From Acidimicrobiaceae bacterium (lineage in GTDB: Bacteria; Actinomycetota; Acidimicrobiia; Acidimicrobiales; RAAP-2): 64,000 nucleotides of DNA. Under the pieces are notes generated by a model. It was not told where the DNA came from, ran no database searches, and worked only from the letters and a program-made list of their open reading frames with translations. The position numbers were made by a program, and so were the translations under genes. Position 1 is the first letter of the stretch, and each line of letters begins with the position of its first letter. This document shows positions 1-64,000 of this stretch, piece after piece. The stretch lies in NCBI GenBank assembly GCA_003160635.1, contig PMLV01000040.1, positions 51,808 through 115,807 on the forward strand, given 5' to 3'.

Positions 1-200
1 GAGGCGGGACAGGCCGAGCGGCCGTCGCGGAAGTGGTGCTCGACCACCCACACCGTGTGGAAGCCGAGCCGGTCTGCCAATTGGATCTGCTCGATCGCCT
101 CGTCGTAGGCCTCCTGCTCGGCCTTGCGCTGGCCGTAGGGATGTGGAAGGTCCCACGGCCGCACCTTCGGTTGGATCTCATAGAGCAGATCTAATTTCAC
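1..200 (-). CDS. Luciferase-like (LLM) oxidoreductase, N-terminal fragment
   Basis: The first 66 codons of a gene that runs off the left edge. It starts at GTG (200-198) with an AGGGGG ribosome site about 5 nt upstream. The protein begins VKLDLLYEIQP and continues into a segment with AIEQIQLADRLGFHTVWVVE followed by HHF. This is the first strand and helix of the TIM barrel in F420/FMN-dependent luciferase-like monooxygenases. Substrate and cofactor cannot be told from this piece. Three further members of the superfamily lie in the window. The family call is firm; the start is likely. Confidence 0.8.
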   Translation of the reverse strand, partial: MKLDLLYEIQPKVRPWDLPHPYGQRKAEQEAYDEAIEQIQLADRLGFHTVWVVEHHFRDGRSACPA

Positions 201-299
201 GATGGCCCCCTGATCAGGTCCTGGAACGACGTCGGAAAGCTAGCCGGTCTTCCTCCCGGCCTCGCCTCCGGTCGCGGCCCGCTCGGAGGTGACCCCTCC

Positions 300-1193
300 T
301 CAGGCCGAGCCTTCACGCCGTGTGAGCTGGGCCACAAAGTCGCCGACCCGGCGCACGGCTGCTTCAGATTCGGGGAGATCAGGCTGTACGGTCGGCCAGA
401 CGTGTTGCATGCCCGCGGCGACGTGGAGCGTCACCGTGGAGCTGGCCTGGGCCAGCGCATGTGCGAGCGCCAGACTGTCCTCGAGGAGGACCTCTTCGGA
501 TCCGACGAACACCAGGGCGGGGGGAAATCCGCGTAGGTCCGCGAAGAGCGGGGAGGCCAAGGGATCACGGGGATCCCACCCTTGCAGGTAGAGCTGCGCC
601 GCCTCGGTGGCCCGCGCGGCCGAGAACATGAGGTCCGTACGGGCGCGCGAGTGGTAGGAGCGCGCGCTCACCGTGAGGTCGACCCAGGGTGAGAACAGGG
701 CGATGCCGCGGGGAAGAGGCAGGTGGGCAGCGAGGGCGGCGGTCACCAGGCTCGTGGCCAGACCACCGCCGGCCGAGTCCCCGCCGACCAGCACTGGTCG
801 CGAGGAGGCGGCACGAACGGCGTCGAAGACGAGGAGCGCATCGTGCAGTCCGGCCGGGAACGGGTGTTCGGGGGCGAGGGCGTAGTCGACGATGACGACA
901 CGAACACCGGCGGCATCGGCCAAGCGGACACCGAACACGGCCGATCCGGAGGCTGAACCAAGCCGGAAGCCGCCTCCATGGAGATACACCAGGGATGCCA
1001 CAGGATTCTTCGGTTGGCAGGCCACACAGGGCACGCCGCCTACCGTCTCTATCGTCACCTCCACGGTGGGCGTCGAGGCGGGAGTGGACCGGGGTATCGA
1101 GGCGCGCAGCTCACGAAGGTCGGCCGGCGTGGGCACGGTTGATGCCCGTCGAGGTGGAACGCCCCACGAAGCCAGATCCCCTCTGCGCGTCAC
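300..1193 (-). CDS. Alpha/beta hydrolase, HSL (hormone-sensitive lipase) type esterase
   Basis: A 297-residue cytoplasmic carboxylesterase-type hydrolase. It has the oxyanion motif HGGG at about 72-75, the nucleophile elbow GDSAGG with Ser140, and a C-terminal His264 in AAGMQH. The acid is probably Glu233/234 in GSEEVLLED, where Asp is more usual. I chose GTG at 1193 because it precedes the hydrolase domain by the usual 40-60 residues. The open frame continues upstream through the cupin gene on the other strand, but that extension is a shadow. No signal peptide. It is divergent from the cupin gene with about 50 bp between them. Substrate is unknown. Confidence 0.82.
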   Translation of the reverse strand: MTRRGDLASWGVPPRRASTVPTPADLRELRASIPRSTPASTPTVEVTIETVGGVPCVACQPKNPVASLVYLHGGGFRLGSASGSAVFGVRLADAAGVRVVIVDYALAPEHPFPAGLHDALLVFDAVRAASSRPVLVGGDSAGGGLATSLVTAALAAHLPLPRGIALFSPWVDLTVSARSYHSRARTDLMFSAARATEAAQLYLQGWDPRDPLASPLFADLRGFPPALVFVGSEEVLLEDSLALAHALAQASSTVTLHVAAGMQHVWPTVQPDLPESEAAVRRVGDFVAQLTRREGSA

Positions 1194-1244
1194 GTCGTTA
1201 ACATTAGGGCGCGGGGAACGTCGGTAGAACGGGGAGGAGATCCG

Positions 1245-1676
1245 ATGGAAGCAGAGGAGACAGCGACCGTAGCGACCGAGGACGACGGGGGGTTGCGCCC
1301 ATTCTTCTACTCGATCGCCGACCTGCCGGCGGCATCGATCTCCCAGATGCTGGACCAGACCGATTCGAGCGAAGAGGACAAGCAGGCGATGTACGACATC
1401 TTCGGGCGCGATCTGATGACCAAGGTGATCCTCCAGTCGCCCAATCTCTCGGTGTTCCATGAGGAAGCGAAGCCGGGCGAGCAGGTCAAGCCCCACCGCC
1501 ACGGCACGCACCAGATCACCTACGTGCTGCGCGGCTCCCTGCACTATGGGAACAGGGTGACGGAGGCTGGAATGGGTTACTACAGCCCGGACCGTCTCTA
1601 CGCGTGGACGGCCGGTGACGAGGGTGCGGAGTGGATCGAGATCCACGCCGGACGGCCTCAGGCCTACGCACGCTGA
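1245..1676 (+). CDS. Small cupin-domain protein
   Basis: A 143-residue single-domain cupin. Motif 1 is PHRHGTHQITYVL, with metal-ligand candidates His84, His86 and probably His89. A glycine-rich turn follows, and motif 2 is degenerate, ending in IEIHAG with His134. The start is well supported by GGGGAGGAG placed 6-8 nt before ATG. The N-terminal 60 residues are acidic and helical. It could be a metal-dependent small-molecule enzyme or only a sensor; nothing in the sequence decides. It is transcribed away from the HSL esterase and converges with the next gene. Confidence 0.75.
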   Translation: MEAEETATVATEDDGGLRPFFYSIADLPAASISQMLDQTDSSEEDKQAMYDIFGRDLMTKVILQSPNLSVFHEEAKPGEQVKPHRHGTHQITYVLRGSLHYGNRVTEAGMGYYSPDRLYAWTAGDEGAEWIEIHAGRPQAYAR

Positions 1677-1719
1677 GTGGAGCTGCCGGCTCGGCGTGCT
1701 CGCGCCGGCCGGCGCTTCT

Positions 1720-3153
1720 CTAGAGGCGAGATCCGAGTATGGAGTCGGTGTACACCGCGAGCAACGGTCCTCGCCCGACGTCGGTGGCGATCTGTCGCAG
1801 GTAACCGGTGAGCACGCCTTCGGCCTGATTGCTCGAGGTGCGTAGCCGGTGGGACTCGGCCTTGTCGCGCGCCGCCAACTGTGCCTTGCGTTGGGCCGGT
1901 GTGACCGTTGGGGTTCCCGGGGGCAGCACGCTGCGCACAGCCGACAGCGCGACCACTTGGGACGTGGGGTCATCGCCCGGTGGGAGCGTGCCGGTGAGCT
2001 CCTGCCAGCGCAGGAAGAGGAAGCCCTGGGTGTAGCCCTCGGTGTCGATCCAATTGGGAACGCCCGGGTCCCTCGCCGCGACGACGAAGTAGTAGCGACC
2101 GTCACTGGACAGTTGGGCCTGGGTGGCGTTCAGACTGCTCTGGTGCGTGGCATAGGGAAGCGATTGGGCGAAGGCATCGGCTGCCTCGAATCCCTGGTAT
2201 ACCGCATTGGATTTGCCGACGCTGACGACCAGTGCCTGGCCGGGTGCGAGGTCGAAGTGCGAGAGGGAGGAGAGCTGCCCGGCGAGCCCGCCCTGCGTCG
2301 GCGACGGTGTCCGCACCTGGTTGGGCGGCAGGGACGAGAGCAGTGTGCCCCACAACGTCACCCAATACGAGGCTTGCTGCGTGACGGCGCTGGTGGCGGC
2401 GTCGATCGCGGTGATCAATTGCCGGTTGGTCAGTGTCGCCGCGGGTTGCCCCGGTTGTCCGACGGTTTGAATGCGAAGTTGGTCGCCAACGGCGGCTGAC
2501 CAATTGGTGAAGGCTTCGCGCACGGAGATCAGCGTGGTTTGGGGAACGGTCGGCAACCAGTTCCCTTGCTGCGCACTGCCACCCACGTTGATGGTGTAGG
2601 TGCCGTTGCTGTTCACGGCGATCTGACTCTTGAGCAACGTCGCCGTCGGGTCGCCGGTCGAGCCGGCCCCGGGAAAGCCGGTGATCGCCTGGACGCTCAG
2701 GTCGTCCGAGTTACCTCGCTTCCCGGTGATCCGGTACTGATCGGACCCGTTGACGATAGCGATGTAACTGACGTTGTCGGGATCGTAGATCCCCGAGCGG
2801 ACGGGAGGATCAGAACCGGGTACGGAAAACGGATCCGGATCGCGAAAGAAGACAGGGTGGTTGGGATCGACGGCCAACAGCTGCGTATCGAGGTTCAGCT
2901 GGGCCAACTGCCGGACGAAACTCACCGCGTCGGACTTGTCCTGGACCGTCGTCACGTAGTGCCCCTGCTTCGCCTTCGCTGTCGCTGTCGCGATGGCGGA
3001 TGCGAAGGCTTTGAAGTGGTGCTCGACGGCCGCCTGGCCCGTTGCTGCTGCGAGGGCGGTGGACGCGCCGGCACGTGGCAGCATGCCGCTCAGGACGGGG
3101 AGGGTCACGACAATGATGGCGAGCGCCAGGACGGCAGCTCTGATCCTTCGCAT
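1720..3153 (-). CDS. Exported DUF1214-like protein
   Basis: A 477-residue protein with an N-terminal signal peptide: MRRIR, a hydrophobic stretch to about residue 25, then an Ala-rich cleavage region near 30-36. The middle contains DPDNVSYIAIVNGSDQYRIT and the C-terminal third contains PGVPNWIDTEGYTQGFLFLR. Both resemble the conserved strands of the DUF1214 family, which often accompanies DUF1254 domains in exported proteins of unknown function. It probably works outside the membrane. It converges with the cupin gene and is divergent from the AI-2E permease, with about 177 bp between them. Confidence 0.65.
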   Translation of the reverse strand: MRRIRAAVLALAIIVVTLPVLSGMLPRAGASTALAAATGQAAVEHHFKAFASAIATATAKAKQGHYVTTVQDKSDAVSFVRQLAQLNLDTQLLAVDPNHPVFFRDPDPFSVPGSDPPVRSGIYDPDNVSYIAIVNGSDQYRITGKRGNSDDLSVQAITGFPGAGSTGDPTATLLKSQIAVNSNGTYTINVGGSAQQGNWLPTVPQTTLISVREAFTNWSAAVGDQLRIQTVGQPGQPAATLTNRQLITAIDAATSAVTQQASYWVTLWGTLLSSLPPNQVRTPSPTQGGLAGQLSSLSHFDLAPGQALVVSVGKSNAVYQGFEAADAFAQSLPYATHQSSLNATQAQLSSDGRYYFVVAARDPGVPNWIDTEGYTQGFLFLRWQELTGTLPPGDDPTSQVVALSAVRSVLPPGTPTVTPAQRKAQLAARDKAESHRLRTSSNQAEGVLTGYLRQIATDVGRGPLLAVYTDSILGSRL

Positions 3154-3330
3154 GTGTGTTCCCCCCTCTGTCCGTCCACGGCGTGGCCCGGACGCCGATT
3201 GTCCGCCCTGGTCGCATGAGGATACTCACAGAAGGCTCGGGCCTGTGGGGTGCACCGGCTGTGCACAACCGTGGGGGAGCGACGTCGGACCGGGTCGTTT
3301 TAGCCGGTCACGATCGGGTACAACACGACG

Positions 3331-4485
3331 ATGACGTCCGACGGGGCTGACCCGCCTGGCCCAGGTTCAGGGGAAGAACTGCCTGCGTCGAATGTGCTCA
3401 TCCTTCCCGCCAGCGTGGAGCGGGAACTCGACCAATCCGACGAGTCGTTGGGAGTCCTCGGACGACCATTCGACCATCGCTCCCCGTTCTTTATCGGCTT
3501 CTCGGGCGCACTCGGTGTGGCAATGGCCTACATCCTCGCCCGGGGCATCGCCGATATCTCGAGTGTCCTCATCATCATCGGTCTGGCCCTCTTCATTGCC
3601 ATCGGGTTGGACCCGATCCTCGTCTTCTTGGTCAATCGGGGCGTCGGGCGCGGTCTGGCCGTCGGCGTCGTGACGCTGGGTTTCGTCCTCCTCGTGGCGG
3701 CGTTCGTTCTGGCCGCAGTCGGACCCCTCTCGCATGAGATCCAGACCATTGTCAAGAACTACCCCCGTTACAAGTCGAACATCGCCCACGGCAAGGGGTG
3801 GGCCGGCAAGCTCGCAGTGAAGCTCCACCTCACGAGTTACCTCAAGGGAAACAAGCAGTTGAAGATTCCCTTCGGTGGGATCCTCGGAGCCGGAAAGGTG
3901 CTGCTGTCGCTGGGGGTGGCGACGATCAGCGTCATCGCCCTCACCATCTACTTCTTGATCGCCCTGCCGGGGGTGAAGCGGCTCTGGCTTTCGCTCCTTC
4001 CCAAGAGCCGCCGCGTGCGGGCCGCCCTGCTGACCGACGAGGTATTCGGCCGGGTGGGTGGATTCATGCTCGGCAATCTCCTCACGTCCGTGATCTCCGG
4101 CGTCGGGACCTACGTCTGGCTGCTCGTCTTCGGCGTGCCCTATGCCCTGCTGCTCGCGCTGGTGGTCGGGCTCTTCGATCTGATTCCCCTGGTGGGTTCG
4201 ACCATCGCCGGCATCATCGTCTCGCTCGTGGCGCTGACCAAGGGGCTCCCGGTCGCCATCGCAACCGTCGCCTTCTACATCGTGTACAGGTATCTGGAGG
4301 ACTTCCTCGTCAATCCCCGAGTGATGAAGCACACGGTCAAGGTCACGCCGGGACTCACCATCATCGCCACCCTCATCGGGGGCACCCTGCTCGGGCTCAT
4401 CGGTGCGCTGGTGGCCATCCCGGTCGCCGCTACGATCCACCTGTTGCTCGAAGAGGTTGCCGTTCCCCGCCAAAATCAGCGCTAG
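3331..4485 (+). CDS. AI-2E family (PerM-like) membrane transporter
   Basis: A 384-residue polytopic membrane protein of the AI-2E/PerM family, whose members are proposed to export small molecules such as autoinducer-2 or to act in ion antiport. Two membrane segments lie at about 53-95, with another at 108-130. A long loop follows at 135-190 (HEIQTIVKNYPRYKS), then four or five segments, including PYALLLALVVGLFDLIPLVG, a family hallmark, and LEDFLVNPRVM. No Shine-Dalgarno is visible. TACAAC sits 6 nt before ATG (3319-3324), so the mRNA may be leaderless. Its ligand is not predictable. Confidence 0.88.
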   Translation: MTSDGADPPGPGSGEELPASNVLILPASVERELDQSDESLGVLGRPFDHRSPFFIGFSGALGVAMAYILARGIADISSVLIIIGLALFIAIGLDPILVFLVNRGVGRGLAVGVVTLGFVLLVAAFVLAAVGPLSHEIQTIVKNYPRYKSNIAHGKGWAGKLAVKLHLTSYLKGNKQLKIPFGGILGAGKVLLSLGVATISVIALTIYFLIALPGVKRLWLSLLPKSRRVRAALLTDEVFGRVGGFMLGNLLTSVISGVGTYVWLLVFGVPYALLLALVVGLFDLIPLVGSTIAGIIVSLVALTKGLPVAIATVAFYIVYRYLEDFLVNPRVMKHTVKVTPGLTIIATLIGGTLLGLIGALVAIPVAATIHLLLEEVAVPRQNQR

Positions 4486-4547
4486 CGAAGGCCCAACTGG
4501 GCCCGTACGTCACGCAAGCGGTGCGGCCCTGGCGTCCGGGGGGACGG

Positions 4548-5849
4548 TCAGCCGGCGGCCCAGGAGGCTGCGTCGACCACTTGCTCGGGCTTGGCGGCGA
4601 TGATCAGACGATCGCGCCCTTCGCGCTTGGCTGTCATGAGGGCGGTATCGGCGTACGCGATGATCCCGGCGGCGGCGGTGGCGTAGGTGGAGTCGGCCAG
4701 ACCGATGCTCACGGTGAAAGGCGGGACCCCTGCCGCGACCACCGATTCGGCCAGGGCGGCGCGCAGACGGTGCACGATCGGCGCCGCCTCGGTGACGTCG
4801 CAGCCCACATAGACCAGGAGGAACTCCTCCCCACCGAATCGAGAGACCATGTCGCCCGTCCGCACCGTTGCCCCCGTCACCGTCGAGAAGTGACGGAGCG
4901 CGCGGTCGCCTGCCGCGTGCCCGTGCGTGTCGTTGAGAACCTTGAAGTTGTCCAGGTCGGCGAAGGCCACGGCATAGGGAATCTGTTCATTGTCCAAACG
5001 GCGCAAGGCCTCCTCGAGACTGCGCCGATTCAACTGGCCGGTCAGCGAATCGGTGGTGGCGGCAATTTCGCTGGTGACCAGGGCCCGGAGCAGGCCAAGG
5101 CGGGCTCCTGTCTGTATGGCGAGGACCTCTGCCCGGGCACGTTGCTCGGCATCGAGCGGCTCGTCGGGGGGACCGGTCAAATGGAGCACACCCGATGGCG
5201 TGCCGAGGATTGTCACCGGCACGCACAGGGCGGACACTTCTTCCTTGCGCACCTGGAGGTGGGGACAGGTCGCCAGCGCGTGGCTGTCCGCGAACTCGAG
5301 GATCTGACCTCGACGAACCGCCGGACAGCTCCACGGCGTGCTGACGCCGCAGCCCGGTCCCCCGTTCGTCACGGATGCCGCGCCCTGGTGGATATGGGCC
5401 CGACTGGCATCGGCCAGGAGCAGCTCCCCCGGACCGTCGGAGACGAGGTCGAGAGCGCGACCAATGACCTGGAGCACATCGGGCTCGTGTTCGGCCATCT
5501 CGAGGGCAGTGTGCAAGTCGGAGTTGAAGCGATGGCCGTCCGCCGCTGCCTGGAGCAGCCCCTGTTGGCGCAAGATCTCCGACCGTTGGGCCGCGAGGGC
5601 ATGGTGGATCGGCAGGCCACTGGTGAGGGTGAGCGCAACGAGGGCAGCGACCACGAAGAGCGCCGCCGTGCCGGCGTAGCCACCAAACCCATTTCGCAGG
5701 TGCAGCGCCCCGCTGATCCACCACGAAATGGAAAAGGCGATCAGAATCCCGATGATGGCGCGCAGGGACTCGATGGCCAACGTCCGCATGGAGGCATCGA
5801 TCGCACGAACCCGTTGCGTCGCTGGAGTGATCGGTTCATCACCGGCCAT
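4548..5849 (-). CDS. Membrane-bound GAF-GGDEF diguanylate cyclase
   Basis: A 433-residue enzyme that should make the second messenger cyclic di-GMP from two GTP. Two membrane segments lie at about 27-50 and 58-78, followed by a short helical linker. A GAF-like sensor region spans about 105-255, with several Cys residues (C167, C175, C195) that could be redox- or metal-sensitive. The GGDEF domain spans 265-433. The active site reads GGEEF at 339-343. An RxxD inhibitory site (R330-D333) lies five residues upstream, so product feedback is expected. It is the only c-di-GMP synthase in the window and is relevant to the c-di-GMP riboswitch near 42.85 kb. Confidence 0.93.
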   Translation of the reverse strand: MAGDEPITPATQRVRAIDASMRTLAIESLRAIIGILIAFSISWWISGALHLRNGFGGYAGTAALFVVAALVALTLTSGLPIHHALAAQRSEILRQQGLLQAAADGHRFNSDLHTALEMAEHEPDVLQVIGRALDLVSDGPGELLLADASRAHIHQGAASVTNGGPGCGVSTPWSCPAVRRGQILEFADSHALATCPHLQVRKEEVSALCVPVTILGTPSGVLHLTGPPDEPLDAEQRARAEVLAIQTGARLGLLRALVTSEIAATTDSLTGQLNRRSLEEALRRLDNEQIPYAVAFADLDNFKVLNDTHGHAAGDRALRHFSTVTGATVRTGDMVSRFGGEEFLLVYVGCDVTEAAPIVHRLRAALAESVVAAGVPPFTVSIGLADSTYATAAAGIIAYADTALMTAKREGRDRLIIAAKPEQVVDAASWAAG

Positions 5850-6021
5850 TATCGAAAGTCCTTCGCTGTAATACCGAACCGCAAATTTGCGTTGTCACCT
5901 GCGGAAATCAATGGTAACGGCATCAGGGAAAAAACCGGTGGCAGAACAGTTGCGAAGTCGTCGCTTCTGCCGTGTGCTCCGGCACTCTCTGAGCTGTGCC
6001 GCAAAGCCGTGGTCGGCACCC

Positions 6022-7683
6022 TCAACCGGCGGAGGGCTGGCCTTCCGCCATGGGACGCCCTGGCCAGTGCCCTGCGCTGTCGCGGAGTCGTCGTTGTGCC
6101 GCCGCGAGCCTCTCCTCAGGACTCGCGTCCGCCGCGCCGGATCCAGAGATCAGGTCTGCCCACGACAGGAGCGTCAGCACATCCCCGTCCACCTGTGCCG
6201 GCGTCTTGGGTAGCGCGCCGACCGAGACGGTGCCGGTGGTCCCGTCGATCGAGAGAAGGTCACCGGCGCCCACGACGACATCCCCCACCCGGAATGCGTC
6301 CTCTTCGACCTCGATCGGCGCGCCCACCACGGCTGGAATGCCCCAACCCCGGGCTACGACGGCGGCGTGGCTGACCATCCCACCGCGCGAGGTCAGGAGG
6401 CCCTCCGCCACCTGCATGCCACGCACATCGGCCGGTGACGTCTCGTCGCGGACCAGAATGACCGCTATCCCCCGTGCCGTCTGCTCCAACGCCTGCTCTG
6501 TACTAAAAACGGCGTGACCCACGGCGGCACCCGGCGACGCCCCGATGCCCACGGCAAGCGTGTCTGCGGCCCCTTCGAACTGGGGACGTTGCGCCTGTGC
6601 GAGATCCTCGACCGTCACCCGGGCCACTGCGTCTTCACGGGTGATGGACCAACCGGGCTGTGTGGCGAGCCCGACGGCAAGACGGATGGCGCCCAAGCCA
6701 GAGGCCTTGGCCCGTCGCACCTGGAGGAACCACAGGCGCGACGACTCCACGGTGAACTCCACTTCGCACGCGTCAGCGAAGTGCTCCTCCAGCCGATCGA
6801 ACGTCGACAACAGCTGGTCATGGACGCCGGGAAGATGCTCGGCCAGGGCGCTCAGGTCCCGGACCTCGTGCGTGCCGGCGACGACGTCCTCTCCCTGTGC
6901 CCGCCACAAGAAGCCGCCCCGCGCCCGCTGCGCCCCGGTGGATGGATCGCGGGTGAAGGCCATGCCGCTTCCGGAGTCTTCATCCCGGTTGCCGAACACC
7001 ATCGCTTGCACATTGACGGCCGTCCCTCCGGCATCGTCGATTCCCGCGTGCGCGCGGTAGGCGTGGGCACGGTCCGAGTCCCAGGATTCGAAGACGGCGC
7101 GCACCGCCGCCACGACCTGCGTGCGGGGAGCATCCGGGATCAGATCTGGGTCGACCTCGAGAATGCTGCGGCACACGGCGCGGGCGGACGAGAGGTCCCC
7201 CGCCGCGGTGTGCAGCGGGCGGTGGAGGACGACCCGTGCGTACATGATCAGGAATCGTCGGTAACAGTCCCAGGCGAAGTCCTCGTCGCCGGCCGCCGAC
7301 AGGGCCTGGCGGACACCATCATTGATGCCCACGTTGAGCACCGTGTCCAACATGCCCGGCACGGAGTGGCTCGCGCCCGAGCGCACGCTCAGGAGCAACG
7401 GGTTGTCGTGGTCACCGAGCCTTCGGCCGGTGTGGGACTCGAGTGCGGCGAGGGCCTCGTCGATCTGCTCGTCGAGCGCCGCCGGCCAACCGTGGGAAAG
7501 AAACGAGCGGCAGGCAGCGGTGGTGATGGTGAAGCCGGGCGGGACGGCCAGGCCGAGCACCGACGTCATCTCCGCCAGGTGGGCGCCCTTCCCCCCGAGC
7601 TCAAGGCGCAACGAACTCGGCGCCACGTGGTGGTGGTGGGTGAAGGGAAAGACGAGTTGCGCGCCGTCTCCCGCCCGGTTCAC
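6022..7683 (-). CDS. Truncated pyruvate,phosphate dikinase-like protein (ATP-grasp + phosphohistidine domain)
   Basis: A 553-residue protein with the N-terminal PEP/pyruvate-binding (ATP-grasp) domain (GGKGA at 30-34, SVRSGASHSVPGM near 110). The swivelling phosphohistidine domain follows: TSRGGMVSHAAVVARGWG, catalytic His about 439. Full PPDKs are near 870 residues; the C-terminal TIM barrel that binds PEP/pyruvate is absent. Truncated PPDKs of about 490 residues, such as M. tuberculosis Rv1127c, are known. It can probably form a phosphohistidine from ATP and hand it to another acceptor. Start GTG overlaps the upstream stop as GTGA, so the two are translationally coupled. The longer in-frame extension is rejected as overlap. 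Confidence 0.85.
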   Translation of the reverse strand: MNRAGDGAQLVFPFTHHHHVAPSSLRLELGGKGAHLAEMTSVLGLAVPPGFTITTAACRSFLSHGWPAALDEQIDEALAALESHTGRRLGDHDNPLLLSVRSGASHSVPGMLDTVLNVGINDGVRQALSAAGDEDFAWDCYRRFLIMYARVVLHRPLHTAAGDLSSARAVCRSILEVDPDLIPDAPRTQVVAAVRAVFESWDSDRAHAYRAHAGIDDAGGTAVNVQAMVFGNRDEDSGSGMAFTRDPSTGAQRARGGFLWRAQGEDVVAGTHEVRDLSALAEHLPGVHDQLLSTFDRLEEHFADACEVEFTVESSRLWFLQVRRAKASGLGAIRLAVGLATQPGWSITREDAVARVTVEDLAQAQRPQFEGAADTLAVGIGASPGAAVGHAVFSTEQALEQTARGIAVILVRDETSPADVRGMQVAEGLLTSRGGMVSHAAVVARGWGIPAVVGAPIEVEEDAFRVGDVVVGAGDLLSIDGTTGTVSVGALPKTPAQVDGDVLTLLSWADLISGSGAADASPEERLAAAQRRLRDSAGHWPGRPMAEGQPSAG

Positions 7684-8360
7684 ACCGACCCTTCGGCGCG
7701 ACGGTCGATGCCGAGCGTGAGGACGAGGTCCTGGTGCAGTTCCATCCAGATGTCGTGATACGAACCGCACGACACCCCCGTGAATGCGTCACCGTCACCT
7801 CGGCGCACGCGGTCGGACGCCGCGCCGAGTCGCGGACGGTAGGTGCCGAGTCGAGGAAGAACGGCGGACATTGTCGCCAGGACGTTGGCGGCGCGCTGGT
7901 CGATCGGTCCCAGTCCGTCGATCACATCCTTGTCATAGGCGACGTCGTCGTGGTCGTTCGGACGTCCCTGGCGAAGTTGCCACCTACCGCATTGTTCCTT
8001 CAGGGCCACGTTGACCGGGAGGAACTCGTCGTAGGCCTGGTGCAACCGGTCAGCAATGGGGCTGCCGGCCGCGTCGAGGGAGAGCCGGTGTTTGTGGCGC
8101 GCCGCACCATCGGGGGTCAACTGCCACAACTCATGGCGGGCCCGAAAGACCGACTTGCCTGCATGCTCCAACAAGGCAAGCTGCCGTTGGACCATTGCCG
8201 GCTCCATGGATGTCATGGCCGCCAGTTCGGACACCGTGGCGACTTGCTTGACACAAAGCGCATGCGTTACCACGAATGCGTCGGGATCGAGTCCCTCTTG
8301 CGCCGCCGCGCCCGTGAGCGGGGGCAGGACCTTGCGAGGGCCAGAGGGCAAAGCAGTCAT
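7680..8360 (-). CDS. Winged-helix-like partner of the dikinase-like protein
   Basis: A 226-residue soluble protein. The N-terminal 90 residues look like a winged helix: a TVSELAAMTSMEPAMVQRQL helix-turn-helix, then LLEHAGKSVFRARHELWQLTPDG as recognition/wing. The C-terminal half is helical and acidic (DHDDVAYDKDVIDGLGPIDQ) without an obvious motif. I prefer ATG 8360 (MTALPSG) over the upstream in-frame ATG, because the latter would run into the divergent operon's promoter. Its stop overlaps the dikinase-like start (GTGA), so the two act together. It may be a regulator or an acceptor/regulatory subunit; I cannot tell which. Confidence 0.65.
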   Translation of the reverse strand: MTALPSGPRKVLPPLTGAAAQEGLDPDAFVVTHALCVKQVATVSELAAMTSMEPAMVQRQLALLEHAGKSVFRARHELWQLTPDGAARHKHRLSLDAAGSPIADRLHQAYDEFLPVNVALKEQCGRWQLRQGRPNDHDDVAYDKDVIDGLGPIDQRAANVLATMSAVLPRLGTYRPRLGAASDRVRRGDGDAFTGVSCGSYHDIWMELHQDLVLTLGIDRRAEGSV

Positions 8361-8424
8361 AGCACCGGCCAGGCTACTTTCCTCGCACCGGGCTGCCGGG
8401 AACATTGGCGGATACCATCTTCTG

Positions 8425-9537
8425 ATGGCTGATGAGCGGGGGCACGTATCCGCCATGGACGACTTCGCCGTCCATCAGGCGCCGGAACTTCTGACCACGG
8501 TGGCGACGACGGATCCGAACTTCTTCGAGCGCTTTTACTTCAATCTCTTTTCCCACAGCGACGACCTGTTCATGATCGTCGGGCTGGGCCAGTATCCGAA
8601 CCGTGGGCTCATGGACGCCTACGCCATTGCAGTTCGCCATGGAGTCCAGCACTCCCTGCGCAGCTCGGTGGTCTTCGACGGCGACCGCCAGTCGACACGG
8701 GTCGGACCGCTCGAGGTGGAGATCCTCGCAGGCACACGCATCGTCCGCGTGCGCGCCGATGCGCACGCGGGGTCACCGATCGAGTTCGACCTGACCTGGC
8801 GTGCCGACATCGCCCCCTACCTCGAGCAGCGCACGCACGCCATGGCCGGACCGCGTACCACTGACGATGGGCAACGCTTCGTTCAGACCGGCCGCTGGGA
8901 GGGGAGCCTGCGGCTGGGGGACGAGCTGTTCCCGATCACACCGGCACGCTTCTGGGGAGCACGTGATCGAAGCTGGGGTCTGCGGCGGCTGGCCGACAGC
9001 GTCCCACTCGTGCCCTTCGGCCGCACGAGCTTCACCTCTTTCTTCACCTGGGCCCCGATGCAGTTCGAGGACTACACGGTGCTCTATGCCTCGTTCGAGG
9101 ATGCGAAGGGGGTACCGGAACGAAGGTCATCACATCTGGTTGGGCGGCTCCCGAGTGAGGAGGTGTCCGATCTCGGCGCCACCGACCATCAGTTGATGTT
9201 CGTGCCTGGATCGCGGCGGCTGGCCGGAGGGACGATCTCTTTTGCTGCTCCGCACCCCGATGTCGAGATCGAGGCGCTCACGCGACTCTGTCTCGACAAG
9301 GGAAGCGGGTATGGTCAGTCCGAGGCCTGGCAACACGGCGCCTACGTCGGAGACTCGGTCGTGGAATGTTCGAGCACACCGCAGGTTGAGTTGTTCCCGA
9401 CCAGCCGCATCGACGCCTGCCTGTGCCGGTTTCGGCGCGGGGACGATGTCGGGTACGGCGTGTTCGACACCACGATCGTCGGAGATCATGTGAAGTATCC
9501 CCTCGAGACCGCCGCCCCCGGGGCGGCGGGTTCATGA
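8425..9537 (+). CDS. CrtC/AttH-like (DUF7064/7065-type) protein
   Basis: A 370-residue soluble protein rich in beta strands. RFWGARDRSWGLRRL at about 180-195 and FFTWAPMQFEDYTVLYASFE resemble the CrtC/AttH lipocalin-fold group (DUF7064/7065 families), which is frequent in lipid- and steroid-metabolising actinobacteria. No catalytic residue is assignable with confidence. The start at ATG 8425 is supported by TACCAT exactly 6 nt upstream, the spacing of a leaderless promoter; MDDF at 8455 is the alternative. It is the first gene of a four-gene overlapping operon. The next gene starts inside its stop (ATGA). Confidence 0.6.
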   Translation: MADERGHVSAMDDFAVHQAPELLTTVATTDPNFFERFYFNLFSHSDDLFMIVGLGQYPNRGLMDAYAIAVRHGVQHSLRSSVVFDGDRQSTRVGPLEVEILAGTRIVRVRADAHAGSPIEFDLTWRADIAPYLEQRTHAMAGPRTTDDGQRFVQTGRWEGSLRLGDELFPITPARFWGARDRSWGLRRLADSVPLVPFGRTSFTSFFTWAPMQFEDYTVLYASFEDAKGVPERRSSHLVGRLPSEEVSDLGATDHQLMFVPGSRRLAGGTISFAAPHPDVEIEALTRLCLDKGSGYGQSEAWQHGAYVGDSVVECSSTPQVELFPTSRIDACLCRFRRGDDVGYGVFDTTIVGDHVKYPLETAAPGAAGS

Positions 9538-9893
9538 GCGCCACCGTTCTCGGCGTCGGCACGCCCGTCGCGGACGGCGCCGCGGTTTCGGGTCACCTCA
9601 TTTCGCTCAACGAGCCGTCCGACGTCTTGGCGCTGTTGGACGAGGTCGACGAGCGCAAGTTGGTGGCTGTGATCCGTGACGCCGGCGCCACCTTCCTGGG
9701 GCCGCTCCAGGCCGATCTGACGGGTTTGGTCTGTCTTTCGGGGGACCTCGGAAGCCACCTGGCTATCGTGAGCCGGGAGTTGGGAACGCCGGCCTTGGTC
9801 GGCTTCCAGATCACGGCAGGACATGTGTTGCGCGACGGCACGCTGGTCGAGCTCGACCCCGGGAGCGGGCAACTTCGCGCTCTGGAGAGGTGA
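9534..9893 (+). CDS. Stand-alone PEP-utiliser mobile (phosphohistidine) domain protein
   Basis: A 119-residue protein consisting only of the swivelling domain of PEP-utilising enzymes. CLSGDLGSHLAIVSRELGTP holds the conserved Ser74-His75, the phosphorylated His in PPDK, PEP synthase and EI. Flanking strands fit the domain and nothing else is present. Such a protein must receive its phosphate from a partner, and a nearby PPDK-like protein is encoded on the opposite strand. The start overlaps the previous stop (ATGA), so production is coupled. GGMTSH, usual in the family, is here GDLGSH. Confidence 0.83.
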   Translation: MSATVLGVGTPVADGAAVSGHLISLNEPSDVLALLDEVDERKLVAVIRDAGATFLGPLQADLTGLVCLSGDLGSHLAIVSRELGTPALVGFQITAGHVLRDGTLVELDPGSGQLRALER

Positions 9894-9897
9894 GGCC

Positions 9898-11019
9898 ATG
9901 AGCTTCGGGCGCCACATGCTCAGTGCGGCGGAGATCGACGAGTGGCGCCATAACATCCTGACCCGCATCTCGGGCTATCAGGCCGGCACGCGAACCATGT
10001 TCGCCTCACCGCTCATCCCGATGGAGTACCTCGCCATCCAGGGTCTCGAGGTGTGGGACCGGTGGCCGGCCATCGTGGAGCGCATCATGGCAGCCAGATC
10101 GCCCGAAGCGATAGGAGAGGCACTGCGTCGGCCCGGGTTCGGCGTGAACGCGACGCACTTCTTCTGCCTGGCCTGCCTCCCCCCGGGTGGGCACGACGGG
10201 TGGCTCCGGCATGGCGTGTCGTATCCCGACGCGGCCGAGCGCTTCTCCATCATGTACGACTTCTGGCACGGCGCGACGGTCAGTTGGCGCGCCGACGGCT
10301 TCTCCACGGCCTGGGCCGCCGGCAATGTTGTCCGGCCGTATGCAGCGGCATGCATCGAGGAACTGTCGGCGCCGGTAGTCAGCGTCTCGACGGGCGAGGT
10401 GACGAACCTACGCCGCTCGATGGGCGCGCTGATGCAGTTTCTCTTCTTGAACTTCATGGAGTGTCGCGTGGGAATCGGCGAGAGCGGTCCCTATGCCCTG
10501 CCCCGGGACCGTGTCATGCTCGTGCGCGAGTTTGCCTACCTCGGCCCGAGCTTTCTGCCGTGGAGCGGGGTGGCGGCAGGCGCACCGTTCCAGAGCGTGG
10601 TGGCCGCCCTGGTGTTCCGGCCCGGCGTGCGGATCGAGGTGGGCGACACCGCCACCAGCGTGTGCATCCCGGCTGACCCCATGATCGATCTCGAGGCGGT
10701 CGGCCTGTTCGGAAGTGACAACGAAGTCCTGAATCCGATCGGCTTCGAGGAACTCGAGGTCGCCGCCGCCGTGGCCAGGAATGCGCACAAAGCCCTCTAC
10801 CGTCAGGTTGCGGCATGGAGCTGGGAAGAGAAAATGGCAGCTGGTGCTTTTTCCTACTTCACCACGCTGCGGCCGTTTGCCGTTGTGGCCGGAGTAGACA
10901 GGGAAGTGGATTGGACCGTGCCCATGGCGGCCACCGACATCATGGCATCGATGCAACCGGCTTCCGAAAAGGTCATGAGCGAACGGCGCGAGAACGACGA
11001 GGAAGGATCCGCATGGTGA
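9898..11019 (+). CDS. Conserved-looking protein of unknown function in the PEP-domain operon
   Basis: A 373-residue soluble protein starting at ATG 9898 with GAGGTGAGG as ribosome site, 4 nt after the preceding stop. I do not recognise the family. It is rich in aromatic residues and has a Cys/His cluster (THFFCLACLPPGGHDGWLRH, about 79-98), then FWHGATVSWRADGFSTAW. There is no signal peptide, but a hydrophobic LMQFLFLNFMECRVGIG near 178-195. Tight packing between the phosphohistidine protein and the double-hotdog protein (7-nt overlap downstream) suggests a shared pathway. Codon use looks like its neighbours. Confidence 0.6.
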   Translation: MSFGRHMLSAAEIDEWRHNILTRISGYQAGTRTMFASPLIPMEYLAIQGLEVWDRWPAIVERIMAARSPEAIGEALRRPGFGVNATHFFCLACLPPGGHDGWLRHGVSYPDAAERFSIMYDFWHGATVSWRADGFSTAWAAGNVVRPYAAACIEELSAPVVSVSTGEVTNLRRSMGALMQFLFLNFMECRVGIGESGPYALPRDRVMLVREFAYLGPSFLPWSGVAAGAPFQSVVAALVFRPGVRIEVGDTATSVCIPADPMIDLEAVGLFGSDNEVLNPIGFEELEVAAAVARNAHKALYRQVAAWSWEEKMAAGAFSYFTTLRPFAVVAGVDREVDWTVPMAATDIMASMQPASEKVMSERRENDEEGSAW

Positions 11020-11861
11020 AGGACATTCGAGAGACATCCGATGAGCAGTACTGGGAGGACCTCAGGACCCGCTGGACGAGCCTCCTGAGCTATCGCTACA
11101 TCGGCCGCAACCACGGAGCTCTCAATGCGGGCCCGGTGGACAACACGGTTACCTTGCGCCACGACATGCGCAATGCCGCCGGCGGGATCATGGTTGCCCC
11201 CCTGTGCATCACCGCCCCGGAAGGCGGTGGTTTCAGCGACTCGTTTGCCGTGCCGAACCCGGTCATCCAGTCCACACAGATTCTGGACGACGCCAGGGAC
11301 GTGCGGCGCATCGAAGTCGTGCAAAGCGAGGTGCTCAAGACCGGACAGCGTCTGGGGTTCAGCCGATCCAAGATCGTCGACGCCGACAATCCCGAGCGGA
11401 TCATCGCGTTCACCGAGGGTGCCGGAGTCAGTTTGGGTAACGTCCCCGAGGGCTTCACGCCCATGGACGAGGAGAAGATCGTCGTCGTCGATTCACCCGA
11501 TCTCCCGCCCCTGCACAAGGTCTTCGGCGCCACCAAGCGCGCGGACGGGAGTTGGGCCCTGGGGAAGCTCACCTTGGAGATGGCATCGCCCGACGCAGCG
11601 CTCCATCTGGGCCCACAGCACATCCTCCTGGAGGCGGCCGCCGTCGATCTGGCCGCCGACCTCGTGGGCACCGACCTTCTGCAGATCGAGAGTTGGCACG
11701 TGATGTTCCTGGCGCGCGGCAAGGTCGGGCCCTTCCGCGTCGACGGCCGCGCCGTCCACGGCGCAGTGGGACGGGTCGGCGTCACCATGACGTTGCACGA
11801 CGAAGGCAACGATGATCGAGCCATCACGTCGGGGTCTGCCGTATTCCGCCGGGCGGCCTAG
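11013..11861 (+). CDS. Double-hotdog thioesterase-like protein
   Basis: A 282-residue protein that appears to hold two hotdog halves. The first (about 35-150) ends RSKIVDADNPERIIAFTEGA. The second (about 165-282) holds LHLGPQHILLEAAAVDLAA followed by ESWHVMFLARGKVGPF and ends in VTMTLHDEGN. Both patterns are typical of PaaI/acyl-CoA thioesterase-type proteins. The role is probably hydrolysis or dehydration of an acyl-CoA, with unknown substrate. ATG 11013 overlaps the preceding stop by 7 nt and follows GAGGAAGGAT. It closes the four-gene operon that begins at 8425. Confidence 0.65.
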   Translation: MVKDIRETSDEQYWEDLRTRWTSLLSYRYIGRNHGALNAGPVDNTVTLRHDMRNAAGGIMVAPLCITAPEGGGFSDSFAVPNPVIQSTQILDDARDVRRIEVVQSEVLKTGQRLGFSRSKIVDADNPERIIAFTEGAGVSLGNVPEGFTPMDEEKIVVVDSPDLPPLHKVFGATKRADGSWALGKLTLEMASPDAALHLGPQHILLEAAAVDLAADLVGTDLLQIESWHVMFLARGKVGPFRVDGRAVHGAVGRVGVTMTLHDEGNDDRAITSGSAVFRRAA

Positions 11862-11880
11862 TCCATGAGGACCTGCCCGT

Positions 11881-12747
11881 TCAGACTTCCTTGAGTCGCG
11901 GCACGACCTTCTCTCCGAGCTGGGCCACCCATGACGCAGGATCTGGGCCGGGCGGCATTACCTCGACCAGCGTGATTCCGAGCGTGGCGTACTCCTCCAT
12001 TGTGGAGATGAACGAGTCGACATCGTCCAACGGGTTGGGACCGAGAATTGTCTTTTGGATGGTGTCGGGATCGCGGTCTTCCGCCTCACAGTGGCGGGCC
12101 AGCACCTCCAGCTTGTGCGCCACAACAGCGGCGTCGGGGGCGAAGATGTTGCAGGCGTCGGCGTAGCGCGCCACGAGCTTGAGCGTCTTCTTCTCGCCGC
12201 TGCCGCCGACGAGGATTTTGGGCGCAGGCTTCTGGATCGGCCGGGGTGAGCAGATCGTCTCAGCCAGTTGGTAGTACGTGCCGTTGTAGGGCCCGTCGTC
12301 GTCACTCCACATCTGGTGGCAGATCTGGAGTGCCTCCTCCAACCGTTCGAAGCGCTCGCTGATGGGAGGGAACGGCACGCCGAGTCCCAGGTGCTCGCGT
12401 TCGTACCACGCGGCACCGATGCCGAGTTGCGCCCGGCCACCCGAGAGGATGTCGAGGGTGGTCACGATTTTGGCCAGCAGTCCCGGATGGCGGTAGGTGA
12501 CACCCGTGACGAGGAGGGCCAGCGTCATGGTCTGGGTCTGCCCGGCCAGAAAGCCGAGCGAGGTGTAGCCCTCGAGCATAGGGTCCTGTGAGGTGGCGAG
12601 CCCTTCCATCTGGAACCAGTGGTCCATGAGGGTGAAGATTGAGCACCCCCCTTCCTCGGCCGCCCGAGCCGTGGCGGCGAGGGTGGGCCCCAGGGCTTCA
12701 GGACCGCCGGGCAGGGTGAAATTTGCGTAGTGAATACCGAGTTCCAT
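11881..12747 (-). CDS. F420-dependent LLM-class oxidoreductase
   Basis: A 288-residue luciferase-like TIM-barrel oxidoreductase. It begins MELGIHYANFTLPGG; it has TLMDHWFQM, then LLVTGVTYRHPGLLAKIVTT and the family signature SGGRAQLGIGAAWYEREH (about 105-125), then PKILVGGSGEKKTLKLVARY. These fit the F420-dependent branch common in actinobacteria; substrate is unknown. I set the start at ATG 12747, where the barrel begins; eight residues of in-frame extension exist upstream. It converges with the hotdog operon, only 19 bp away. Confidence 0.85.
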   Translation of the reverse strand: MELGIHYANFTLPGGPEALGPTLAATARAAEEGGCSIFTLMDHWFQMEGLATSQDPMLEGYTSLGFLAGQTQTMTLALLVTGVTYRHPGLLAKIVTTLDILSGGRAQLGIGAAWYEREHLGLGVPFPPISERFERLEEALQICHQMWSDDDGPYNGTYYQLAETICSPRPIQKPAPKILVGGSGEKKTLKLVARYADACNIFAPDAAVVAHKLEVLARHCEAEDRDPDTIQKTILGPNPLDDVDSFISTMEEYATLGITLVEVMPPGPDPASWVAQLGEKVVPRLKEV

Positions 12748-12789
12748 AGAGCTCACCTTACGGCGGATCATCGAAAGACCAGGTCACGC

Positions 12790-13169
12790 ACGACAACGAC
12801 GACGCCCAGAGCCTGTGGGCCGAGGAGGGTGGTGCCGCGGCCGTCCGGCGTTTCGACGCGGCGGCGGCGCTCACTCAGACCACGCCCGACGCGGCGGGGT
12901 ATTGGGGACTGTCGACCACGACGGCGGCCGACAGGTGCAGCTCCTGCGCACGCTGGCGTATCCGAACGACGTGCTCACGGCGCCGTCGCAGCGTTAGGAG
13001 CTGGAACTCATGTCGCACGTTGACGCCGACGAGGCGTGGGGCGCGTCAACCGGTCCGGGGGCGGATGCCACGGTGGCCTTGAAGAACGGACGGCTCCCTC
13101 AACGGAATAGCAACCATCGAAGAACTGTCGGGGTTCATCTGGCGGGAATTGGCGCCCAGCTCTTCCTGA
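12790..13169 (+). pseudogene. Remnant of a class A beta-lactamase-like serine hydrolase
   Basis: Fragments of one protein read in order on the plus strand but cannot be joined. Fragment 1 (about 12795-12920) reads DNDDAQSLWAEEGG then YWGLSTTTAAD. After a frameshift, QLLRTLAYPNDVLTAPSQR runs into TAG (12993-12995). The same frame continues ELELMSHVDADEAWG then ATVALKNGRLP. A further shift or deletion gives GIATIEELSGFIWREL and a natural stop at 13167. The order matches the C-terminal half of secreted serine hydrolases related to class A beta-lactamases. The SxxK half is missing. At least two frame breaks plus a nonsense codon mean it is dead. Confidence 0.6.
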
Positions 13170-13202
13170 GAGCGATCGACCCGGGTCGTTGGCCGCGCAC
13201 GA

Positions 13203-14951
13203 TCACTGACCGATCACCACTCCTACGACGGGAGAGTTCAATGGCATGGCCCCGGCCGAGCCGTAGAACCCGGCGTCGCCGTAGTTGAAGACGCCGCCGT
13301 CCGAGGCGACCAGCCAGTAGCCGCCTCCGTCGGGGGTGGAGGCGATGCCGACCACCGGCTTGTTGAGGCTGAGCGAGCCGGCCGAGCCGTAGAACCCGGC
13401 GTCGCCGTAGTTGAAGACGCCGCCGTCCGAGGCGACCAGCCAGTAGCCGCCTCCGTCGGGCGTGGCCGCGATGCCGACCACAGGGCGGTTAAGAGGCAGC
13501 CCGCCGGCTGATCCCTGGAAGGTGGCATCCCCAAAGGAGTAGACCGCGCCGGCTGAAGTGGCCAACCAGTAGCCACCGCCGTCCGGCGTGGCCGCAATCC
13601 CGACGACCGGTGCACCGTTGACGTTGGCCGAGCCGAAGGACGTCGCGTCTCCAAAGGCGTAGACGGCACCGTCCGAGGCGACCTGCCAGTAGCCGCCACC
13701 GTCGGGCGTCGCCGCCATGCCGACTATCGGCGCGACGAGGCGGATGCCTCCGGCCGACCCGAAGAAGGGCGCACCGAAGCTGAAAATTCCACCGTCGGAT
13801 GCCACGAGCCAGTACCCGCCCGTACGCTGGTCATCCGCCATGCCGACGATGGGGCGATTGAGGTGGATGGCGCCGGTCGAGCCGAGGAAGTTCGCTCCGC
13901 CGAAGCTGAACACCCCCCCGTCGGCTCCCACGAGCCGGTAGCCGGGACTGGCCACGCCCACGAGCGGGACATTCTGCACGCCGTTCGGTCCCGACACGGA
14001 CAGATCCGCCGTGTACTCGCCGAGCGCCGGAGGCGAGAAGTTGATGGCGGCCTGACACGAGTGGCCGACCGGGATATGGCATCCGGCGCCGTTCATGGAA
14101 AAGACGCCGCTCCCGCCGGAGATCGCCAACCCCACGTTCATGGATTCACCTGAAGCCCAAACCTGGACGGAACCCACTTGCGAGCCGCCCGGAGGCGACG
14201 AGACGTCCACGGATGCGTCCGTGATGCCGACGGGAAGAAATGCCACGACGTCCGCCCACGTGAAGTAGGGCGTGTCCTGCGTGTCGCCCCCCACGAACAC
14301 CTGGGCGATCGATGCTCCGAACGGACCCGTCGACTCGGCGGCGCCCATCAGGCTGGGGCCGGCGTAGGTGCCGAGAATGTTGTCCCGATGTTGCCAGCAC
14401 CCCGCCGCGGCCGGCGTCGGGCATGCTTCGTTGGTCGTCGCCCCCCCGGACCACCCGTCCTGGTACATCCAGAGCTCGTCCGTCGAGTAGAGGTTCTGAG
14501 ATTCGCCCCAATTGGCGCCTGCCGACGTCCCATCCGTCGGAAGAACCGGGTCCGTATTGCCCGCGGCGCCGGCCTGCGCGTCGGCATCGAGCGCCGCGGA
14601 AAGGCCTTGTACCGGGGGTAGCCCGCGATCGACGCGTTCCAGGTTGGTCACGACGAAGACCTGTTCGGGTCCGGTAAGAGAGGAGAAATCAGTGGGCAGG
14701 CTCATCGGTACGATGCCTTCGGCCGCCCTGGATACATCGACGCTCGTCAATCCGGCCGGACAGGTAGGGGTCACGGCGGAGGCATCGGCGCAAGGCCCGT
14801 TGTAGCCACCGTTGATCTGGTAGTTCGCGCTGGGTGTGGGCGGGGGTCCCACGGCCGCTCCGGCACCAGTGGGCGCGAGGACGGCCGCCATCAGGGCCGT
14901 CAATACGGCCACCACGACGCTCACGGCGCGCGCGGGGATTCCACCCATCAA
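13203..14951 (-). CDS. Secreted CAP-domain protein with six C-terminal beta-repeats
   Basis: A 582-residue exported protein. A signal peptide ends near residue 33 (TGAGAAVG). Residues about 75-250 resemble a CAP/SCP-like domain (NLERVDRGLPPVQGLS, SGANWGESQ-like, then CWQHRDNILGTYAG). An ASH-like beta sandwich follows at about 260-330. Last come six repeats of about 42 residues with core GYWLVASDGGVFNYGDAGFY, seen in many Acidimicrobiia secreted proteins and likely forming a propeller-like structure. The final two repeats are nearly identical in DNA, suggesting recent duplication or conversion. No sorting signal or anchor is visible, so the protein is probably released. Confidence 0.78.
   Translation of the reverse strand: MMGGIPARAVSVVVAVLTALMAAVLAPTGAGAAVGPPPTPSANYQINGGYNGPCADASAVTPTCPAGLTSVDVSRAAEGIVPMSLPTDFSSLTGPEQVFVVTNLERVDRGLPPVQGLSAALDADAQAGAAGNTDPVLPTDGTSAGANWGESQNLYSTDELWMYQDGWSGGATTNEACPTPAAAGCWQHRDNILGTYAGPSLMGAAESTGPFGASIAQVFVGGDTQDTPYFTWADVVAFLPVGITDASVDVSSPPGGSQVGSVQVWASGESMNVGLAISGGSGVFSMNGAGCHIPVGHSCQAAINFSPPALGEYTADLSVSGPNGVQNVPLVGVASPGYRLVGADGGVFSFGGANFLGSTGAIHLNRPIVGMADDQRTGGYWLVASDGGIFSFGAPFFGSAGGIRLVAPIVGMAATPDGGGYWQVASDGAVYAFGDATSFGSANVNGAPVVGIAATPDGGGYWLATSAGAVYSFGDATFQGSAGGLPLNRPVVGIAATPDGGGYWLVASDGGVFNYGDAGFYGSAGSLSLNKPVVGIASTPDGGGYWLVASDGGVFNYGDAGFYGSAGAMPLNSPVVGVVIGQ
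13215..13960 (-). repeat. Six tandem coding repeats of about 126 bp
   Basis: Six in-frame repeats encode the C-terminal part of the CAP protein. The copies at about 13255-13380 and 13381-13506 share long identical runs over their first 90 bases, whereas the upstream copies (13507-13960) have diverged. The unit encodes GYWLVASDGG, an aromatic-Gly segment, a loop, and PVVGIAATPDGG. Identity falling with distance from the gene's 3' end is what stepwise addition at the C-terminus would leave. Confidence 0.85.
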
Positions 14952-15021
14952 TTCGACCCTCTCCGTCCCCTTGAAGGCCCAACCTTACGTCGCCATACTG
15001 GTGATGCAAAACGACCTTTCT

Positions 15022-15492
15022 TCAACCCCTCCTCGCGACCACGTCAGGAGCGCGAGAGTGGTCGTCGACTCCGGTCTGGCGCTTGAGATCGCGCTGGCCT
15101 TCCTCGACCATCTTCATGGTCTCTTCCGAGGCCTCTTCGAGCATGATGAGCCCGGTCCGGGCCTCGGGAAGCGCGCGAAGGAGCTCGTCGAGCTTGCGCT
15201 GGGTGGCCGCTTGCTCCCGACTCTGGGTGTGCTGAATGACGAACACCATGGCCAGGGTCACGGCCGAGGTCGTCGATTCGAAGGCGACGATCCACCCGTT
15301 GGGGAATCGGAGGACGATGCCCACGATGAAGGCGGAAATGAGCACGGCCCCGGCAACGCCGGCCACCACCGGTAGCGAGCTGTAGTGGTCTGCACGATAG
15401 AGCCAACGGCTCCCCACCGTGCGTTGCTCGACGCGGGGAACCACCCGGTAGCGGCGCCACCAGCCCGAGCGATCCTGTTTCACTTCTGGCAT
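15022..15492 (-). CDS. Low-affinity iron permease family membrane protein
   Basis: A 156-residue protein. After a basic N-terminus (MPEVKQDRSGWWRRYR) come two membrane segments at about 41-60 and 66-92, and then FESTTSAVTLAMVFVIQHTQ and QRKLDELLRALPEARTGLIM, the signature of the iron_permease (PF04120) family. The tail is helical and charged. Many bacterial members are of unknown function and may not move iron. I set the start at ATG 15492, preceded by GGAGGGA at good spacing; a longer frame reaches 15729 but would overlap the permease promoter. It is divergent from the amino acid permease. Confidence 0.8.
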   Translation of the reverse strand: MPEVKQDRSGWWRRYRVVPRVEQRTVGSRWLYRADHYSSLPVVAGVAGAVLISAFIVGIVLRFPNGWIVAFESTTSAVTLAMVFVIQHTQSREQAATQRKLDELLRALPEARTGLIMLEEASEETMKMVEEGQRDLKRQTGVDDHSRAPDVVARRG

Positions 15493-15767
15493 GGGATGTT
15501 CCCTCCGCCCGTGGCGCAGTGTCCCCTCGGAGACTCCGCTCACCAAGGGGCGCCGCGAAGCCGAGCGAGACGGTGGTCTACGCACCGCCCTGCGAATTCG
15601 GACAGCTGGTCGATGCAAGGGCCTATACCCGCGCCACGTTGATTCCAACCTCGAGCGAAGGAACCCCCAGTACGAGGCGCTTGACACGGCCGTTGATCGA
15701 TGGTCCCATTGCGTCACGGTATTTGGCACATCGGGCGGCGTGGCTCTGCGCCGGAGCTAGGGGGACG

Positions 15768-17345
15768 ATGACGACAACTCCGCAGGTACCGACCAGCGGT
15801 TCGGTCCAGGACGACGATGTAGCGCAACTGCACGCTCTTGGCTACGCACAGGAGCTACGGCGGAGGATGGGAGCGTTCTCCAACTTTGCCGTGTCCTTCA
15901 CCATCATCTCGGTCCTCTCGGGTTGCCTGACCCTCTACTACTTCGGCATGACCTACGGCGGCCCGGTGGACATCGTCTGGGGCTGGGTCATCGTCGGAAT
16001 CATGACGACCATCGTGGGCCTCGGCATGGCGGAGATCGCATCGGCCTACCCGACCGCCGGTGGCCTGTACTACTGGTCGGCCAAGCTGTCCAAGAACAAC
16101 CCGGGCGCCTGGAGCTGGTTCACCGGTTGGTTCAACCTCCTCGGCCAGGTCGCCGTCACCGCTGGTATCGACTACGGCTTTGCCACGTTCTTCAGCGTGT
16201 TCTTGAACCTGACGACGGGCTACCCGACCACCAATGGCTACCTACTGATCATGTACGGCGTCATCCTCGGTGTGCACGGCATCCTCAACACCTTCGGGGT
16301 CCGTATCGTCTCGTTCCTCTCCGACGTCAGCGCGTGGTGGCACGTGCTCGGCGTGCTGACCATCGCCATCGTGCTGTTCTTCGTCCCGAGCCACCACGCA
16401 TCGGCCAGCTTCATCTTCACCAAGTTCGAGAACAAGAGCACCCTGGGCGTGCCGTTCTACGTCTTCATGCTCGGCCTCCTCATGGCGCAGTACACCTTCA
16501 CGGGGTACGACGCCTCGGCGCACATGTCCGAAGAGACGCACAATGCCGATCTGGCGGCACCGAGGGGCATCGTGAGTTCCATCGTGGTCTCGCTGATCGC
16601 GGGGTGGATCCTGATTCTCGCCATCACCTCGGTCATCCCGACCAATCCGGCGACCTACGCCGCGACAGCGGCCAACACCGCCGCCCCGGTGGCCATATGG
16701 GAGACCGCGCTCTCCCGCCTGGGTGCTGAGCTCCTGTTGCTCATCGCGGTCATCGCCCAGGCGTTCTGTGGCATGGCCTCGGTGACCGCGAACTCCCGGA
16801 TGCTCTTCGCCTTCAGCCGGGACGGTGCGGTGCCAGGTCACCGCTTCTGGCACCGGATCAACCCGCGGACCAGGACGCCGACCAATTCCATCTGGTTCTG
16901 CGTGGTGTTCGCCTTCATCCTGGCCATACCGTCGATGTGGAGCAATGTGGCCTACGCCGCCGTGGTGTCGATCGCCACCATCGGCCTCTACATCGCCTAT
17001 GTGCTCCCCACCCTGCTGCGGCGGCTGCAGGGGAAGAGTTGGCAAGGTGGCCGCTGGTCGTTGGGTAAGTGGAGCCCGGTTGTCGGCTGGTTCGGGATCA
17101 TCTGGGTCGCGTTCATCGCCGTCCTCTTCCTGCTCCCCGAGGTGGCCTTCTCGAGCATCAACCGGGACAACTTCAACTACGCCCCCGTCGCCGTCGGCGT
17201 CGTCCTGCTGTTCTCCGGCGGCTATTGGCTGCTGAGCGCCCGCAAGTGGTTCACCGGGCCGAAGGTGCAGGGCAACGAAGCGGAGCTCGCCCGAATTGAA
17301 GGGACGTTCACACACATCGAGCAGGAACTGGCCGACGTCGACTGA
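15768..17345 (+). CDS. APC-family amino acid permease
   Basis: A 525-residue membrane protein with about 12 hydrophobic segments. SGCLTLYYFGMTYGGP, GLGMAEIASAYPTAGGLYYW and YDASAHMSEETHNADLAAPR are typical of the APC superfamily, closest to GABA/choline/polyamine-type permeases (ACT branch). It would import an amino acid or amine by proton symport. ATG 15768 follows AGGGGGACG. The in-frame extension back to 15519 is rejected because it crosses the divergent gene's start. It has no substrate-gene partner beside it, so specificity is open. Confidence 0.9.
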   Translation: MTTTPQVPTSGSVQDDDVAQLHALGYAQELRRRMGAFSNFAVSFTIISVLSGCLTLYYFGMTYGGPVDIVWGWVIVGIMTTIVGLGMAEIASAYPTAGGLYYWSAKLSKNNPGAWSWFTGWFNLLGQVAVTAGIDYGFATFFSVFLNLTTGYPTTNGYLLIMYGVILGVHGILNTFGVRIVSFLSDVSAWWHVLGVLTIAIVLFFVPSHHASASFIFTKFENKSTLGVPFYVFMLGLLMAQYTFTGYDASAHMSEETHNADLAAPRGIVSSIVVSLIAGWILILAITSVIPTNPATYAATAANTAAPVAIWETALSRLGAELLLLIAVIAQAFCGMASVTANSRMLFAFSRDGAVPGHRFWHRINPRTRTPTNSIWFCVVFAFILAIPSMWSNVAYAAVVSIATIGLYIAYVLPTLLRRLQGKSWQGGRWSLGKWSPVVGWFGIIWVAFIAVLFLLPEVAFSSINRDNFNYAPVAVGVVLLFSGGYWLLSARKWFTGPKVQGNEAELARIEGTFTHIEQELADVD

Positions 17346-17431
17346 TGAGCGGCTTAGCCATCCAGAGCTTCTGAGGCCGTCAGCGCACCGTTTGTCCCGG
17401 TTGAGCCCGGGGTATACGACCAACACAGGGT

Positions 17432-17764
17432 TTGCGATACGGGAACGGGGTAGATGAACTGGTGATCGACGCGAAGGGGACGTTCGAAGCGGCGCGAGGC
17501 CATGCCCACCGCGCCAGGAAATCGGCGGGGAGATTGGTCCTCTCCGGTTTGGGCTTCTCCGTGGCGTACTTCTTGGATCCCGACCAGGGCGCAGCGCGCC
17601 GCAAGCAAGCAGTCGAAGTCGTCAACCATGTGCGGCGAGCCACGGCCCATGTCAAGAGCCGCCGGCAGCCTCCGCAGCCCCCGACCGCCCCGACGACCGG
17701 CATGGGAGCGAGGGCGCCACTGCGGGGAGTGACGAACGGAGCCCGCGCTCACGCGGGTTCGTAG
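17432..17764 (+). CDS. Small basic protein of unknown function
   Basis: A 110-residue protein if TTG 17432 is the start; GTG 17462 (100 residues) is an alternative and neither has a convincing ribosome site. The central GRLVLSGLGFSVAYFLDPDQ followed by GAARRKQ resembles the single membrane segment plus DPxxGxxRR motif of short YtxH-like envelope proteins. The tail is Arg/Pro-rich and low in complexity. Its last 113 bases overlap the 3' end of the BtuF-like gene on the other strand, so one of the two C-termini may be shorter in reality. Confidence 0.5.
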   Translation: MRYGNGVDELVIDAKGTFEAARGHAHRARKSAGRLVLSGLGFSVAYFLDPDQGAARRKQAVEVVNHVRRATAHVKSRRQPPQPPTAPTTGMGARAPLRGVTNGARAHAGS

Positions 17765-18659
17765 TCGAAGCGCCGCGTAGCTGCACCGACAGGCCCGGAG
17801 GGGAGCTCACGGAGTGAGGGTGGGCAATGTGGGCCAACGTCTCGACGCCATCGACCACCCGGGGCCCGGGTCGCACGAAGGCGGCGTCGGCGTCGACGGC
17901 CCACACGGGAACGTCAGGGGGTAGCACACCGGCTGCGATCACCTGTTCGGCCAACGCCGTCGCTCCGTCGAGCCGGTAGCCGCAGGGCGCGACGACCACG
18001 AGATCGGGCTCTGCGGCACCCACATCGCTCCACTCGATGCGCCTCGATCGTTCGCCCGCCGCCCCTATGACCGGTTCGGCCCCGGCCGCCGAGACCATGT
18101 CCGGTACCCAGTGGCCCGAAGAGAACGGCGGGTCGGTCCATTCGAGGACCGCCACTCGAGGGCGGTCGAGGGTGGCCACGGCGAGGGCGACGTCATCGAG
18201 CCGTTGCCGTAGCGTCACGAGGAGCTCCGAGGCTTGCTCGACGGTGCCGGTGGCGTGACCGACCGTCGCAATGGTCGAGAGGACCTCGTCGAGCGTCATC
18301 GGATCGAGCGTGAGCACCTCGGCCCGGCATCCGAGATGCGCCAGGGCTTCGTCAACCTCGCTGATATCCACCGCGCAGACGGCACAGAGGTCCTGCGTCA
18401 CCACGAGGTCCGGGTCGATGGTGCGGAGCGCCCCCTCATCCAAGGTGTAGAGGTCCTCACCTGCGGCCATGCGGGCCCGGACCATGGCATCGATCTCGGA
18501 AGGTGAGAGCCCCTCGGGCAACGTGGTGGTGGAGACGATCCGACGGGTGCGCGCCTCGGGCGGGAAATCGCACTCGAAGGTCATCCCGACCACGTCGGGA
18601 CCGACCCCGAGGGCGAACAGGATCTCGGTGGCGGAAGGGAGGAGGGACACGATGCGCAC
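17652..18659 (-). CDS. BtuF-like periplasmic-binding-fold protein without signal peptide
   Basis: A 335-residue protein of the helical-backbone metal/cobalamin-binding family. It starts MRIVSLLPSATEILFALG, then VVGMTFECDFPPEA, PDLVVTQDLCAVCAVD and VAVLEWTDPPFSSGHWVPDM, which match cobalamin-binding BtuF-type proteins. No signal peptide precedes the fold, a common feature of the cytoplasmic-looking branch in actinobacteria, and no ABC permease or ATPase gene is nearby. The last 45 residues are Arg/Ser/Pro-rich and outside the fold, and overlap the opposite gene. Ligand is inferred only. Confidence 0.75.
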   Translation of the reverse strand: MRIVSLLPSATEILFALGVGPDVVGMTFECDFPPEARTRRIVSTTTLPEGLSPSEIDAMVRARMAAGEDLYTLDEGALRTIDPDLVVTQDLCAVCAVDISEVDEALAHLGCRAEVLTLDPMTLDEVLSTIATVGHATGTVEQASELLVTLRQRLDDVALAVATLDRPRVAVLEWTDPPFSSGHWVPDMVSAAGAEPVIGAAGERSRRIEWSDVGAAEPDLVVVAPCGYRLDGATALAEQVIAAGVLPPDVPVWAVDADAAFVRPGPRVVDGVETLAHIAHPHSVSSPPGLSVQLRGASTTNPRERGLRSSLPAVAPSLPCRSSGRSGAAEAAGGS

Positions 18660-18747
18660 CTGCGCACGCTAACGCTGCGGACGGGGGAGGATCGGCCGAG
18701 GCTCACGCCAAAGGCCGGGCCGTCGTTTCGGAGTGGACGAGACAGAC

Positions 18748-18769
18748 CATACGGTAAATGTCTAGTATG
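18748..18769 (+). promoter_or_regulatory. Candidate promoter and TetR operator
   Basis: An imperfect dyad with ends CATAC and GTATG spans 18748-18769, and 14 of its 22 positions are symmetrical. It contains TAGTAT (18763-18768), which sits 7 nt before ATG 18776 and fits an actinobacterial -10 box for a leaderless transcript. A dyad over its own -10 is the usual site of autorepression by a TetR regulator. This is a reading of the sequence, not measured. Confidence 0.35.
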
Positions 18770-18775
18770 TCCCCC

Positions 18776-19513
18776 ATGACGGTTGCAGTGGGCCCCCCCC
18801 AGGGCGTGGCGTTCGCGCCGCTGGACCATCCCGAACCGATCGATGCCGATGCGGGCACCCGTGCCGGTGTGGCCTACGGCTCGACCGAAGAACGCATACT
18901 CAGCGCCACCCTCAGGCTGGTCGGGCGCCGCGGGGTGAAGCGCCTCGGGATGCAGGAGGTCAGCGAGGCGGCGGGGGTTTCGCGGGGCACCCTGTACCGC
19001 TATTTCCCCAGCAAGGAGCGCCTGCTCGATGCGGTGGCGACCTTCGACGAGCACACGTTCGCCGAAGGTCTGGCTGCCGCGCTGGCGACGTGTGAGGAGC
19101 CGGCCCAACGGATGCGGGCCTTCGTGGCCTTCGCCTTCGACTACATCCGCATGCACCCGGCCCGGGCACTCTTCGAGACCGAGCCCGGGTTCGTGCTGGG
19201 GTACCTGCTGGTGCACCTGCCGAAACTCGAGGCGGCCCTGCTGGCCCAGCTCGGCGAGGCTTTCGACTCGGTGCCGGCGGTGGCCACCGGAGCACTCAGC
19301 CGCGAGCAGCTGGTCGATGTCGTCGTGCGCTTGTTCGCGTCGAGCTTCATCATTCCCGAGCCCGATGACCGTGCACTGGTCCAGTCCGTCAACGGCATTC
19401 TCCTGCCCCCGCCGACCCCGACGACAGCGCACCCATCGATGACACCACACGCCGATTCCACCCGATTCGATCCGAAACCCACCCAGGAGGGGCCACATGG
19501 ACGCAACGATTGA
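18776..19513 (+). CDS. TetR-family transcriptional regulator
   Basis: A 245-residue regulator. The N-terminal HTH lies at about 38-75 (RILSATLRLVGRRGVKRLGM, then VSEAAGVSRGTLYRYFPSKE), followed by a helical ligand-binding domain. I prefer ATG 18776, since TAGTAT lies 7 nt upstream; two in-frame ATGs (18758, 18767) precede it and would sit inside the promoter. The last 17 bases overlap the P450 start, so the two genes are cotranscribed and the regulator probably controls the P450 in response to its substrate. Confidence 0.88.
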   Translation: MTVAVGPPQGVAFAPLDHPEPIDADAGTRAGVAYGSTEERILSATLRLVGRRGVKRLGMQEVSEAAGVSRGTLYRYFPSKERLLDAVATFDEHTFAEGLAAALATCEEPAQRMRAFVAFAFDYIRMHPARALFETEPGFVLGYLLVHLPKLEAALLAQLGEAFDSVPAVATGALSREQLVDVVVRLFASSFIIPEPDDRALVQSVNGILLPPPTPTTAHPSMTPHADSTRFDPKPTQEGPHGRND

Positions 19514-20717
19514 CGTACCCGAGACCACCGAGGCCGAAGTGCAGAGCCCCTTCGGGGACAATTCGGACATGGCGGCCAACCCCCAGCCCGTCTTCAAGGC
19601 GCTGCGAGACGGCAGCCCGGTGTTGGCGCTCGAAGGGTCCTTGGTCCTCAGCCGCAAGGCTGATATCGACGAGGCGCTGCGCCATCCCGAGATGTTCACC
19701 TCCAACATGTCGGCGGTTGATCTCAAGAACGTACGGCCGCTCATCCCCCTGCAGATCGATCCGCCCGAGCACAAGAAGTACCGCAAGCTCCTCGACCCGA
19801 TCTTCGCCCCCCGCCTCATGACCGCAATGGAGGACGAGGTGGCCGTTCTCGTCAACGACCTGATCGACCGCTTCATTGATCGCGGAGAGGTCGATTTCGC
19901 CGCTGAGTTCTCGGTGCCTTACCCGTCGCAGGTCTTTCTCACGCTGCTCGGGCTGCCGCTCGAGGAGCTCGACCGCTTCTTGGCCATGAAGGACGGCATC
20001 ATCCGTCCCGATCACGTCACCGGGTCGCCCTATGGCAGCGCGAAGGCCGACGCGCATCAACAAAAGGTGGCCGACTCCATCTACGCCTATTTCAACCAGG
20101 TGCTCGACGAGCGCGAGGCGGCGCCCCGGGCGGACCTGGTCTCACGCTTCCTCGAGGCGGAAGTAGACGGCCACAAGCTGACCCGCGAGGACATCTTGGA
20201 CATCTGCTTCCTGTTCCTCATCGCCGGACTCGACACGGTGACCGCCACACTGGACTGCATGTTCGGGTTCCTTTCGCAGCATCCCGAACACCGCCAGCAG
20301 CTGGCCGACGACCCGAGCCTCATTCCGTCGGCCATCGAGGAGCTGTTGCGTTGGGAGACCCCGGTGCAGATGGTGGCCCGGGCTTCGCTCGAGGACACGA
20401 CCTTCGCCGGCTGCCCCGTGCACAAGGGCGACTCCATCGTGCTCATCCTCGGCTCGGCCAACACGGACGAAGCCGAGGTGGAGGATGCAGACCAGGTGCG
20501 ATTCGACCGTGAGGTGAACCGCCACATCGCCTTCGGCGGTGGCATCCATCGTTGCCTGGGCTCGCACCTGGCCCGCATGGAGCTGCGCGTGGCGTTGCGC
20601 GAGTGGCACCGTCGGATCCCCGAGTACTCGATCGAGCCCGGTCACACCTTGGTGTACACGCCTTCCATCCGGTCCATCGACCACTTCCCGATGAGGTTCA
20701 CCGCCAGGGAGCAGTGA
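19497..20717 (+). CDS. Cytochrome P450
   Basis: A 406-residue soluble P450 of bacterial class. The I-helix motif AGLDT at 243-247 is the oxygen-activation site. The ExxR is in AIEELLRWETPVQ. The heme loop FGGGIHRCLG has Cys353 as axial ligand. It oxidises an unknown, probably lipophilic, substrate with electrons from a ferredoxin; no ferredoxin gene is adjacent. The start is supported by CAGGAGGGG 5-7 nt before ATG. It overlaps the TetR gene by 17 nt. Confidence 0.95.
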   Translation: MDATIDVPETTEAEVQSPFGDNSDMAANPQPVFKALRDGSPVLALEGSLVLSRKADIDEALRHPEMFTSNMSAVDLKNVRPLIPLQIDPPEHKKYRKLLDPIFAPRLMTAMEDEVAVLVNDLIDRFIDRGEVDFAAEFSVPYPSQVFLTLLGLPLEELDRFLAMKDGIIRPDHVTGSPYGSAKADAHQQKVADSIYAYFNQVLDEREAAPRADLVSRFLEAEVDGHKLTREDILDICFLFLIAGLDTVTATLDCMFGFLSQHPEHRQQLADDPSLIPSAIEELLRWETPVQMVARASLEDTTFAGCPVHKGDSIVLILGSANTDEAEVEDADQVRFDREVNRHIAFGGGIHRCLGSHLARMELRVALREWHRRIPEYSIEPGHTLVYTPSIRSIDHFPMRFTAREQ

Positions 20718-20753
20718 CCCGACGGAGGCGATGGGATTGCGTCACCGACGATC

Positions 20754-22247
20754 TCACAGCACGTCCAGCGCGGTGGCCCCCCGGTCGCTGACGTGTTCGG
20801 TCCACACTCCCTCGCGCCAGTAGCGCTGTTGGTGACGACCGGAAGGATCGGGGTACCAGCCGGACGGAATGGGTGCGCCCACGTCGGAGGAGCGTTCGGC
20901 CAAGGACATGGCCCGATGCTGCCGGGCGGCTCGGCTCAGGTCTGAGAGCTCCTCGACCAGGTCGTCCGCCTCGGCCACGGTGCGGTCACGGAACTCGGCG
21001 CGGGTGGCTTTCCCGGCCGCATCGATATGCACGGTGGCCAGGCCCAGCCGGCGCTGCACGGGCCCCTGGACCCGCCGGATGCTCTGCGACTTCTCCAAGG
21101 GGACCCACGTCGTCACCTTGCGCATGCGCCCGGTCACGCAGACCGCGCGGTCCTTGTCGTATCCCGCCGAGAGGAAGTGATAGCTCAGGGGGGCCTTCTT
21201 GCGGGCCTGGGCCGGGGGCGGCGTCATGACAGGCAGGGTGCCGCCGATGAGCCGGTCTATGAGGTGCCAGGCGTCCCGCGCGCTTCCCACCGGCAACAGC
21301 GCTTTGCGGACCACACCCGATCCTTCACCCCGTTGCGTCGTTCGCCCGCCGCCGGCGATGTCCACCTCGAGCCGGCACCAGCCCATCGGCCGCCACAGGA
21401 GTGGCTCGATCTTGCGCACGGCTTGGATCCGTCCATAGGGAATGGTCTCCGACACCGTCTGCAACAACCCGCGGCGGACGCGGACGCCCTCGGGGGACTC
21501 CACCGCCTCGAAGTGGAACTCGTTCGCGAGCCGTCGCCACAGCCCACCGGCGAAGCTGAAGATGTACACGGCGAGGAATCCCACGACCGCAGCGGCGGTC
21601 TTCGGCGCGGTGACGGCCAGCACGAGGAGGGCCACGGCAATAGCCAGGAGGAGGAGCGTCAGGCCCGAGAAGGCGATCGACCCGATCAACCGCCCGCTCG
21701 GAACCAGCGCCATGAGGTGCTCGGGAACAGGTGCGCCGGATGAGAGTGATGGTGCCGGTTCGGCCGCAACCTGGCCGCCCGCCACCGGCCCGGGCGCGAC
21801 CGGGGCGCGCAGCAATCGTTCCCGGACTTCGAGTGCGGTTGACTCGGACAGGTACGCCAGGCGCCCGTCGGAAGCGCCGGAGCCGGCCAGGCGGATCCGG
21901 AGTTCGGACACGCCGAGGAGCCGGGCCAGAAGTGGGCGTACGAGGTCGACCGCTTGGATGCGGGCCAGCGGAAGTCGCTTGGAATCGTGCCGGATGAGGC
22001 CGGTCTCAATGCGGAGCGTGTCCCCTTCGATCTTCCATCGCGTCACCAGCCAATGGACGAAGCCGAAGACGACAGATGCCGCGGTGATCCCGACGGGGTA
22101 GTAGAGCGGGCCCTGTTGACCGTTGCTGTGGACAAAGGTCAACAGGAACGACAAGACGATGACGGGTGCCAGCCGTCCTATGCGCGTCAGCGGCGAGAGC
22201 GGATGCAGCCGTTGCCAGCCGCCCTCGCGATCCAAGCCCTGTCTCAC
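20754..22247 (-). CDS. Membrane protein with bacterial PH (bPH_2/YdbT-type) domains and a C-terminal DUF2510
   Basis: A 497-residue protein with paired membrane segments near 27-65 and 180-225. Three bPH_2-like domains are recognisable by ETGLIRHDSKRLPLARIQAV, RRGLLQTVSETIPYGRIQAV and TWVPLEKSQSIRRVQGPVQR. It ends with a DUF2510 module (GWYPDPSGRHQQRYWREGVW). This is the YdbT-type partner of the small YdbS-like protein upstream. The start is GTG 22247, overlapping the upstream stop (GTGA). The DUF2510 fusion on a YdbT protein is less usual. Function unknown; membrane stress or lipid roles have been proposed for the family. Confidence 0.82.
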   Translation of the reverse strand: MRQGLDREGGWQRLHPLSPLTRIGRLAPVIVLSFLLTFVHSNGQQGPLYYPVGITAASVVFGFVHWLVTRWKIEGDTLRIETGLIRHDSKRLPLARIQAVDLVRPLLARLLGVSELRIRLAGSGASDGRLAYLSESTALEVRERLLRAPVAPGPVAGGQVAAEPAPSLSSGAPVPEHLMALVPSGRLIGSIAFSGLTLLLLAIAVALLVLAVTAPKTAAAVVGFLAVYIFSFAGGLWRRLANEFHFEAVESPEGVRVRRGLLQTVSETIPYGRIQAVRKIEPLLWRPMGWCRLEVDIAGGGRTTQRGEGSGVVRKALLPVGSARDAWHLIDRLIGGTLPVMTPPPAQARKKAPLSYHFLSAGYDKDRAVCVTGRMRKVTTWVPLEKSQSIRRVQGPVQRRLGLATVHIDAAGKATRAEFRDRTVAEADDLVEELSDLSRAARQHRAMSLAERSSDVGAPIPSGWYPDPSGRHQQRYWREGVWTEHVSDRGATALDVL

Positions 22248-22723
22248 ATGCCGGCCGCTTTTGACTCGCCCAGTTCGGTCAGCCGATCGCGGAGGCGAGC
22301 CGATTCCTCGCGTTCGAGTCCCGGGATGCGGGCATCGCTGGCGGCAGCCGCTGTGTGCAGCCTGACCGTGGAGAGTTTGAAGAGGCGCTCTATCGGACCC
22401 GCGGTGACCTCGACGAACTGCATGCGCCCGTAGGGAACGACAGAGAGCCGGCGCACCATGACGCCGCGTGCCACGATCAGGTCCTCGTGCCGTTCTTGAT
22501 AGCGCCAGGCCCGGAAGCGGTTGCGGACGAACCACGACGAGAGAGCCCCGGCCACGATCACGACGAGCACGCTGATGCCGCACGCCAGGGCGCCAAGTGC
22601 GGCGCCGAAGATCAGCCCCACGGCGAATGCCATGATGACGGTGGCCAGGGCCAGTTCGGCTCGACGCATCCTCCACAGTCCCGGCGAAGGGTGCTGCCAG
22701 GTCTGCTCTGAAGCTGCGGTCAT
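22244..22723 (-). CDS. Small bacterial PH-domain membrane protein (YdbS-type)
   Basis: A 159-residue protein with two membrane segments at about 24-65 followed by one bPH_2 domain: VARGVMVRRLSVVPYGRMQF and then VEVTAGPIERLFKLSTVRLH. It is the usual first gene of a YdbS-YdbT pair and is coupled to the next gene by a GTGA overlap. I chose ATG 22723 (MTAASEQTW); 39 more in-frame codons exist upstream but would overlap the start of the divergent SCO6745-like gene. Confidence 0.83.
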   Translation of the reverse strand: MTAASEQTWQHPSPGLWRMRRAELALATVIMAFAVGLIFGAALGALACGISVLVVIVAGALSSWFVRNRFRAWRYQERHEDLIVARGVMVRRLSVVPYGRMQFVEVTAGPIERLFKLSTVRLHTAAAASDARIPGLEREESARLRDRLTELGESKAAGM

Positions 22724-22808
22724 GCAGGGAAACTTAGAGCCGAAGGTCGCCGCTGTCCGTGCCGGGGCTCTCCGAGACAGCACGGCGCCCCAGGCGTAGG
22801 GTGGGCCG

Positions 22809-23708
22809 ATGAGCATCGACACGCACCTCGAGCCCCTCACGCGCCAGTTGGCCGCCGTCCTCGAGCCGGTGGCAGGCCAGGTCTACTTCGCCCCCGAGTG
22901 CCACCAGGCCTACGAGAAGCTGGGCTTCTCCGCCAGCCCGGGCGAGTTGGGGAACGGCGTACAACTGCCTGACGGCCCGGCCTACTTCACGAGCCGGGGT
23001 TCGGTCATGGGCCAGGTTCCGGGTGAAGTGGTGGCGTCGGCGTTCGCCGTCTTCAATCCCGAGACGGTTGGTCGTGGCGTACGCCACGGGTGGGAGCGCA
23101 CCGACGCGGCCACCATCTGTGCCGCGCGCACGGACGGGGCCACGGCACAGCTGGAGCGTATTCTGGGCGAGCAACCTGAGGGGTGGTCGCGTGCGACCGA
23201 GCTCCTGTCCCGCGCCGCGTCCCAGCTGCGACCCGAGGGCCGTCCCCTCTATTCCGGTTTGTTGCATCTCGGGCTGCCGGGGACGCCCCTCGGCGACATG
23301 TGGCGTCTGACCGACATGCTACGCGAGTACCGGGGAGACGCACACACCGCGGCGTGGATCTCGAGCGGCTTCAAAGCCCCCGAGATCGGCCTGCTGTCCG
23401 AGCTCTACTGGGGCCTTCCGCTACGCAGCTATGTGCGCACCCGCGCCTGGTCCGACGCACACCTCGCAGTGGCCGAAGCACACCTGCGCGAGCATGCACT
23501 CATCGATGACGGCGGGCTCACTGATTTCGGGCGTACGGTGCGCGAGAACATCGAGGTGGCCACGGACCGGCAGTGCACCGTCATGGTCCGGACGTTGGAC
23601 GACGATTTCGACGAGCTGCTCGCGCTGTTGACACCGTGGGGCGAGGCCATTCGTGACGCCGCCGGTTATCCACCCAAGGGACCACAGAACCTCGCGCCGC
23701 CCCGGTAA
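22809..23708 (+). CDS. SCO6745-like protein
   Basis: A 299-residue all-helical soluble protein. YFAPECHQAYEKLGF, YFTSRGSVMGQVPGEVVASAFAVFNPETV, GRPLYSGL and the MLREYRGDAHTAAW segment match the SCO6745-like family of actinobacteria, which has a C-terminal HTH-like region (LRSYVRTRAWSDAHLAVAEA). No enzymatic role is known to me. The start is supported by TAGGGT exactly 6 nt before ATG (22797-22802) and no Shine-Dalgarno, pointing to a leaderless transcript. It is divergent from the PH-domain operon. Confidence 0.78.
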   Translation: MSIDTHLEPLTRQLAAVLEPVAGQVYFAPECHQAYEKLGFSASPGELGNGVQLPDGPAYFTSRGSVMGQVPGEVVASAFAVFNPETVGRGVRHGWERTDAATICAARTDGATAQLERILGEQPEGWSRATELLSRAASQLRPEGRPLYSGLLHLGLPGTPLGDMWRLTDMLREYRGDAHTAAWISSGFKAPEIGLLSELYWGLPLRSYVRTRAWSDAHLAVAEAHLREHALIDDGGLTDFGRTVRENIEVATDRQCTVMVRTLDDDFDELLALLTPWGEAIRDAAGYPPKGPQNLAPPR

Positions 23709-23721
23709 CGGCGTGCCCCGC

Positions 23722-23739
23722 CGCGCTGTGGTCAGCGCG
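23722..23739. terminator. Short hairpin between convergent genes
   Basis: A 7-bp perfect stem CGCGCTG/CAGCGCG with a TGGT loop lies between the SCO6745-like gene and the SDR gene and touches the SDR stop. It can serve both strands. There is no T-tract, so the call rests on position and stem only. Confidence 0.35.
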
Positions 23740-24505
23740 TGGTGGCGATGCCGCCGTCGACGGGGATGACCGCGCCGGTGAGATAGGCCCCGGCGCGCGA
23801 ACTCAGGTAGATGGCGGCGCCCGCCATGTCGTCGGGACGGCCGATCCGCTTGAGCGGTGCGTTGGCCGCTATCTGCTCGCCGAACGCCTCGAGCGTGGCC
23901 GCCATCATCTTTGACTCGAAAGGTCCGGGTGCGATGGCATTGACCGTGATGGCGGGGGCCAGGCGCCGGGCCAGATGGCGGGTGAGGTGGTGCACGGCCG
24001 CCTTGCTCGACGAGTACGCGTAGTTCTCGACCAAGGGAACGCAGAGCCCGTCAATGGATCCGATGTTGATGACCCGCGCCGGCGCCTCACTCGTGCCGGA
24101 GGCCTGGAGGAGCGGGACCAGGAACCTGGTCAGGTGGAAGACGCCCTTCACATTGAGCGCCAACACCTTTTCGAAGGCCGTCTCGTCGAACTCGGCCAAG
24201 GGGGCGCCCCACGCGGCCCCGGCGTTGTTGACGAGGATGTCCAGGCGATCGAGCCGCGACACCATCTCGTCAGCCAGACCCCGGCACCCGCCCTCGGTCG
24301 ACAGGTCCGCCGGAATGCCATAGCACGTGCCTTTGGCGGAGAGCTCTGCGGCGACCTCGGCGCAGGCGCCGGCCTTGCGCGACGAGATGTAGACCACCGC
24401 GCCCGCGTCGACGAAGCCTTCAGCGATCATCTTGCCGATCCCGCGCGTGCCGCCAGTGACCAGCGCGGCCTTCCCGGCGATGGAGAAGAGATCACTGGCG
24501 CTCAC
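23732..24505 (-). CDS. Short-chain dehydrogenase/reductase
   Basis: A 257-residue classical SDR. The cofactor motif TGGTRGIG at 17-24, NNAG near 92, catalytic Ser in NIGSID, and YxxxK in YAYSSSKAA are all present; the C-terminal PVDGGIATTR is typical. An Arg after the glycine motif and RK at the end of strand 2 suggest NADP(H). It resembles RhlG/3-oxoacyl-ACP-reductase-like SDRs. Its start overlaps the stop of the M20 amidohydrolase gene (ATGA at 24502-24505), so they are cotranscribed. Substrate unknown. Confidence 0.92.
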   Translation of the reverse strand: MSASDLFSIAGKAALVTGGTRGIGKMIAEGFVDAGAVVYISSRKAGACAEVAAELSAKGTCYGIPADLSTEGGCRGLADEMVSRLDRLDILVNNAGAAWGAPLAEFDETAFEKVLALNVKGVFHLTRFLVPLLQASGTSEAPARVINIGSIDGLCVPLVENYAYSSSKAAVHHLTRHLARRLAPAITVNAIAPGPFESKMMAATLEAFGEQIAANAPLKRIGRPDDMAGAAIYLSSRAGAYLTGAVIPVDGGIATTR

Positions 24506-25683
24506 GGGGCAGCTGCCATGGCGATCGCGCTGCGCAGCACGACACCGGCGCCCACGCGCAGCGACGCATCCTCCACGGAGAACGTGGGACTGTGGTGCAT
24601 CCCGCTGGTTCCCTCGGCGTTGGCCCCGCCGACGAAGAAGTAACAGCCGGGCAGATGGTTGAGGAATTCGCTGACGTCGTCACTGGGCGAGGAAGGCGGC
24701 ATGCGGATGACGTGTTCCCGCCCCAGCCATTCCCGCGAGGCTGCTTCGACCAGGTCCGTCACGGCGCCGTCGTTGACCACCTGCGGCGTGTGCTCGGGGA
24801 ACGCCAACTCTATGTGGACTCCATGGGAATCGGCGATGACGTCGCATACCGCGCGTAGCCGGAGGAACGCCTCTGCGCGCTGCTCGTCGGTGAAGGTGCG
24901 CAGTGTTCCCGAGACGGTGGCCGTGGTGGGGACCACGTTGACCGCAGTCCCGGCCGAGAGCATGCCGGCGCTGCACACGCAGTTCGCGCCCTCGTAGGTC
25001 ATGCCTGCGGCGACGCTGCCGAGGCGGGAGACCAGGTCGGCCGTGGCCTTGATCACGTCACCCTTGGCCGTCGGAATGGCACCGTGCCCACCCGGGCCGA
25101 CCAGTGTGATACGCAACGCGTGGGCTTCCGACATGGCAATCCCTTCCCGCAGGGCCACCACCCCGGTCGGGATCTGCGACGTCACGTGGAAACCGACCAG
25201 GCGGGCGCCGGTCATCACATCGAGGGCACCGCCCTCGACCATTCGTTTGGCGCCGCACAGCGCTTCCTCGGCCGGCTGGAACAAGAAGATGTAACGACCC
25301 GGGAGCTCTTCACGGTGCGCGCCGAGTGCGCCCGCCACGCCGAGGAGCGAGGCGACGTGGACGTCGTGCCCGCAGGCGTGCATGGTGCCGTCCACGTCGG
25401 AGTGGAACGGGGTGGTCGCCGCTTCCTGAATAGGCAACGCGTCGATGTCTGCTCGCAGGACGACGCTGCGGCCCGGCCGTCCCCCCTCGAGCGCGAATAT
25501 CCCGCCGGTTTCGGTGACCCGGGCCAGCTCGCCGATATCCAACGCCGCCATGCGGTCGCGGATCATCGCCGAGGTGGCGTGCTCCTCGAAGGACAGCTCG
25601 GGTCGGCGGTGCAGGGCACGGCGGGTGTCCACCATCTCGTCGTAGAGCGCGGCCACGGCCGCCTCGGCCCCGGCGTCAGTCAT
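24502..25683 (-). CDS. M20-family amidohydrolase/peptidase
   Basis: A 393-residue metal-dependent amidohydrolase of the IAA-amino acid hydrolase/hippuricase type. The N-terminus has RRALHRRPELSFEE. Zinc ligands lie in HACGHDVHVAS, QPAEEAL and near the C-terminal SGMHHSPTFSVED. A dimerisation lid domain (GPGGHGAIPTAKGD) is inserted in the middle. It removes an acyl group from an N-acyl amino acid or similar amide in the cytoplasm. It precedes the SDR in a two-gene operon with 4-nt overlap. Confidence 0.92.
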   Translation of the reverse strand: MTDAGAEAAVAALYDEMVDTRRALHRRPELSFEEHATSAMIRDRMAALDIGELARVTETGGIFALEGGRPGRSVVLRADIDALPIQEAATTPFHSDVDGTMHACGHDVHVASLLGVAGALGAHREELPGRYIFLFQPAEEALCGAKRMVEGGALDVMTGARLVGFHVTSQIPTGVVALREGIAMSEAHALRITLVGPGGHGAIPTAKGDVIKATADLVSRLGSVAAGMTYEGANCVCSAGMLSAGTAVNVVPTTATVSGTLRTFTDEQRAEAFLRLRAVCDVIADSHGVHIELAFPEHTPQVVNDGAVTDLVEAASREWLGREHVIRMPPSSPSDDVSEFLNHLPGCYFFVGGANAEGTSGMHHSPTFSVEDASLRVGAGVVLRSAIAMAAAP

Positions 25684-25770
25684 CGCAGCCGTGCTCGAGC
25701 TCTTCGACGTTAGGCCTGATCTCCTCTTCGACGAACCTGCGCAAGACGTCGCGGATGTCCGGCTGGTTCG

Positions 25771-26223
25771 TCAGACTTCTCGGACATCACGTGCCTCCCG
25801 CGTACGGTGGGCCATACAGTCCGGGCATAGTCCGCGGAAGATCACCTCGGTGTGACTGAGCATGAACCCGTGTCGTTCTGCTGCGGTTAAGGCGAGGAGA
25901 CCAAGGTCCTGGTCGATATTTTCGATCCGGCCACAGCTCGAGCACACCAGATGGTGGTGGTGATGGATATCGGGGTCGAATCGGGCGGATCCAGTGCCCA
26001 GATCGATCTGGTGGATCTGTCCTAAGGCAGCCAAGCTGTGCAGTATCTCATAGACGGTCTTCAAGGAGATGTTCGGCATCCGCGCCTTAGCGATGACGTA
26101 AATCGACTCCGCAGTGGAGTGTGTGGGGTTGGCGTAAAGGATTTCAAAGATGCATTGCCGCTGTCGGGTGACCTTTAGGCCGTGCTGGCGAAAGAGCGCG
26201 GTCAGGGTATCGGGGTCTTCCAC
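25771..26223 (-). CDS. Fur-family regulator (downstream of katG)
   Basis: A 150-residue regulator of the Fur/PerR/Zur superfamily. The winged helix (GLKVTRQRQCIFEILYANPT; SLKTVYEILHSLAALGQIHQ) is followed by the metal domain HHHHHLVCSSCGRIE with a CxxC, and a second CPDC near the C-terminus, which together form a structural zinc site. I prefer GTG 26223, since AAGGA lies 7 nt before it; longer starts at 26229 and 26259 are possible. It lies 3' of katG on the same strand but beyond a strong hairpin, so it probably has its own promoter. PerR-like peroxide sensing is plausible but unproven. Confidence 0.88.
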   Translation of the reverse strand: MEDPDTLTALFRQHGLKVTRQRQCIFEILYANPTHSTAESIYVIAKARMPNISLKTVYEILHSLAALGQIHQIDLGTGSARFDPDIHHHHHLVCSSCGRIENIDQDLGLLALTAAERHGFMLSHTEVIFRGLCPDCMAHRTREARDVREV

Positions 26224-26407
26224 GGTCACGTCCTTCGAAGGGGCCCCATCCAGACACAACGACCATCTTCGCTGCTTTCAAAGACCTGAATGCCCCGGAT
26301 CCCAGCGTCCGCCGGCGCGAACTTTGGCCAAACCCTGAGGCGTGATGCCTCGGTCAGGACGCGGATCGAGACCTTTGCCTTCAGGGCCGATATTGGCTTC
26401 CCACCTA

Positions 26408-26448
26408 GGGTTTGGTGACCGGCTCGACCAGAACCGGTCACCAAACCC
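26408..26448 (-). terminator. Strong hairpin terminator after katG
   Basis: A perfect 15-bp stem (GGGTTTGGTGACCGG / CCGGTCACCAAACCC) with an 11-base loop lies 10 bp past the katG stop. No long T-tract follows on the minus strand, as is common for intrinsic terminators in high-GC actinobacteria. It separates katG from the Fur gene downstream. Confidence 0.8.
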
Positions 26449-26458
26449 AGGGATGTCA

Positions 26459-28807
<2,349 letters not shown>

Positions 28808-28835
28808 TTATGCAAGTTAGCTACAGGGTTAGAAT
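28808..28835 (+). promoter_or_regulatory. Candidate promoter for the divergent fur gene
   Basis: TTATGC (28808-28813), 16 bases, then TAGAAT (28830-28835) form a sigma-70-like pair in the AT-richer middle of the katG-fur intergenic region. The region should also hold the katG promoter on the other strand and a Fur operator, but I could not identify a convincing palindrome. Confidence 0.3.
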
Positions 28836-28903
28836 GAGTCAAGAGAAAGAACACATCCAGTGCGCCGCTTAGGTGTCGTCTACGGAGCGCGAGGAGGAAC
28901 ACC

Positions 28904-29341
28904 ATCAGCGATTTGGTCCAGCGGTTGAGAGGCCGGGCGTGGCGGCTCACGGTCCAGCGAAGAGTTGTGGCTGAGGTCCTGGCCGGCGAACACGTCCACC
29001 TCACCGCCGACGCCGTGCACAGCCGGGCCCAACGACTTCTCCCCGAGATCAGCCTGGCCACCGTGTACAACACCTTGAACGAACTGGTGGACATGGGCGA
29101 GGTGCTGGAGATCTCCACCGGTGACGGCCCGAAGCGTTACGACCCCAACGCCACGACCCCCCATCACCATCTGCACTGCGTCGGATGTGGAGCCCTGCGC
29201 GATGTGAATCCCAAAGGCTCCGACCAATTGACACTGCCAGGCAGCCAGCAGCACGGCTTCGAGGTGCTCGACGTGGACATCGTCTTCCGAGGCCGCTGCC
29301 CCGACTGTCGTACCGCCGCCACCCAAACAGCCATGAACTGA
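28904..29341 (+). CDS. Fur-family regulator, divergent from katG
   Basis: A regulator of about 145 residues in the Fur/FurA superfamily. It has the HTH (GRAWRLTVQRRVVAEVLAGE; ISLATVYNTLNELVDMGEV), metal-binding HHHLHCVGCG and CPDC. No ATG, GTG or TTG sits at the proper distance from the strong GAGGAGGA site (28891-28898). ATC at 28904 is 5 nt away and gives the family-like start (M)SDLVQRLRGR. The nearest ordinary candidate, TTG 28913, is 14 nt away. It is probably the regulator of katG by position. The family call is firm; the exact start is open. Confidence 0.85.
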   Translation: MSDLVQRLRGRAWRLTVQRRVVAEVLAGEHVHLTADAVHSRAQRLLPEISLATVYNTLNELVDMGEVLEISTGDGPKRYDPNATTPHHHLHCVGCGALRDVNPKGSDQLTLPGSQQHGFEVLDVDIVFRGRCPDCRTAATQTAMN

Positions 29342-29515
29342 ATGATCCTGCCGGGTGTAGCAGTGTGTTGGGACATCCCCGAGAACGAGAGAGTTCCATC
29401 GACAATCAAGTCATTCGGACTGAATGAGCCGATTTCCCAGGTCAGAGGCTCAATCCGCCACCTCAGTCTCGCAAATCGGCGGTGGGTTTGTGGTGAAAGT
29501 CCCTCCGGGGACCGC

Positions 29516-30388
29516 TCACATCCCGCGGGGAGCGGTGAGGGCAGTCTGGTGGGCAGTGGAGATGGCGACGACCACTTGTTGTGAGGTGGCGATGACACCA
29601 ACGGCCAATATGGCGGCGGGAAGTGAGATGCCCAGGGCGACATGGCTCGAGAAAAGGGCCGCCATGAACGCCGCATAGGTGAGCAACTGTGTGCCGAGCA
29701 CGATGAGCCACCATCGCAGCACGAGCGGGCGGTGGGGATCGTCGGGCGGGAGGCAGTCCCGGATGGCCTGGTACGGCATCCAAAGGTTGACGATGGGCAC
29801 GAACCAACAACCCACGCCCCACCCCGGTGAGTGCGTCGCCCCGAATCCGAGGGCCCGGGCGGCCGAGGCGGCGCGGAACTGCCAGATCAAGGCGAAGACC
29901 AGCGCCGCGATGGCGGCCAGACTGAAGACCACGCTGAGGGGACTCGCCGTTGACTGGCCGGAAAGGGCAGGCACGGGCCTTCCGTTTCGGGACGCGTCAT
30001 AGATGACGCGGAGGTTGTGACCCATCGCCTTGATCTGGGAGCGACGTAATTGGAGATTGAGAAGGGTGATCAGGTCGTTGACGCCGAAGAACGCGACCGC
30101 CACGCGAGCGGTCTGTGTCATGGTGACCTCGCGGTGCACCAGATCTGGCGCGTCCGGCGGCCGCGGCATCCATCGGGGGTAGGCGGTGGGTGGAGGCGGC
30201 AGGAGCCGGTTCGCCTGCGATGGCGGCTGTTGTTGCGCCGGCGGAACTGGTAGAGGGGGCGGGATCGCCGGCCCTACCGTGGCTGCGGTCCAGGCATAGC
30301 CGTCCCACCAACGCTGCCCGGGGCCGCCGGCGGGATCGGCATACCACCCCGGGGGCGCGCCCGGGTAGCCGCTCACATCGTCAGTCAC
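29516..30388 (-). CDS. DUF2510-DUF4328 membrane protein
   Basis: A 290-residue protein. A DUF2510 module (PPGWYADPAGGPGQRWWDGY) lies at about 12-40, followed by a Pro-rich linker to about 90. A four-segment membrane domain ends the protein, with LIWQFRAASAARALGFGATH and WFVPIVNLWMPYQAIRD, the hallmark of DUF4328. Function unknown; members are widespread in actinobacteria. I prefer GTG 30388, behind GGGAGGAT, over the ATG 30 nt upstream. Confidence 0.8.
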   Translation of the reverse strand: MTDDVSGYPGAPPGWYADPAGGPGQRWWDGYAWTAATVGPAIPPPLPVPPAQQQPPSQANRLLPPPPTAYPRWMPRPPDAPDLVHREVTMTQTARVAVAFFGVNDLITLLNLQLRRSQIKAMGHNLRVIYDASRNGRPVPALSGQSTASPLSVVFSLAAIAALVFALIWQFRAASAARALGFGATHSPGWGVGCWFVPIVNLWMPYQAIRDCLPPDDPHRPLVLRWWLIVLGTQLLTYAAFMAALFSSHVALGISLPAAILAVGVIATSQQVVVAISTAHQTALTAPRGM

Positions 30389-30436
30389 CCCGCCATCCTC
30401 CCTCACCAACGCCTCCAACGTGGGCCGGCATCGCTC

Positions 30437-31300
30437 CTACATCATCAATTGGGAGGCGAACAACGAGATGGCGTTGATGTGCGCGTCAACGCTCTGCAGG
30501 CCGGCGGCCATCGTATTGAGCGAGATATGGCTCGCTCCCGCCTGGCGCCACCGCTCCGCATGGAGCGCCATCAGATCGGGGTCGTCAGGGGTGTAGTTCA
30601 CGCGCCCCTCGAATTGGATGGTGGACGGATCGCGCCCGACCTCGCGGGCGCCCTCGGCCACGATTTCGAGGGCCTCTTCCAGCGTGCCCCCCGGTCGGGC
30701 CATCGGAAACCAACCGTCGGCCAGCCGCCCCACCCGTCGGAGCGCAGCGGGGACCGAAGCCCCGATCCAGATGGGAATGGGACGTTGGATCGGGAGAGGG
30801 GCCAGGCCGGCGGCCGTGATGTGGTGGAACGTTCCGTCGATCGTCACGCTCTCCTGCGTCCACAGCTGGCGCAGGACGACGATCTGCTCTTCGAGGATCG
30901 CCCCGCGTTCGGCGAACGGCTGGCCCAGCGCCTCGTACTCGACGCGGTTCCACCCGATACCGAGCCCCAATCGGAACTGCCCGCCGCACAGCAGGTCGAC
31001 CTCGGCCGCCTGCTTGGCCAACAAGGCGGTCTGACGCTGGGGCCCGATGAGGATGGACGTGGCGAAATGCAGGTTCGTGAACGCGGCCAGGTACGAAAAC
31101 AGGACCAGGGGCTCGTGGAACGTGGTGTGCACGTCGTAGGGACCCCCGAGGTCGCCCAGCACCGTGGTGTCGCCGCCCACCACGTGGTCGTAGGCCGCCA
31201 GGTGGGAGTAGCCCAGCGCCGAGGCGGCCGTCCCATAGGCGCGCACGGCACCGCGATCGCCGCCGAGCTCGGTTTGCGGGAATATGACTCCGATTTCCAT
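30437..31300 (-). CDS. F420-dependent LLM-class oxidoreductase
   Basis: A 287-residue luciferase-like TIM-barrel enzyme. It starts MEIGVIFPQTELGGDRGAVR; it has YDHVVGGDTT, then HFATSILIGPQRQTALLAKQ and the signature GGQFRLGLGIGWNRVEYEAL, then IPIWIGASVPAALRRVGRLA. The frame runs far upstream, but the enzyme clearly begins at ATG 31300. No Shine-Dalgarno is visible. It is divergent from another member of the same superfamily with only 36 bp between start codons, so both promoters overlap. Confidence 0.87.
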   Translation of the reverse strand: MEIGVIFPQTELGGDRGAVRAYGTAASALGYSHLAAYDHVVGGDTTVLGDLGGPYDVHTTFHEPLVLFSYLAAFTNLHFATSILIGPQRQTALLAKQAAEVDLLCGGQFRLGLGIGWNRVEYEALGQPFAERGAILEEQIVVLRQLWTQESVTIDGTFHHITAAGLAPLPIQRPIPIWIGASVPAALRRVGRLADGWFPMARPGGTLEEALEIVAEGAREVGRDPSTIQFEGRVNYTPDDPDLMALHAERWRQAGASHISLNTMAAGLQSVDAHINAISLFASQLMM

Positions 31301-31336
31301 GCGTGTAGTGTGCCCGCTCCCGTTAGGGTCTCGCGA

Positions 31337-32266
31337 ATGAAGGCACGAATCTTTGTCGAACCGCAGCAGGGCGCCGAGTACCAGCGCCTGCTCGCGGTGG
31401 CTCAAGAGGCGGAGGCATGTGGCTTCGACGCGTTCTTCCGCTCCGACCACTATCTGACCATGGGCGGCGACGGCCTGCCGGGCCCCACCGACGCCTGGGT
31501 CACCCTGGGCGCCCTGGCCCGGGAGACCAGCCACATCCGTCTCGGCACGCTCGTGACCTCGTCCACCTTCCGCTGGCCGGGCATCTTGGCCATCACGGTG
31601 GCCCAGGTGGACGGCATGAGCGGGGGGCGTATCGAGCTCGGGCTCGGCACCGGTTGGTACGAGGGCGAGCACACGGCCTACGGCATCCCGTTTCAACCGC
31701 TGGGCGAGCGTTTCGAGCGTCTCGAGGAGCAGCTCACGATCATCACCGGACTGTGGGACACCCCGCCGGGTGAGACCTATTCGTTTTCCGGGAAGCACTA
31801 CCAACTGGCCAAGAGCCCTGCCCTGCCCAAGCCGGTGCAGCGCCCGCACCCCCCCGTGATCGTCGGAGGCGGCGGGGTGGCGCGCACCCCCCGCTTGGCA
31901 GCCACCTTCGCCGACGAATTCAACCTCGCCTTCCACGGTGTGGCCGAAACCGGGGCGCAGTTCGTTCGGGTGCGGGCGGCGTGCGAGCAGATCGGCCGTG
32001 ATCCGGCGACACTCGGTCTCTCGGCGGCCCAGGTTGTCTGCTGCGGCGTGGACGAAGCGGAAATCGCTCGCCGGGCCGCATCCATCGGGCGTGAGGTGGC
32101 CGAGCTGCGCACAAGCGGAGCCGCCGGCACGCCGGACGAAGTGGTGGAGCGGTGCCGGGCCTTGGGCGCGGCAGGCGCGGACACGGTCTACCTCCAGGTG
32201 CTCGACCTCAATGATCTCGATCACATCCGGCTCATCGGCGAGAGCGTGCTGCCGCATCTTCGCTGA
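31337..32266 (+). CDS. F420-dependent LLM-class oxidoreductase
   Basis: A 309-residue luciferase-like enzyme. It reads MKARIFVEPQQGAEYQRLLA, then FRSDHYLTMGGDGLPGPTDA, RLGTLVTSSTFRWPGILA and SGGRIELGLGTGWYEGEHTA, with PPVIVGGGGVARTPRLAATF. These match the F420-dependent LLM branch. TAGGGT lies 7 nt before ATG (31324-31329) and there is no Shine-Dalgarno, so the transcript is probably leaderless. It shares a 36-bp divergent promoter with the preceding LLM gene. Substrate unknown. Confidence 0.87.
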   Translation: MKARIFVEPQQGAEYQRLLAVAQEAEACGFDAFFRSDHYLTMGGDGLPGPTDAWVTLGALARETSHIRLGTLVTSSTFRWPGILAITVAQVDGMSGGRIELGLGTGWYEGEHTAYGIPFQPLGERFERLEEQLTIITGLWDTPPGETYSFSGKHYQLAKSPALPKPVQRPHPPVIVGGGGVARTPRLAATFADEFNLAFHGVAETGAQFVRVRAACEQIGRDPATLGLSAAQVVCCGVDEAEIARRAASIGREVAELRTSGAAGTPDEVVERCRALGAAGADTVYLQVLDLNDLDHIRLIGESVLPHLR

Positions 32267-32280
32267 GGCGCCGAAAGGGT

Positions 32281-33600
32281 TCAGTCCCGGCCGTTCAATC
32301 CTGGCCGGTGCACACCGCCCCTCGGTGTGGTCGGCGTCGTGGACGTGTTCGCTGACTTGGTCCCGGTCAGCGTGATGCGCGCCAGTGTGTCGCCACCGAC
32401 GCCGATGCAGGCTCGTACGCCCGGGCAGGCCAGCGCCGTGAGTGGCAATGGTGTGTATTCGGTCGTCGCCGCGGTGAAGGAGGTGCCGCCGTCGCGGCTC
32501 TGCGCCACTCCGCCGGTCCCGATAGCCGGATGGCCGACCCACTTCGTGCCCACCATGGCGCAGATACGGGGCGAGGGGCACGCAATCCCATAGACGTCGT
32601 CGATCGATGGCGGGGCACCGGTCGGCCTCCAGGTCTGACCGCCGTCCTGGCTCGTCAGCACCTCCCCCTTCGCGGGGACGATGGCACTGATCGTGCTCGA
32701 CGTGGTGCCCGCGGCCACGCACGAGGTGACGGTGGCGCAGACGACGGTCTGCAACAGGCCGGTCTTCGCCGGCACGTTGGCGGCAGTCCACGTGTCGCCA
32801 CCATCGGCCGAGATCACGATGGCACCTTGCCCATGCCCCGTAGTCGTGGCCGTGACGCCCGTCGCCAGGCAGGGACCGCCGGCGACGCACGTGAGGGAGC
32901 CCGCATCCTGCAGTCCTGCGGGCAGATTCCCCCCACGTTGCCAGGTGCGCCCGAAGTCATTCGAGTGCGCCGACCAGAACGTCGTGCCGTCGGTGGCGAT
33001 GACCGTGCAATCGATGGCGCGGGGACACTCGGCCCCGCTGATCACCGTCGCGCCAGCCGGAATGGCGACCACCCTCCAGCTCGACCCTGCGTCGTGGGTG
33101 GTGAGCGCGATGCCGGCCGAGGCCGAACCGCTCAGGCCGACGGCCATGCAGAGCCGGGCACTCGGGCACGAGATCGCGGTGAGAGCGGGCGCCGAGGCGA
33201 GGTGCAGGGGCTGTGCGACCCACGTCTGCCCGCCGTTGAAGGTGGCGTCGATCACCGTGGCCGGTGAAGGGGGCGGCGACGAGGATGGCGTCGAGCTGGA
33301 GGTGGGAGAGGATGTGATCGTGCTGGCGGTGCCCGGCCCGGGCGTCCCCACTGCCCAACAGCGGTCGGCGCCCGCGCACGACACGGCGTCGAGCTGACCG
33401 GTCCCGATCGGCGCCGGTTGGCCCACCACCGCCGGTGTACCCGATCGTTGACCGAGGACGGGGGGTTGGCCGGAGACCCTGTTGGGAGACGTCGTGGTGC
33501 ATGCCGCCGCCGTGAGCCCCAGCGTGACCAGCACCGCAGCCGGAAAGAAGCCCGCGGCGGGCCGGGCGCGCCAAGGTCGTCGTGATGGTTTGCAGGGCAC
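32281..33600 (-). CDS. Exported lipoprotein-like BNR/YCF48-type repeat protein
   Basis: A 439-residue exported protein. A basic N-terminus and hydrophobic stretch end in LTAAAC, a plausible lipobox with Cys at about 34. After a Ser/Pro/Thr-rich linker come repeated units with Asp-box-like cores (DGGDTWTAANVP, DGGQTWRPTGAP, DGGTSFTAAT) alternating with CPSxxxCMAVG-type pairs of cysteines. This is the beta-propeller type found in YCF48/sialidase-like proteins. The start is taken at GTG 33600; the frame upstream overlaps the divergent gene. Role unknown, probably a surface scaffold. Confidence 0.72.
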   Translation of the reverse strand: MPCKPSRRPWRARPAAGFFPAAVLVTLGLTAAACTTTSPNRVSGQPPVLGQRSGTPAVVGQPAPIGTGQLDAVSCAGADRCWAVGTPGPGTASTITSSPTSSSTPSSSPPPSPATVIDATFNGGQTWVAQPLHLASAPALTAISCPSARLCMAVGLSGSASAGIALTTHDAGSSWRVVAIPAGATVISGAECPRAIDCTVIATDGTTFWSAHSNDFGRTWQRGGNLPAGLQDAGSLTCVAGGPCLATGVTATTTGHGQGAIVISADGGDTWTAANVPAKTGLLQTVVCATVTSCVAAGTTSSTISAIVPAKGEVLTSQDGGQTWRPTGAPPSIDDVYGIACPSPRICAMVGTKWVGHPAIGTGGVAQSRDGGTSFTAATTEYTPLPLTALACPGVRACIGVGGDTLARITLTGTKSANTSTTPTTPRGGVHRPGLNGRD

Positions 33601-33615
33601 CGCGGGAGGACAATA

Positions 33616-34842
33616 GTGGTGGACAGCGAGTTTCTCAGTGCATCGTTGGCTACCCTCGCTCCTGTGAACTGGGTCGATCTGCTGATCATCGGATTGATGC
33701 TGATCGCGGCGGTCCAGGGGCTCCGGCTCGGCGCACTCGTGCAGATCCTTGCCTTCGCCGGCTTTTGGCTGGGCTTTCTTCTCGGCACGGTGGTGTGGGT
33801 GCCGGCGTTGAAGTTCGTGCACCCGGCAAACGAACGCCTTGGGATCACCGTGGCCGCCGTGCTTCTCACTGCAGGTGCGCTCGGCATTGTCGGCCGGGTG
33901 GCCGGGAGCTACAGCAACGTCACCTTGCGGCGACATCATCTTGGCAACGTCGATTCGGCGCTCGGCGTCGGGGTGGCGGTGGTCGCCGTCCTCTTGTCGT
34001 CGTGGTTGGTGGCCAGCGTGATCTCATCGCCCAACAGCCGGTACACGTGGCTGAGCTCCGCCGTGGCCCGCTCCGACATCCTGCACTCCGTCGATCGGAT
34101 CCTGCCCACGGTGCCGCCGGTCTTCACCGATCTGCAGAACTACCTCAACGAGCAAGGATTCCCACAGGTGTTCTCCACCCTGACCCAACCCTCCCCGGGA
34201 GCTGTCGCCACACCGACGGATGCCGCGACGAGGGCCTTGGCCAACCCGGCGATCTCGTCGACGGTGAAGATTCTCGGCGCAGCGTGTGGCGACGAGCAGG
34301 AGGGTTCTGGGTTCGTGGTGGGCCACGGACTGGTGGCGACGAATGCCCACGTGGTCGCGGGCGAATCCGACACGCAGGTTGTCGTGGATGGTGCGTCGTA
34401 CAGGGGCACGGTCGTGCTCTTCGATCCGGCGTTCGATCTGGCCATTCTGCGGACGAGTGCGCCGCTGGGCCCGGTGCTGACGCTTGACCCGAACGACGTG
34501 GCGCGTGGCACGCAGGCGGCGATCCTGGGTTATCCCGAGGACGGCCCGCTGACCGTCGTGGGAGCCGGCATTTCCGCCCAGATCACTGCCCTTGGGCGGG
34601 ACATCTACAACCAGGGGGCGGTGACGCGCATCGTGTACTCGCTCTCGGCCAATGTGCGGCCGGGGAACTCGGGCGGCCCCTTGATGGTGGCCGGAGGTGA
34701 AGTCGTCGGCGTGGTGTTCTCCCGCTCCACTGTGTACCCCAATGTCGGCTATGCCTTGGCGTCGCCGGGTGTGCTGGCGCGCATCCAAGCGGCACGGTCG
34801 CGCCAGACACCGGTCAGCACGCAAAAGTGCCCCACCGCATAG
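33616..34842 (+). CDS. MarP-like CvpA-domain serine protease
   Basis: A 408-residue membrane-anchored trypsin-like protease. Four membrane segments (about 17-150) form a CvpA-like domain. The protease domain has the triad His245 (ATNAHVVAG), Asp274 (DPAFDLAIL) and Ser352 (RPGNSGGPL). Cys224 and Cys405 are spaced exactly as the disulfide pair of mycobacterial MarP (Rv3671c), known for acid-stress resistance. It cleaves envelope substrates outside the membrane. GTG 33616 follows GGGAGGA. Only 18 bp separate it from the GH15 gene, suggesting cotranscription. Confidence 0.9.
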   Translation: MVDSEFLSASLATLAPVNWVDLLIIGLMLIAAVQGLRLGALVQILAFAGFWLGFLLGTVVWVPALKFVHPANERLGITVAAVLLTAGALGIVGRVAGSYSNVTLRRHHLGNVDSALGVGVAVVAVLLSSWLVASVISSPNSRYTWLSSAVARSDILHSVDRILPTVPPVFTDLQNYLNEQGFPQVFSTLTQPSPGAVATPTDAATRALANPAISSTVKILGAACGDEQEGSGFVVGHGLVATNAHVVAGESDTQVVVDGASYRGTVVLFDPAFDLAILRTSAPLGPVLTLDPNDVARGTQAAILGYPEDGPLTVVGAGISAQITALGRDIYNQGAVTRIVYSLSANVRPGNSGGPLMVAGGEVVGVVFSRSTVYPNVGYALASPGVLARIQAARSRQTPVSTQKCPTA

Positions 34843-34860
34843 GAAGGGCAGAATAGGGCC

Positions 34861-36792
34861 ATGACACTCCGCATCGAGGACTATGCCGTGATCGGCGACC
34901 TGCACACGGCTGCCCTCGTCGGCATGAACGGGTCGATCGACTGGCTCTGCCTGCCGCATTTCGACTCCCCGTCGTGCTTCGCCGGACTCCTGGGTGACGG
35001 GTCACATGGATTCTGGCAACTCGCTCCCGCCGGCGGCCCGTCGAGCATCGTGGCCACGCGTCGCCACTACCGGGAGGATTCCCTCGTCCTCGAGACCGAG
35101 TTCGACACGGCGACGGGGACGGTGCGCGTCACCGACTGCATGCCCATGCGCGACACCCATCCCCATGTGGTCCGCCTGGTCGAAGGAATTTCGGGAACGG
35201 TCGACATGCACATGGACCTGGCCGTGCGCTTCGACTACGGCGAAATCGTGCCGTGGCTCACCTCGACCGACGGTTTGATCCGCATGACCGCGGGACCGGA
35301 CGCCGTGGCACTCTGGCATCTGGTCGACCCCGTGGGCCACGACCTGCACACGGAGGCCGATTTCACCGTCCGCGAGGGGTCGCGTTTTCCCTTCACGTTT
35401 GTCTGGTTTCCTTCGCACGAAGAACCGCCCCCGCCGCTCGACGCCTACTACGCCATCAACCTGACGGACGCGTACTGGAAAGAGTGGTCGGCCCGCTGCA
35501 CCTACGAGGGCCCCTACCGCGATGCCGTGGTCCGCTCACTGATCACCCTCAAGGCGCTCACGTATGAGCCCACCGGTGGCATCGTGGCCGCGGCCACCAC
35601 TTCTTTGCCCGAAGCGATAGGAGGGAGCCGGAACTGGGACTACCGGTACTGTTGGCTGCGCGATGCCACCCTCACCTTGGAGTCGCTCATGCGAGGGGGC
35701 TACTTCGAAGAGGCCATGGCCTGGCGCGACTGGCTGCTGCGCGCTGTCGCGGGTGATGTGTCGCGGCTCCAGATCATGTATGGGCCTGCGGGTGAGCGCC
35801 GCCTCGACGAATGGGAGGCCCCATGGCTGCCGGGCTATGAGAACTCCGCCCCGGTGCGGATCGGCAACGCCGCCTCGGGGCAGTTCCAGCTCGACGTCTA
35901 CGGTGAAGTCATGTCGGCGCTCTACGCGTCGGCGCACAGCGAAGGCATCCAGAGCAGGGCCGCGTGGGCCCTGCAGACACAGTTGGTCGATTTCTTGCGC
36001 ACGGGCTGGGACGAGCCGGACGACGGCATATGGGAAGTGAGGGGCCCGCGCCGGCATTTCACGCACTCCAAGGTGATGGCCTGGGTGGCGGTCGACCGGG
36101 CCGTCCGCACATTGGAAGAATGGCCAGAGCTTGAAGGGCCGCTCGAAGAATGGCGCGTCCTGCGCCACCAGATCTTCACCGAAGTGTGCGAGAAGGGCTA
36201 CAACGAGAAGATCGCCTCGTTCACCCAGTACTACGAGTGTGATCTTCTCGACGCGAGCGTCCTGATGATCCCGTTGGTGGGATTCCTGCCGGCGACGGAC
36301 CCCCGCGTGATCAGCACCGTCGAAGCCGTGCAGAAGGGATTGGTCGATGACGGTTTCGTCCTGCGGTACCGCACGGCCGACGACGGTGAGGTCGACGGGT
36401 TGACCGGTCGCGAAGGGGCCTTTCTGGCCTGCTCCTTCTGGCTGGTCGACTGCCTGCACCTCATCGGTCGCATCGACGAGGCGGAGGAGCTCTTCGGTCG
36501 GCTGCTGGCTCTCCGTAACGACCTCGGCCTCCTGTCCGAGGAATACGACCCCCGCGGTGGGCGCTTGGTCGGCAATTTCCCTCAGGCTTTCTCCCATGTG
36601 TCCCTCGTGAATTCCGCTTGCCGCTTGACCGGCCACGACGCATTGGCCACCCAGAGCGAGATGGAGATGGCAGAGGCCTTACGGGGCGGCCGCGTCGTCG
36701 ATCACAGCCTCTCCATGTTCCCCGCCATGTCGCGGCCACCGAAGCGCAAGAGAATGCGCGGCGTTCGGCATCGAGGTGCGGCCAAGCGCTGA
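34861..36792 (+). CDS. Glycoside hydrolase family 15 (glucoamylase/trehalase type)
   Basis: A 643-residue cytoplasmic enzyme. The N-terminal beta-sandwich begins RIEDYAVIGDLHTAALVGMN and GSIDWLCLPHFDSPSCFAG. The (alpha/alpha)6 barrel holds NWDYRYCWLRDATLTLESL, and the C-terminal LLSEEYDPRGGRLVGNFPQA carries a catalytic Glu. Actinobacterial proteins of this type include trehalases as well as glucoamylases, so the product is expected to be glucose from trehalose or an alpha-glucan. No signal peptide. It lies between MarP and a glucose-dehydrogenase-like gene, which fits glucose release followed by oxidation. Confidence 0.9.
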   Translation: MTLRIEDYAVIGDLHTAALVGMNGSIDWLCLPHFDSPSCFAGLLGDGSHGFWQLAPAGGPSSIVATRRHYREDSLVLETEFDTATGTVRVTDCMPMRDTHPHVVRLVEGISGTVDMHMDLAVRFDYGEIVPWLTSTDGLIRMTAGPDAVALWHLVDPVGHDLHTEADFTVREGSRFPFTFVWFPSHEEPPPPLDAYYAINLTDAYWKEWSARCTYEGPYRDAVVRSLITLKALTYEPTGGIVAAATTSLPEAIGGSRNWDYRYCWLRDATLTLESLMRGGYFEEAMAWRDWLLRAVAGDVSRLQIMYGPAGERRLDEWEAPWLPGYENSAPVRIGNAASGQFQLDVYGEVMSALYASAHSEGIQSRAAWALQTQLVDFLRTGWDEPDDGIWEVRGPRRHFTHSKVMAWVAVDRAVRTLEEWPELEGPLEEWRVLRHQIFTEVCEKGYNEKIASFTQYYECDLLDASVLMIPLVGFLPATDPRVISTVEAVQKGLVDDGFVLRYRTADDGEVDGLTGREGAFLACSFWLVDCLHLIGRIDEAEELFGRLLALRNDLGLLSEEYDPRGGRLVGNFPQAFSHVSLVNSACRLTGHDALATQSEMEMAEALRGGRVVDHSLSMFPAMSRPPKRKRMRGVRHRGAAKR

Positions 36793-36847
36793 GGCCGGCG
36801 CCGACGGTCGTGGGGCCGAGCTGTCAGAGGAAGAAAGAGGAAGGCAC

Positions 36848-37900
36848 ATGAAGGCACTCACCGTGATACCACTCAAGGCGGGCTCCGCCGCGCTCTCCGA
36901 CGTGGGCGATCCTCCCGAAAGCGACGGACCGATCCTGGTGGAGACGCTGGCCGTCGGGATCTGCGGCACCGACATCGAGATCGTCACCGGGGCCTACGGG
37001 TGGCCGCCGCCGGGCCGGGAACGCCTCGTGCTCGGTCACGAGTCCCTGGGCCGCGTCCTCGAAGCACCGGCCGGCGGGCCGGCCACAAAGGGCGATCTGG
37101 TGGTCGGCATCGTCCGGCGCCCCGATCCCGTTCCCTGCGCCAACTGCGCCGTTTTGGAGTGGGACTTCTGCCGCAACGGCCTCTACACCGAGCGTGGCAT
37201 CAAGGAGCACGACGGCTATCTCTCCGAGCGTTACCGGATCACGCCCGACTTCGTGGTGAAGGTCGACCCCGCACTCGGCATCCTCGGCGTCTTGCTCGAG
37301 CCGACCAGCGTGGTGGCCAAGGCCTGGGAAGAAGTGGACCGGGTCGGCGGGCGGGCCCATTGGGACCCCAGGACAGTGTTGGTGACCGGAGCCGGCCCCA
37401 TCGGACTGCTGGCCGCGCTCCTAGGTGTCCAGCGTGGTCTCGACGTGCACGTGATCGACCAGATGACCGATGGCGTCAAGCCCGATCTGGTGCGCGATCT
37501 CGGTGCGACCTACCACACGGGCACCATCGCCGACGCCGTGCCAGGAGGTCCCGACGTGATCATCGAATGCACCGGCGTGTCCTCGTTGGTCCTCGACGCC
37601 ATGTCGCATGTGGGGACGGGAGGGGTGGTCTGCCTGACCGGGGTGTCCTCCGGTGGGCACGCGATCGAGATCGACGAGGGTGCGCTGAACCGCTCGATGG
37701 TCTTGGAGAACGTCGCGGTCGTCGGATCGGTCAATGCCAACCGGCGCCATTACGAGACGGCGGCGGCTGCGCTGGCCCGGGCCGATCCCTCGTGGTTGGA
37801 CCGAGTCGTCAGCAGGAGGGTCCCGTTGGAGCGGTGGCAGGAGGCGCTGAACCGCAGTCCTGACGACGTCAAGGTCATCATTGAGGTCAACCCGCAGTGA
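36848..37900 (+). CDS. Glucose 1-dehydrogenase-type zinc MDR enzyme
   Basis: A 350-residue medium-chain dehydrogenase like archaeal glucose 1-dehydrogenase. Catalytic zinc ligands are Cys39 (ICGTD) and His64-Glu65 (LGHES). The structural lobe has C97-x2-C100-x7-C108, as in that family. The Rossmann motif is TGAGPIGLLAALLG. It oxidises glucose to gluconolactone with NAD(P). ATG 36848 follows GAGGAAGG. The next gene overlaps its stop (GTGA). The context after GH15 supports glucose as substrate, but related sugars or alcohols are possible. Confidence 0.85.
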   Translation: MKALTVIPLKAGSAALSDVGDPPESDGPILVETLAVGICGTDIEIVTGAYGWPPPGRERLVLGHESLGRVLEAPAGGPATKGDLVVGIVRRPDPVPCANCAVLEWDFCRNGLYTERGIKEHDGYLSERYRITPDFVVKVDPALGILGVLLEPTSVVAKAWEEVDRVGGRAHWDPRTVLVTGAGPIGLLAALLGVQRGLDVHVIDQMTDGVKPDLVRDLGATYHTGTIADAVPGGPDVIIECTGVSSLVLDAMSHVGTGGVVCLTGVSSGGHAIEIDEGALNRSMVLENVAVVGSVNANRRHYETAAAALARADPSWLDRVVSRRVPLERWQEALNRSPDDVKVIIEVNPQ

Positions 37901-38901
37901 GCAGCACCCATTCGCACTCGCACCGCCACGGCACGCCACATCCCCACACGCATGACCCGGACAGTGGCGCAGAGATCCCCGTCGTGCCGAGGCCGCACGC
38001 GATCGCGCCCGGGGTGCTCGAGATCGACACCTTGCTCGGCGGGTGGGAGCGCGTGACCGCGGGATACCTCATTGAGGGCTCCGCTCCCGTGCTCATCGAA
38101 ACCGGCAGCCAGTCCTCGGTCCCCGTCCTCCTCGCTGCCCTCGACCAGATAGGAGTCGGGCCCGAAGAACTGGCCGGCGTGGCGGTCACCCACATCCACC
38201 TCGATCATGCAGGCGGCGTCGGCGATGTGGCGCGTGCGTTTCCTTCGGCCACCGTGTACGTCCACGAGAAGGGCGCACGTCATTTGGCCGATCCGACCCG
38301 GCTCATCGACTCGGCCGCACGGGTGTACGGGCCGTTGCTCGACTCGCTCTACGGGCGGATGGCGCCCACCGAGGCCGCGCGCCTCCACGTGGTGGCGGAC
38401 GGGGAGGAGATTCCGGTCGGGCCCGACCGGACCCTGGTTGCGGTCGACTCACCCGGCCACGCCAAGCATCACGTGGGGTTTCACGACTCGCGGAGCGGCG
38501 TCCTCTTTGCCGGGGACGCCGTCGGCGTCAAACTGCCCGACGGCGGGGTCCTGCGCCCGGCCACCCCGCCGCCCGACTTCGACCTGACCCAGGCGCTGCA
38601 CTCGCTCGAGAAATTCGCGGCCCGACGTCCGACGGCCATTGCCCTGGCGCACTACGGGCTGCTCGAATCCCCCGAAGAGCTCCTGGCCGAAGCCGGTGAG
38701 ACCTTGAGGGAGTGGGCTCAGACTGCCGAGACGGCCTACCGGGCCGGGGCAGACATCGCCGAAGCGCTCTCAGCCCGCTTCGACGCCGCGCTCAGCGATA
38801 TCGATCCGGCACACCGGGAGAAGCTCGACACACTGAACGGCGTCCACTCGAACGCAGCCGGCTTCCGCCGCTGGCTGGAAGGGCGGGAAACCCCCTCCTG
38901 A
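37897..38901 (+). CDS. Metallo-beta-lactamase-fold hydrolase
   Basis: A 334-residue MBL-fold enzyme. The motif THIHLDHAGG gives His99, His101, Asp103 and His104; later ligands are in DSPGHAKHH and FAGDAVG. A His-rich N-terminal tail (residues 5-19, seven His) may bind extra metal. The C-terminal 100 residues are helical. It starts at GTG 37897 inside the stop of the glucose dehydrogenase gene, so it is translationally coupled. A lactonase acting on gluconolactone is an attractive guess from the context, but glyoxalase II-like or other hydrolysis is equally possible. Confidence 0.85.
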   Translation: MSSTHSHSHRHGTPHPHTHDPDSGAEIPVVPRPHAIAPGVLEIDTLLGGWERVTAGYLIEGSAPVLIETGSQSSVPVLLAALDQIGVGPEELAGVAVTHIHLDHAGGVGDVARAFPSATVYVHEKGARHLADPTRLIDSAARVYGPLLDSLYGRMAPTEAARLHVVADGEEIPVGPDRTLVAVDSPGHAKHHVGFHDSRSGVLFAGDAVGVKLPDGGVLRPATPPPDFDLTQALHSLEKFAARRPTAIALAHYGLLESPEELLAEAGETLREWAQTAETAYRAGADIAEALSARFDAALSDIDPAHREKLDTLNGVHSNAAGFRRWLEGRETPS

Positions 38902-38915
38902 CGAGGAGGTATTCG

Positions 38916-39191
38916 CTACTCGACCACCATTTTGGCGCGGAGCTCCTCCTGGCGAATTTCGAAGTCGTCGAGCGAGATACGCCCGTCAGCCAGATCCTCG
39001 TGCAATCTGGCGAACTGCTCGAGCAGGCGGGTTTGATCGACCACCTCGCCGTTCGAGCTGCCGATGTCACCGACATCATCCGCTGCCTTGTCCTCACGAC
39101 GGGACTGCCGATCGTCCATCTTTGCCCGGGCCCGATCCTTCTTGGCCTGGTCGCGCTGAAGCTTGCCGAACGTCGAGCGTGCGCGTGCCAT
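38916..39191 (-). CDS. Small charged helical protein, SHOCT-like tail
   Basis: A 91-residue protein. The N-terminal half is very basic (MARARSTFGKLQRDQAKKDR). The C-terminal LLEQFARLHEDLADGRISLD then DFEIRQEELRAKM resembles a SHOCT-type short helical motif. It starts at ATG 39191, with GAAAGGAG upstream. Function unknown; proteins like this may bind nucleic acid or RNA polymerase. It lies between the MBL gene (convergent) and tRNA-Ser. Confidence 0.68.
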   Translation of the reverse strand: MARARSTFGKLQRDQAKKDRARAKMDDRQSRREDKAADDVGDIGSSNGEVVDQTRLLEQFARLHEDLADGRISLDDFEIRQEELRAKMVVE

Positions 39192-39295
39192 GGTTGACTC
39201 CTTTCCGGTCGTAGCGACGACCAGGTGCTGCCGGCAGAGCGCCTGCCCCACCGTAAAGATCCTTCTCAGAGATGCGATGGGCCGCTGTGACCCGG

Positions 39296-39384
39296 TGGCG
39301 GAGGGAGTGGGATTCGAACCCACGGTACCCATGAGGCACAACGGTTTTCGAGACCGTCCGATTCGGCCACTCTCGCATCCCTCC
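39296..39384 (-). tRNA. tRNA-Ser (CGA)
   Basis: On the minus strand it begins GGAGGGA, pairs with TCCCTCC, and ends in an encoded CCA (39296-39298). The anticodon stem-loop is ACGGT-CTCGAAA-ACCGT with anticodon CGA. A long variable arm and the T-arm GGGTTCGAATCCC are present, all typical of serine tRNA. It reads UCG codons, frequent in this high-GC genome. Confidence 0.97.
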
Positions 39385-39409
39385 GGGGGAGATCCTAGCG
39401 GGTGCGCCC

Positions 39410-39868
39410 TCAGTCCCCGAGTGCGGGAGGCGCCGAGAGCGCCCGTTTCCCTGCAAAGAACGAGGTCAAAAGGGTTGCACACTCCGCTTCACGCACGCCG
39501 GCGGTGATCGGCAGCTCATGGTTGAGTCGAGGGTCGCAACACAGGTTGTAGAGGGTTCCGCAGGCTCCCGCACGGGGATCGGCGGCCCCGAAAACCAGGC
39601 GCCCCACCCGGGCGGCAACGAGTGCCCCCGCACACATCGGGCAAGGCTCGAGGGTCACCACCAAGGTGGCAGCGGACAGCCGCCATCCCCCCAGGGCCAG
39701 GGCCGCATCCCGCAGTGCGAGCACCTCGGCGTGTGCGGTGGGGTCGCCCGTGAGCTCACGCTCGTTGTGGCGTGCCGCCACGACGAGCCCGTCGATCAGG
39801 ACGACGGCACCGACCGGCACGTCGTCGTGGGCCAGGGCATCTCGGGCCTGTGCGAGGGCCAGGCCCAT
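39410..39868 (-). CDS. tadA: tRNA-specific adenosine deaminase TadA
   Basis: A 152-residue zinc deaminase that converts A34 of tRNA-Arg(ACG) to inosine. The catalytic motif is HAE (His46, Glu48), followed by PCPMC (Cys76, Cys79) as zinc ligands. The C-terminal LNHELPITAGVREAECATLL is typical of TadA rather than of other CDA-fold enzymes. In-frame sense codons extend about 15 residues upstream (reading DYPLTDPQA) without an ordinary start codon, so ATG 39868 is taken. It sits beside tRNA-Ser on the same strand. Confidence 0.93.
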   Translation of the reverse strand: MGLALAQARDALAHDDVPVGAVVLIDGLVVAARHNERELTGDPTAHAEVLALRDAALALGGWRLSAATLVVTLEPCPMCAGALVAARVGRLVFGAADPRAGACGTLYNLCCDPRLNHELPITAGVREAECATLLTSFFAGKRALSAPPALGD

Positions 39869-39955
39869 GGCTTGAGGGTCGGTCAGCGGGTAGTCGGGTT
39901 CGGTGGTTATGGACCCTTTATAGGGCGCTGCTGACCGATTGCCCGAATCGTGCCT

Positions 39956-41047
39956 CTACGGGTAGGAGCTGGTAGAGGCCAGGCCGACGTCCTTGCGGAT
40001 GAGATTGTCAGCAGCCTCGGTCTCGTTCGCCAGAGCGTGCAGCTGGGCGAACCACGAATTCAGCGTGGCCGTGCTTTCCGAGGAGATGGATTGGAGGAAG
40101 GAGATGAAGTCCTGGGTGCGCAGTGTCAGGTCCTGCGCCGGCACCTGCAGAGCCTGGGGCCACGCAACGAAGTGGACGGTATAGGCGAATTCACTCAAGG
40201 AGGTGACGTAGGGGCTGAGCTCTTGGGTGACCTGGGCCACCGATTGCCCGCTGCTGGTCGCGAGCGCGTGCGTGACGGTGACGTTGGCGGCGTTGAGTCT
40301 CGTGGAGGCAACGGTGAATTGGTTGAGGACGGTGTTGCTCACCGGGATGAGCTCTTTGTGCGTCTCGGACTTCACCGTTAACGGCGTCAAAGATCCCGGC
40401 GTCGATCCGGGGGAGTTGGCCCTGATGATCGCCACAATGATGACAACCACCACAACCGCCACCACCCAGGGGATGGCGCTGCCCCATCGGCGGGGGGATC
40501 GCCCCGGAGCGGGAGTGTCCTCATTCAGACCCTGCACCCACTCCACGGGAGCTGGTGCGGGATCCGGTACGACACGTGGTGACATCTCTGGCGCAACGAT
40601 GGGCCTTGCGGAAGTCGTTGGTGGCTCGAACGTGACTGGGATAGTTGCCGTCTGACTCGGGGGCGGATTCCATGGCGTCGTTCGTTGAGGAGCATCGGTC
40701 TGTCGACGCGGCGCTGTCGCCGTTGCAGTCCGGCCGAGATTGCGGGGGGCCAGGTGTTCGAAGCGGGACTCGACGTCAGGTCGACGGAAGGATTGGGGTG
40801 GAGCAGGTTGTCCGGGCGACTTCGATGGATGCCGGTCCATGGCGGAGCGCCGGAGCGTTCCCTCTTCGCCGAAGGTCGAGGAGCGCCAATCCCACGTTCG
40901 AATCGACTCCACGATCGAAGCCAGCCGCTCGTCGATCGAATCCGAGGCTCCCTCGCTCGAAAGCGCAAACACCGTCTCCGCAGGCGGGTCCCGGCGGGGC
41001 GTGTGCGCGCTCCGCTGCATCCCTTCCCTGCGCCCCGACATGTCCAT
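39956..41047 (-). CDS. Single-pass membrane protein with disordered N-terminus
   Basis: A 363-residue protein. Residues 1-185 are Pro/Arg/Thr-rich and probably disordered and cytoplasmic. A single membrane segment (AIPWVVAVVVVVIIVAII) lies at about 191-208. The C-terminal 150 residues form a helical extracytoplasmic domain without cysteines. I do not recognise the family. The topology (cytoplasmic disordered tail, one helix, outer domain) is that of many actinobacterial envelope or signalling proteins. It is divergent from the BcsA-like glycosyltransferase. Confidence 0.6.
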   Translation of the reverse strand: MDMSGRREGMQRSAHTPRRDPPAETVFALSSEGASDSIDERLASIVESIRTWDWRSSTFGEEGTLRRSAMDRHPSKSPGQPAPPQSFRRPDVESRFEHLAPRNLGRTATATAPRRQTDAPQRTTPWNPPPSQTATIPVTFEPPTTSARPIVAPEMSPRVVPDPAPAPVEWVQGLNEDTPAPGRSPRRWGSAIPWVVAVVVVVIIVAIIRANSPGSTPGSLTPLTVKSETHKELIPVSNTVLNQFTVASTRLNAANVTVTHALATSSGQSVAQVTQELSPYVTSLSEFAYTVHFVAWPQALQVPAQDLTLRTQDFISFLQSISSESTATLNSWFAQLHALANETEAADNLIRKDVGLASTSSYP

Positions 41048-41189
41048 GGATCATATGGTGTACCAGATCGGGAACCTTCTCTGATCATGTCATCCGATTC
41101 CCGGTTCATGTCACCTGAAGTTCGAATGTGCGTCGCGTGCGTGTCATCTTCCGACGAAAAGTCGCGCCGGCAGTAGCTACACTCCGCCC

Positions 41190-42641
41190 GTGCTCCCGAC
41201 CCTGATGAGCGAGCCCGAGAGCCAGCTCCGCCTTGAGGCGAGCACCTCCGGCCTGGCGGACCGGGTGCCCCTGGTATCGGCCCGTAGCCTCTTTTCAAAG
41301 GGGCAACGTAACTTCCTTATCGGCCTGTTTTGCGTCATTGTCTTGGGCCTGGTCTTGTCGGTCCGGGTTACCTTTATCGTGATTCTGGCGATCTTCACGT
41401 TGACGTACCTCGTGGCGGTCGTGTACCGGGTCTTCTTGTTCGTGCGCTCGTCGAGGGCCGATGCCGTAGAAGTCGTAACGGACGAGGAAGCGTTGAGTGT
41501 GCCAGAGCGTGATCTGCCGTTTTACACGATCATGATCGCGGCATATCGAGAATCGGCGGTGATCGCAAAACTTGTCGAACAGGTTGAACAGCTTGACTAC
41601 CCGGTTGAGCGTCTCGAGGTTCTGCTGCTCATTGAAGAGGATGATGACGAAACGCTCGAAGCGTTGCGGAAGATCGATGCCGGTTCTCAGTTCAAACTGG
41701 TGGTCGTTCCGCCCGGTGAGCCGCGCACGAAACCCAAAGCGCTCAACTACGGGCTGACGTTGGCTCGAGGGGATATCGTCGCGGTCTTCGACGTCGAGGA
41801 TTCTCCTGACATTCTCCAGCTGCGCCGCGCAGCCGTAGCGCTGAATCGCTTCGGACCCGAGGTTGCGTGTTTGCAGGCAAAGTTGTCGTACGGAAACGCC
41901 GATCAGAATTTCATCACTCGGAGCTTCACCATCGAGTACGCCATGTGGTTTTCCTTCTTTCTGCCCGGCTTGGTGTCATTGAATGCGCCGATTCCGCTGG
42001 GGGGGACATCAAACCATTTCCGTCGTGCTGCGCTGCGGGCGCTTGGGGGCTGGGACCCCTACAACGTCACTGAAGACTGCGACTTGGGCGTCCGAATGTT
42101 CCGGGAGGGTTATCGCACAAAGGTCCTCGAATCCGTCACCCTTGAGGAAGCCAATAGCGATTTCGTCAACTGGGTCAAACAGCGTTCGCGATGGTACAAG
42201 GGTTACCTGCAGACCTTCTTCATCCATCTTCGTTCCCCGGTGGAACTCACCAGGGAGATGGGCTGGAAGGGTGTATTCCACTTGACGGCATTTGTCGGTG
42301 CAACCCCGATTCTCGCCGTATTTAACCCAGTCTTCTGGGTTCTGACCATTCTGTGGTTTGTGGCCCATCCGGTGTTCCTGCTTGAGATCTTTCCTGCACC
42401 CGTCTACTACGTGGGACTGGTTCTGTGGTCCTTTGGCAATTTCCTCCTCTGGTACCTGACCCTGCTCGTCGCCCGTCACACCATGCGAAGTGGATTGATT
42501 GTCGCAGCGATGCTAGTGCCGCTCTACTGGATCATGATGTCCATAGCCGCCGTGAAGGCAGGGTTTCAGCTTGTCGTCACACCTTCCTTCTGGGAGAAGA
42601 CGGTGCACGGACTTACGGAGAAGCCGCAATTAATCGAGTAA
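41190..42641 (+). CDS. Membrane GT2 glycosyltransferase, cellulose-synthase-like
   Basis: A 483-residue processive-type family 2 glycosyltransferase. Two N-terminal membrane segments (about 41-85) precede the catalytic domain, with the first Asp region at EEDDDET (149-155), FDVEDSPD at about 200-207, TED (294-296) and QxxRW (Q331-W335). Four more membrane segments lie near the C-terminus. It should polymerise a sugar nucleotide on the inner face and extrude a beta-glycan. No PilZ domain is present, so any c-di-GMP control would be indirect. GTG 41190 has TACACT 6 nt upstream, suggesting leaderless expression. Confidence 0.88.
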   Translation: MLPTLMSEPESQLRLEASTSGLADRVPLVSARSLFSKGQRNFLIGLFCVIVLGLVLSVRVTFIVILAIFTLTYLVAVVYRVFLFVRSSRADAVEVVTDEEALSVPERDLPFYTIMIAAYRESAVIAKLVEQVEQLDYPVERLEVLLLIEEDDDETLEALRKIDAGSQFKLVVVPPGEPRTKPKALNYGLTLARGDIVAVFDVEDSPDILQLRRAAVALNRFGPEVACLQAKLSYGNADQNFITRSFTIEYAMWFSFFLPGLVSLNAPIPLGGTSNHFRRAALRALGGWDPYNVTEDCDLGVRMFREGYRTKVLESVTLEEANSDFVNWVKQRSRWYKGYLQTFFIHLRSPVELTREMGWKGVFHLTAFVGATPILAVFNPVFWVLTILWFVAHPVFLLEIFPAPVYYVGLVLWSFGNFLLWYLTLLVARHTMRSGLIVAAMLVPLYWIMMSIAAVKAGFQLVVTPSFWEKTVHGLTEKPQLIE

Positions 42642-42780
42642 GTGGTTGGCGCTCGGCATCGGGAGTTGACTCTGTTGTAAGTCAAGGCCGCACCATCCGA
42701 GGAGTAGCCATCGTGTGAACGATGCGTGTCCGGTTGGTTGCAGGTTGGTTGGGAAGTTTTTTTCCGAGCACCTTCTTGGG

Positions 42781-42817
42781 TATTCCCGTTGACATGAACC
42801 GGGAATACGTCCATATT
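42781..42817 (+). promoter_or_regulatory. Promoter with -35 inside an inverted repeat
   Basis: TTGACA (42789-42794, perfect -35) is 17 bases from CATATT (42812-42817, four of six -10 positions), placing the transcription start near 42824, just before the riboswitch. The -35 lies exactly in the 11-base loop of a perfect 8-bp inverted repeat TATTCCCG / CGGGAATA (42781-42788, 42800-42807). Such a dyad over a -35 is a probable operator for an unknown regulator. Confidence 0.62.
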
Positions 42818-42831
42818 CGAATGGAATAGCA

Positions 42832-42908
42832 GTCGAAAAGGGCAAACCTCCCGCGAGGGGGTGACGCAAAGCCACGGGACTCCATGAGTCAGCCGGGCCG
42901 CCGAAATG
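42832..42908 (+). promoter_or_regulatory. Cyclic di-GMP-I (GEMM) riboswitch
   Basis: The conserved core of GEMM-I is present in order: AGGGCAAACC (42839-42848), a short GC hairpin (P2), GACGCAAAGCC (42863-42873), a second hairpin ACGGGACTCC/AGTCAGCCGGG and the closing GCCG. The GGG before CAAACC, which includes the base that distinguishes c-di-GMP from cGAMP binders, is retained. It lies in the 5' leader of the secreted GH5-like gene, about 57 nt before its ATG, so it probably controls translation or early transcription of that gene in response to c-di-GMP. Confidence 0.85.
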
Positions 42909-42964
42909 GTGTTGGGTTTCTCCCCGTTTCCGCGACCCTTGGTTCATTCTGGGTGGAGAGGGAC

Positions 42965-44686
42965 ATGGGTCGGATGACAACTGCGGGATCGAGTGGTTCT
43001 ACAGACAACGCCGGGAGCGGCTCGGCTGGTACCACGGTATCCACCCGACGTTGGTGGTGCAGCCAGCGTGCGGTCCTCGCTGTGGCCGTTTGCATTCTCG
43101 TCGGCTTGATCACGCTGAACACGTCGAGATCGGCCGTGGCCTCAGAAGATGCGGTGCATACATCAGTTATCTCGTCGGTCACCCCGCACCCGGTATCAAC
43201 CACGACCACGTCAGGTGAGCACGTCATTGGTTCACTCTCGCGGACGCGGGTCACGACTCACAAGCTGTCCTTCACTGCTGGACTGGGACCAAATGGTCAA
43301 GCCCGCCGGCCTTCTCTCACGGCCTCACTCCCGTCGATCTCGACTACGACTGTCCAAATACCGGGTGCACCGGTCGTCACCTCCCTCTCGCCCAGCACTG
43401 TTTCGGCGGGTGGCGGTTCCATTGTGACCATCTTCGGGAGTGGGTTTGGCGGAGCGACCGCAGTTAAGTTCGGGCCGAATTCCCCCTCTAGTTTCACGGT
43501 GGTCACGCAGAACGAAATCACGGCGACAGCACCCACGAATGCCGGTACCGTCGGCGTGAGCGTTGTCAACACGTTGGGGGCGTCCACGGCGTCTCAAGGA
43601 AGCCAACTGACCTATGCATCGACGGGCCAGCTTCCGATTACAGCATCGGGACCCAATCTCGAAATCGGTGGCGTTCCTCACAAATTCACCGGTGTGAATG
43701 CCTACGAACTGGCGACCGAGTGGGGTACTAACCCTGGTTGCGGCGGCATGGAAACGACGACTCAGATCGCATCGCTCTTTTCCTCATTAGCTCCCGATTC
43801 CATCGTGCGCTTCTGGGCCTTCCAAGGTGACCTCGCGACGAACATCAACACCCATCAGATCGACTGGGCTCCAATCGATCGGATCTTCTACCTCGCAGCC
43901 GAGTATCACGTCTATCTCCTGCCGGCCATCACGGATCAAGGCGGCACCTGTGACGGGCAACATTGGCAGGATCCGTCATGGTACGCGGGCGGCTACAAGG
44001 ACGTCTTCAACACGGCGGCGAACTCCGATGGCAGCGGTGTCACGCCGTTGTCCTACTGGGACTACATGCGGGCGCTGGTGAGCCGTTACAAGAACTCCCC
44101 GGCGTTGGGTATGTGGGAGCCGATCTCTGAACCGGAGGCGTCGACCTGTGCGTCCACCTACGAGCCGATCAATTGCGGGGGTCACCAGACATGCCCCAAG
44201 GAGTCCGCTGCTGCGACCGACCTCTTGTCCTTCTTCGACACTGTGGGTGGGGAGATTCACTCCCTCGATCCGACCCACCTCGTTGAAGGTGGATTCATCG
44301 GTGGCGGTCAATGCGGCACCGCGGGAACCGACTACGAGACCGTAGGGGCGAGCCCGGGAATTGACGTCCTCAGCGTTCATGATGGTTATGGGGCGTCGTT
44401 GTTGGGCGGTGATCAGTGGAATGGCCTGGCTGTGCGCTTCGCCCAAGCGGCCGTTTTAGACAAGCCGATCATCACGGGCGAGACTGGGATTATCGCCGGC
44501 AACGTTCCGGGATGTGAAAGCTTCAGCCAGCGCGCAACCAACATGGCAGCAAAGAGACAAACTCAGTTTGGGGCTGGGTCGGACGGGTTCTTGGTCTGGG
44601 ACTGGGTGATCGACCCCCTGGGACCATGCAGCGGGAACACCGGTCCAGGCGACCCCTTGATGAACCTGTTCACCGTCGGTTCATAA
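42965..44686 (+). CDS. Exported GH5-like glycoside hydrolase with IPT/TIG domain
   Basis: A 573-residue protein. A membrane signal or anchor lies at about 35-51. An IPT/TIG Ig-like domain (PVVTSLSPSTVSAGGGSIVT) spans about 136-220. A (beta/alpha)8 domain of GH5 type spans 228-573, with IVRFWAFQGD, WEPISEPE (acid Glu389) and TGETG (nucleophile Glu506). The usual NEP of GH5 is SEP here. Likely substrate is a beta-glucan or mannan at the cell surface. ATG 42965 follows GGAGAGGGAC; an in-frame ATG at 42884 falls inside the riboswitch. It is preceded by the BcsA-like GT. Confidence 0.8.
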   Translation: MGRMTTAGSSGSTDNAGSGSAGTTVSTRRWWCSQRAVLAVAVCILVGLITLNTSRSAVASEDAVHTSVISSVTPHPVSTTTTSGEHVIGSLSRTRVTTHKLSFTAGLGPNGQARRPSLTASLPSISTTTVQIPGAPVVTSLSPSTVSAGGGSIVTIFGSGFGGATAVKFGPNSPSSFTVVTQNEITATAPTNAGTVGVSVVNTLGASTASQGSQLTYASTGQLPITASGPNLEIGGVPHKFTGVNAYELATEWGTNPGCGGMETTTQIASLFSSLAPDSIVRFWAFQGDLATNINTHQIDWAPIDRIFYLAAEYHVYLLPAITDQGGTCDGQHWQDPSWYAGGYKDVFNTAANSDGSGVTPLSYWDYMRALVSRYKNSPALGMWEPISEPEASTCASTYEPINCGGHQTCPKESAAATDLLSFFDTVGGEIHSLDPTHLVEGGFIGGGQCGTAGTDYETVGASPGIDVLSVHDGYGASLLGGDQWNGLAVRFAQAAVLDKPIITGETGIIAGNVPGCESFSQRATNMAAKRQTQFGAGSDGFLVWDWVIDPLGPCSGNTGPGDPLMNLFTVGS

Positions 44687-44916
44687 TTCTTCAAGGACCT
44701 CGCTGGGGGTGACGAGCAGTCCCGGTTCGCTTAGCGGATAGGGGATCGGGCGGCGGTCGGACCTAAGGTACAAGCGCCTCTCGTAATGGCTGCTTCGTGA
44801 TCTCGACGCGTGTGGGAAACGTGCTTGCGAACTCGCCGCGATCACGAGGTTATTTCTGTGTGTCAACGGGCGTTCTTGCTTGTGGACTAATCACCGCATG
44901 GTGAGACTTAACGACG

Positions 44917-46263
44917 ATGAGCCAGACGCTCCCCCGCCTTGATGAACCTGCCCTGCTCCGATCAATCGCACCGGTAGTGGAAATGTCCGCCACCGAGGTG
45001 CCACGGGAAAGCGAGGCCCGAGGGAGCCGTTTCCCGACGCCATCCGGCCAGTCCGGGCAGAATTCCAGCTTTCCCCTCGTTGAACTGGCAATTCCGGTCT
45101 ACAACGAGGAGCACGCCCTCGAGGTGAATGTATGCCGCCTTCGCTCCTATCTGGACGAGTCGTTCCCCTTCCAAACGACGGTCCGAATCGTCGACAACGC
45201 CAGTACTGACGGGACATGGGCAGTGGCGACCCGACTCGCAGCAACCCTCCCCGGCGTAACAGCGATGAGGCTCGACGAAAAGGGCAAAGGTCGAGCGGTT
45301 CGCGCCGCCTGGTCGACCAGCTCCGCCCAGGTCGTGGCCTATATGGATGTCGACCTTTCAACTCATCTTGGCGCACTCCTTCCTTTGGTCGCCCCCCTGC
45401 TCTCCGGTCACAGTGATGTGGCAATCGGCAGCCGATTGGCTCCAGGCGCCCATGTCCTTCGAGGTGTCCGCCGTGAGGTGGTTTCGCGTGGCTACCATTT
45501 GCTCCTTCGGCTCGCGCTACGCAACCAGTTTTCGGATGCAACTTGCGGATTCAAAGCGGCTCGACGTGAGACGGCGGAGATGCTACTTCCTCTCGTGAGC
45601 GATGAACATTGGTTCTTCGACACCGAGCTACTGGTGCTGGCTGAGCGCAATGGATTCCGCATTCACGAGGTGCCGGTGGACTGGATTGATGACGCCGACT
45701 CTCGGGTGAAGGTGCGGACCGTAGCGCGGGGCGACCTGAGAGGTATCGCTCGGCTCATGCACAGTCGAGCCACGGGGCAGGAGCGACAGACAAGTTCGAA
45801 TGGCTCAAAGAACTTGCCACATGCGCGACAGGGAACTCGTTACGCAGGAGTAGGTGTCGTGAGCACCGTGGCCTACCTCGTTATCTTTCTCGTGTTGCGT
45901 GGTGATCTTGGAATGTATGCCGCCAATGTCGCTGCTTTGGCCTTGAGCACCGTAGGCAACACAATCGCCCACGCTCGATTCACCTTTGGCCCCAGGGGTG
46001 GATTGCGCATGCGTCAAGCAGCGATCGCCGGAGGCACGTCCTTCGTCACCGCAATAGCTCTCACTTCGTTGGCTCTAATCGCCGAAGAGTTGCTCGGGGC
46101 GGCTTCATCCGTAACAGAGGCGCTTGCGATCTTGCTGGGCACTGTGGTCGCCGGATTCGTGGAGCTTGTCATGCTCCGTGCATCCGCATATCGCATTCAC
46201 ACTCAGCATGCGCGTCGCGAGTCCAGGCCTGATCACCTAGCGAGTCCAGGCCTGATCAGCTAG
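44917..46263 (+). CDS. GT2 glycosyltransferase fused to a GtrA-like membrane domain
   Basis: A 448-residue protein. Residues about 50-280 form a GT2 domain of the dolichol-phosphate-sugar synthase type (AIPVYNEEHALEVNVCRLRS, VDNASTDGTW, YMDVDLSTHL, FKAARRETAEMLL). Residues about 305-430 form a four-segment GtrA-like domain (RYAGVGVVSTVAYLVIFLVL, NTIAHARFTF). Such fusions make a polyprenyl-phosphate sugar and help flip or transfer it. ATG 44917 has no strong ribosome site. A 23-bp tandem duplication forms its 3' end. It converges with the methyltransferase gene with 8-bp overlap. Confidence 0.85.
   Translation: MSQTLPRLDEPALLRSIAPVVEMSATEVPRESEARGSRFPTPSGQSGQNSSFPLVELAIPVYNEEHALEVNVCRLRSYLDESFPFQTTVRIVDNASTDGTWAVATRLAATLPGVTAMRLDEKGKGRAVRAAWSTSSAQVVAYMDVDLSTHLGALLPLVAPLLSGHSDVAIGSRLAPGAHVLRGVRREVVSRGYHLLLRLALRNQFSDATCGFKAARRETAEMLLPLVSDEHWFFDTELLVLAERNGFRIHEVPVDWIDDADSRVKVRTVARGDLRGIARLMHSRATGQERQTSSNGSKNLPHARQGTRYAGVGVVSTVAYLVIFLVLRGDLGMYAANVAALALSTVGNTIAHARFTFGPRGGLRMRQAAIAGGTSFVTAIALTSLALIAEELLGAASSVTEALAILLGTVVAGFVELVMLRASAYRIHTQHARRESRPDHLASPGLIS
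46218..46263 (+). repeat. 23-bp tandem duplication at a gene end
   Basis: Two adjacent 23-bp units (46218-46240 and 46241-46263) differ at one base. Both contain CCAGGCCTGATCA. Because 23 is not a multiple of three, the second copy is read in another frame and supplies the TAG stop of the GT2-GtrA gene. The duplication therefore lengthened and changed that protein's C-terminus, and created the overlap with the methyltransferase gene. Confidence 0.9.
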
Positions 46264-47074
46264 ACAGTTGAGGACATCGCACCACGATCACTTCGCGGAT
46301 TCCAAACGGGAGCGACCCGATATTGTCGAGTAGCCATCGCTCCATCTTGCAAGCCGCCCGGAAGAGAGACGACTCTTTGGTGTCGCCATAGTCGCGTCTT
46401 ACCCTCTCTTCGAGTGCGGCGCCATCGAGGTGATCAAACTGCAGCCGGTTCCGCATCTTGAGGAGCCAGAACGCTGGGTAGACGACAGTTCCAAGCTGGA
46501 AATCGGTCTCCACCAGAAGTCCGACACCCTTTGCTTTCTGCGCCATCTCCGACCGGCCGTACCGACGTTCATGATGGAGGAACCGGTCGTAGTAGTCGTA
46601 GAGGTGTGGCCCCGCCGGAACTACCAAGATTGCCGCAGCGCCCGGGCGAAGAATTCGCCGGATCTCGGCCAGCGCTGCTCGGTCATCCGGAATGTGCTCT
46701 AGCAGGTTGATGCTGACGACCGCATCGGCACAGCTGTCTGGCAGCGGCAAACGACAGGCATCCGCCTGGGCTACCCCTACGTCGGGGAGAGCCATCCTCG
46801 CCTTTCTCAAACCCGAAAATATGAGATCAAATCCTATGACCCGCATGGTCGGGTATGTCTTGCGCAGGTCGTCTAACATGTAGCCGGTCGAGCAGCCAAT
46901 CTCGATGATCGTCGCGGCCGAATTCAAGCCATCGAGTCGAGAAAGAATGACGGCTCGAGTAAGCAATTCGATTGGGTGGTCGCGAGTCGATTCCTCGTGA
47001 AACTCTTCGAGGTCCTCCGACCAGTTAGGCGAAATAACTCCGCCGAAATTGTCGTCCTCGGTTGAGTCGATCAT
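46256..47074 (-). CDS. Class I SAM-dependent methyltransferase
   Basis: A 272-residue methyltransferase. Motif I is IIEIGCSTGYMLDDL (about 57-71), followed by an acidic end of strand 2 in VIGFDLIFSG, DACRLPLPDSCADAVVSINL and LEHIPDD, and RRILRPGAAAILVVPAG. It belongs to the UbiE/type 11 group. The acceptor is unknown; in a glycan locus a sugar or lipid-linked intermediate is likely. It lies 73 bp downstream of the GT-C-like gene on the same strand and overlaps the GT2-GtrA gene's end. Confidence 0.88.
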   Translation of the reverse strand: MIDSTEDDNFGGVISPNWSEDLEEFHEESTRDHPIELLTRAVILSRLDGLNSAATIIEIGCSTGYMLDDLRKTYPTMRVIGFDLIFSGLRKARMALPDVGVAQADACRLPLPDSCADAVVSINLLEHIPDDRAALAEIRRILRPGAAAILVVPAGPHLYDYYDRFLHHERRYGRSEMAQKAKGVGLLVETDFQLGTVVYPAFWLLKMRNRLQFDHLDGAALEERVRRDYGDTKESSLFRAACKMERWLLDNIGSLPFGIREVIVVRCPQLSS

Positions 47075-47147
47075 GGGTCACTCCAATCGGTCTGGCCCAA
47101 GAACCATCGCCTGTTTGCGCTCGCGCCGAATCCCATCGAGCGACTCA

Positions 47148-48941
47148 CTACTGCAACGCCTCACTTGGATGGCGTACGACCTTGAACAGTCGGAATCCCG
47201 GACAGCCAGAACGCGACGGGATCTGGTGCACGACTTTGGCGAATCCCGCACCTGTCGCCCATAGCTTCGGGTATTTGATGTTCTCTGCCGAAATCGGCGT
47301 GTCCGCAGGGTTGGGCTCGAATATGTAGTGGGCATGAAATGTCAGGGGGTCGGCCAGGGTGCGCTGGAAGTCTCGGTCGTTCGGGATAACGAACAGTTTG
47401 GGCTGGCTTATCGATGTGATCATGTCCGGAACGCATAGTGCCGCGTTGTCGACTATCACGTCTCCATTGGGAAGATGGAGACTGGCCAGATAATCCCCCA
47501 TCGATATGATGGTGGCATAGCTAGTCTTCGTATTGAGCGCCAATCCGGTCACGTGCTTGTCGAAAATGAAGTCGAGAAACTGGGTCTCTTGAACCCCGAT
47601 GTTTGGATTGAACATCGCGGCCGAAGTGACCACCGTTGCGGGGACCATCATGAGAAGTACGACGACGACTCCAATCGCGCTGAGCCATCCCGTGCGCATA
47701 GTGCTATTTCGGCGTCTAGATGGTTTCGAAGTGAGCTTTCCAGTCGAAAATGATGGAATGGCTGCAACCAAGCTTCCGACAATCAGAATCTCCAGTGGAA
47801 GGGTTGCGAGGAAATAGCGGTAAAGGTTTTCAATGGAGTTAGCCAAGAGCGAGAGGCTGTCAAAGGCTACGGCTCCGCCAAGAATGGCGAGAGGTGCGAG
47901 CATTCGTGGGTCGCGCCTGCGAATCGCCAAGACGATGGATATGAGCAGAGTGATCGGGAGTAGGGGCCAAAGCGAACCGATCGCCTGAATATCATAAATA
48001 ATTCGGCCATGAAATGACTTGTGCTGCAGGAGTAACTCCTGTGCGGAGTTTCCGTAAATTGACTCGAATTGACCAAAGTATTGGCCAGTGATGACTTTAC
48101 TGACTACTGCCCAGCCCACTGCCGCCGTAAGCGCAGGTACCGCAAAAATTGCGGCATCCGACATGGCTGTCGCTCGTCTGGCCCGTCTCGCTCCTTCGGC
48201 ACGCCAATAGGAAACCGCAACTACCGCCACCGCACCGAACGCCGTTGCTGCGGCAGCCTCGTTTCGAGTCAGGTATGAGAATCCGAGTGCTGTAGCGCCG
48301 TAGGCCAGTGATCGTATGTCTCCGTCGTGCATCCATCGAATCAGATATCTCGTCGTCGCTGTGAGGGTGAATATGTAGAGACCTTCGCTCATGCCATTGC
48401 CCGCGTAGTAAAGGATCATGGGGTTCAACGCGAAAAAGGCCGTCAGGACGAGCCTCGGCGCCCGGCTGAGACCCCATTCGCGTAGCGCACAACGAATCTG
48501 ATGAGCGGCGCCAGCCATTGCAAGGGCGCTGACCAAACTTCCGGCCATATCATTGTGCGAAAGTGCCGGCCACAGGTGGTTGCCGAGGAGTAAAACCAGG
48601 TCGGCCATGGACTGCAATGGGGTCCACACGAATCCCACCGCAGCCAGATGGGGGTCGCGCGAATAGACGATGTAGAAACCGTTGGCCATCCTGGACGTTG
48701 CGTCACCGTTGAAGCTGTGGTATTTGAAATCGAGCAGGACGGCCACTGTGACGTAGATAGCGAATGAGACGAGGTAGATGACACCACCCTCACTCGTGAG
48801 CAGCCGCGTGACGGAATGTCGGGTCTGCTCGATGTGCGGCGACTCAAGATCCTGCGCTGATGGGGTGTAAAGCGCCAGAGGATCCAACATTGGATCGTTG
48901 GCAGGCCAGCGATCGATAGTTGTGGTGGAGCTGTGCTCCAT
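47148..48941 (-). CDS. Polytopic membrane protein, GT-C glycosyltransferase-like
   Basis: A 597-residue protein with about nine membrane segments between residues 52 and 440 and a C-terminal extracytoplasmic region. The first loop contains FNGDATSRMANGFYIVYSRD, followed by ALNPMILYYAGNGMSEGLYI and GFSYLTRNEAAAATA. This layout resembles GT-C enzymes of the GT39/ArnT-like type, which use polyprenyl-phosphate sugars on the outer face; the acidic Asp in the first loop would be catalytic. The GT2-GtrA fusion next door could make the donor. Base composition is less GC-rich than flanking genes. Confidence 0.68.
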   Translation of the reverse strand: MEHSSTTTIDRWPANDPMLDPLALYTPSAQDLESPHIEQTRHSVTRLLTSEGGVIYLVSFAIYVTVAVLLDFKYHSFNGDATSRMANGFYIVYSRDPHLAAVGFVWTPLQSMADLVLLLGNHLWPALSHNDMAGSLVSALAMAGAAHQIRCALREWGLSRAPRLVLTAFFALNPMILYYAGNGMSEGLYIFTLTATTRYLIRWMHDGDIRSLAYGATALGFSYLTRNEAAAATAFGAVAVVAVSYWRAEGARRARRATAMSDAAIFAVPALTAAVGWAVVSKVITGQYFGQFESIYGNSAQELLLQHKSFHGRIIYDIQAIGSLWPLLPITLLISIVLAIRRRDPRMLAPLAILGGAVAFDSLSLLANSIENLYRYFLATLPLEILIVGSLVAAIPSFSTGKLTSKPSRRRNSTMRTGWLSAIGVVVVLLMMVPATVVTSAAMFNPNIGVQETQFLDFIFDKHVTGLALNTKTSYATIISMGDYLASLHLPNGDVIVDNAALCVPDMITSISQPKLFVIPNDRDFQRTLADPLTFHAHYIFEPNPADTPISAENIKYPKLWATGAGFAKVVHQIPSRSGCPGFRLFKVVRHPSEALQ

Positions 48942-48991
48942 GGTCAGTCCCCGCCGTCCTCTTCAGATAAAGACTCGAGAAGTGACATGGG

Positions 48992-50857
48992 TCAGGGCGC
49001 GGGTGCGGGCGTGGTGGTTGTCGTGGAGGGCTGGTCCGACGAAGTCGTTGTGGACTGGGCCGGCCGACGAGTCTGAGAGGGATTTGACGGGTCATTTGTT
49101 GATCCGGGTGTGAGCGTTGAGGAGGTCGACGAAGTCGACGTCGACACTGGATCCGACGAAGTCGAATTCGTCGAACTGGATGTGGTCGAGCTGGGCGTCG
49201 TCGTCGAGGTCGTAGAGGACGTGGACGATGTGGAAGTCGTCGTCGGACCTGCCGAGTAATCCTTGACGGCTGGCGAGAATCCGCGGAGTGCCGATAAGAG
49301 CGCCGGGTCATTGCCGTCCATCCCGAGAGCCCAGATTCCCATTCCGCCTAATCCGCTGGACGCGGCCAGTTGTGTCGCGTCGTACAGCGAACTGGGCACT
49401 TCAAAGAAGGACTCGTGCCATTGGGTGCCGACTTCGTACGACGTCCATGCGGTTTGGGTCGTGGCGTCCCAGTAGATTGGATGGCCACTGGCTATGACTT
49501 GGCCGTACGTCACCGTCGTCGCCGGGCCGGTGGCCTGGGCGGTGAGGGTGCCGTCGCTCGTTGGCCAATCGATCCCGAAGAACGGCATGCCCAGAATCAC
49601 CTTGGATGCTGGCGCGGCTGCAACGTATTGGTCAATTGCGGTCTTCTCGCTGAACATGGAACTGGTGAGCGGAGACGTCGCAGACCCGCTCGATTGAAGA
49701 TTTAGTTGGTAGGCCATGACGAAGAATCCGTCGACGGCAGGTGCCAGGGCGCGAATGTTGTAGAAGCCGTTGGGATCCCCGGCCGCGCTGGCGTACGTGT
49801 CCATGGTCACCTGGTAGTTGGGATTCACGCCATGGAGCGCGGCAGAAACCTGTGTCACCAGGTTAGTGAGACCGACCTGGTCTCCGCTGCCTGATCCTTC
49901 CAGGTCAAGGTTCACGCCATCGAGGTTCTTGGCCTGAATGGCCGCGATCAGCGCTTTGGAGAGGGTGGCAGGAGCCGTCGGGGAGGAAGTGAGCTGGTTC
50001 AGGGAGGATTGGTCGAAATCGGTCGCGGTCAGGACGACACGGTCGCCGGCGGCGTGTGCCCGTGTTATCAGGTTGGCGAATTCCTGGCTCTGGTAGCCAT
50101 TCCAGCCGGGTCCTGCTCCGTCCAAGGTTCCATCGGCGTTTATGTCGATGCTGAAGTACGCAATGGTTGAAATCTGGCTTACGTCGAATCCCGCGCTCTG
50201 TGCAAGCGTCCAGTACGGGGCAAAACCAAAGACCTCGTGCGGGCGCAGTGGAGGTGCATCGGCCAATGAAGGCGGCGCCGGGGCGGGCGGCAAGGTCGCG
50301 GCAGCGAGGACGGCTGTCGTCGAGGTACCGGGAGGGGCGTTCAAGGCGGCGAGCACCTCGTTGTGAACCAATTGGGCGTTGCCTTCGATGCCATGATTGT
50401 GGACCGCCGCCTTAGGCGGGAAGGGAGCCGACCCGCCGAGCGTCGTGACGAGAGCGACCAACAGGGTGATCAAAACGATGGTGCCAGCCGCCACGACTGA
50501 CGAAATACCTTTATGGGGCAGCACCACCTTTCTGACCACGGTCCGTGGCCAAAAGGCGCCCTCCGAATTGATAGTTGGGTTGTCAGCCCTCGAGGCAGGA
50601 CCCGGGTGACCAAGCGGGAACTCACCGCGGGAGATCAGATCGGCGACGACGGCGGAACGCCCGACAGCCTGTTCAAGGGAGGTTGCGCTCCTCACGGCGT
50701 TCTGCAGTACTTCCCAGTCACGCTTTGTTGGTCGGGCCGAGGCCGCTCCCTCTTTGTTGCGGTTGAACAGGTAGTCGATGAACTGTCCTGCGAGTTCATA
50801 GCTCGCCACGAGCTCGGAGTCCGACGACGAAGGATCCACTGTGAAATTCATTTCCAT
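48992..50857 (-). CDS. Membrane-anchored GH18-like protein
   Basis: A 621-residue type II membrane protein. A 118-residue cytoplasmic region (two helical clusters) comes first, then one membrane segment (about 119-141), then a GH18 barrel at about 207-535. The catalytic motif is DGVNLDLEG, with Asp313, Asp318 and Glu320 all intact. A Thr/Ser/Pro-rich tail of about 80 residues ends the protein. It probably cuts or binds a GlcNAc-containing polymer such as peptidoglycan, in the manner of spore-coat YaaH/SleL-like GH18s. I set the start at ATG 50857; the frame runs further upstream. Confidence 0.82.
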   Translation of the reverse strand: MEMNFTVDPSSSDSELVASYELAGQFIDYLFNRNKEGAASARPTKRDWEVLQNAVRSATSLEQAVGRSAVVADLISRGEFPLGHPGPASRADNPTINSEGAFWPRTVVRKVVLPHKGISSVVAAGTIVLITLLVALVTTLGGSAPFPPKAAVHNHGIEGNAQLVHNEVLAALNAPPGTSTTAVLAAATLPPAPAPPSLADAPPLRPHEVFGFAPYWTLAQSAGFDVSQISTIAYFSIDINADGTLDGAGPGWNGYQSQEFANLITRAHAAGDRVVLTATDFDQSSLNQLTSSPTAPATLSKALIAAIQAKNLDGVNLDLEGSGSGDQVGLTNLVTQVSAALHGVNPNYQVTMDTYASAAGDPNGFYNIRALAPAVDGFFVMAYQLNLQSSGSATSPLTSSMFSEKTAIDQYVAAAPASKVILGMPFFGIDWPTSDGTLTAQATGPATTVTYGQVIASGHPIYWDATTQTAWTSYEVGTQWHESFFEVPSSLYDATQLAASSGLGGMGIWALGMDGNDPALLSALRGFSPAVKDYSAGPTTTSTSSTSSTTSTTTPSSTTSSSTNSTSSDPVSTSTSSTSSTLTPGSTNDPSNPSQTRRPAQSTTTSSDQPSTTTTTPAPAP

Positions 50858-50927
50858 GCTGGAGTGTTTCGTCCCCTTCTGGCGATGATGAACACGGAAA
50901 GGGACTAACGGATGGAGTGACGCTCGA

Positions 50928-51500
50928 CTAGCGCGAATCCATTGTGCCGAACGACTGGCCCAATGAAGGTGACCGAGGGTCAACTGCCGGCGTCAGCATG
51001 TCGTTCAGCACACTCAGCTCTTTGACGAGTTCACTGTTGACGCTGGCGAAGCCGACGATGGCACTTTGTAGTTCCTGCGCCGTGCGATTTGGAATGGCCG
51101 ATGACTGCTGTGCTTGTCGCCGAATCTCCACGGCTTCCTCGGTCGCCTCACGGAGGATTTCCGCTGCCTTGGCCTCTGCCTCTACCAGTATCTCCTGAAT
51201 CCTCATTTCGAGCTTAGAGAGGGAGGCTTCGGAGAAGCGCTGCGCTTCAACGAAGAGACGACCGATCTCGTATTCGGTCGTCTGGACAACGGCTACTTGG
51301 TGCAGCTGGTCGTTCGCCTGAGCAAGCCGGGTTTGGAGTTCTTCGATCGCCCCTGCGATCGCCCCCAATTCAGAACTTGTCGATTCCACGGTTGCAGGTT
51401 CCTGTGGCCCCTGGCCCACCCCGTTCCCGTTGGCGGGCCGTACGTCCTCGTGTGGAAATGAGCTGGGGCCGAACACCGGATCAAATGGGTTGGCGCTCAT
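50928..51500 (-). CDS. Coiled-coil protein, DivIVA-like
   Basis: A 190-residue protein. After a disordered 40-residue N-terminus comes an almost unbroken helix (about 43-150) with heptads: GAIAGAIEELQTRLAQANDQ, RIQEILVEAEAKAAEILREA and EEAVEIRRQAQQ. This resembles the DivIVA/Wag31 or ATP-synthase-b-like coiled coil of actinobacterial polar growth proteins, but the N-terminal DivIVA signature is missing. It lies 70 bp upstream of the GH18-like gene on the same strand, so the two may act together at the envelope. ATG 51500 follows AGGAAGG. Confidence 0.6.
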   Translation of the reverse strand: MSANPFDPVFGPSSFPHEDVRPANGNGVGQGPQEPATVESTSSELGAIAGAIEELQTRLAQANDQLHQVAVVQTTEYEIGRLFVEAQRFSEASLSKLEMRIQEILVEAEAKAAEILREATEEAVEIRRQAQQSSAIPNRTAQELQSAIVGFASVNSELVKELSVLNDMLTPAVDPRSPSLGQSFGTMDSR

Positions 51501-51594
51501 ACGCCTACCTTCCTAGCACCCACTCGGTCTTCGGACCAGCTCAATTCCCAGGCGTTCGCTTGTCGTTCACACTCGATTAAGGAAGGAAATGTTG

Positions 51595-51714
51595 ATGTCA
51601 CGCTCGCCGAGTAGCGAGGGGTCAGCGAGCTTTCAGAGCGACTCAGTGGTTGACCCAACCGAGTTGCGGATATGTTTCGAAGTCCTCATACTGTCGACCA
51701 TCCAATGTCCTTAG
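51595..51714 (+). CDS. Possible 39-residue small protein
   Basis: A short frame from ATG 51595 to TAG 51714, with AAGGAAGG 8 nt upstream (51579-51586); an in-frame ATG at 51589 is too close to it. The product begins MSRSPSSEGSASF and ends in ICFEVLILSTIQCP, a short hydrophobic stretch. It lies in the 286-bp gap between the coiled-coil gene and the next plus-strand gene. The strong ribosome site is the only support. Confidence 0.25.
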   Translation: MSRSPSSEGSASFQSDSVVDPTELRICFEVLILSTIQCP

Positions 51715-51786
51715 GTCCATCGGAGTCAGGTGAACGTCTCATGTCTCCCATCAACACCAGTTGTCGACTGAGTTGATCGCAGATCG

Positions 51787-52074
51787 ATGGCGGACAAAAT
51801 ACGGGTAATCGAGTACGAAGTCCTCTTGTGGGACGACGAACGGATGCAGAAGATCGCGGAGATCGTGAAGCAGAAGCTCGGGGTCGTTCCTGAAGTCGGA
51901 ATCCTCCGCTGCACGGTGCGCACGTCCACGAAGGTGACACTTATCGGAAATGCCGACGCCACGAGAGCGCTCGTGGCTAGTGGCAAGGCGAGTAAGCCGG
52001 GGGGATTGATGATATCGAAGCAGGAGTTTCCAATCCTCATAAAGGGTTGGCCGTACCGGTTTGGGACCGACTAA
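51787..52074 (+). CDS. Small protein of unknown function
   Basis: A 95-residue soluble protein beginning MADKIRVIEYEVLLWDDERM. It looks like a compact alpha/beta fold: strand, helix QKIAEIVKQKLGVVP, strands VTLIGN, helix DATRALVASG, end IKGWPYRFGTD. I do not recognise the family. No strong ribosome site lies before ATG 51787. Codon use is as in neighbours and the frame is intact. It precedes the DUF2510-like gene by 63 bp on the same strand. Confidence 0.55.
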   Translation: MADKIRVIEYEVLLWDDERMQKIAEIVKQKLGVVPEVGILRCTVRTSTKVTLIGNADATRALVASGKASKPGGLMISKQEFPILIKGWPYRFGTD

Positions 52075-52137
52075 TGATCGCTCAACACTTCGGATGGGAC
52101 GGTGTGTTGTGTAGGCGAGGGTGGGGCAATCTTCACC

Positions 52138-52944
52138 ATGGTGAGTGAACTCATCAGGGGATGGCAGCCCGATCCCTTCGGCCTCCATGAGTACCGGTTC
52201 TTTTCCGATGACGGTAAGCCCACTCTCTTGGTGCGAGATGGAAGTGCGCGGTCGTATGACCCGCCCCCGTCGACAGGAGGAGCGCTCTTCATAAGACCTG
52301 TTCCTTCCGAACCCGAATGTGAGTTGAAACCACCTGTCACATGGCAGGCACCAGAGAAGCCCGCAACGAACGGAAGCTCAGGCGCGCTTCCCCCTGCTGT
52401 TGTGTTCCGCCCGGTGCAGCTCCCCCGACCTCTGGATGCTGCCGAACAGGCGTTATCGACCTCTAAGTCCGCGAAAGCGGCGTACGTGGTCGTGCTTACC
52501 GCAATGGCCGCCAGCGCTCTGGCACTGGCAGTGGTTCATTTCACGCACAGCGGGAACGCGCCCAGTCCGGGTGCCGATTCTTCGACCTCAACCATCTCAT
52601 TGCCCACGACCGCCTCGACCGTAGCGCCGACAACAACGCCGCCCCTCCCGGCCTCGTTGCAACCAAGCGCAGCTGTCGCGGCAGCTGCCTTCATCTCGAG
52701 TTGGGCCTCAGGAAACCGCACCGAGGCTCTCTCAGTGGCCACTGCGCCAGCCGTGGCCACTCTCTTTGCCGGTCATTACACCCGCGGGTTGGTCATTGAT
52801 CGCGGGTGCAGTGTGGCGTTCTCGCCGATTGTGTGTACCTACGGTCCCCCTGGAGGCGCCGCACCTACCGACCCGATCTACGAGATAGATGTGATGCAGG
52901 CTCCCGGGGGCTGGTATGTCAGTTCGGCCACGATCAATAATTGA
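52138..52944 (+). CDS. Single-pass membrane protein with DUF2510-like N-terminus
   Basis: A 268-residue protein. The first 35 residues (RGWQPDPFGLHEYRFFSDDG) are a degenerate DUF2510-like module. A Pro-rich linker leads to a membrane segment at about 122-140 (YVVVLTAMAASALALAVVHF). Outside is a Thr/Ser/Pro linker and a domain at about 185-268 with two Cys (CSVAFSPIVC) that may form a disulfide. The start at ATG 52138 is the one that begins the DUF2510-like fold. Function unknown. Confidence 0.62.
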   Translation: MVSELIRGWQPDPFGLHEYRFFSDDGKPTLLVRDGSARSYDPPPSTGGALFIRPVPSEPECELKPPVTWQAPEKPATNGSSGALPPAVVFRPVQLPRPLDAAEQALSTSKSAKAAYVVVLTAMAASALALAVVHFTHSGNAPSPGADSSTSTISLPTTASTVAPTTTPPLPASLQPSAAVAAAAFISSWASGNRTEALSVATAPAVATLFAGHYTRGLVIDRGCSVAFSPIVCTYGPPGGAAPTDPIYEIDVMQAPGGWYVSSATINN

Positions 52945-53026
52945 GCCGGGTCCGGTTTTCGGATCGAAGCGACGTGGGCGGAGGGGTCCCTGGCTTCTTG
53001 GCCTCTGAACTGGGCATATCAGGGAA

Positions 53027-53114
53027 TGGCGGAGGCGGTGGGATTTGAACCCACGGTTGCTTTCACAACACACGATTTCCAATCGTGCCGATTCGGCCGC
53101 TCTCGCACGCCTCC
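53027..53114 (-). tRNA. tRNA-Ser (GGA)
   Basis: On the minus strand it begins GGAGGCG and pairs with CGCCTCC, with encoded CCA (53027-53029). The anticodon stem-loop CACGA-TTGGAAA-TCGTG gives anticodon GGA, reading UCC/UCU. The long variable arm and T-arm GGGTTCAAATCCC are typical of serine tRNA. Its first 20 bases differ by only three from those of the other tRNA-Ser in the window. Confidence 0.97.
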
Positions 53115-53193
53115 AGGAATGCAGCCCGTCAGGCTAGCCGAGACACTCCCACCCAGTTAGGACTAACCTAGAGAGCTTCACCGCTCCTGTTCT

Positions 53194-53307
53194 GGGCGCG
53201 GTGGCCGGGTCCTGCGCAACGGCCGCTCGTGAATCGAGTCAGGGTCGGAAGGCAGCAGCTCTCAGCGGGTATGGCCGGGTGCCGTAGCCAACCTGGCCGC
53301 CGCGCTC
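53194..53307 (+). ncRNA. ffs: Signal recognition particle RNA (small, 4.5S type)
   Basis: The SRP domain IV signature GTCAGGGTCGGAAGGCAGCA lies at about 53235-53256, with the GGAAG tetraloop region and the AGCAG bulge. The ends pair over a long stem (GGGCGCGGTGGCC with GGCCGCCGCGCTC). Size (about 114 nt) and position just upstream of dnaX match small bacterial SRP RNAs. It binds Ffh to direct membrane proteins to the translocon. The exact ends are inferred from the stem. Confidence 0.88.
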
Positions 53308-53351
53308 AGCACAGGCGTGAGTGTTATAGCGCACGATTAGGCTCGGCACCC

Positions 53352-55148
53352 ATGGCTGATGTCCCCTTCGTATCGCTGTACCGACGATTTCGCCCAGGGC
53401 GCTTCGGGGAGCTTCGCGGACAGGACCATGTCGTCCGCGCCCTGCAAAGTGCAGTGCGGGACGGTCGGGTTTCGCATGCCTACCTGTTCAGCGGACCCCG
53501 CGGGACCGGGAAGACGTCGTCGGCTCGGATATTGGCCAAGGCACTGAACTGTCTGCAGCTGACGGACGGCGAACCGTGCGGTGCCTGCATGTCTTGTGTC
53601 GAAATCGCCAGAGGAACGTCGCTCGACGTGCATGAGCTGGATGCGGCTTCGAACAATGGCGTCGACGCCATGCGCGATTTGGTGGCGCATGCAGCACTCG
53701 GTACTCCTGGGCGGTGGAAGGTCTACATCGTCGACGAGGTGCACATGCTTTCAAATGCCGCCGCCAATTCGCTGCTCAAAACGCTCGAGGAGCCCCCGTC
53801 CCACGTGGTGTTCGTACTGGCTACCACCGAGCCGCAGAAGGTACCCGCTACCATCCGGAGTCGGACTCAGCACCTCGAGTTCCGGCTTCTGGGAGCCGAC
53901 ACGCTCCAGACATTGCTTGAGTCGGTGCGCGACCAGGGTGGGCTCGAAGTGGACGATTCTTCGTTGCAGGCCGCTGTCCGACGTGCTCACGGCTCGGCCC
54001 GCGACGCCCTCTCTGCTCTCGACCAGCTCGTCGCTTCGGGCGAATCGGAAGTCGACCGTCCCGAGCTGACATCGGTGGTGTCGGCCATCGCCGCGTGCGA
54101 TGCGGGTGACGTACTCCTGAGTTTGGGAGCCCTCCTCGCTGACGGGTGGGGACCCCCGCAGTTGGCGACCGAGCTGGTCGACGATTTTCGTCAAGCCTTC
54201 CTGGCAGCCCTTGCCCCTGACCTGTGCGCGATATCCGGGGCGCAGCGTTCAGCGTTCACCGAGCTGGCGGCATCGATGGGCCTCGCCCGCGTCGTCAGGA
54301 CCATGGAAATCCTTGGGCAGGCCCTCATCGACATGCGCGACGCCCCCGACCCCCAGGTGGTCCTCGAGATCGCCACCGTGCGAGCGGCCAGAGCCGACCT
54401 CGATCAGGGCACCGCTGCGCTTGCCGAGAGAGTAAGTGTCTTGGAGCGGGCCGTGGTCGCAGGTGCGCACGCGGTCCCTCTGCCGGCCCCTCCCGAACCG
54501 ATCCAAGCTGACGTCTCTCAGGCCACCCAACCCGCCGAGGTATCCCGGCGCCCATCTGTCGGTGCAGTGCAACGAAGCCGGACGGAACAGGTCACACCGA
54601 TACAGAGCTCCGAGGGCACGAGCCCATCGGATTCGGAAGCCGGGGCGGGTGCTTTTGCGCCGGTGCCGCAGGGTGGTGCATCTGCAAACGCTCGCGCGAC
54701 AGTTGATCGGGACAGCGTGACCCAAGCGTGGGGCGATGGGGTCCTGCATAGTCTTTCGGCGCGGGCAAAGGCGCTCTTCAGCGCCGGTCGGTTCGTCGCC
54801 GTGGACGAGAGTGGCGCGCAATTCGCGCTCCCGAACGCCGCCCATCGAGACAGGTGCCTGGAGCTTGCCCCGCAGGTCGAGGTGGCGCTTTCTGCTCATT
54901 TCGGCACACCTCTACGCTTGGTCCTGGTGGTCGACGGCGGTGAAGATGAGCCTTCGACCGGCGCCTCGGTTTCCGGGCCCAAGCCCTTGCCGGACGGAGC
55001 AAATGGTCCATCAGCTCACGTTGAAGTTGACCTTGAGGAGGAAGACCCGGAGGATTTCCAATCTGCGCCAACCGTCGAGGATCACCAATCGGCTGCCGTG
55101 GATCGCCTTCTTCAGACCTTTCCCGGGACGAGCGAGATCAACGAATAG
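53352..55148 (+). CDS. dnaX: DNA polymerase III gamma/tau subunit
   Basis: A 598-residue clamp-loader ATPase. Walker A GPRGTGKT at 48-55; four zinc Cys at 67, 76, 79, 82; Walker B VYIVDEVH at 124-131; sensor region ATIRSRTQHLEF. A clamp-loader collar follows to about 370, then a Pro/Ser-rich acidic linker and a C-terminal domain that could bind polymerase. ATG 53352 is chosen because the open frame upstream overlaps the SRP RNA; TAGGCT lies 8 nt before it. I found no obvious slippage site for a shorter gamma form. recR follows with no gap. Confidence 0.96.
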   Translation: MADVPFVSLYRRFRPGRFGELRGQDHVVRALQSAVRDGRVSHAYLFSGPRGTGKTSSARILAKALNCLQLTDGEPCGACMSCVEIARGTSLDVHELDAASNNGVDAMRDLVAHAALGTPGRWKVYIVDEVHMLSNAAANSLLKTLEEPPSHVVFVLATTEPQKVPATIRSRTQHLEFRLLGADTLQTLLESVRDQGGLEVDDSSLQAAVRRAHGSARDALSALDQLVASGESEVDRPELTSVVSAIAACDAGDVLLSLGALLADGWGPPQLATELVDDFRQAFLAALAPDLCAISGAQRSAFTELAASMGLARVVRTMEILGQALIDMRDAPDPQVVLEIATVRAARADLDQGTAALAERVSVLERAVVAGAHAVPLPAPPEPIQADVSQATQPAEVSRRPSVGAVQRSRTEQVTPIQSSEGTSPSDSEAGAGAFAPVPQGGASANARATVDRDSVTQAWGDGVLHSLSARAKALFSAGRFVAVDESGAQFALPNAAHRDRCLELAPQVEVALSAHFGTPLRLVLVVDGGEDEPSTGASVSGPKPLPDGANGPSAHVEVDLEEEDPEDFQSAPTVEDHQSAAVDRLLQTFPGTSEINE

Positions 55149-55751
55149 ATGTACACGGGACCCCTTCGAGCCTTGATCGACGAGCTGGGACGCCTGCCCG
55201 GTATCGGTCCCAAGTCAGCCCAGCGCATCGCGTTTCATATCCTGAAAGTGCCGAGCGAAGACGCCCATCGTCTCTCTGATGCCATCGTGGCGGTAAAAGA
55301 GAGAACCACACTGTGCGATCAGTGTTTCAACGTTGCTGAAGGCGGCGCCTTGTGCGCCGTGTGTGCTGATTCTCAGCGCGATGAAGCCGTTCTCTGTGTG
55401 GTGGAAGACCCGAGGGACATCGTGGCGGTGGAACGCACCGGTCAGTTTCATGGTCGCTATCACGTCCTGGGTGGAGCGCTCAACCCTCTAGAAGGTATTG
55501 GACCAGACCAACTCAAGACGCGGGAGCTCTTGGCTCGTATCGACGGCGGACTGATCCGTGAGGTCATTGTCTGTACGAATCCGAATCTCGAAGGAGAGGC
55601 GACGGCAATGTACGTCGCCCGACTCCTCACACCCTTGGGCGTCGTGGTCTCACGGTTGGCCAGCGGCCTGCCGGTTGGAGGGGATTTGGAATACGCCGAC
55701 GAACTCACGCTCGGCCGAGCCTTGGAAGGTCGACGAACTCTCGAGGTGTAA
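55149..55751 (+). CDS. recR: Recombination mediator RecR
   Basis: A 200-residue DNA repair protein that works with RecO/RecF in gap repair. The HhH motif ([15 protein letters not shown]) lies at 16-30. The zinc finger is C56-x2-C59-x9-C69-x2-C72. The TOPRIM domain starts at [15 protein letters not shown], and a Walker-B-like DGGLIREV follows. ATG 55149 directly follows the dnaX stop. The ybaB/ebfC gene that usually lies between dnaX and recR is absent here. Confidence 0.97.
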
Positions 55752-55806
55752 GTGAGCAGACGGGCTGGCCTTGACGTGAACCGAAATAGCGGCCACGGTT
55801 AAAGGC

Positions 55807-56514
55807 ATGTCGTCCACCGATGATCTCCAGAGCGCCAACAAAGTGGGCATGGGATCAGGTGGATCCGCCCCGATGGGCGACCACGCCGTACCAGCACCGG
55901 GAGAACTCGGCATAAAAGAGAAGCGGTCATGGAAAACCTGGCAGCTGGTCTGCGCCATGGGGGTCGCTGCGCTCGTCGGGATGGCGATTGACTATTACAC
56001 GGTGGGCACGCCTGCCTCGTCAAGTGCGAGTGGGGGTGCGTCTACGTTGCCGGCGGAATCCGGTTCCGCCGGGGCGAGTACGACGACGACACTTGGCCAG
56101 GGATCGGGCGCCGGCACCTCCTCCACGACCACAACCACGCCAGCCTCGTCAACGACGACAACGGCATCGTCGGCACAGACCACGACCACAACTTCGGCGC
56201 CGGTTTCCTCCCCGGCAAAATTGCTGCTAGGGCCAACCCAGGCCCAGGGCAACTGGACCAGCCCGGCCTTCACAACGACACAAGCTGGCTGGAACATCGG
56301 ATGGGCCTTCCAGTGCACCCCGGCTCCGACCGCAGGACCGTCGTTGCAGGTGTCCGTCACTTCGACAGGATCGCCTCCGACTGGAGCTCTCGCAATAAAT
56401 GAGACAGGAGCATCCGGAAGTTCGGTCACCTCCCAGACGTCAATCGGGCAGCATACCCTTTTGGTGCAGGCCCCCGCTAACTGCGTCTGGGCCGTGAAGG
56501 TTACGGGCTCGTAG
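55807..56514 (+). CDS. Single-pass membrane protein with Thr-rich stalk
   Basis: A 235-residue protein. A cytoplasmic N-terminus of about 45 residues and one membrane segment (about 46-64) lead to a Thr/Ser/Ala-rich stalk at about 70-140 and a small beta-rich outer domain (about 145-235). The outer domain has two Cys (FQCTPAP and APANCVWAVKV) that could pair. I do not recognise the family. The start may be later (ATG 55849). It follows recR by 55 bp but is probably not functionally linked. Confidence 0.6.
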   Translation: MSSTDDLQSANKVGMGSGGSAPMGDHAVPAPGELGIKEKRSWKTWQLVCAMGVAALVGMAIDYYTVGTPASSSASGGASTLPAESGSAGASTTTTLGQGSGAGTSSTTTTTPASSTTTTASSAQTTTTTSAPVSSPAKLLLGPTQAQGNWTSPAFTTTQAGWNIGWAFQCTPAPTAGPSLQVSVTSTGSPPTGALAINETGASGSSVTSQTSIGQHTLLVQAPANCVWAVKVTGS

Positions 56515-56587
56515 TGAAGTGCATTTGGGACAACCTCATCGAGGAACCTCCCGGCCCCACACAACTGACGGGAATTGAAGTCAGTGC

Positions 56588-57019
56588 CTACGAAGTTGAA
56601 ACCTGTTGCCGTAAGTTCTCCAATTTCCTGTCGAGTTCGGCGAAGTAGTTGTAGTCGCGCGTCATGGCAGGTGAAGTAGCCGGAGCCTCGTCGAGCGGCG
56701 CGGGCCAATCTTGCTGTAATGCAAATGACGAGGGGGTTGGAGGCGGGATCTGAACCGAATACTCGCCTTTAGATTCGATGGCGTCGTCAAATCGGATAGG
56801 AGCCGAATCGGTGGGCGTCGGCGGCGGGGGCTCGAATTCAGGCCGCCCGAAGTGACGGACCATTTCGAACCGGTGAGGAGATTCGAGGTGAGGAGATTCG
56901 GCTTGTCCATCGCGCCGTAGGCGTTGCAGCTGGAAGACCAAGCGCTCCTCATTTGCGGTCAGTGCCGAGACGACGCGCGTGATCCCTGTGAGCCACCCGT
57001 CGAGTGTGGGGTCGGGCAT
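56588..57019 (-). CDS. Small hypothetical protein
   Basis: A 143-residue protein without recognisable domain. Helical ends (TRVVSALTANEERLVFQLQR; YFAELDRKLENLRQQVS) flank a Pro-rich centre. A short internal repeat (ESPHLESPH) comes from a 12-base tandem duplication. The acidic/aromatic composition is ordinary. It starts at ATG 57019 and is divergent from the exported neocarzinostatin-like gene. Confidence 0.5.
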   Translation of the reverse strand: MPDPTLDGWLTGITRVVSALTANEERLVFQLQRLRRDGQAESPHLESPHRFEMVRHFGRPEFEPPPPTPTDSAPIRFDDAIESKGEYSVQIPPPTPSSFALQQDWPAPLDEAPATSPAMTRDYNYFAELDRKLENLRQQVSTS

Positions 57020-57349
57020 GGCTGCAGCGTACAGCGGTCATCGCAGGGATCGTGGCGCGGGTCCGATCTGAAGCGAGGAGCGCAGAGTCTTTAAGGTTCG
57101 AGGGTCATTTCTGCTGCGTTCTTGGACCGTAGCCAACGCGGGAACACGAATTAGGGCACTTCCGACCTCAACTCGAGTGACCCTTCCGTGATCAATGTGC
57201 GTCTGGCGTTTGACCCGCAGATGTTTTCTTCGTGTCACCAGGGGTTTTAGCTTGAGGGTGCCCCCAAAACGTGTCAGAACTCTTATGGCGGTCTTACGCA
57301 ACCGCATAGCAACCACCCAGCCACTTTGACCGACAAAAGGAGCAACTCC
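57020..57349. other. Gene-free intergenic region, 330 bp
   Basis: No frame, tRNA or hairpin of note. It separates divergent genes and should hold both promoters; TTGAGG near 57251 and several AT-richer stretches are possible -35/-10 elements, but none is convincing. It ends with AAAGGAG, the ribosome site of the exported protein, which also recurs before the PstS-like gene at 58128. Confidence 0.5.
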
Positions 57350-58042
57350 ATGCCCATTCGACAAGCCGCGAGGCGAGTCGCCCTCTCAGCAGCAGCCGTT
57401 TCAGCTGCGGGTGCGTTCTCAGCCATCGCACTCTCCGGACCGGCCGGCGCCACCCTGACCAGCGGCCCGGTGTCGTTGAACTCACAGGGCGTGATTACCC
57501 CGGGCACCCCGTACACGAGTGGCCAGACCATCGACCTCGTGGTGGCGGCGAACACGACGATGAACAATGCCGCGATGATCGCGGCTGGCTATCCCAGCGG
57601 CGCCGACCCCATCAAATTCCTCGAATGCGCCGACCCGGGTGGTACGACCGTCAACCTACCGACCAAGCCGACACAGTGTGAGCCGGCCACGGTCGAGTCC
57701 AACTCGGGCGCAGCTCTCGACGGCAGCATGAGCCTGACCGGTGCCAACGGTTACACGGTCTACGCGCTGCCCGACTCCAGCCTGGGGTCGAACGGCACGG
57801 TGTGCGGTTCGGCATCGAATCCTTGCGTGATCGGCATCTTTGCCGACCAGAATGACTTCACCAAGCCGCATCTGTTCTCGGCCCCCTTCCAAGTAGTCGT
57901 GGGCGATGGCACCGACCAGGGCAACAACCCGGGTGACGGTACCCCAGAGGTGCCTTTGGCAATCGGCCTGCCCCTCGCTGCCGCTGCGGTGGTTGGAGGC
58001 TCGGTCTTCGTCACCCGCCGCCGCCGTCAGCGCGTGGCCTGA
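57350..58042 (+). CDS. Exported neocarzinostatin-like domain protein (copy 1)
   Basis: A 230-residue exported protein. A signal peptide of about 35 residues ends in GPAGA. One beta-sandwich domain (about 36-190) has paired cysteines (LECADP...CEPAT and TVCGSASNPCVIG) and ends DQNDFTKPHLFSAPF. Disulfide spacing and order resemble the neocarzinostatin Ig-like fold. A C-terminal hydrophobic helix and RRRRQR tail anchor it, but no LAxTG motif is present, unlike its paralogs at 60216 and 61040. ATG 57350 follows AAAGGAG. The domain DNA is nearly identical to that of the 61040 gene. Confidence 0.75.
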   Translation: MPIRQAARRVALSAAAVSAAGAFSAIALSGPAGATLTSGPVSLNSQGVITPGTPYTSGQTIDLVVAANTTMNNAAMIAAGYPSGADPIKFLECADPGGTTVNLPTKPTQCEPATVESNSGAALDGSMSLTGANGYTVYALPDSSLGSNGTVCGSASNPCVIGIFADQNDFTKPHLFSAPFQVVVGDGTDQGNNPGDGTPEVPLAIGLPLAAAAVVGGSVFVTRRRRQRVA

Positions 58043-58127
58043 CGCCGGTAACGCTTTCATCCGCTTCAAATCGTCACCATTCACTCAAGACGTCACAAAG
58101 ACCAAAAGACAAAGGAGCAACGATCCC

Positions 58128-59990
58128 ATGAGAATCCACAAGCTGCGAAGCCGCCTGGCGGCAGCAGCCTCGCTTGGCGGTGTAGTACTTTCCGCCACCT
58201 TGATGCTGGGCGGGGGGGCGGCCTCGGCCATCTCCGTCCCGCCCCTACCTACCTACAACGTCTACCCCAACTGGCTCACATCCGACGGCTCCGTCTCCCA
58301 CACGATTCATGCCACAGGGTCGGATACCACTTTCTACGTGATGCAGCAGCTCGCCGACCTGTACAACCAGGCCGGTCTGTACGGTTGCACGCTGGTCAGC
58401 ACGGGCTCGACCCAGAACCAATTCTGCAACAACTCGTCTAATACGAACACGACGACCACCAACACGGTCGACAACTTCGACAGCAACGAGGCGTTGATGG
58501 GCGAGAACGACATCGGTTCGGGCAACGGCCAGCAGCAACTCTGTGGTACACAGCTGGCGCCCTACGTGGTCAACTTTTCCCGGTCGTCCAAGCCGATCGC
58601 GGCCATCTCGGGCTGCCCGATGGTAGAGACCGGCTTCGCCAAGGACAGCGTGCCGGCCGTCGACTTCCAGAACATCAACCCCGCCGCCGTTGGCACCGCC
58701 TCCGGCTACATCGGGCAGACGTTCACGGCGCCCAACCAGACCTTCGTCAGCCCCCCCTTCCCGTCTACGGGGATCGGTCCCGTAGCGGCTGGCTGGCTGC
58801 CCGGGGACCCGACCAACTGTGTCGCCGCAGGGACAGGCTCTCCTGCCTGCTCCGGCACGGCCTTCGGGGATGTCGACGCGGGAACCGGTCAGCCGGGCAG
58901 CGTTGGCTTCCGGCTCTGGTGCGCCACGGACTCCACCCGGATCACCGACTGGGGCCAGCTCACCAACCTTGCCGGCGGCAAGGCGGTGGGAAGTGGCACA
59001 CCGATCGGCGTCCCGATCAGGATCATCGGCATCAACAAGGGCTCCGGAACGGTAGCAACGTTCAACGCGTTCGCCAACTCGGGTTTCTCCGGTGGCGCTC
59101 CCAACAGTGGCTGTGAATCGTCGCCATTCAACCCGAACGCTGCTTCGGGCCCGAACCCCTTCACCAGCGACGGCTACACGGGCAACCTCGAGATCGCGCT
59201 GGAGAACAACGCCTCGCAGATCGGTGACTTCGCGGCAGCCAACTGGCCCAATGATCCGGCCGACCAGGCAGTCGACATCGCCACGTCGCTGTACTACGAA
59301 GGACTGGGCTACTACAACACCATCCCCAACGCCTCGACGGCAGTGCTCACGCCAGGTACCGGGACGGTTCCGGCCGGTGTGCCCGCCGCCTACACAGCGT
59401 CGTTGTTGAACGAGAACAACAAGAAGCCGACCATTCCCAACGAGCGGGCGAATGTCTACGCGACGTCGAGGACACTCTTCAACATCTACCGGTCAGACCA
59501 GATCACCTCGTCGACCGCCGGATTCCTCAACTGGTTGTGTGACTCCAGCAGCGACACGACGACTGATCCGGGCTTGACGGGCACGATCCCGAAGGAGAAG
59601 GACCAGCTGTCGGGCTTGAACTTCGACAACGAGATCACGAACACACTCAATCACTTCGGCTTCAGCCGGCTTGATGACCTCAACTCGGAGCTTACGAACC
59701 TGACGCCAGCCGATGGCTTGGTGACCCCGAACGCTACGTGCGATGCCAGCCTTACGGTCAGCTCGAACGGTTCGAATACGGTTACCGACCTTGCCGGGAC
59801 TGTCCCCGCCTCGATCCCATCCTCTGGGAACTGGGTGGCGACCGGAACGGGTGTTCCGTCAGGAACGACGGTCACGAGCATCAGCGGGAACACGATCACA
59901 CTGTCAAACGCAGTGCCGACCAACGCGTCGTTCACGCTCTATTTCCCCGGGCACCCCCCGGTCCTGGCGGTGACCGATAGCACCCACTAA
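58128..59990 (+). CDS. Exported PstS-like (phosphate-binding superfamily) protein
   Basis: A 620-residue exported protein with a signal peptide of about 35 residues. The region after it contains IHATGSDTTFYVMQQLADLY, the substrate-loop type of PstS proteins, then FSRSSKPIAAISGC, VRIIGINKGSGTVATFNAF-like text and GFLNWLCDSSSDTT. It is larger than PstS (about 370) because of inserts and a C-terminal beta domain (TVTDLAGTVPASIPSSGNW). No ABC transporter genes are nearby, so it may be a surface or scavenging protein rather than a transporter part. AAAGGAG precedes ATG 58128. Confidence 0.7.
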   Translation: MRIHKLRSRLAAAASLGGVVLSATLMLGGGAASAISVPPLPTYNVYPNWLTSDGSVSHTIHATGSDTTFYVMQQLADLYNQAGLYGCTLVSTGSTQNQFCNNSSNTNTTTTNTVDNFDSNEALMGENDIGSGNGQQQLCGTQLAPYVVNFSRSSKPIAAISGCPMVETGFAKDSVPAVDFQNINPAAVGTASGYIGQTFTAPNQTFVSPPFPSTGIGPVAAGWLPGDPTNCVAAGTGSPACSGTAFGDVDAGTGQPGSVGFRLWCATDSTRITDWGQLTNLAGGKAVGSGTPIGVPIRIIGINKGSGTVATFNAFANSGFSGGAPNSGCESSPFNPNAASGPNPFTSDGYTGNLEIALENNASQIGDFAAANWPNDPADQAVDIATSLYYEGLGYYNTIPNASTAVLTPGTGTVPAGVPAAYTASLLNENNKKPTIPNERANVYATSRTLFNIYRSDQITSSTAGFLNWLCDSSSDTTTDPGLTGTIPKEKDQLSGLNFDNEITNTLNHFGFSRLDDLNSELTNLTPADGLVTPNATCDASLTVSSNGSNTVTDLAGTVPASIPSSGNWVATGTGVPSGTTVTSISGNTITLSNAVPTNASFTLYFPGHPPVLAVTDSTH

Positions 59991-60047
59991 CGAAAGGCAG
60001 TCGGCCGATACGTGACCAAACGGTCTCGTTGAGGCGCCAGTTCTCCC

Positions 60048-60087
60048 GGCCCGGGGGACCCGCGAGCGATCGCGAGTTCCCCGGGCC
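60048..60087 (+). terminator. GC-rich hairpin terminator after the PstS-like gene
   Basis: Outer stem GGCCCGGGG/CCCCGGGCC (9 bp) and inner stem CGCGA/TCGCG with a GCGA loop form one long hairpin 57 bp after the stop. It is followed by TTGGGG, without a long T-tract. It separates the PstS-like gene from the LAxTG genes. Confidence 0.65.
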
Positions 60088-60215
60088 TTGGGGTGTCACG
60101 GACGAAAAGAAGTTCCCGCTACGGCTAGACCGGTCTTGCGACTGCCGTAAGCGCAACCAAATGACGAGAGGCAGCAAGTGCCCGAAACAGACAACTCCAG
60201 AGGAGACAAAAACCG

Positions 60216-61043
60216 GTGAAGCTGGACCAGCTGGAAACATCTACGAGGGCCGCTCGTCCGAGGGCAAGCGCGAAGCAAAGAGGTCGCCTCCTCCGCGGAG
60301 CACAGCTGCTTGGCTTGGCGTTGCTGGTGGGTGGCATCATCACGGCGCTCCTCCCGGGCGGAGCAAATGGGTCTGTCCCCACGAACGGGCCGGTCTCGCT
60401 CCGGACGACCGGTCACACATCGCCTGGCCCCTTCTCGAGCGGACAGAACATTGACATCGTGATAGCCGCCAACTCCACGATGAGCCGTTCCAGTCTCACA
60501 GCGGCTGGTTACCCGAGCGGTGCTGTGCCTATCAAAGTTCTTGAGTGCGCCGACCCACGAGCCGTTCCGGCGAACCTGCCCACAAAGCCGACCGACTGCG
60601 AACCGGCCACGATTGACTCGATCCCAGGGGCCAACGCCGACGGCAGCATGACAATCACGGGTTTCACCGTTTATGCGCTTCCCGATTCCGTCGTTTTGGG
60701 GCCGTCCAATGGAACGACGTGTGATGACGCGCAGCACGCCTGCGTGATTGGAATCTTCGCTGACCAGAACGACTTCACCAAGCCCCACCTGTTCTCGGCG
60801 CCGTTCTATATTGCCCCCAGCTCAGCCGCCGGCTCGTCGGCCACCGTGACGGGAGGATCGACGGGAACGTCGACTCAACCGACTGCGTCGGCCTCCCAAG
60901 GGGCTGCTACTGCCGGGACAGGAGGGAGGCTGGCGGCGACGGGTTCGTCCGATGCGATGCCTTGGTTGATCGGCTTTGGTGTCCTCTTGCTCATTCTGGG
61001 CACCGCAGGCCGTCGGATGGTGGCTGCGAGGCCGAAAGGATGA
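60216..61043 (+). CDS. Sortase-anchored neocarzinostatin-like protein (LAATG, copy 2)
   Basis: A 275-residue surface protein. A signal peptide of about 52 residues has a long basic N-region. The beta-sandwich domain at about 53-200 is paralogous to copy 1, with the same two cysteine pairs (LECADP; CEPATI; TTCDDAQHACVIG) and the ending DQNDFTKPHLFSAPFYI. A Thr/Ser/Gly linker precedes LAATG, a hydrophobic helix and RRMVAARPKG, which form a class E (LAxTG) sortase sorting signal. GTG 60216 follows AGAGGAG. The next gene starts within its stop (ATGA). Confidence 0.82.
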   Translation: MKLDQLETSTRAARPRASAKQRGRLLRGAQLLGLALLVGGIITALLPGGANGSVPTNGPVSLRTTGHTSPGPFSSGQNIDIVIAANSTMSRSSLTAAGYPSGAVPIKVLECADPRAVPANLPTKPTDCEPATIDSIPGANADGSMTITGFTVYALPDSVVLGPSNGTTCDDAQHACVIGIFADQNDFTKPHLFSAPFYIAPSSAAGSSATVTGGSTGTSTQPTASASQGAATAGTGGRLAATGSSDAMPWLIGFGVLLLILGTAGRRMVAARPKG

Positions 61044-63931
61044 AGCCCGAGAAGGGCAGGGCATCGACGACCGGTTGGTTTCTCCGTTGCGTGCAGATAT
61101 GTGGTGCCGCCGCGCTTGTCGGTGCGGCCGCAATGAGCTTGCTCTCCCCGGGTGCCAGCGCCTCCAGCCTGACCAGCGGCCCGGTGTCGTTGAACACCCA
61201 GGGCGTCGTCACCCCGGGGACCCCGTACACGGGTGGCCAGACCATCGACCTCGTGGTGGCGGCGAACACGACGATGAACAATGCCGCGATGGTCGCGGCT
61301 GGCTATCCCAGTGGCGCCGACCCCATCAAGTTCCTCGAATGCGCCGACCCGGGCGGTACGACCGCCAACCTGCCTACCAAGCCGACTCAGTGTGAGCCCG
61401 CCACGGTCGAGTCCAACTCGGGCGCAGCTACCGACGGCAGCATGAGCCTGATCGGTGGCAACGGCTACACGGTCTACGCGCTGCCCGACTCCGGCTTGGG
61501 GTCGAACGGCACGGTGTGCGACAGCAAGGCAAATCCTTGCGTGATTGGAATTTTCGCTGACCAGAACGACTTCACCAAGCCCCACCTGTTCTCGGCCCCG
61601 TTCTACGTGAGCGTGGGAGACGGCTTGGACTTGGGCGACAACCCGGGTGATGGCTCACCATTGACGCAGGCATCAACGGATCCGGGAAAATCGACGGTGG
61701 TGGCGGCACCGAACAACGCGGTGGCCGATGGGGTGGACGCCTCCAAGGTTACGGTCACCCTCAAGGACACCAACGGCAACCCTGTGAGTAGCGGCAAGCA
61801 GATCTCGGTGAGCCAGGGGAGCGGGCACTCGGTGATCACGGTGGGTTCGGTGGCGACGACCACGGCCACGACCGACGCCAATGGGATGGCGTCCTTCAAT
61901 GTGACCGACGCGATGCCCGAAGTGGTGACGTATACGGTCACCGATACATCCGACAGCAACTTAGCGATCACCGCCACGCCATCGGTCACATTCTCTGCCC
62001 CGGTGGTGACCTCTGCAAACTCGACAGTTGCGGCGGTGGCGAACGGGCCGCCAAGTGTGATCACCACCCCGTGGACCATCACGGTGACCCTGCGGGACCA
62101 GGCCGCCTCGCCCCAACCGCTCATCGGCAAGACAGTGGCTCTGTCGCCATCCAGCGGCAGCTCGACCACGACCGCCGTGTCGCCGACGACCAACGCTCAG
62201 GGTCAGGCCACCTTCACGGTGTCGGACACCGCGGCCGAAACGGTCACGTACACCGCCACTTCCGGTTCGGTGACCGCGGGTACGGTCGCCGTCACGTTCG
62301 GCACGCTGGCCGTGTCGGCGAGCGTGTCGACGGTGACCCCTCAAACGCAAGTCGTTCAGGTAACGGCCGGGGGCACCGTACGCGGTGGCACGATCGTCGT
62401 GACGTTGCTCGGAGGTGATGGCACGAGCGCGGTCGCAGGAAAGACCGTGACGATGACAACGCCGTCGACCACCGTTACGATTAGTCCCGAGACGCCGGGT
62501 TCCGATGTCACCGGCGTCAACGGTACTGCCACCTTCACCGTGTCGGATACCACCGCAGAGCCGGTCACCTTTACCGCGACCGATGTGACCGATAGCAACT
62601 TGGTGGTCACCCAAACTGCCGTTGTGACCTTCGCGACCCCGACCGCGTCGGCCAGCAAGTCGACAATGGCCGTGGCTCCCGCCACGGTGATGGCGGATGG
62701 TGTGTCAAAGGCCGAGGTGACGTTGACCATAAAGGACCAATTCGGCAACCCAATCCCGGGCGATTCGGTGATGTTGACCGGAGTGCCGTCGGCGACGACG
62801 AATATCGCCCCTCAAATATCGGGCACCACACCGGCCGACACGACCGACCCGAAGGGCGAAGCGACCTTCTTCACCAACGATACGACCGCGGAGTCGGTTG
62901 TCTACACGGCCACGGATACGACCGCCAACATCGTGGTGAGTCAGACGGTGACGGTGACCTATTTGCCCGGGCTCCCTCAGGCCAACCAGTCGACCGTCAC
63001 GGCCAGTCCGACAACCGTGCCTGCCGATGGGCACACGGCGGTCACGGTCACGGTCACGATTAACGACCACAACGGCAATCCGGTGCCCGGAAAGGCTATC
63101 TCCCTTGACCAGGGGGTCGGACACTCGGTGATTCCCATCGTGTCGGAAACGACCAACGCCCAAGGTCAGGCCACCTTCACGGCCACCGATCAGACCAACG
63201 AGGTCGTGACCTACACCGCCACGGATACCACCGACAATCTCCCCCTGGCTGGGCAGGGTGTTGCCGTTACCTTCGGTACCGCACCGCCCATTGTGCCCGC
63301 TACGGCCGACTCCATCATGGCCACCAGCCAGGCCAGCGTGCCCGCCGACGGCGTCTCTTCCTCGACGATCACCGTGCTCCTCATCGATGCCAACGGCCTC
63401 CCCGTCTCGGGAAAGGCGGTGTCATTGAACCCGTCGGTCGGAAGCGCTCCGGGCAGCTCGGTGGTCACCACCGTCTCTGGCACAACGAACCAGGAGGGCG
63501 CGGCGACGTTTACGGTGAGCGACAAGACGGCTGAGACGGTCACCTACACCGCCACCGATGTCACCGACGGTCTTCCCATCACCGGCCAAAGCGTGACCAC
63601 CATCTTTACGCCGGTATCCACGACGACTACGACCACGACTACTACGACGTCTTCTACTGGAACGACTACAACGACGACGACGTCTCCGGCCCCAAGCGGT
63701 AGCTCATCGGACGGCTCGGGTGGAAGTGGGGCGAACGGGAGCTCGGGTCCGGCCGCTGCGGCCACGAGCGTGGACACGACCGGTGCCACGGGCTCGGGCG
63801 CCACGCTGGCGTTCACCGGGGGACCCAGCCTCCTGCCGTGGCTGGTGGGCTTTGGCCTGCTACTGCTCATATCTGGGACCGTGGGCCGTCGGCGACTGTT
63901 TACCGCGCCGCCAACGGGGGCTGAAGCATGA
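61040..63931 (+). CDS. Large sortase-anchored adhesin-like protein: neocarzinostatin-like head on six Ig-like repeats (LAFTG)
   Basis: A 963-residue surface protein. Signal peptide to about residue 43. The head domain (44-200) is almost identical to copy 1. Six Ig-like repeats of about 100 residues (210-860) follow, of the invasin/Big_1 type, with cores TVTLKDTNGNPVSSGK and ATFTVSDTAAETVTYTAT. A Thr/Ser linker, LAFTG, a hydrophobic helix and GRRRLF end the protein as a class E sortase signal. The stalk would lift the head off the wall. The start ATG 61040 overlaps the preceding stop (ATGA). Adhesion is inferred, not shown. Confidence 0.85.
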   Translation: MKPEKGRASTTGWFLRCVQICGAAALVGAAAMSLLSPGASASSLTSGPVSLNTQGVVTPGTPYTGGQTIDLVVAANTTMNNAAMVAAGYPSGADPIKFLECADPGGTTANLPTKPTQCEPATVESNSGAATDGSMSLIGGNGYTVYALPDSGLGSNGTVCDSKANPCVIGIFADQNDFTKPHLFSAPFYVSVGDGLDLGDNPGDGSPLTQASTDPGKSTVVAAPNNAVADGVDASKVTVTLKDTNGNPVSSGKQISVSQGSGHSVITVGSVATTTATTDANGMASFNVTDAMPEVVTYTVTDTSDSNLAITATPSVTFSAPVVTSANSTVAAVANGPPSVITTPWTITVTLRDQAASPQPLIGKTVALSPSSGSSTTTAVSPTTNAQGQATFTVSDTAAETVTYTATSGSVTAGTVAVTFGTLAVSASVSTVTPQTQVVQVTAGGTVRGGTIVVTLLGGDGTSAVAGKTVTMTTPSTTVTISPETPGSDVTGVNGTATFTVSDTTAEPVTFTATDVTDSNLVVTQTAVVTFATPTASASKSTMAVAPATVMADGVSKAEVTLTIKDQFGNPIPGDSVMLTGVPSATTNIAPQISGTTPADTTDPKGEATFFTNDTTAESVVYTATDTTANIVVSQTVTVTYLPGLPQANQSTVTASPTTVPADGHTAVTVTVTINDHNGNPVPGKAISLDQGVGHSVIPIVSETTNAQGQATFTATDQTNEVVTYTATDTTDNLPLAGQGVAVTFGTAPPIVPATADSIMATSQASVPADGVSSSTITVLLIDANGLPVSGKAVSLNPSVGSAPGSSVVTTVSGTTNQEGAATFTVSDKTAETVTYTATDVTDGLPITGQSVTTIFTPVSTTTTTTTTTTSSTGTTTTTTTSPAPSGSSSDGSGGSGANGSSGPAAAATSVDTTGATGSGATLAFTGGPSLLPWLVGFGLLLLISGTVGRRRLFTAPPTGAEA
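61678..63615 (+). repeat. Six tandem Ig-like domain repeats
   Basis: Six coding repeats of about 300-330 bp each encode the stalk of the LAFTG protein. They are diverged in DNA but share the order STVxAxPxxVxADG, GNPVxGKxVxL, GxATFTVSDxTAExVTYTATD. A Thr-rich stretch (63617-63690) follows. No two units are close enough for recent duplication. Confidence 0.85.
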
Positions 63932-64000
63932 CGATGCGCCGGTCGTCGCCGGCCTACACGGGCACTTCTGCCTTGCCTTGGTTGCGGGTCAGCTCCGAGG
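63928..64000 (+). CDS. Partial gene coupled to the LAFTG protein
   Basis: The first 24 codons of a gene that runs off the right edge, starting at ATG 63928 within the preceding stop (ATGA). The product begins MTMRRSSPAYTGTSALPWLR. It has a basic start but too few residues to identify. A class E sortase would be a natural member of this operon, but nothing seen here proves it. Confidence 0.5.
   Translation, partial: MTMRRSSPAYTGTSALPWLRVSSE

Follow-up and report, generated by a model that had tools for sequence, protein, structure and literature searches.

A c-di-GMP-I riboswitch in the leader of a GH5-mannanase-like gene and its predicted regulon in an Acidimicrobiaceae genome

Genes and features of the locus

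The window, the whole stretch of 64,000 nucleotides analyzed here, belongs to an Acidimicrobiales MAG of 6.93 Mb (342 contigs, 91% complete, 8% contamination). The gene for a membrane GT2 glycosyltransferase is followed by the gene for an exported GH5-mannanase-like enzyme, whose leader carries a c-di-GMP-I (GEMM-I) aptamer, and then by a GT2-GtrA polyprenyl-phosphate glycosyltransferase-like gene (Table 1). A small SRP RNA (53203-53301) and two tRNA genes (53030-53114 and 39299-39384) are also present in the window and are ordinary.

Table 1. Features at the GT2 and GH5-like genes, in window coordinates
Feature	Position	Strand	Basis or remark
Membrane GT2, QxxRW-type motif (QRSRW), no PilZ	41190-42641	+	Pfam GT2 87.9 bits
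Direct repeat GGTTGC-N5-GGTTG, candidate operator	42736-42751	+	leave-one-out score 15.9; exact two-repeat match in genome search
Perfect inverted repeat TATTCCCG-N11-CGGGAATA	42781-42807	.	probably incidental
Sigma70-like promoter TTGACA-N17-CATATT	42789-42817	+	sequence; sister leaders with equal spacing; start expected near 42824
c-di-GMP-I (GEMM-I) aptamer	42832-42906	+	RF03167 and RF01051 matches; G20=42841, C44=42865, A47=42868, C92=42901
Helix P4, GAAATGG (42903-42909) with CCGTTTC (42924-42930)	42903-42930	+	covaries across the genus; 5' arm begins in the aptamer 3' end
Candidate anti-Shine-Dalgarno TTTCTCC, P4 loop	42917-42923	+	complementary to GGAGAGG; predicted pairing
Shine-Dalgarno GGAGAGG	42955-42961	+	sequence
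Exported GH5-mannanase-like enzyme, IPT/TIG domain, 573 aa	42965-44686	+	putative acid/base E389, nucleophile E507
GT2-GtrA polyprenyl-phosphate glycosyltransferase-like neighbour	44917-46263	+	part of conserved gene order

Residues 226-509 of the exported protein match the endo-beta-mannanase 4qp0 (E 6e-4), and E389 and E507, both invariant in relatives, align to the catalytic glutamate pair of 4qp0 in a clan GH-A context. The TIG domain (36.5 bits) was the sole Pfam/NCBIfam match, and the AlphaFold model of the catalytic part has a pLDDT of 41. Since no Pfam GH match was obtained, the GH5-like label of the first-pass annotation is likely, not proven; the mannanase similarity and both catalytic glutamates stand behind it. 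Set beside the GH5 endo-beta-mannanases 4qp0 and 4awe, the protein shows weak similarity over the full domain with both catalytic positions, whereas it has no Pfam GH5 family match and its function is predicted from sequence.

The neighbouring GT2 had been described as BcsA-like and free of a PilZ domain. The second part holds: the enzyme shares the GT2 family, the QRSRW motif and membrane segments with the BcsA/CelA cellulose synthase and lacks the C-terminal PilZ domain. The first part goes too far, since its scores against curated families are far below the cut-offs (56 bits versus 699.1 for TIGR03030 CelA, 57.6 versus 422 for PgaC).

The order GT2, GH5-like and GT2-GtrA, with genes for a membrane protein and for a GH18 protein farther on, is kept in palsa_650, an Acidimicrobiaceae relative of the same genus, where the orthologous leader carries the aptamer too. 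The GH5-like ortholog of palsa_650 is split over two frames at L064:6480-6490, by an assembly error or by decay. In a further relative (L066, Acidimicrobiales MAG_BO157) a gap of about 110 nt separates the GT2 and GH5-like genes, with no aptamer found, so a glycan module that existed already has apparently gained the riboswitch or lost it.

The aptamer and its predicted ligand

A covariance search with cmscan against all Rfam families recovered the GEMM-I aptamer that the first-pass annotation had recognized by eye. The match to RF03167 (c-di-GMP-I-GGC) scores 60.7 bits (gathering score 59, E 7.6e-12) and the match to RF01051 scores 59.8 bits (gathering score 35). The core elements stand in the order claimed, AGGGCAAACC, GACGCAAAGCC and then GCCG. 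With the numbering of Vc2 (PMC3764141; PMC4744006), the canonical ligand-contact bases G20, A47 and C92 are all present, and the interhelical C44-G83 partners of P2/P3 are kept, since C42865 and the AG conserved in P3 align unchanged. The J1/2 and J2/3 signatures are identical in nearly all aptamer copies of the genus. The aptamer is part of the 5' leader of the gene it would control, between promoter and start codon, and this arrangement is conserved.

The best Rfam label, that of the GGC family, raises the question of whether the aptamer senses another cyclic dinucleotide, either the ligand of this variant family or cGAMP. The RF03167 score is barely above its gathering score, and the ortholog scores below the gathering score of RF03167 and above that of RF01051. 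As we understand the name and the consensus of the family, a G at the position of A47 marks the variant; the consensus reads GACGCGAAG and the window GACGCAAAG, with A42868. On this base the RF03167 label was rejected as a sign of a variant ligand and is regarded as a near tie. The cGAMP riboswitches (GEMM-Ib) have an A at position 20. The window has G42841 there, the genus copies read GGCA, and G20 and A47 are canonical throughout window and genus copies, so that a ligand other than c-di-GMP is very improbable. The element thus belongs to a known riboswitch class, ordinary within it, and is predicted to be a canonical c-di-GMP binder.

The predicted control of the exported GH5-like enzyme by c-di-GMP at the RNA level, next to a processive-type GT2, is supported. 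The additional statement that c-di-GMP acts here instead of through the synthase was too specific: PilZ was not found genome-wide, the GT2 is below the BcsA/CelA cut-offs, and the gene pair occurs without a riboswitch.

Promoter, gene start and inverted repeat

The promoter proposed just 5' of the aptamer is present, with TTGACA (42789-42794) and CATATT (42812-42817) separated by 17 bp. Sister leaders repeat the N17 spacing with a related -10 element (CANTGT), and the orthologous promoter is TTGACA-N17-AATATT. The open reading frame start at ATG 42884 was rejected because it falls within the aptamer. Translation likely begins at ATG 42965, which follows GGAG (42955-42958) and is 59 nt from the aptamer; the distance is equal in the ortholog.

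A perfect 8-bp dyad had been reported at the -35 element and interpreted as a second, DNA-level input. The dyad exists and brackets the -35; it is actually 9 bp long (GTATTCCCG-N11-CGGGAATAC). According to this interpretation, a protein bound to the dyad, as repressor or activator, would act together with c-di-GMP at the RNA level, specifically on a GT2-GH5 glycan module, and the GT2-GH5 order is indeed kept in two relatives. The window alone contains 35 inverted repeats with perfect 9-bp arms and 0-30 nucleotides between them, so that the dyad is at the level of chance; no second copy of the dyad within two mismatches was found in the genome, at other promoters or elsewhere, and none in the orthologous leader. 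In addition, L066 keeps the gene pair without the riboswitch. The dyad was therefore rejected as an operator, and regulation of this kind confined to the glycan module is highly improbable. An input at the DNA level is nevertheless likely, but through a direct repeat farther upstream, missed in the first-pass annotation, that recurs across the regulon and is a better candidate than the dyad.

Riboswitch targets and c-di-GMP proteins in the genome

Altogether, 18 GEMM-I aptamers were found in the genome, and this regulon is the larger picture that is invisible from the window alone. GEMM-I matches occur in 26 of 295 genomes drawn from the class, and no listed genome exceeds that of the window in their number. 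Most targets are exported or located at the surface, and many of these are enzymes that cut sugars. They include GH26-like exported proteins in the same genome (C297) and in relatives (G001:C89, G002:C180a, G002:C45 and both G004 leaders), the GH5-like protein of the window, a beta-helix protein and CAP-like/propeller-like exported proteins, the last assigned by eye. Enzymes of c-di-GMP turnover are targets as well, namely EAL (C251, L035) and PAS-HD-GYP proteins (C230, L034). The target list is incomplete, since several targets of the genome run off contig ends. With a GGDEF-EAL protein (C236, L032) in the regulon besides the EAL and PAS-HD-GYP proteins, a feedback loop is possible; the N-terminal membrane part of the C236 protein lies in another frame.

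The genome has 33 GGDEF matches, of which 32 are above the cut-off. The GGEEF cyclase assigned earlier to 4548-5849 was confirmed; it is encoded on the minus strand, matches GGDEF with 104.9 bits and has the I-site in the arrangement RxxD-x5-GGEEF (RTGDMVSRFGGEEF). c-di-GMP signalling is usually described via protein receptors. No PilZ match was found anywhere in the genome, and the identical search finds PilZ in five control genomes; this receptor search covered PilZ, and other known c-di-GMP receptor types (BldD, RsiG, degenerate EAL/GGDEF, MshEN) may act beside the RNA. A soil actinobacterial genus combines many cyclases and no detectable PilZ (one genome searched) with up to 18 predicted RNA receptors in one genome, which are tied to exported proteins and to the c-di-GMP enzymes (EAL, HD-GYP) themselves.

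The window element resembles Vibrio cholerae Vc1/Vc2 (GEMM-I, RF01051) in aptamer architecture and in the contact bases G20, A47 and C92, and, as with Vc1, which precedes gbpA (PMC4744006), the 5' leader that contains it belongs to a gene for a surface-located or exported protein. It differs from both in that 18 copies are present in one actinobacterial MAG, most of them behind one common DNA motif, and in the covarying platform helix. The riboswitch class itself is known; what is new is the regulon with its common operator-like repeat and covarying platform helix. In a literature search of partial coverage, no open paper dealt with c-di-GMP riboswitches of Acidimicrobiia, and none described glycoside hydrolases as a riboswitch regulon.

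A direct repeat common to the riboswitch leaders

When the regions upstream were submitted to a Gibbs search, a direct repeat, (TGC)-N5-GGTTGC-N5-GGTTG, emerged before 14 of the 18 aptamers, at -78 to -103 from the aptamer and mostly at -89 to -96. The information of the motif is 19.3 bits in all, compared with 11.9-12.6 bits in shuffled controls. The triple repeat has seven exact matches in the 6.9-Mb genome, and all seven lie before aptamers (C98, C146, C185, C215, C230, C251 and C282). When one mismatch was allowed, 25 matches were obtained versus 22 in the control; ten of them are at aptamers, and the remaining 15 are without a downstream aptamer signature and mostly lie within long open frames. 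In genus relatives, four of six exact matches are at aptamers. The window's copy is located about one 11-bp turn farther upstream than the copies of most sister leaders, and the leader of the ortholog has a weaker, degenerate copy. Since the leaders are otherwise dissimilar (median identity 56-57%), recent duplication was rejected as the source of the common motifs for most of them; the platforms of C185 and C215 are 85% alike.

Response regulators of the OmpR family, in actinobacteria MtrA and PhoP among them, have direct-repeat operators with 11-bp phasing. The present motif has the same layout, hexamers on the upstream side of the -35 in a phase of about 11 bp, which we take as a lead only; it differs in reading GGTTGC-N5-GGTTG. 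The repeat might instead be an UP-like promoter element or a DNA-bending element, with the riboswitch as the sole regulator. Its absence from four of the 18 leaders would fit such a role; the specific hexamers, the strict 11-bp phase and the near-exclusive placement at aptamer promoters speak against it and make it unlikely. We tentatively propose a dedicated DNA-binding regulator of the 11-bp-phased GGTTGC repeat, whose regulon would approximate the set of c-di-GMP-I leaders. At nearly every promoter, one transcription factor and one aptamer class would then each act as a gate, and the lineage would have dispensed with PilZ receptors. As the motif is almost confined to aptamer promoters, a two-layer regulon is directly testable and the motif offers a starting point in the search for its regulator.

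Helix P4 and the direction of the switch

In the genus leaders, a helix termed P4 lies 3' of GCCG, with 84.5% of cells paired across 21 leaders; slid versions, used as control, pair in 35-52%. Its arms vary among leaders, for example GAAATAGC/GCTATTTT, GAAATGG/CCATTTT, GAAATGAA/TTCATTTT and CAGC/GCTG. Five of the seven pairs are changed on both sides, and the covariation score was reached by none of 500 shuffles. Leaders of the CCCAGCG type add a Shine-Dalgarno hairpin, and together with P4, 9 of 17 pairs show compensatory changes.

P4 of the window uses G42903 and A42904, which correspond to G94 and A95 of Vc2 according to our mapping from the structure line of the Rfam match and PMC3764141. 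In the ligand-bound state of Vc2, these two bases are used by P1 and by the A95 triple (PMC3764141). The P4 loop contains TTTCTCC, complementary to the Shine-Dalgarno sequence (duplex -13.0 kcal/mol). No apparent anti-Shine-Dalgarno or terminator is present in Vc1 (PMC4744006). The overlap of P4 with the aptamer 3' end, together with the complementary loop, suggests translational control and leans towards an OFF switch.

Folding energies do not decide the question. Holding versus releasing the aptamer 3' end gave no average change in Shine-Dalgarno pairing, which is scarcely higher than in shuffles (0.695 versus 0.643), and the leader as a whole is predicted to be no more stable than shuffled sequences (z -0.17). 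When P4 was forced, access to the Shine-Dalgarno sequence went up in nine leaders, went down in five and was unchanged in eleven, the one of the window included.

The same regulon could be under an ON switch, in which the bound aptamer stacks on P4 and P4 sequesters the anti-Shine-Dalgarno strand, so that the ribosome site opens. The 5' arm of P4 begins almost exactly at the aptamer end, so coaxial stacking is possible; leaders opened by forced P4 outnumber those closed by it; and class I riboswitches are capable of positive action, as for Vc1 (PMC4744006). P4 of the window takes the very bases that the ligand-bound P1 and the A95 triple need (PMC3764141), which argues against an ON switch, and we regard the ON version of the regulon as a realistic alternative that is not the expected one. 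On direction alone, OFF is favoured over ON only slightly.

Taken as a whole, the explanation that we consider probable is that a canonical c-di-GMP-I riboswitch heads the GH5-mannanase-like mRNA as one unit of the 18-member regulon. An activator or repressor on the GGTTGC direct repeat would set transcription from the TTGAC-type promoter. The nascent leader, in which the aptamer is identified by the covariance model and the contact bases, would then sense c-di-GMP, supplied by a subset of the GGDEF proteins. With the ligand bound, G94/A95 at the aptamer 3' end would be held in P1, and the covarying helix P4, which shares them, would be weakened; its 3' strand or loop could then pair with the Shine-Dalgarno sequence, and translation would fall. 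The exported and surface proteins, several glycosidases included, would be made only if the DNA operator permits it and c-di-GMP is low.

Further genes behind GEMM-I leaders

A truncated aptamer on the minus strand of L036 (G000:C334:39057-39123, 38.9 bits) precedes a frameshifted peptidase-like frame and is probably a decayed member. In two species, a riboswitch is followed by a gene for a protein of about 80 amino acids with a CHRCGWRG zinc-ribbon-like motif (L033:6117-6356 and L094:275-514); one of the two was searched and had no Pfam match. Prepilin-like genes with GFTLIEL or GFGLIE N-termini lie behind GEMM-I leaders in relatives from the order and from the genus (L056 and L057, from G045 and G046, and L102, from G003:C23). 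c-di-GMP controls type IV pili elsewhere, and these targets fit that role. At L099:6187-7530 (G002:C180b), a GEMM-I leader with an exact direct repeat precedes an ISAzo13-like transposase (PF07592), so that a mobile element may be riboswitch-controlled.
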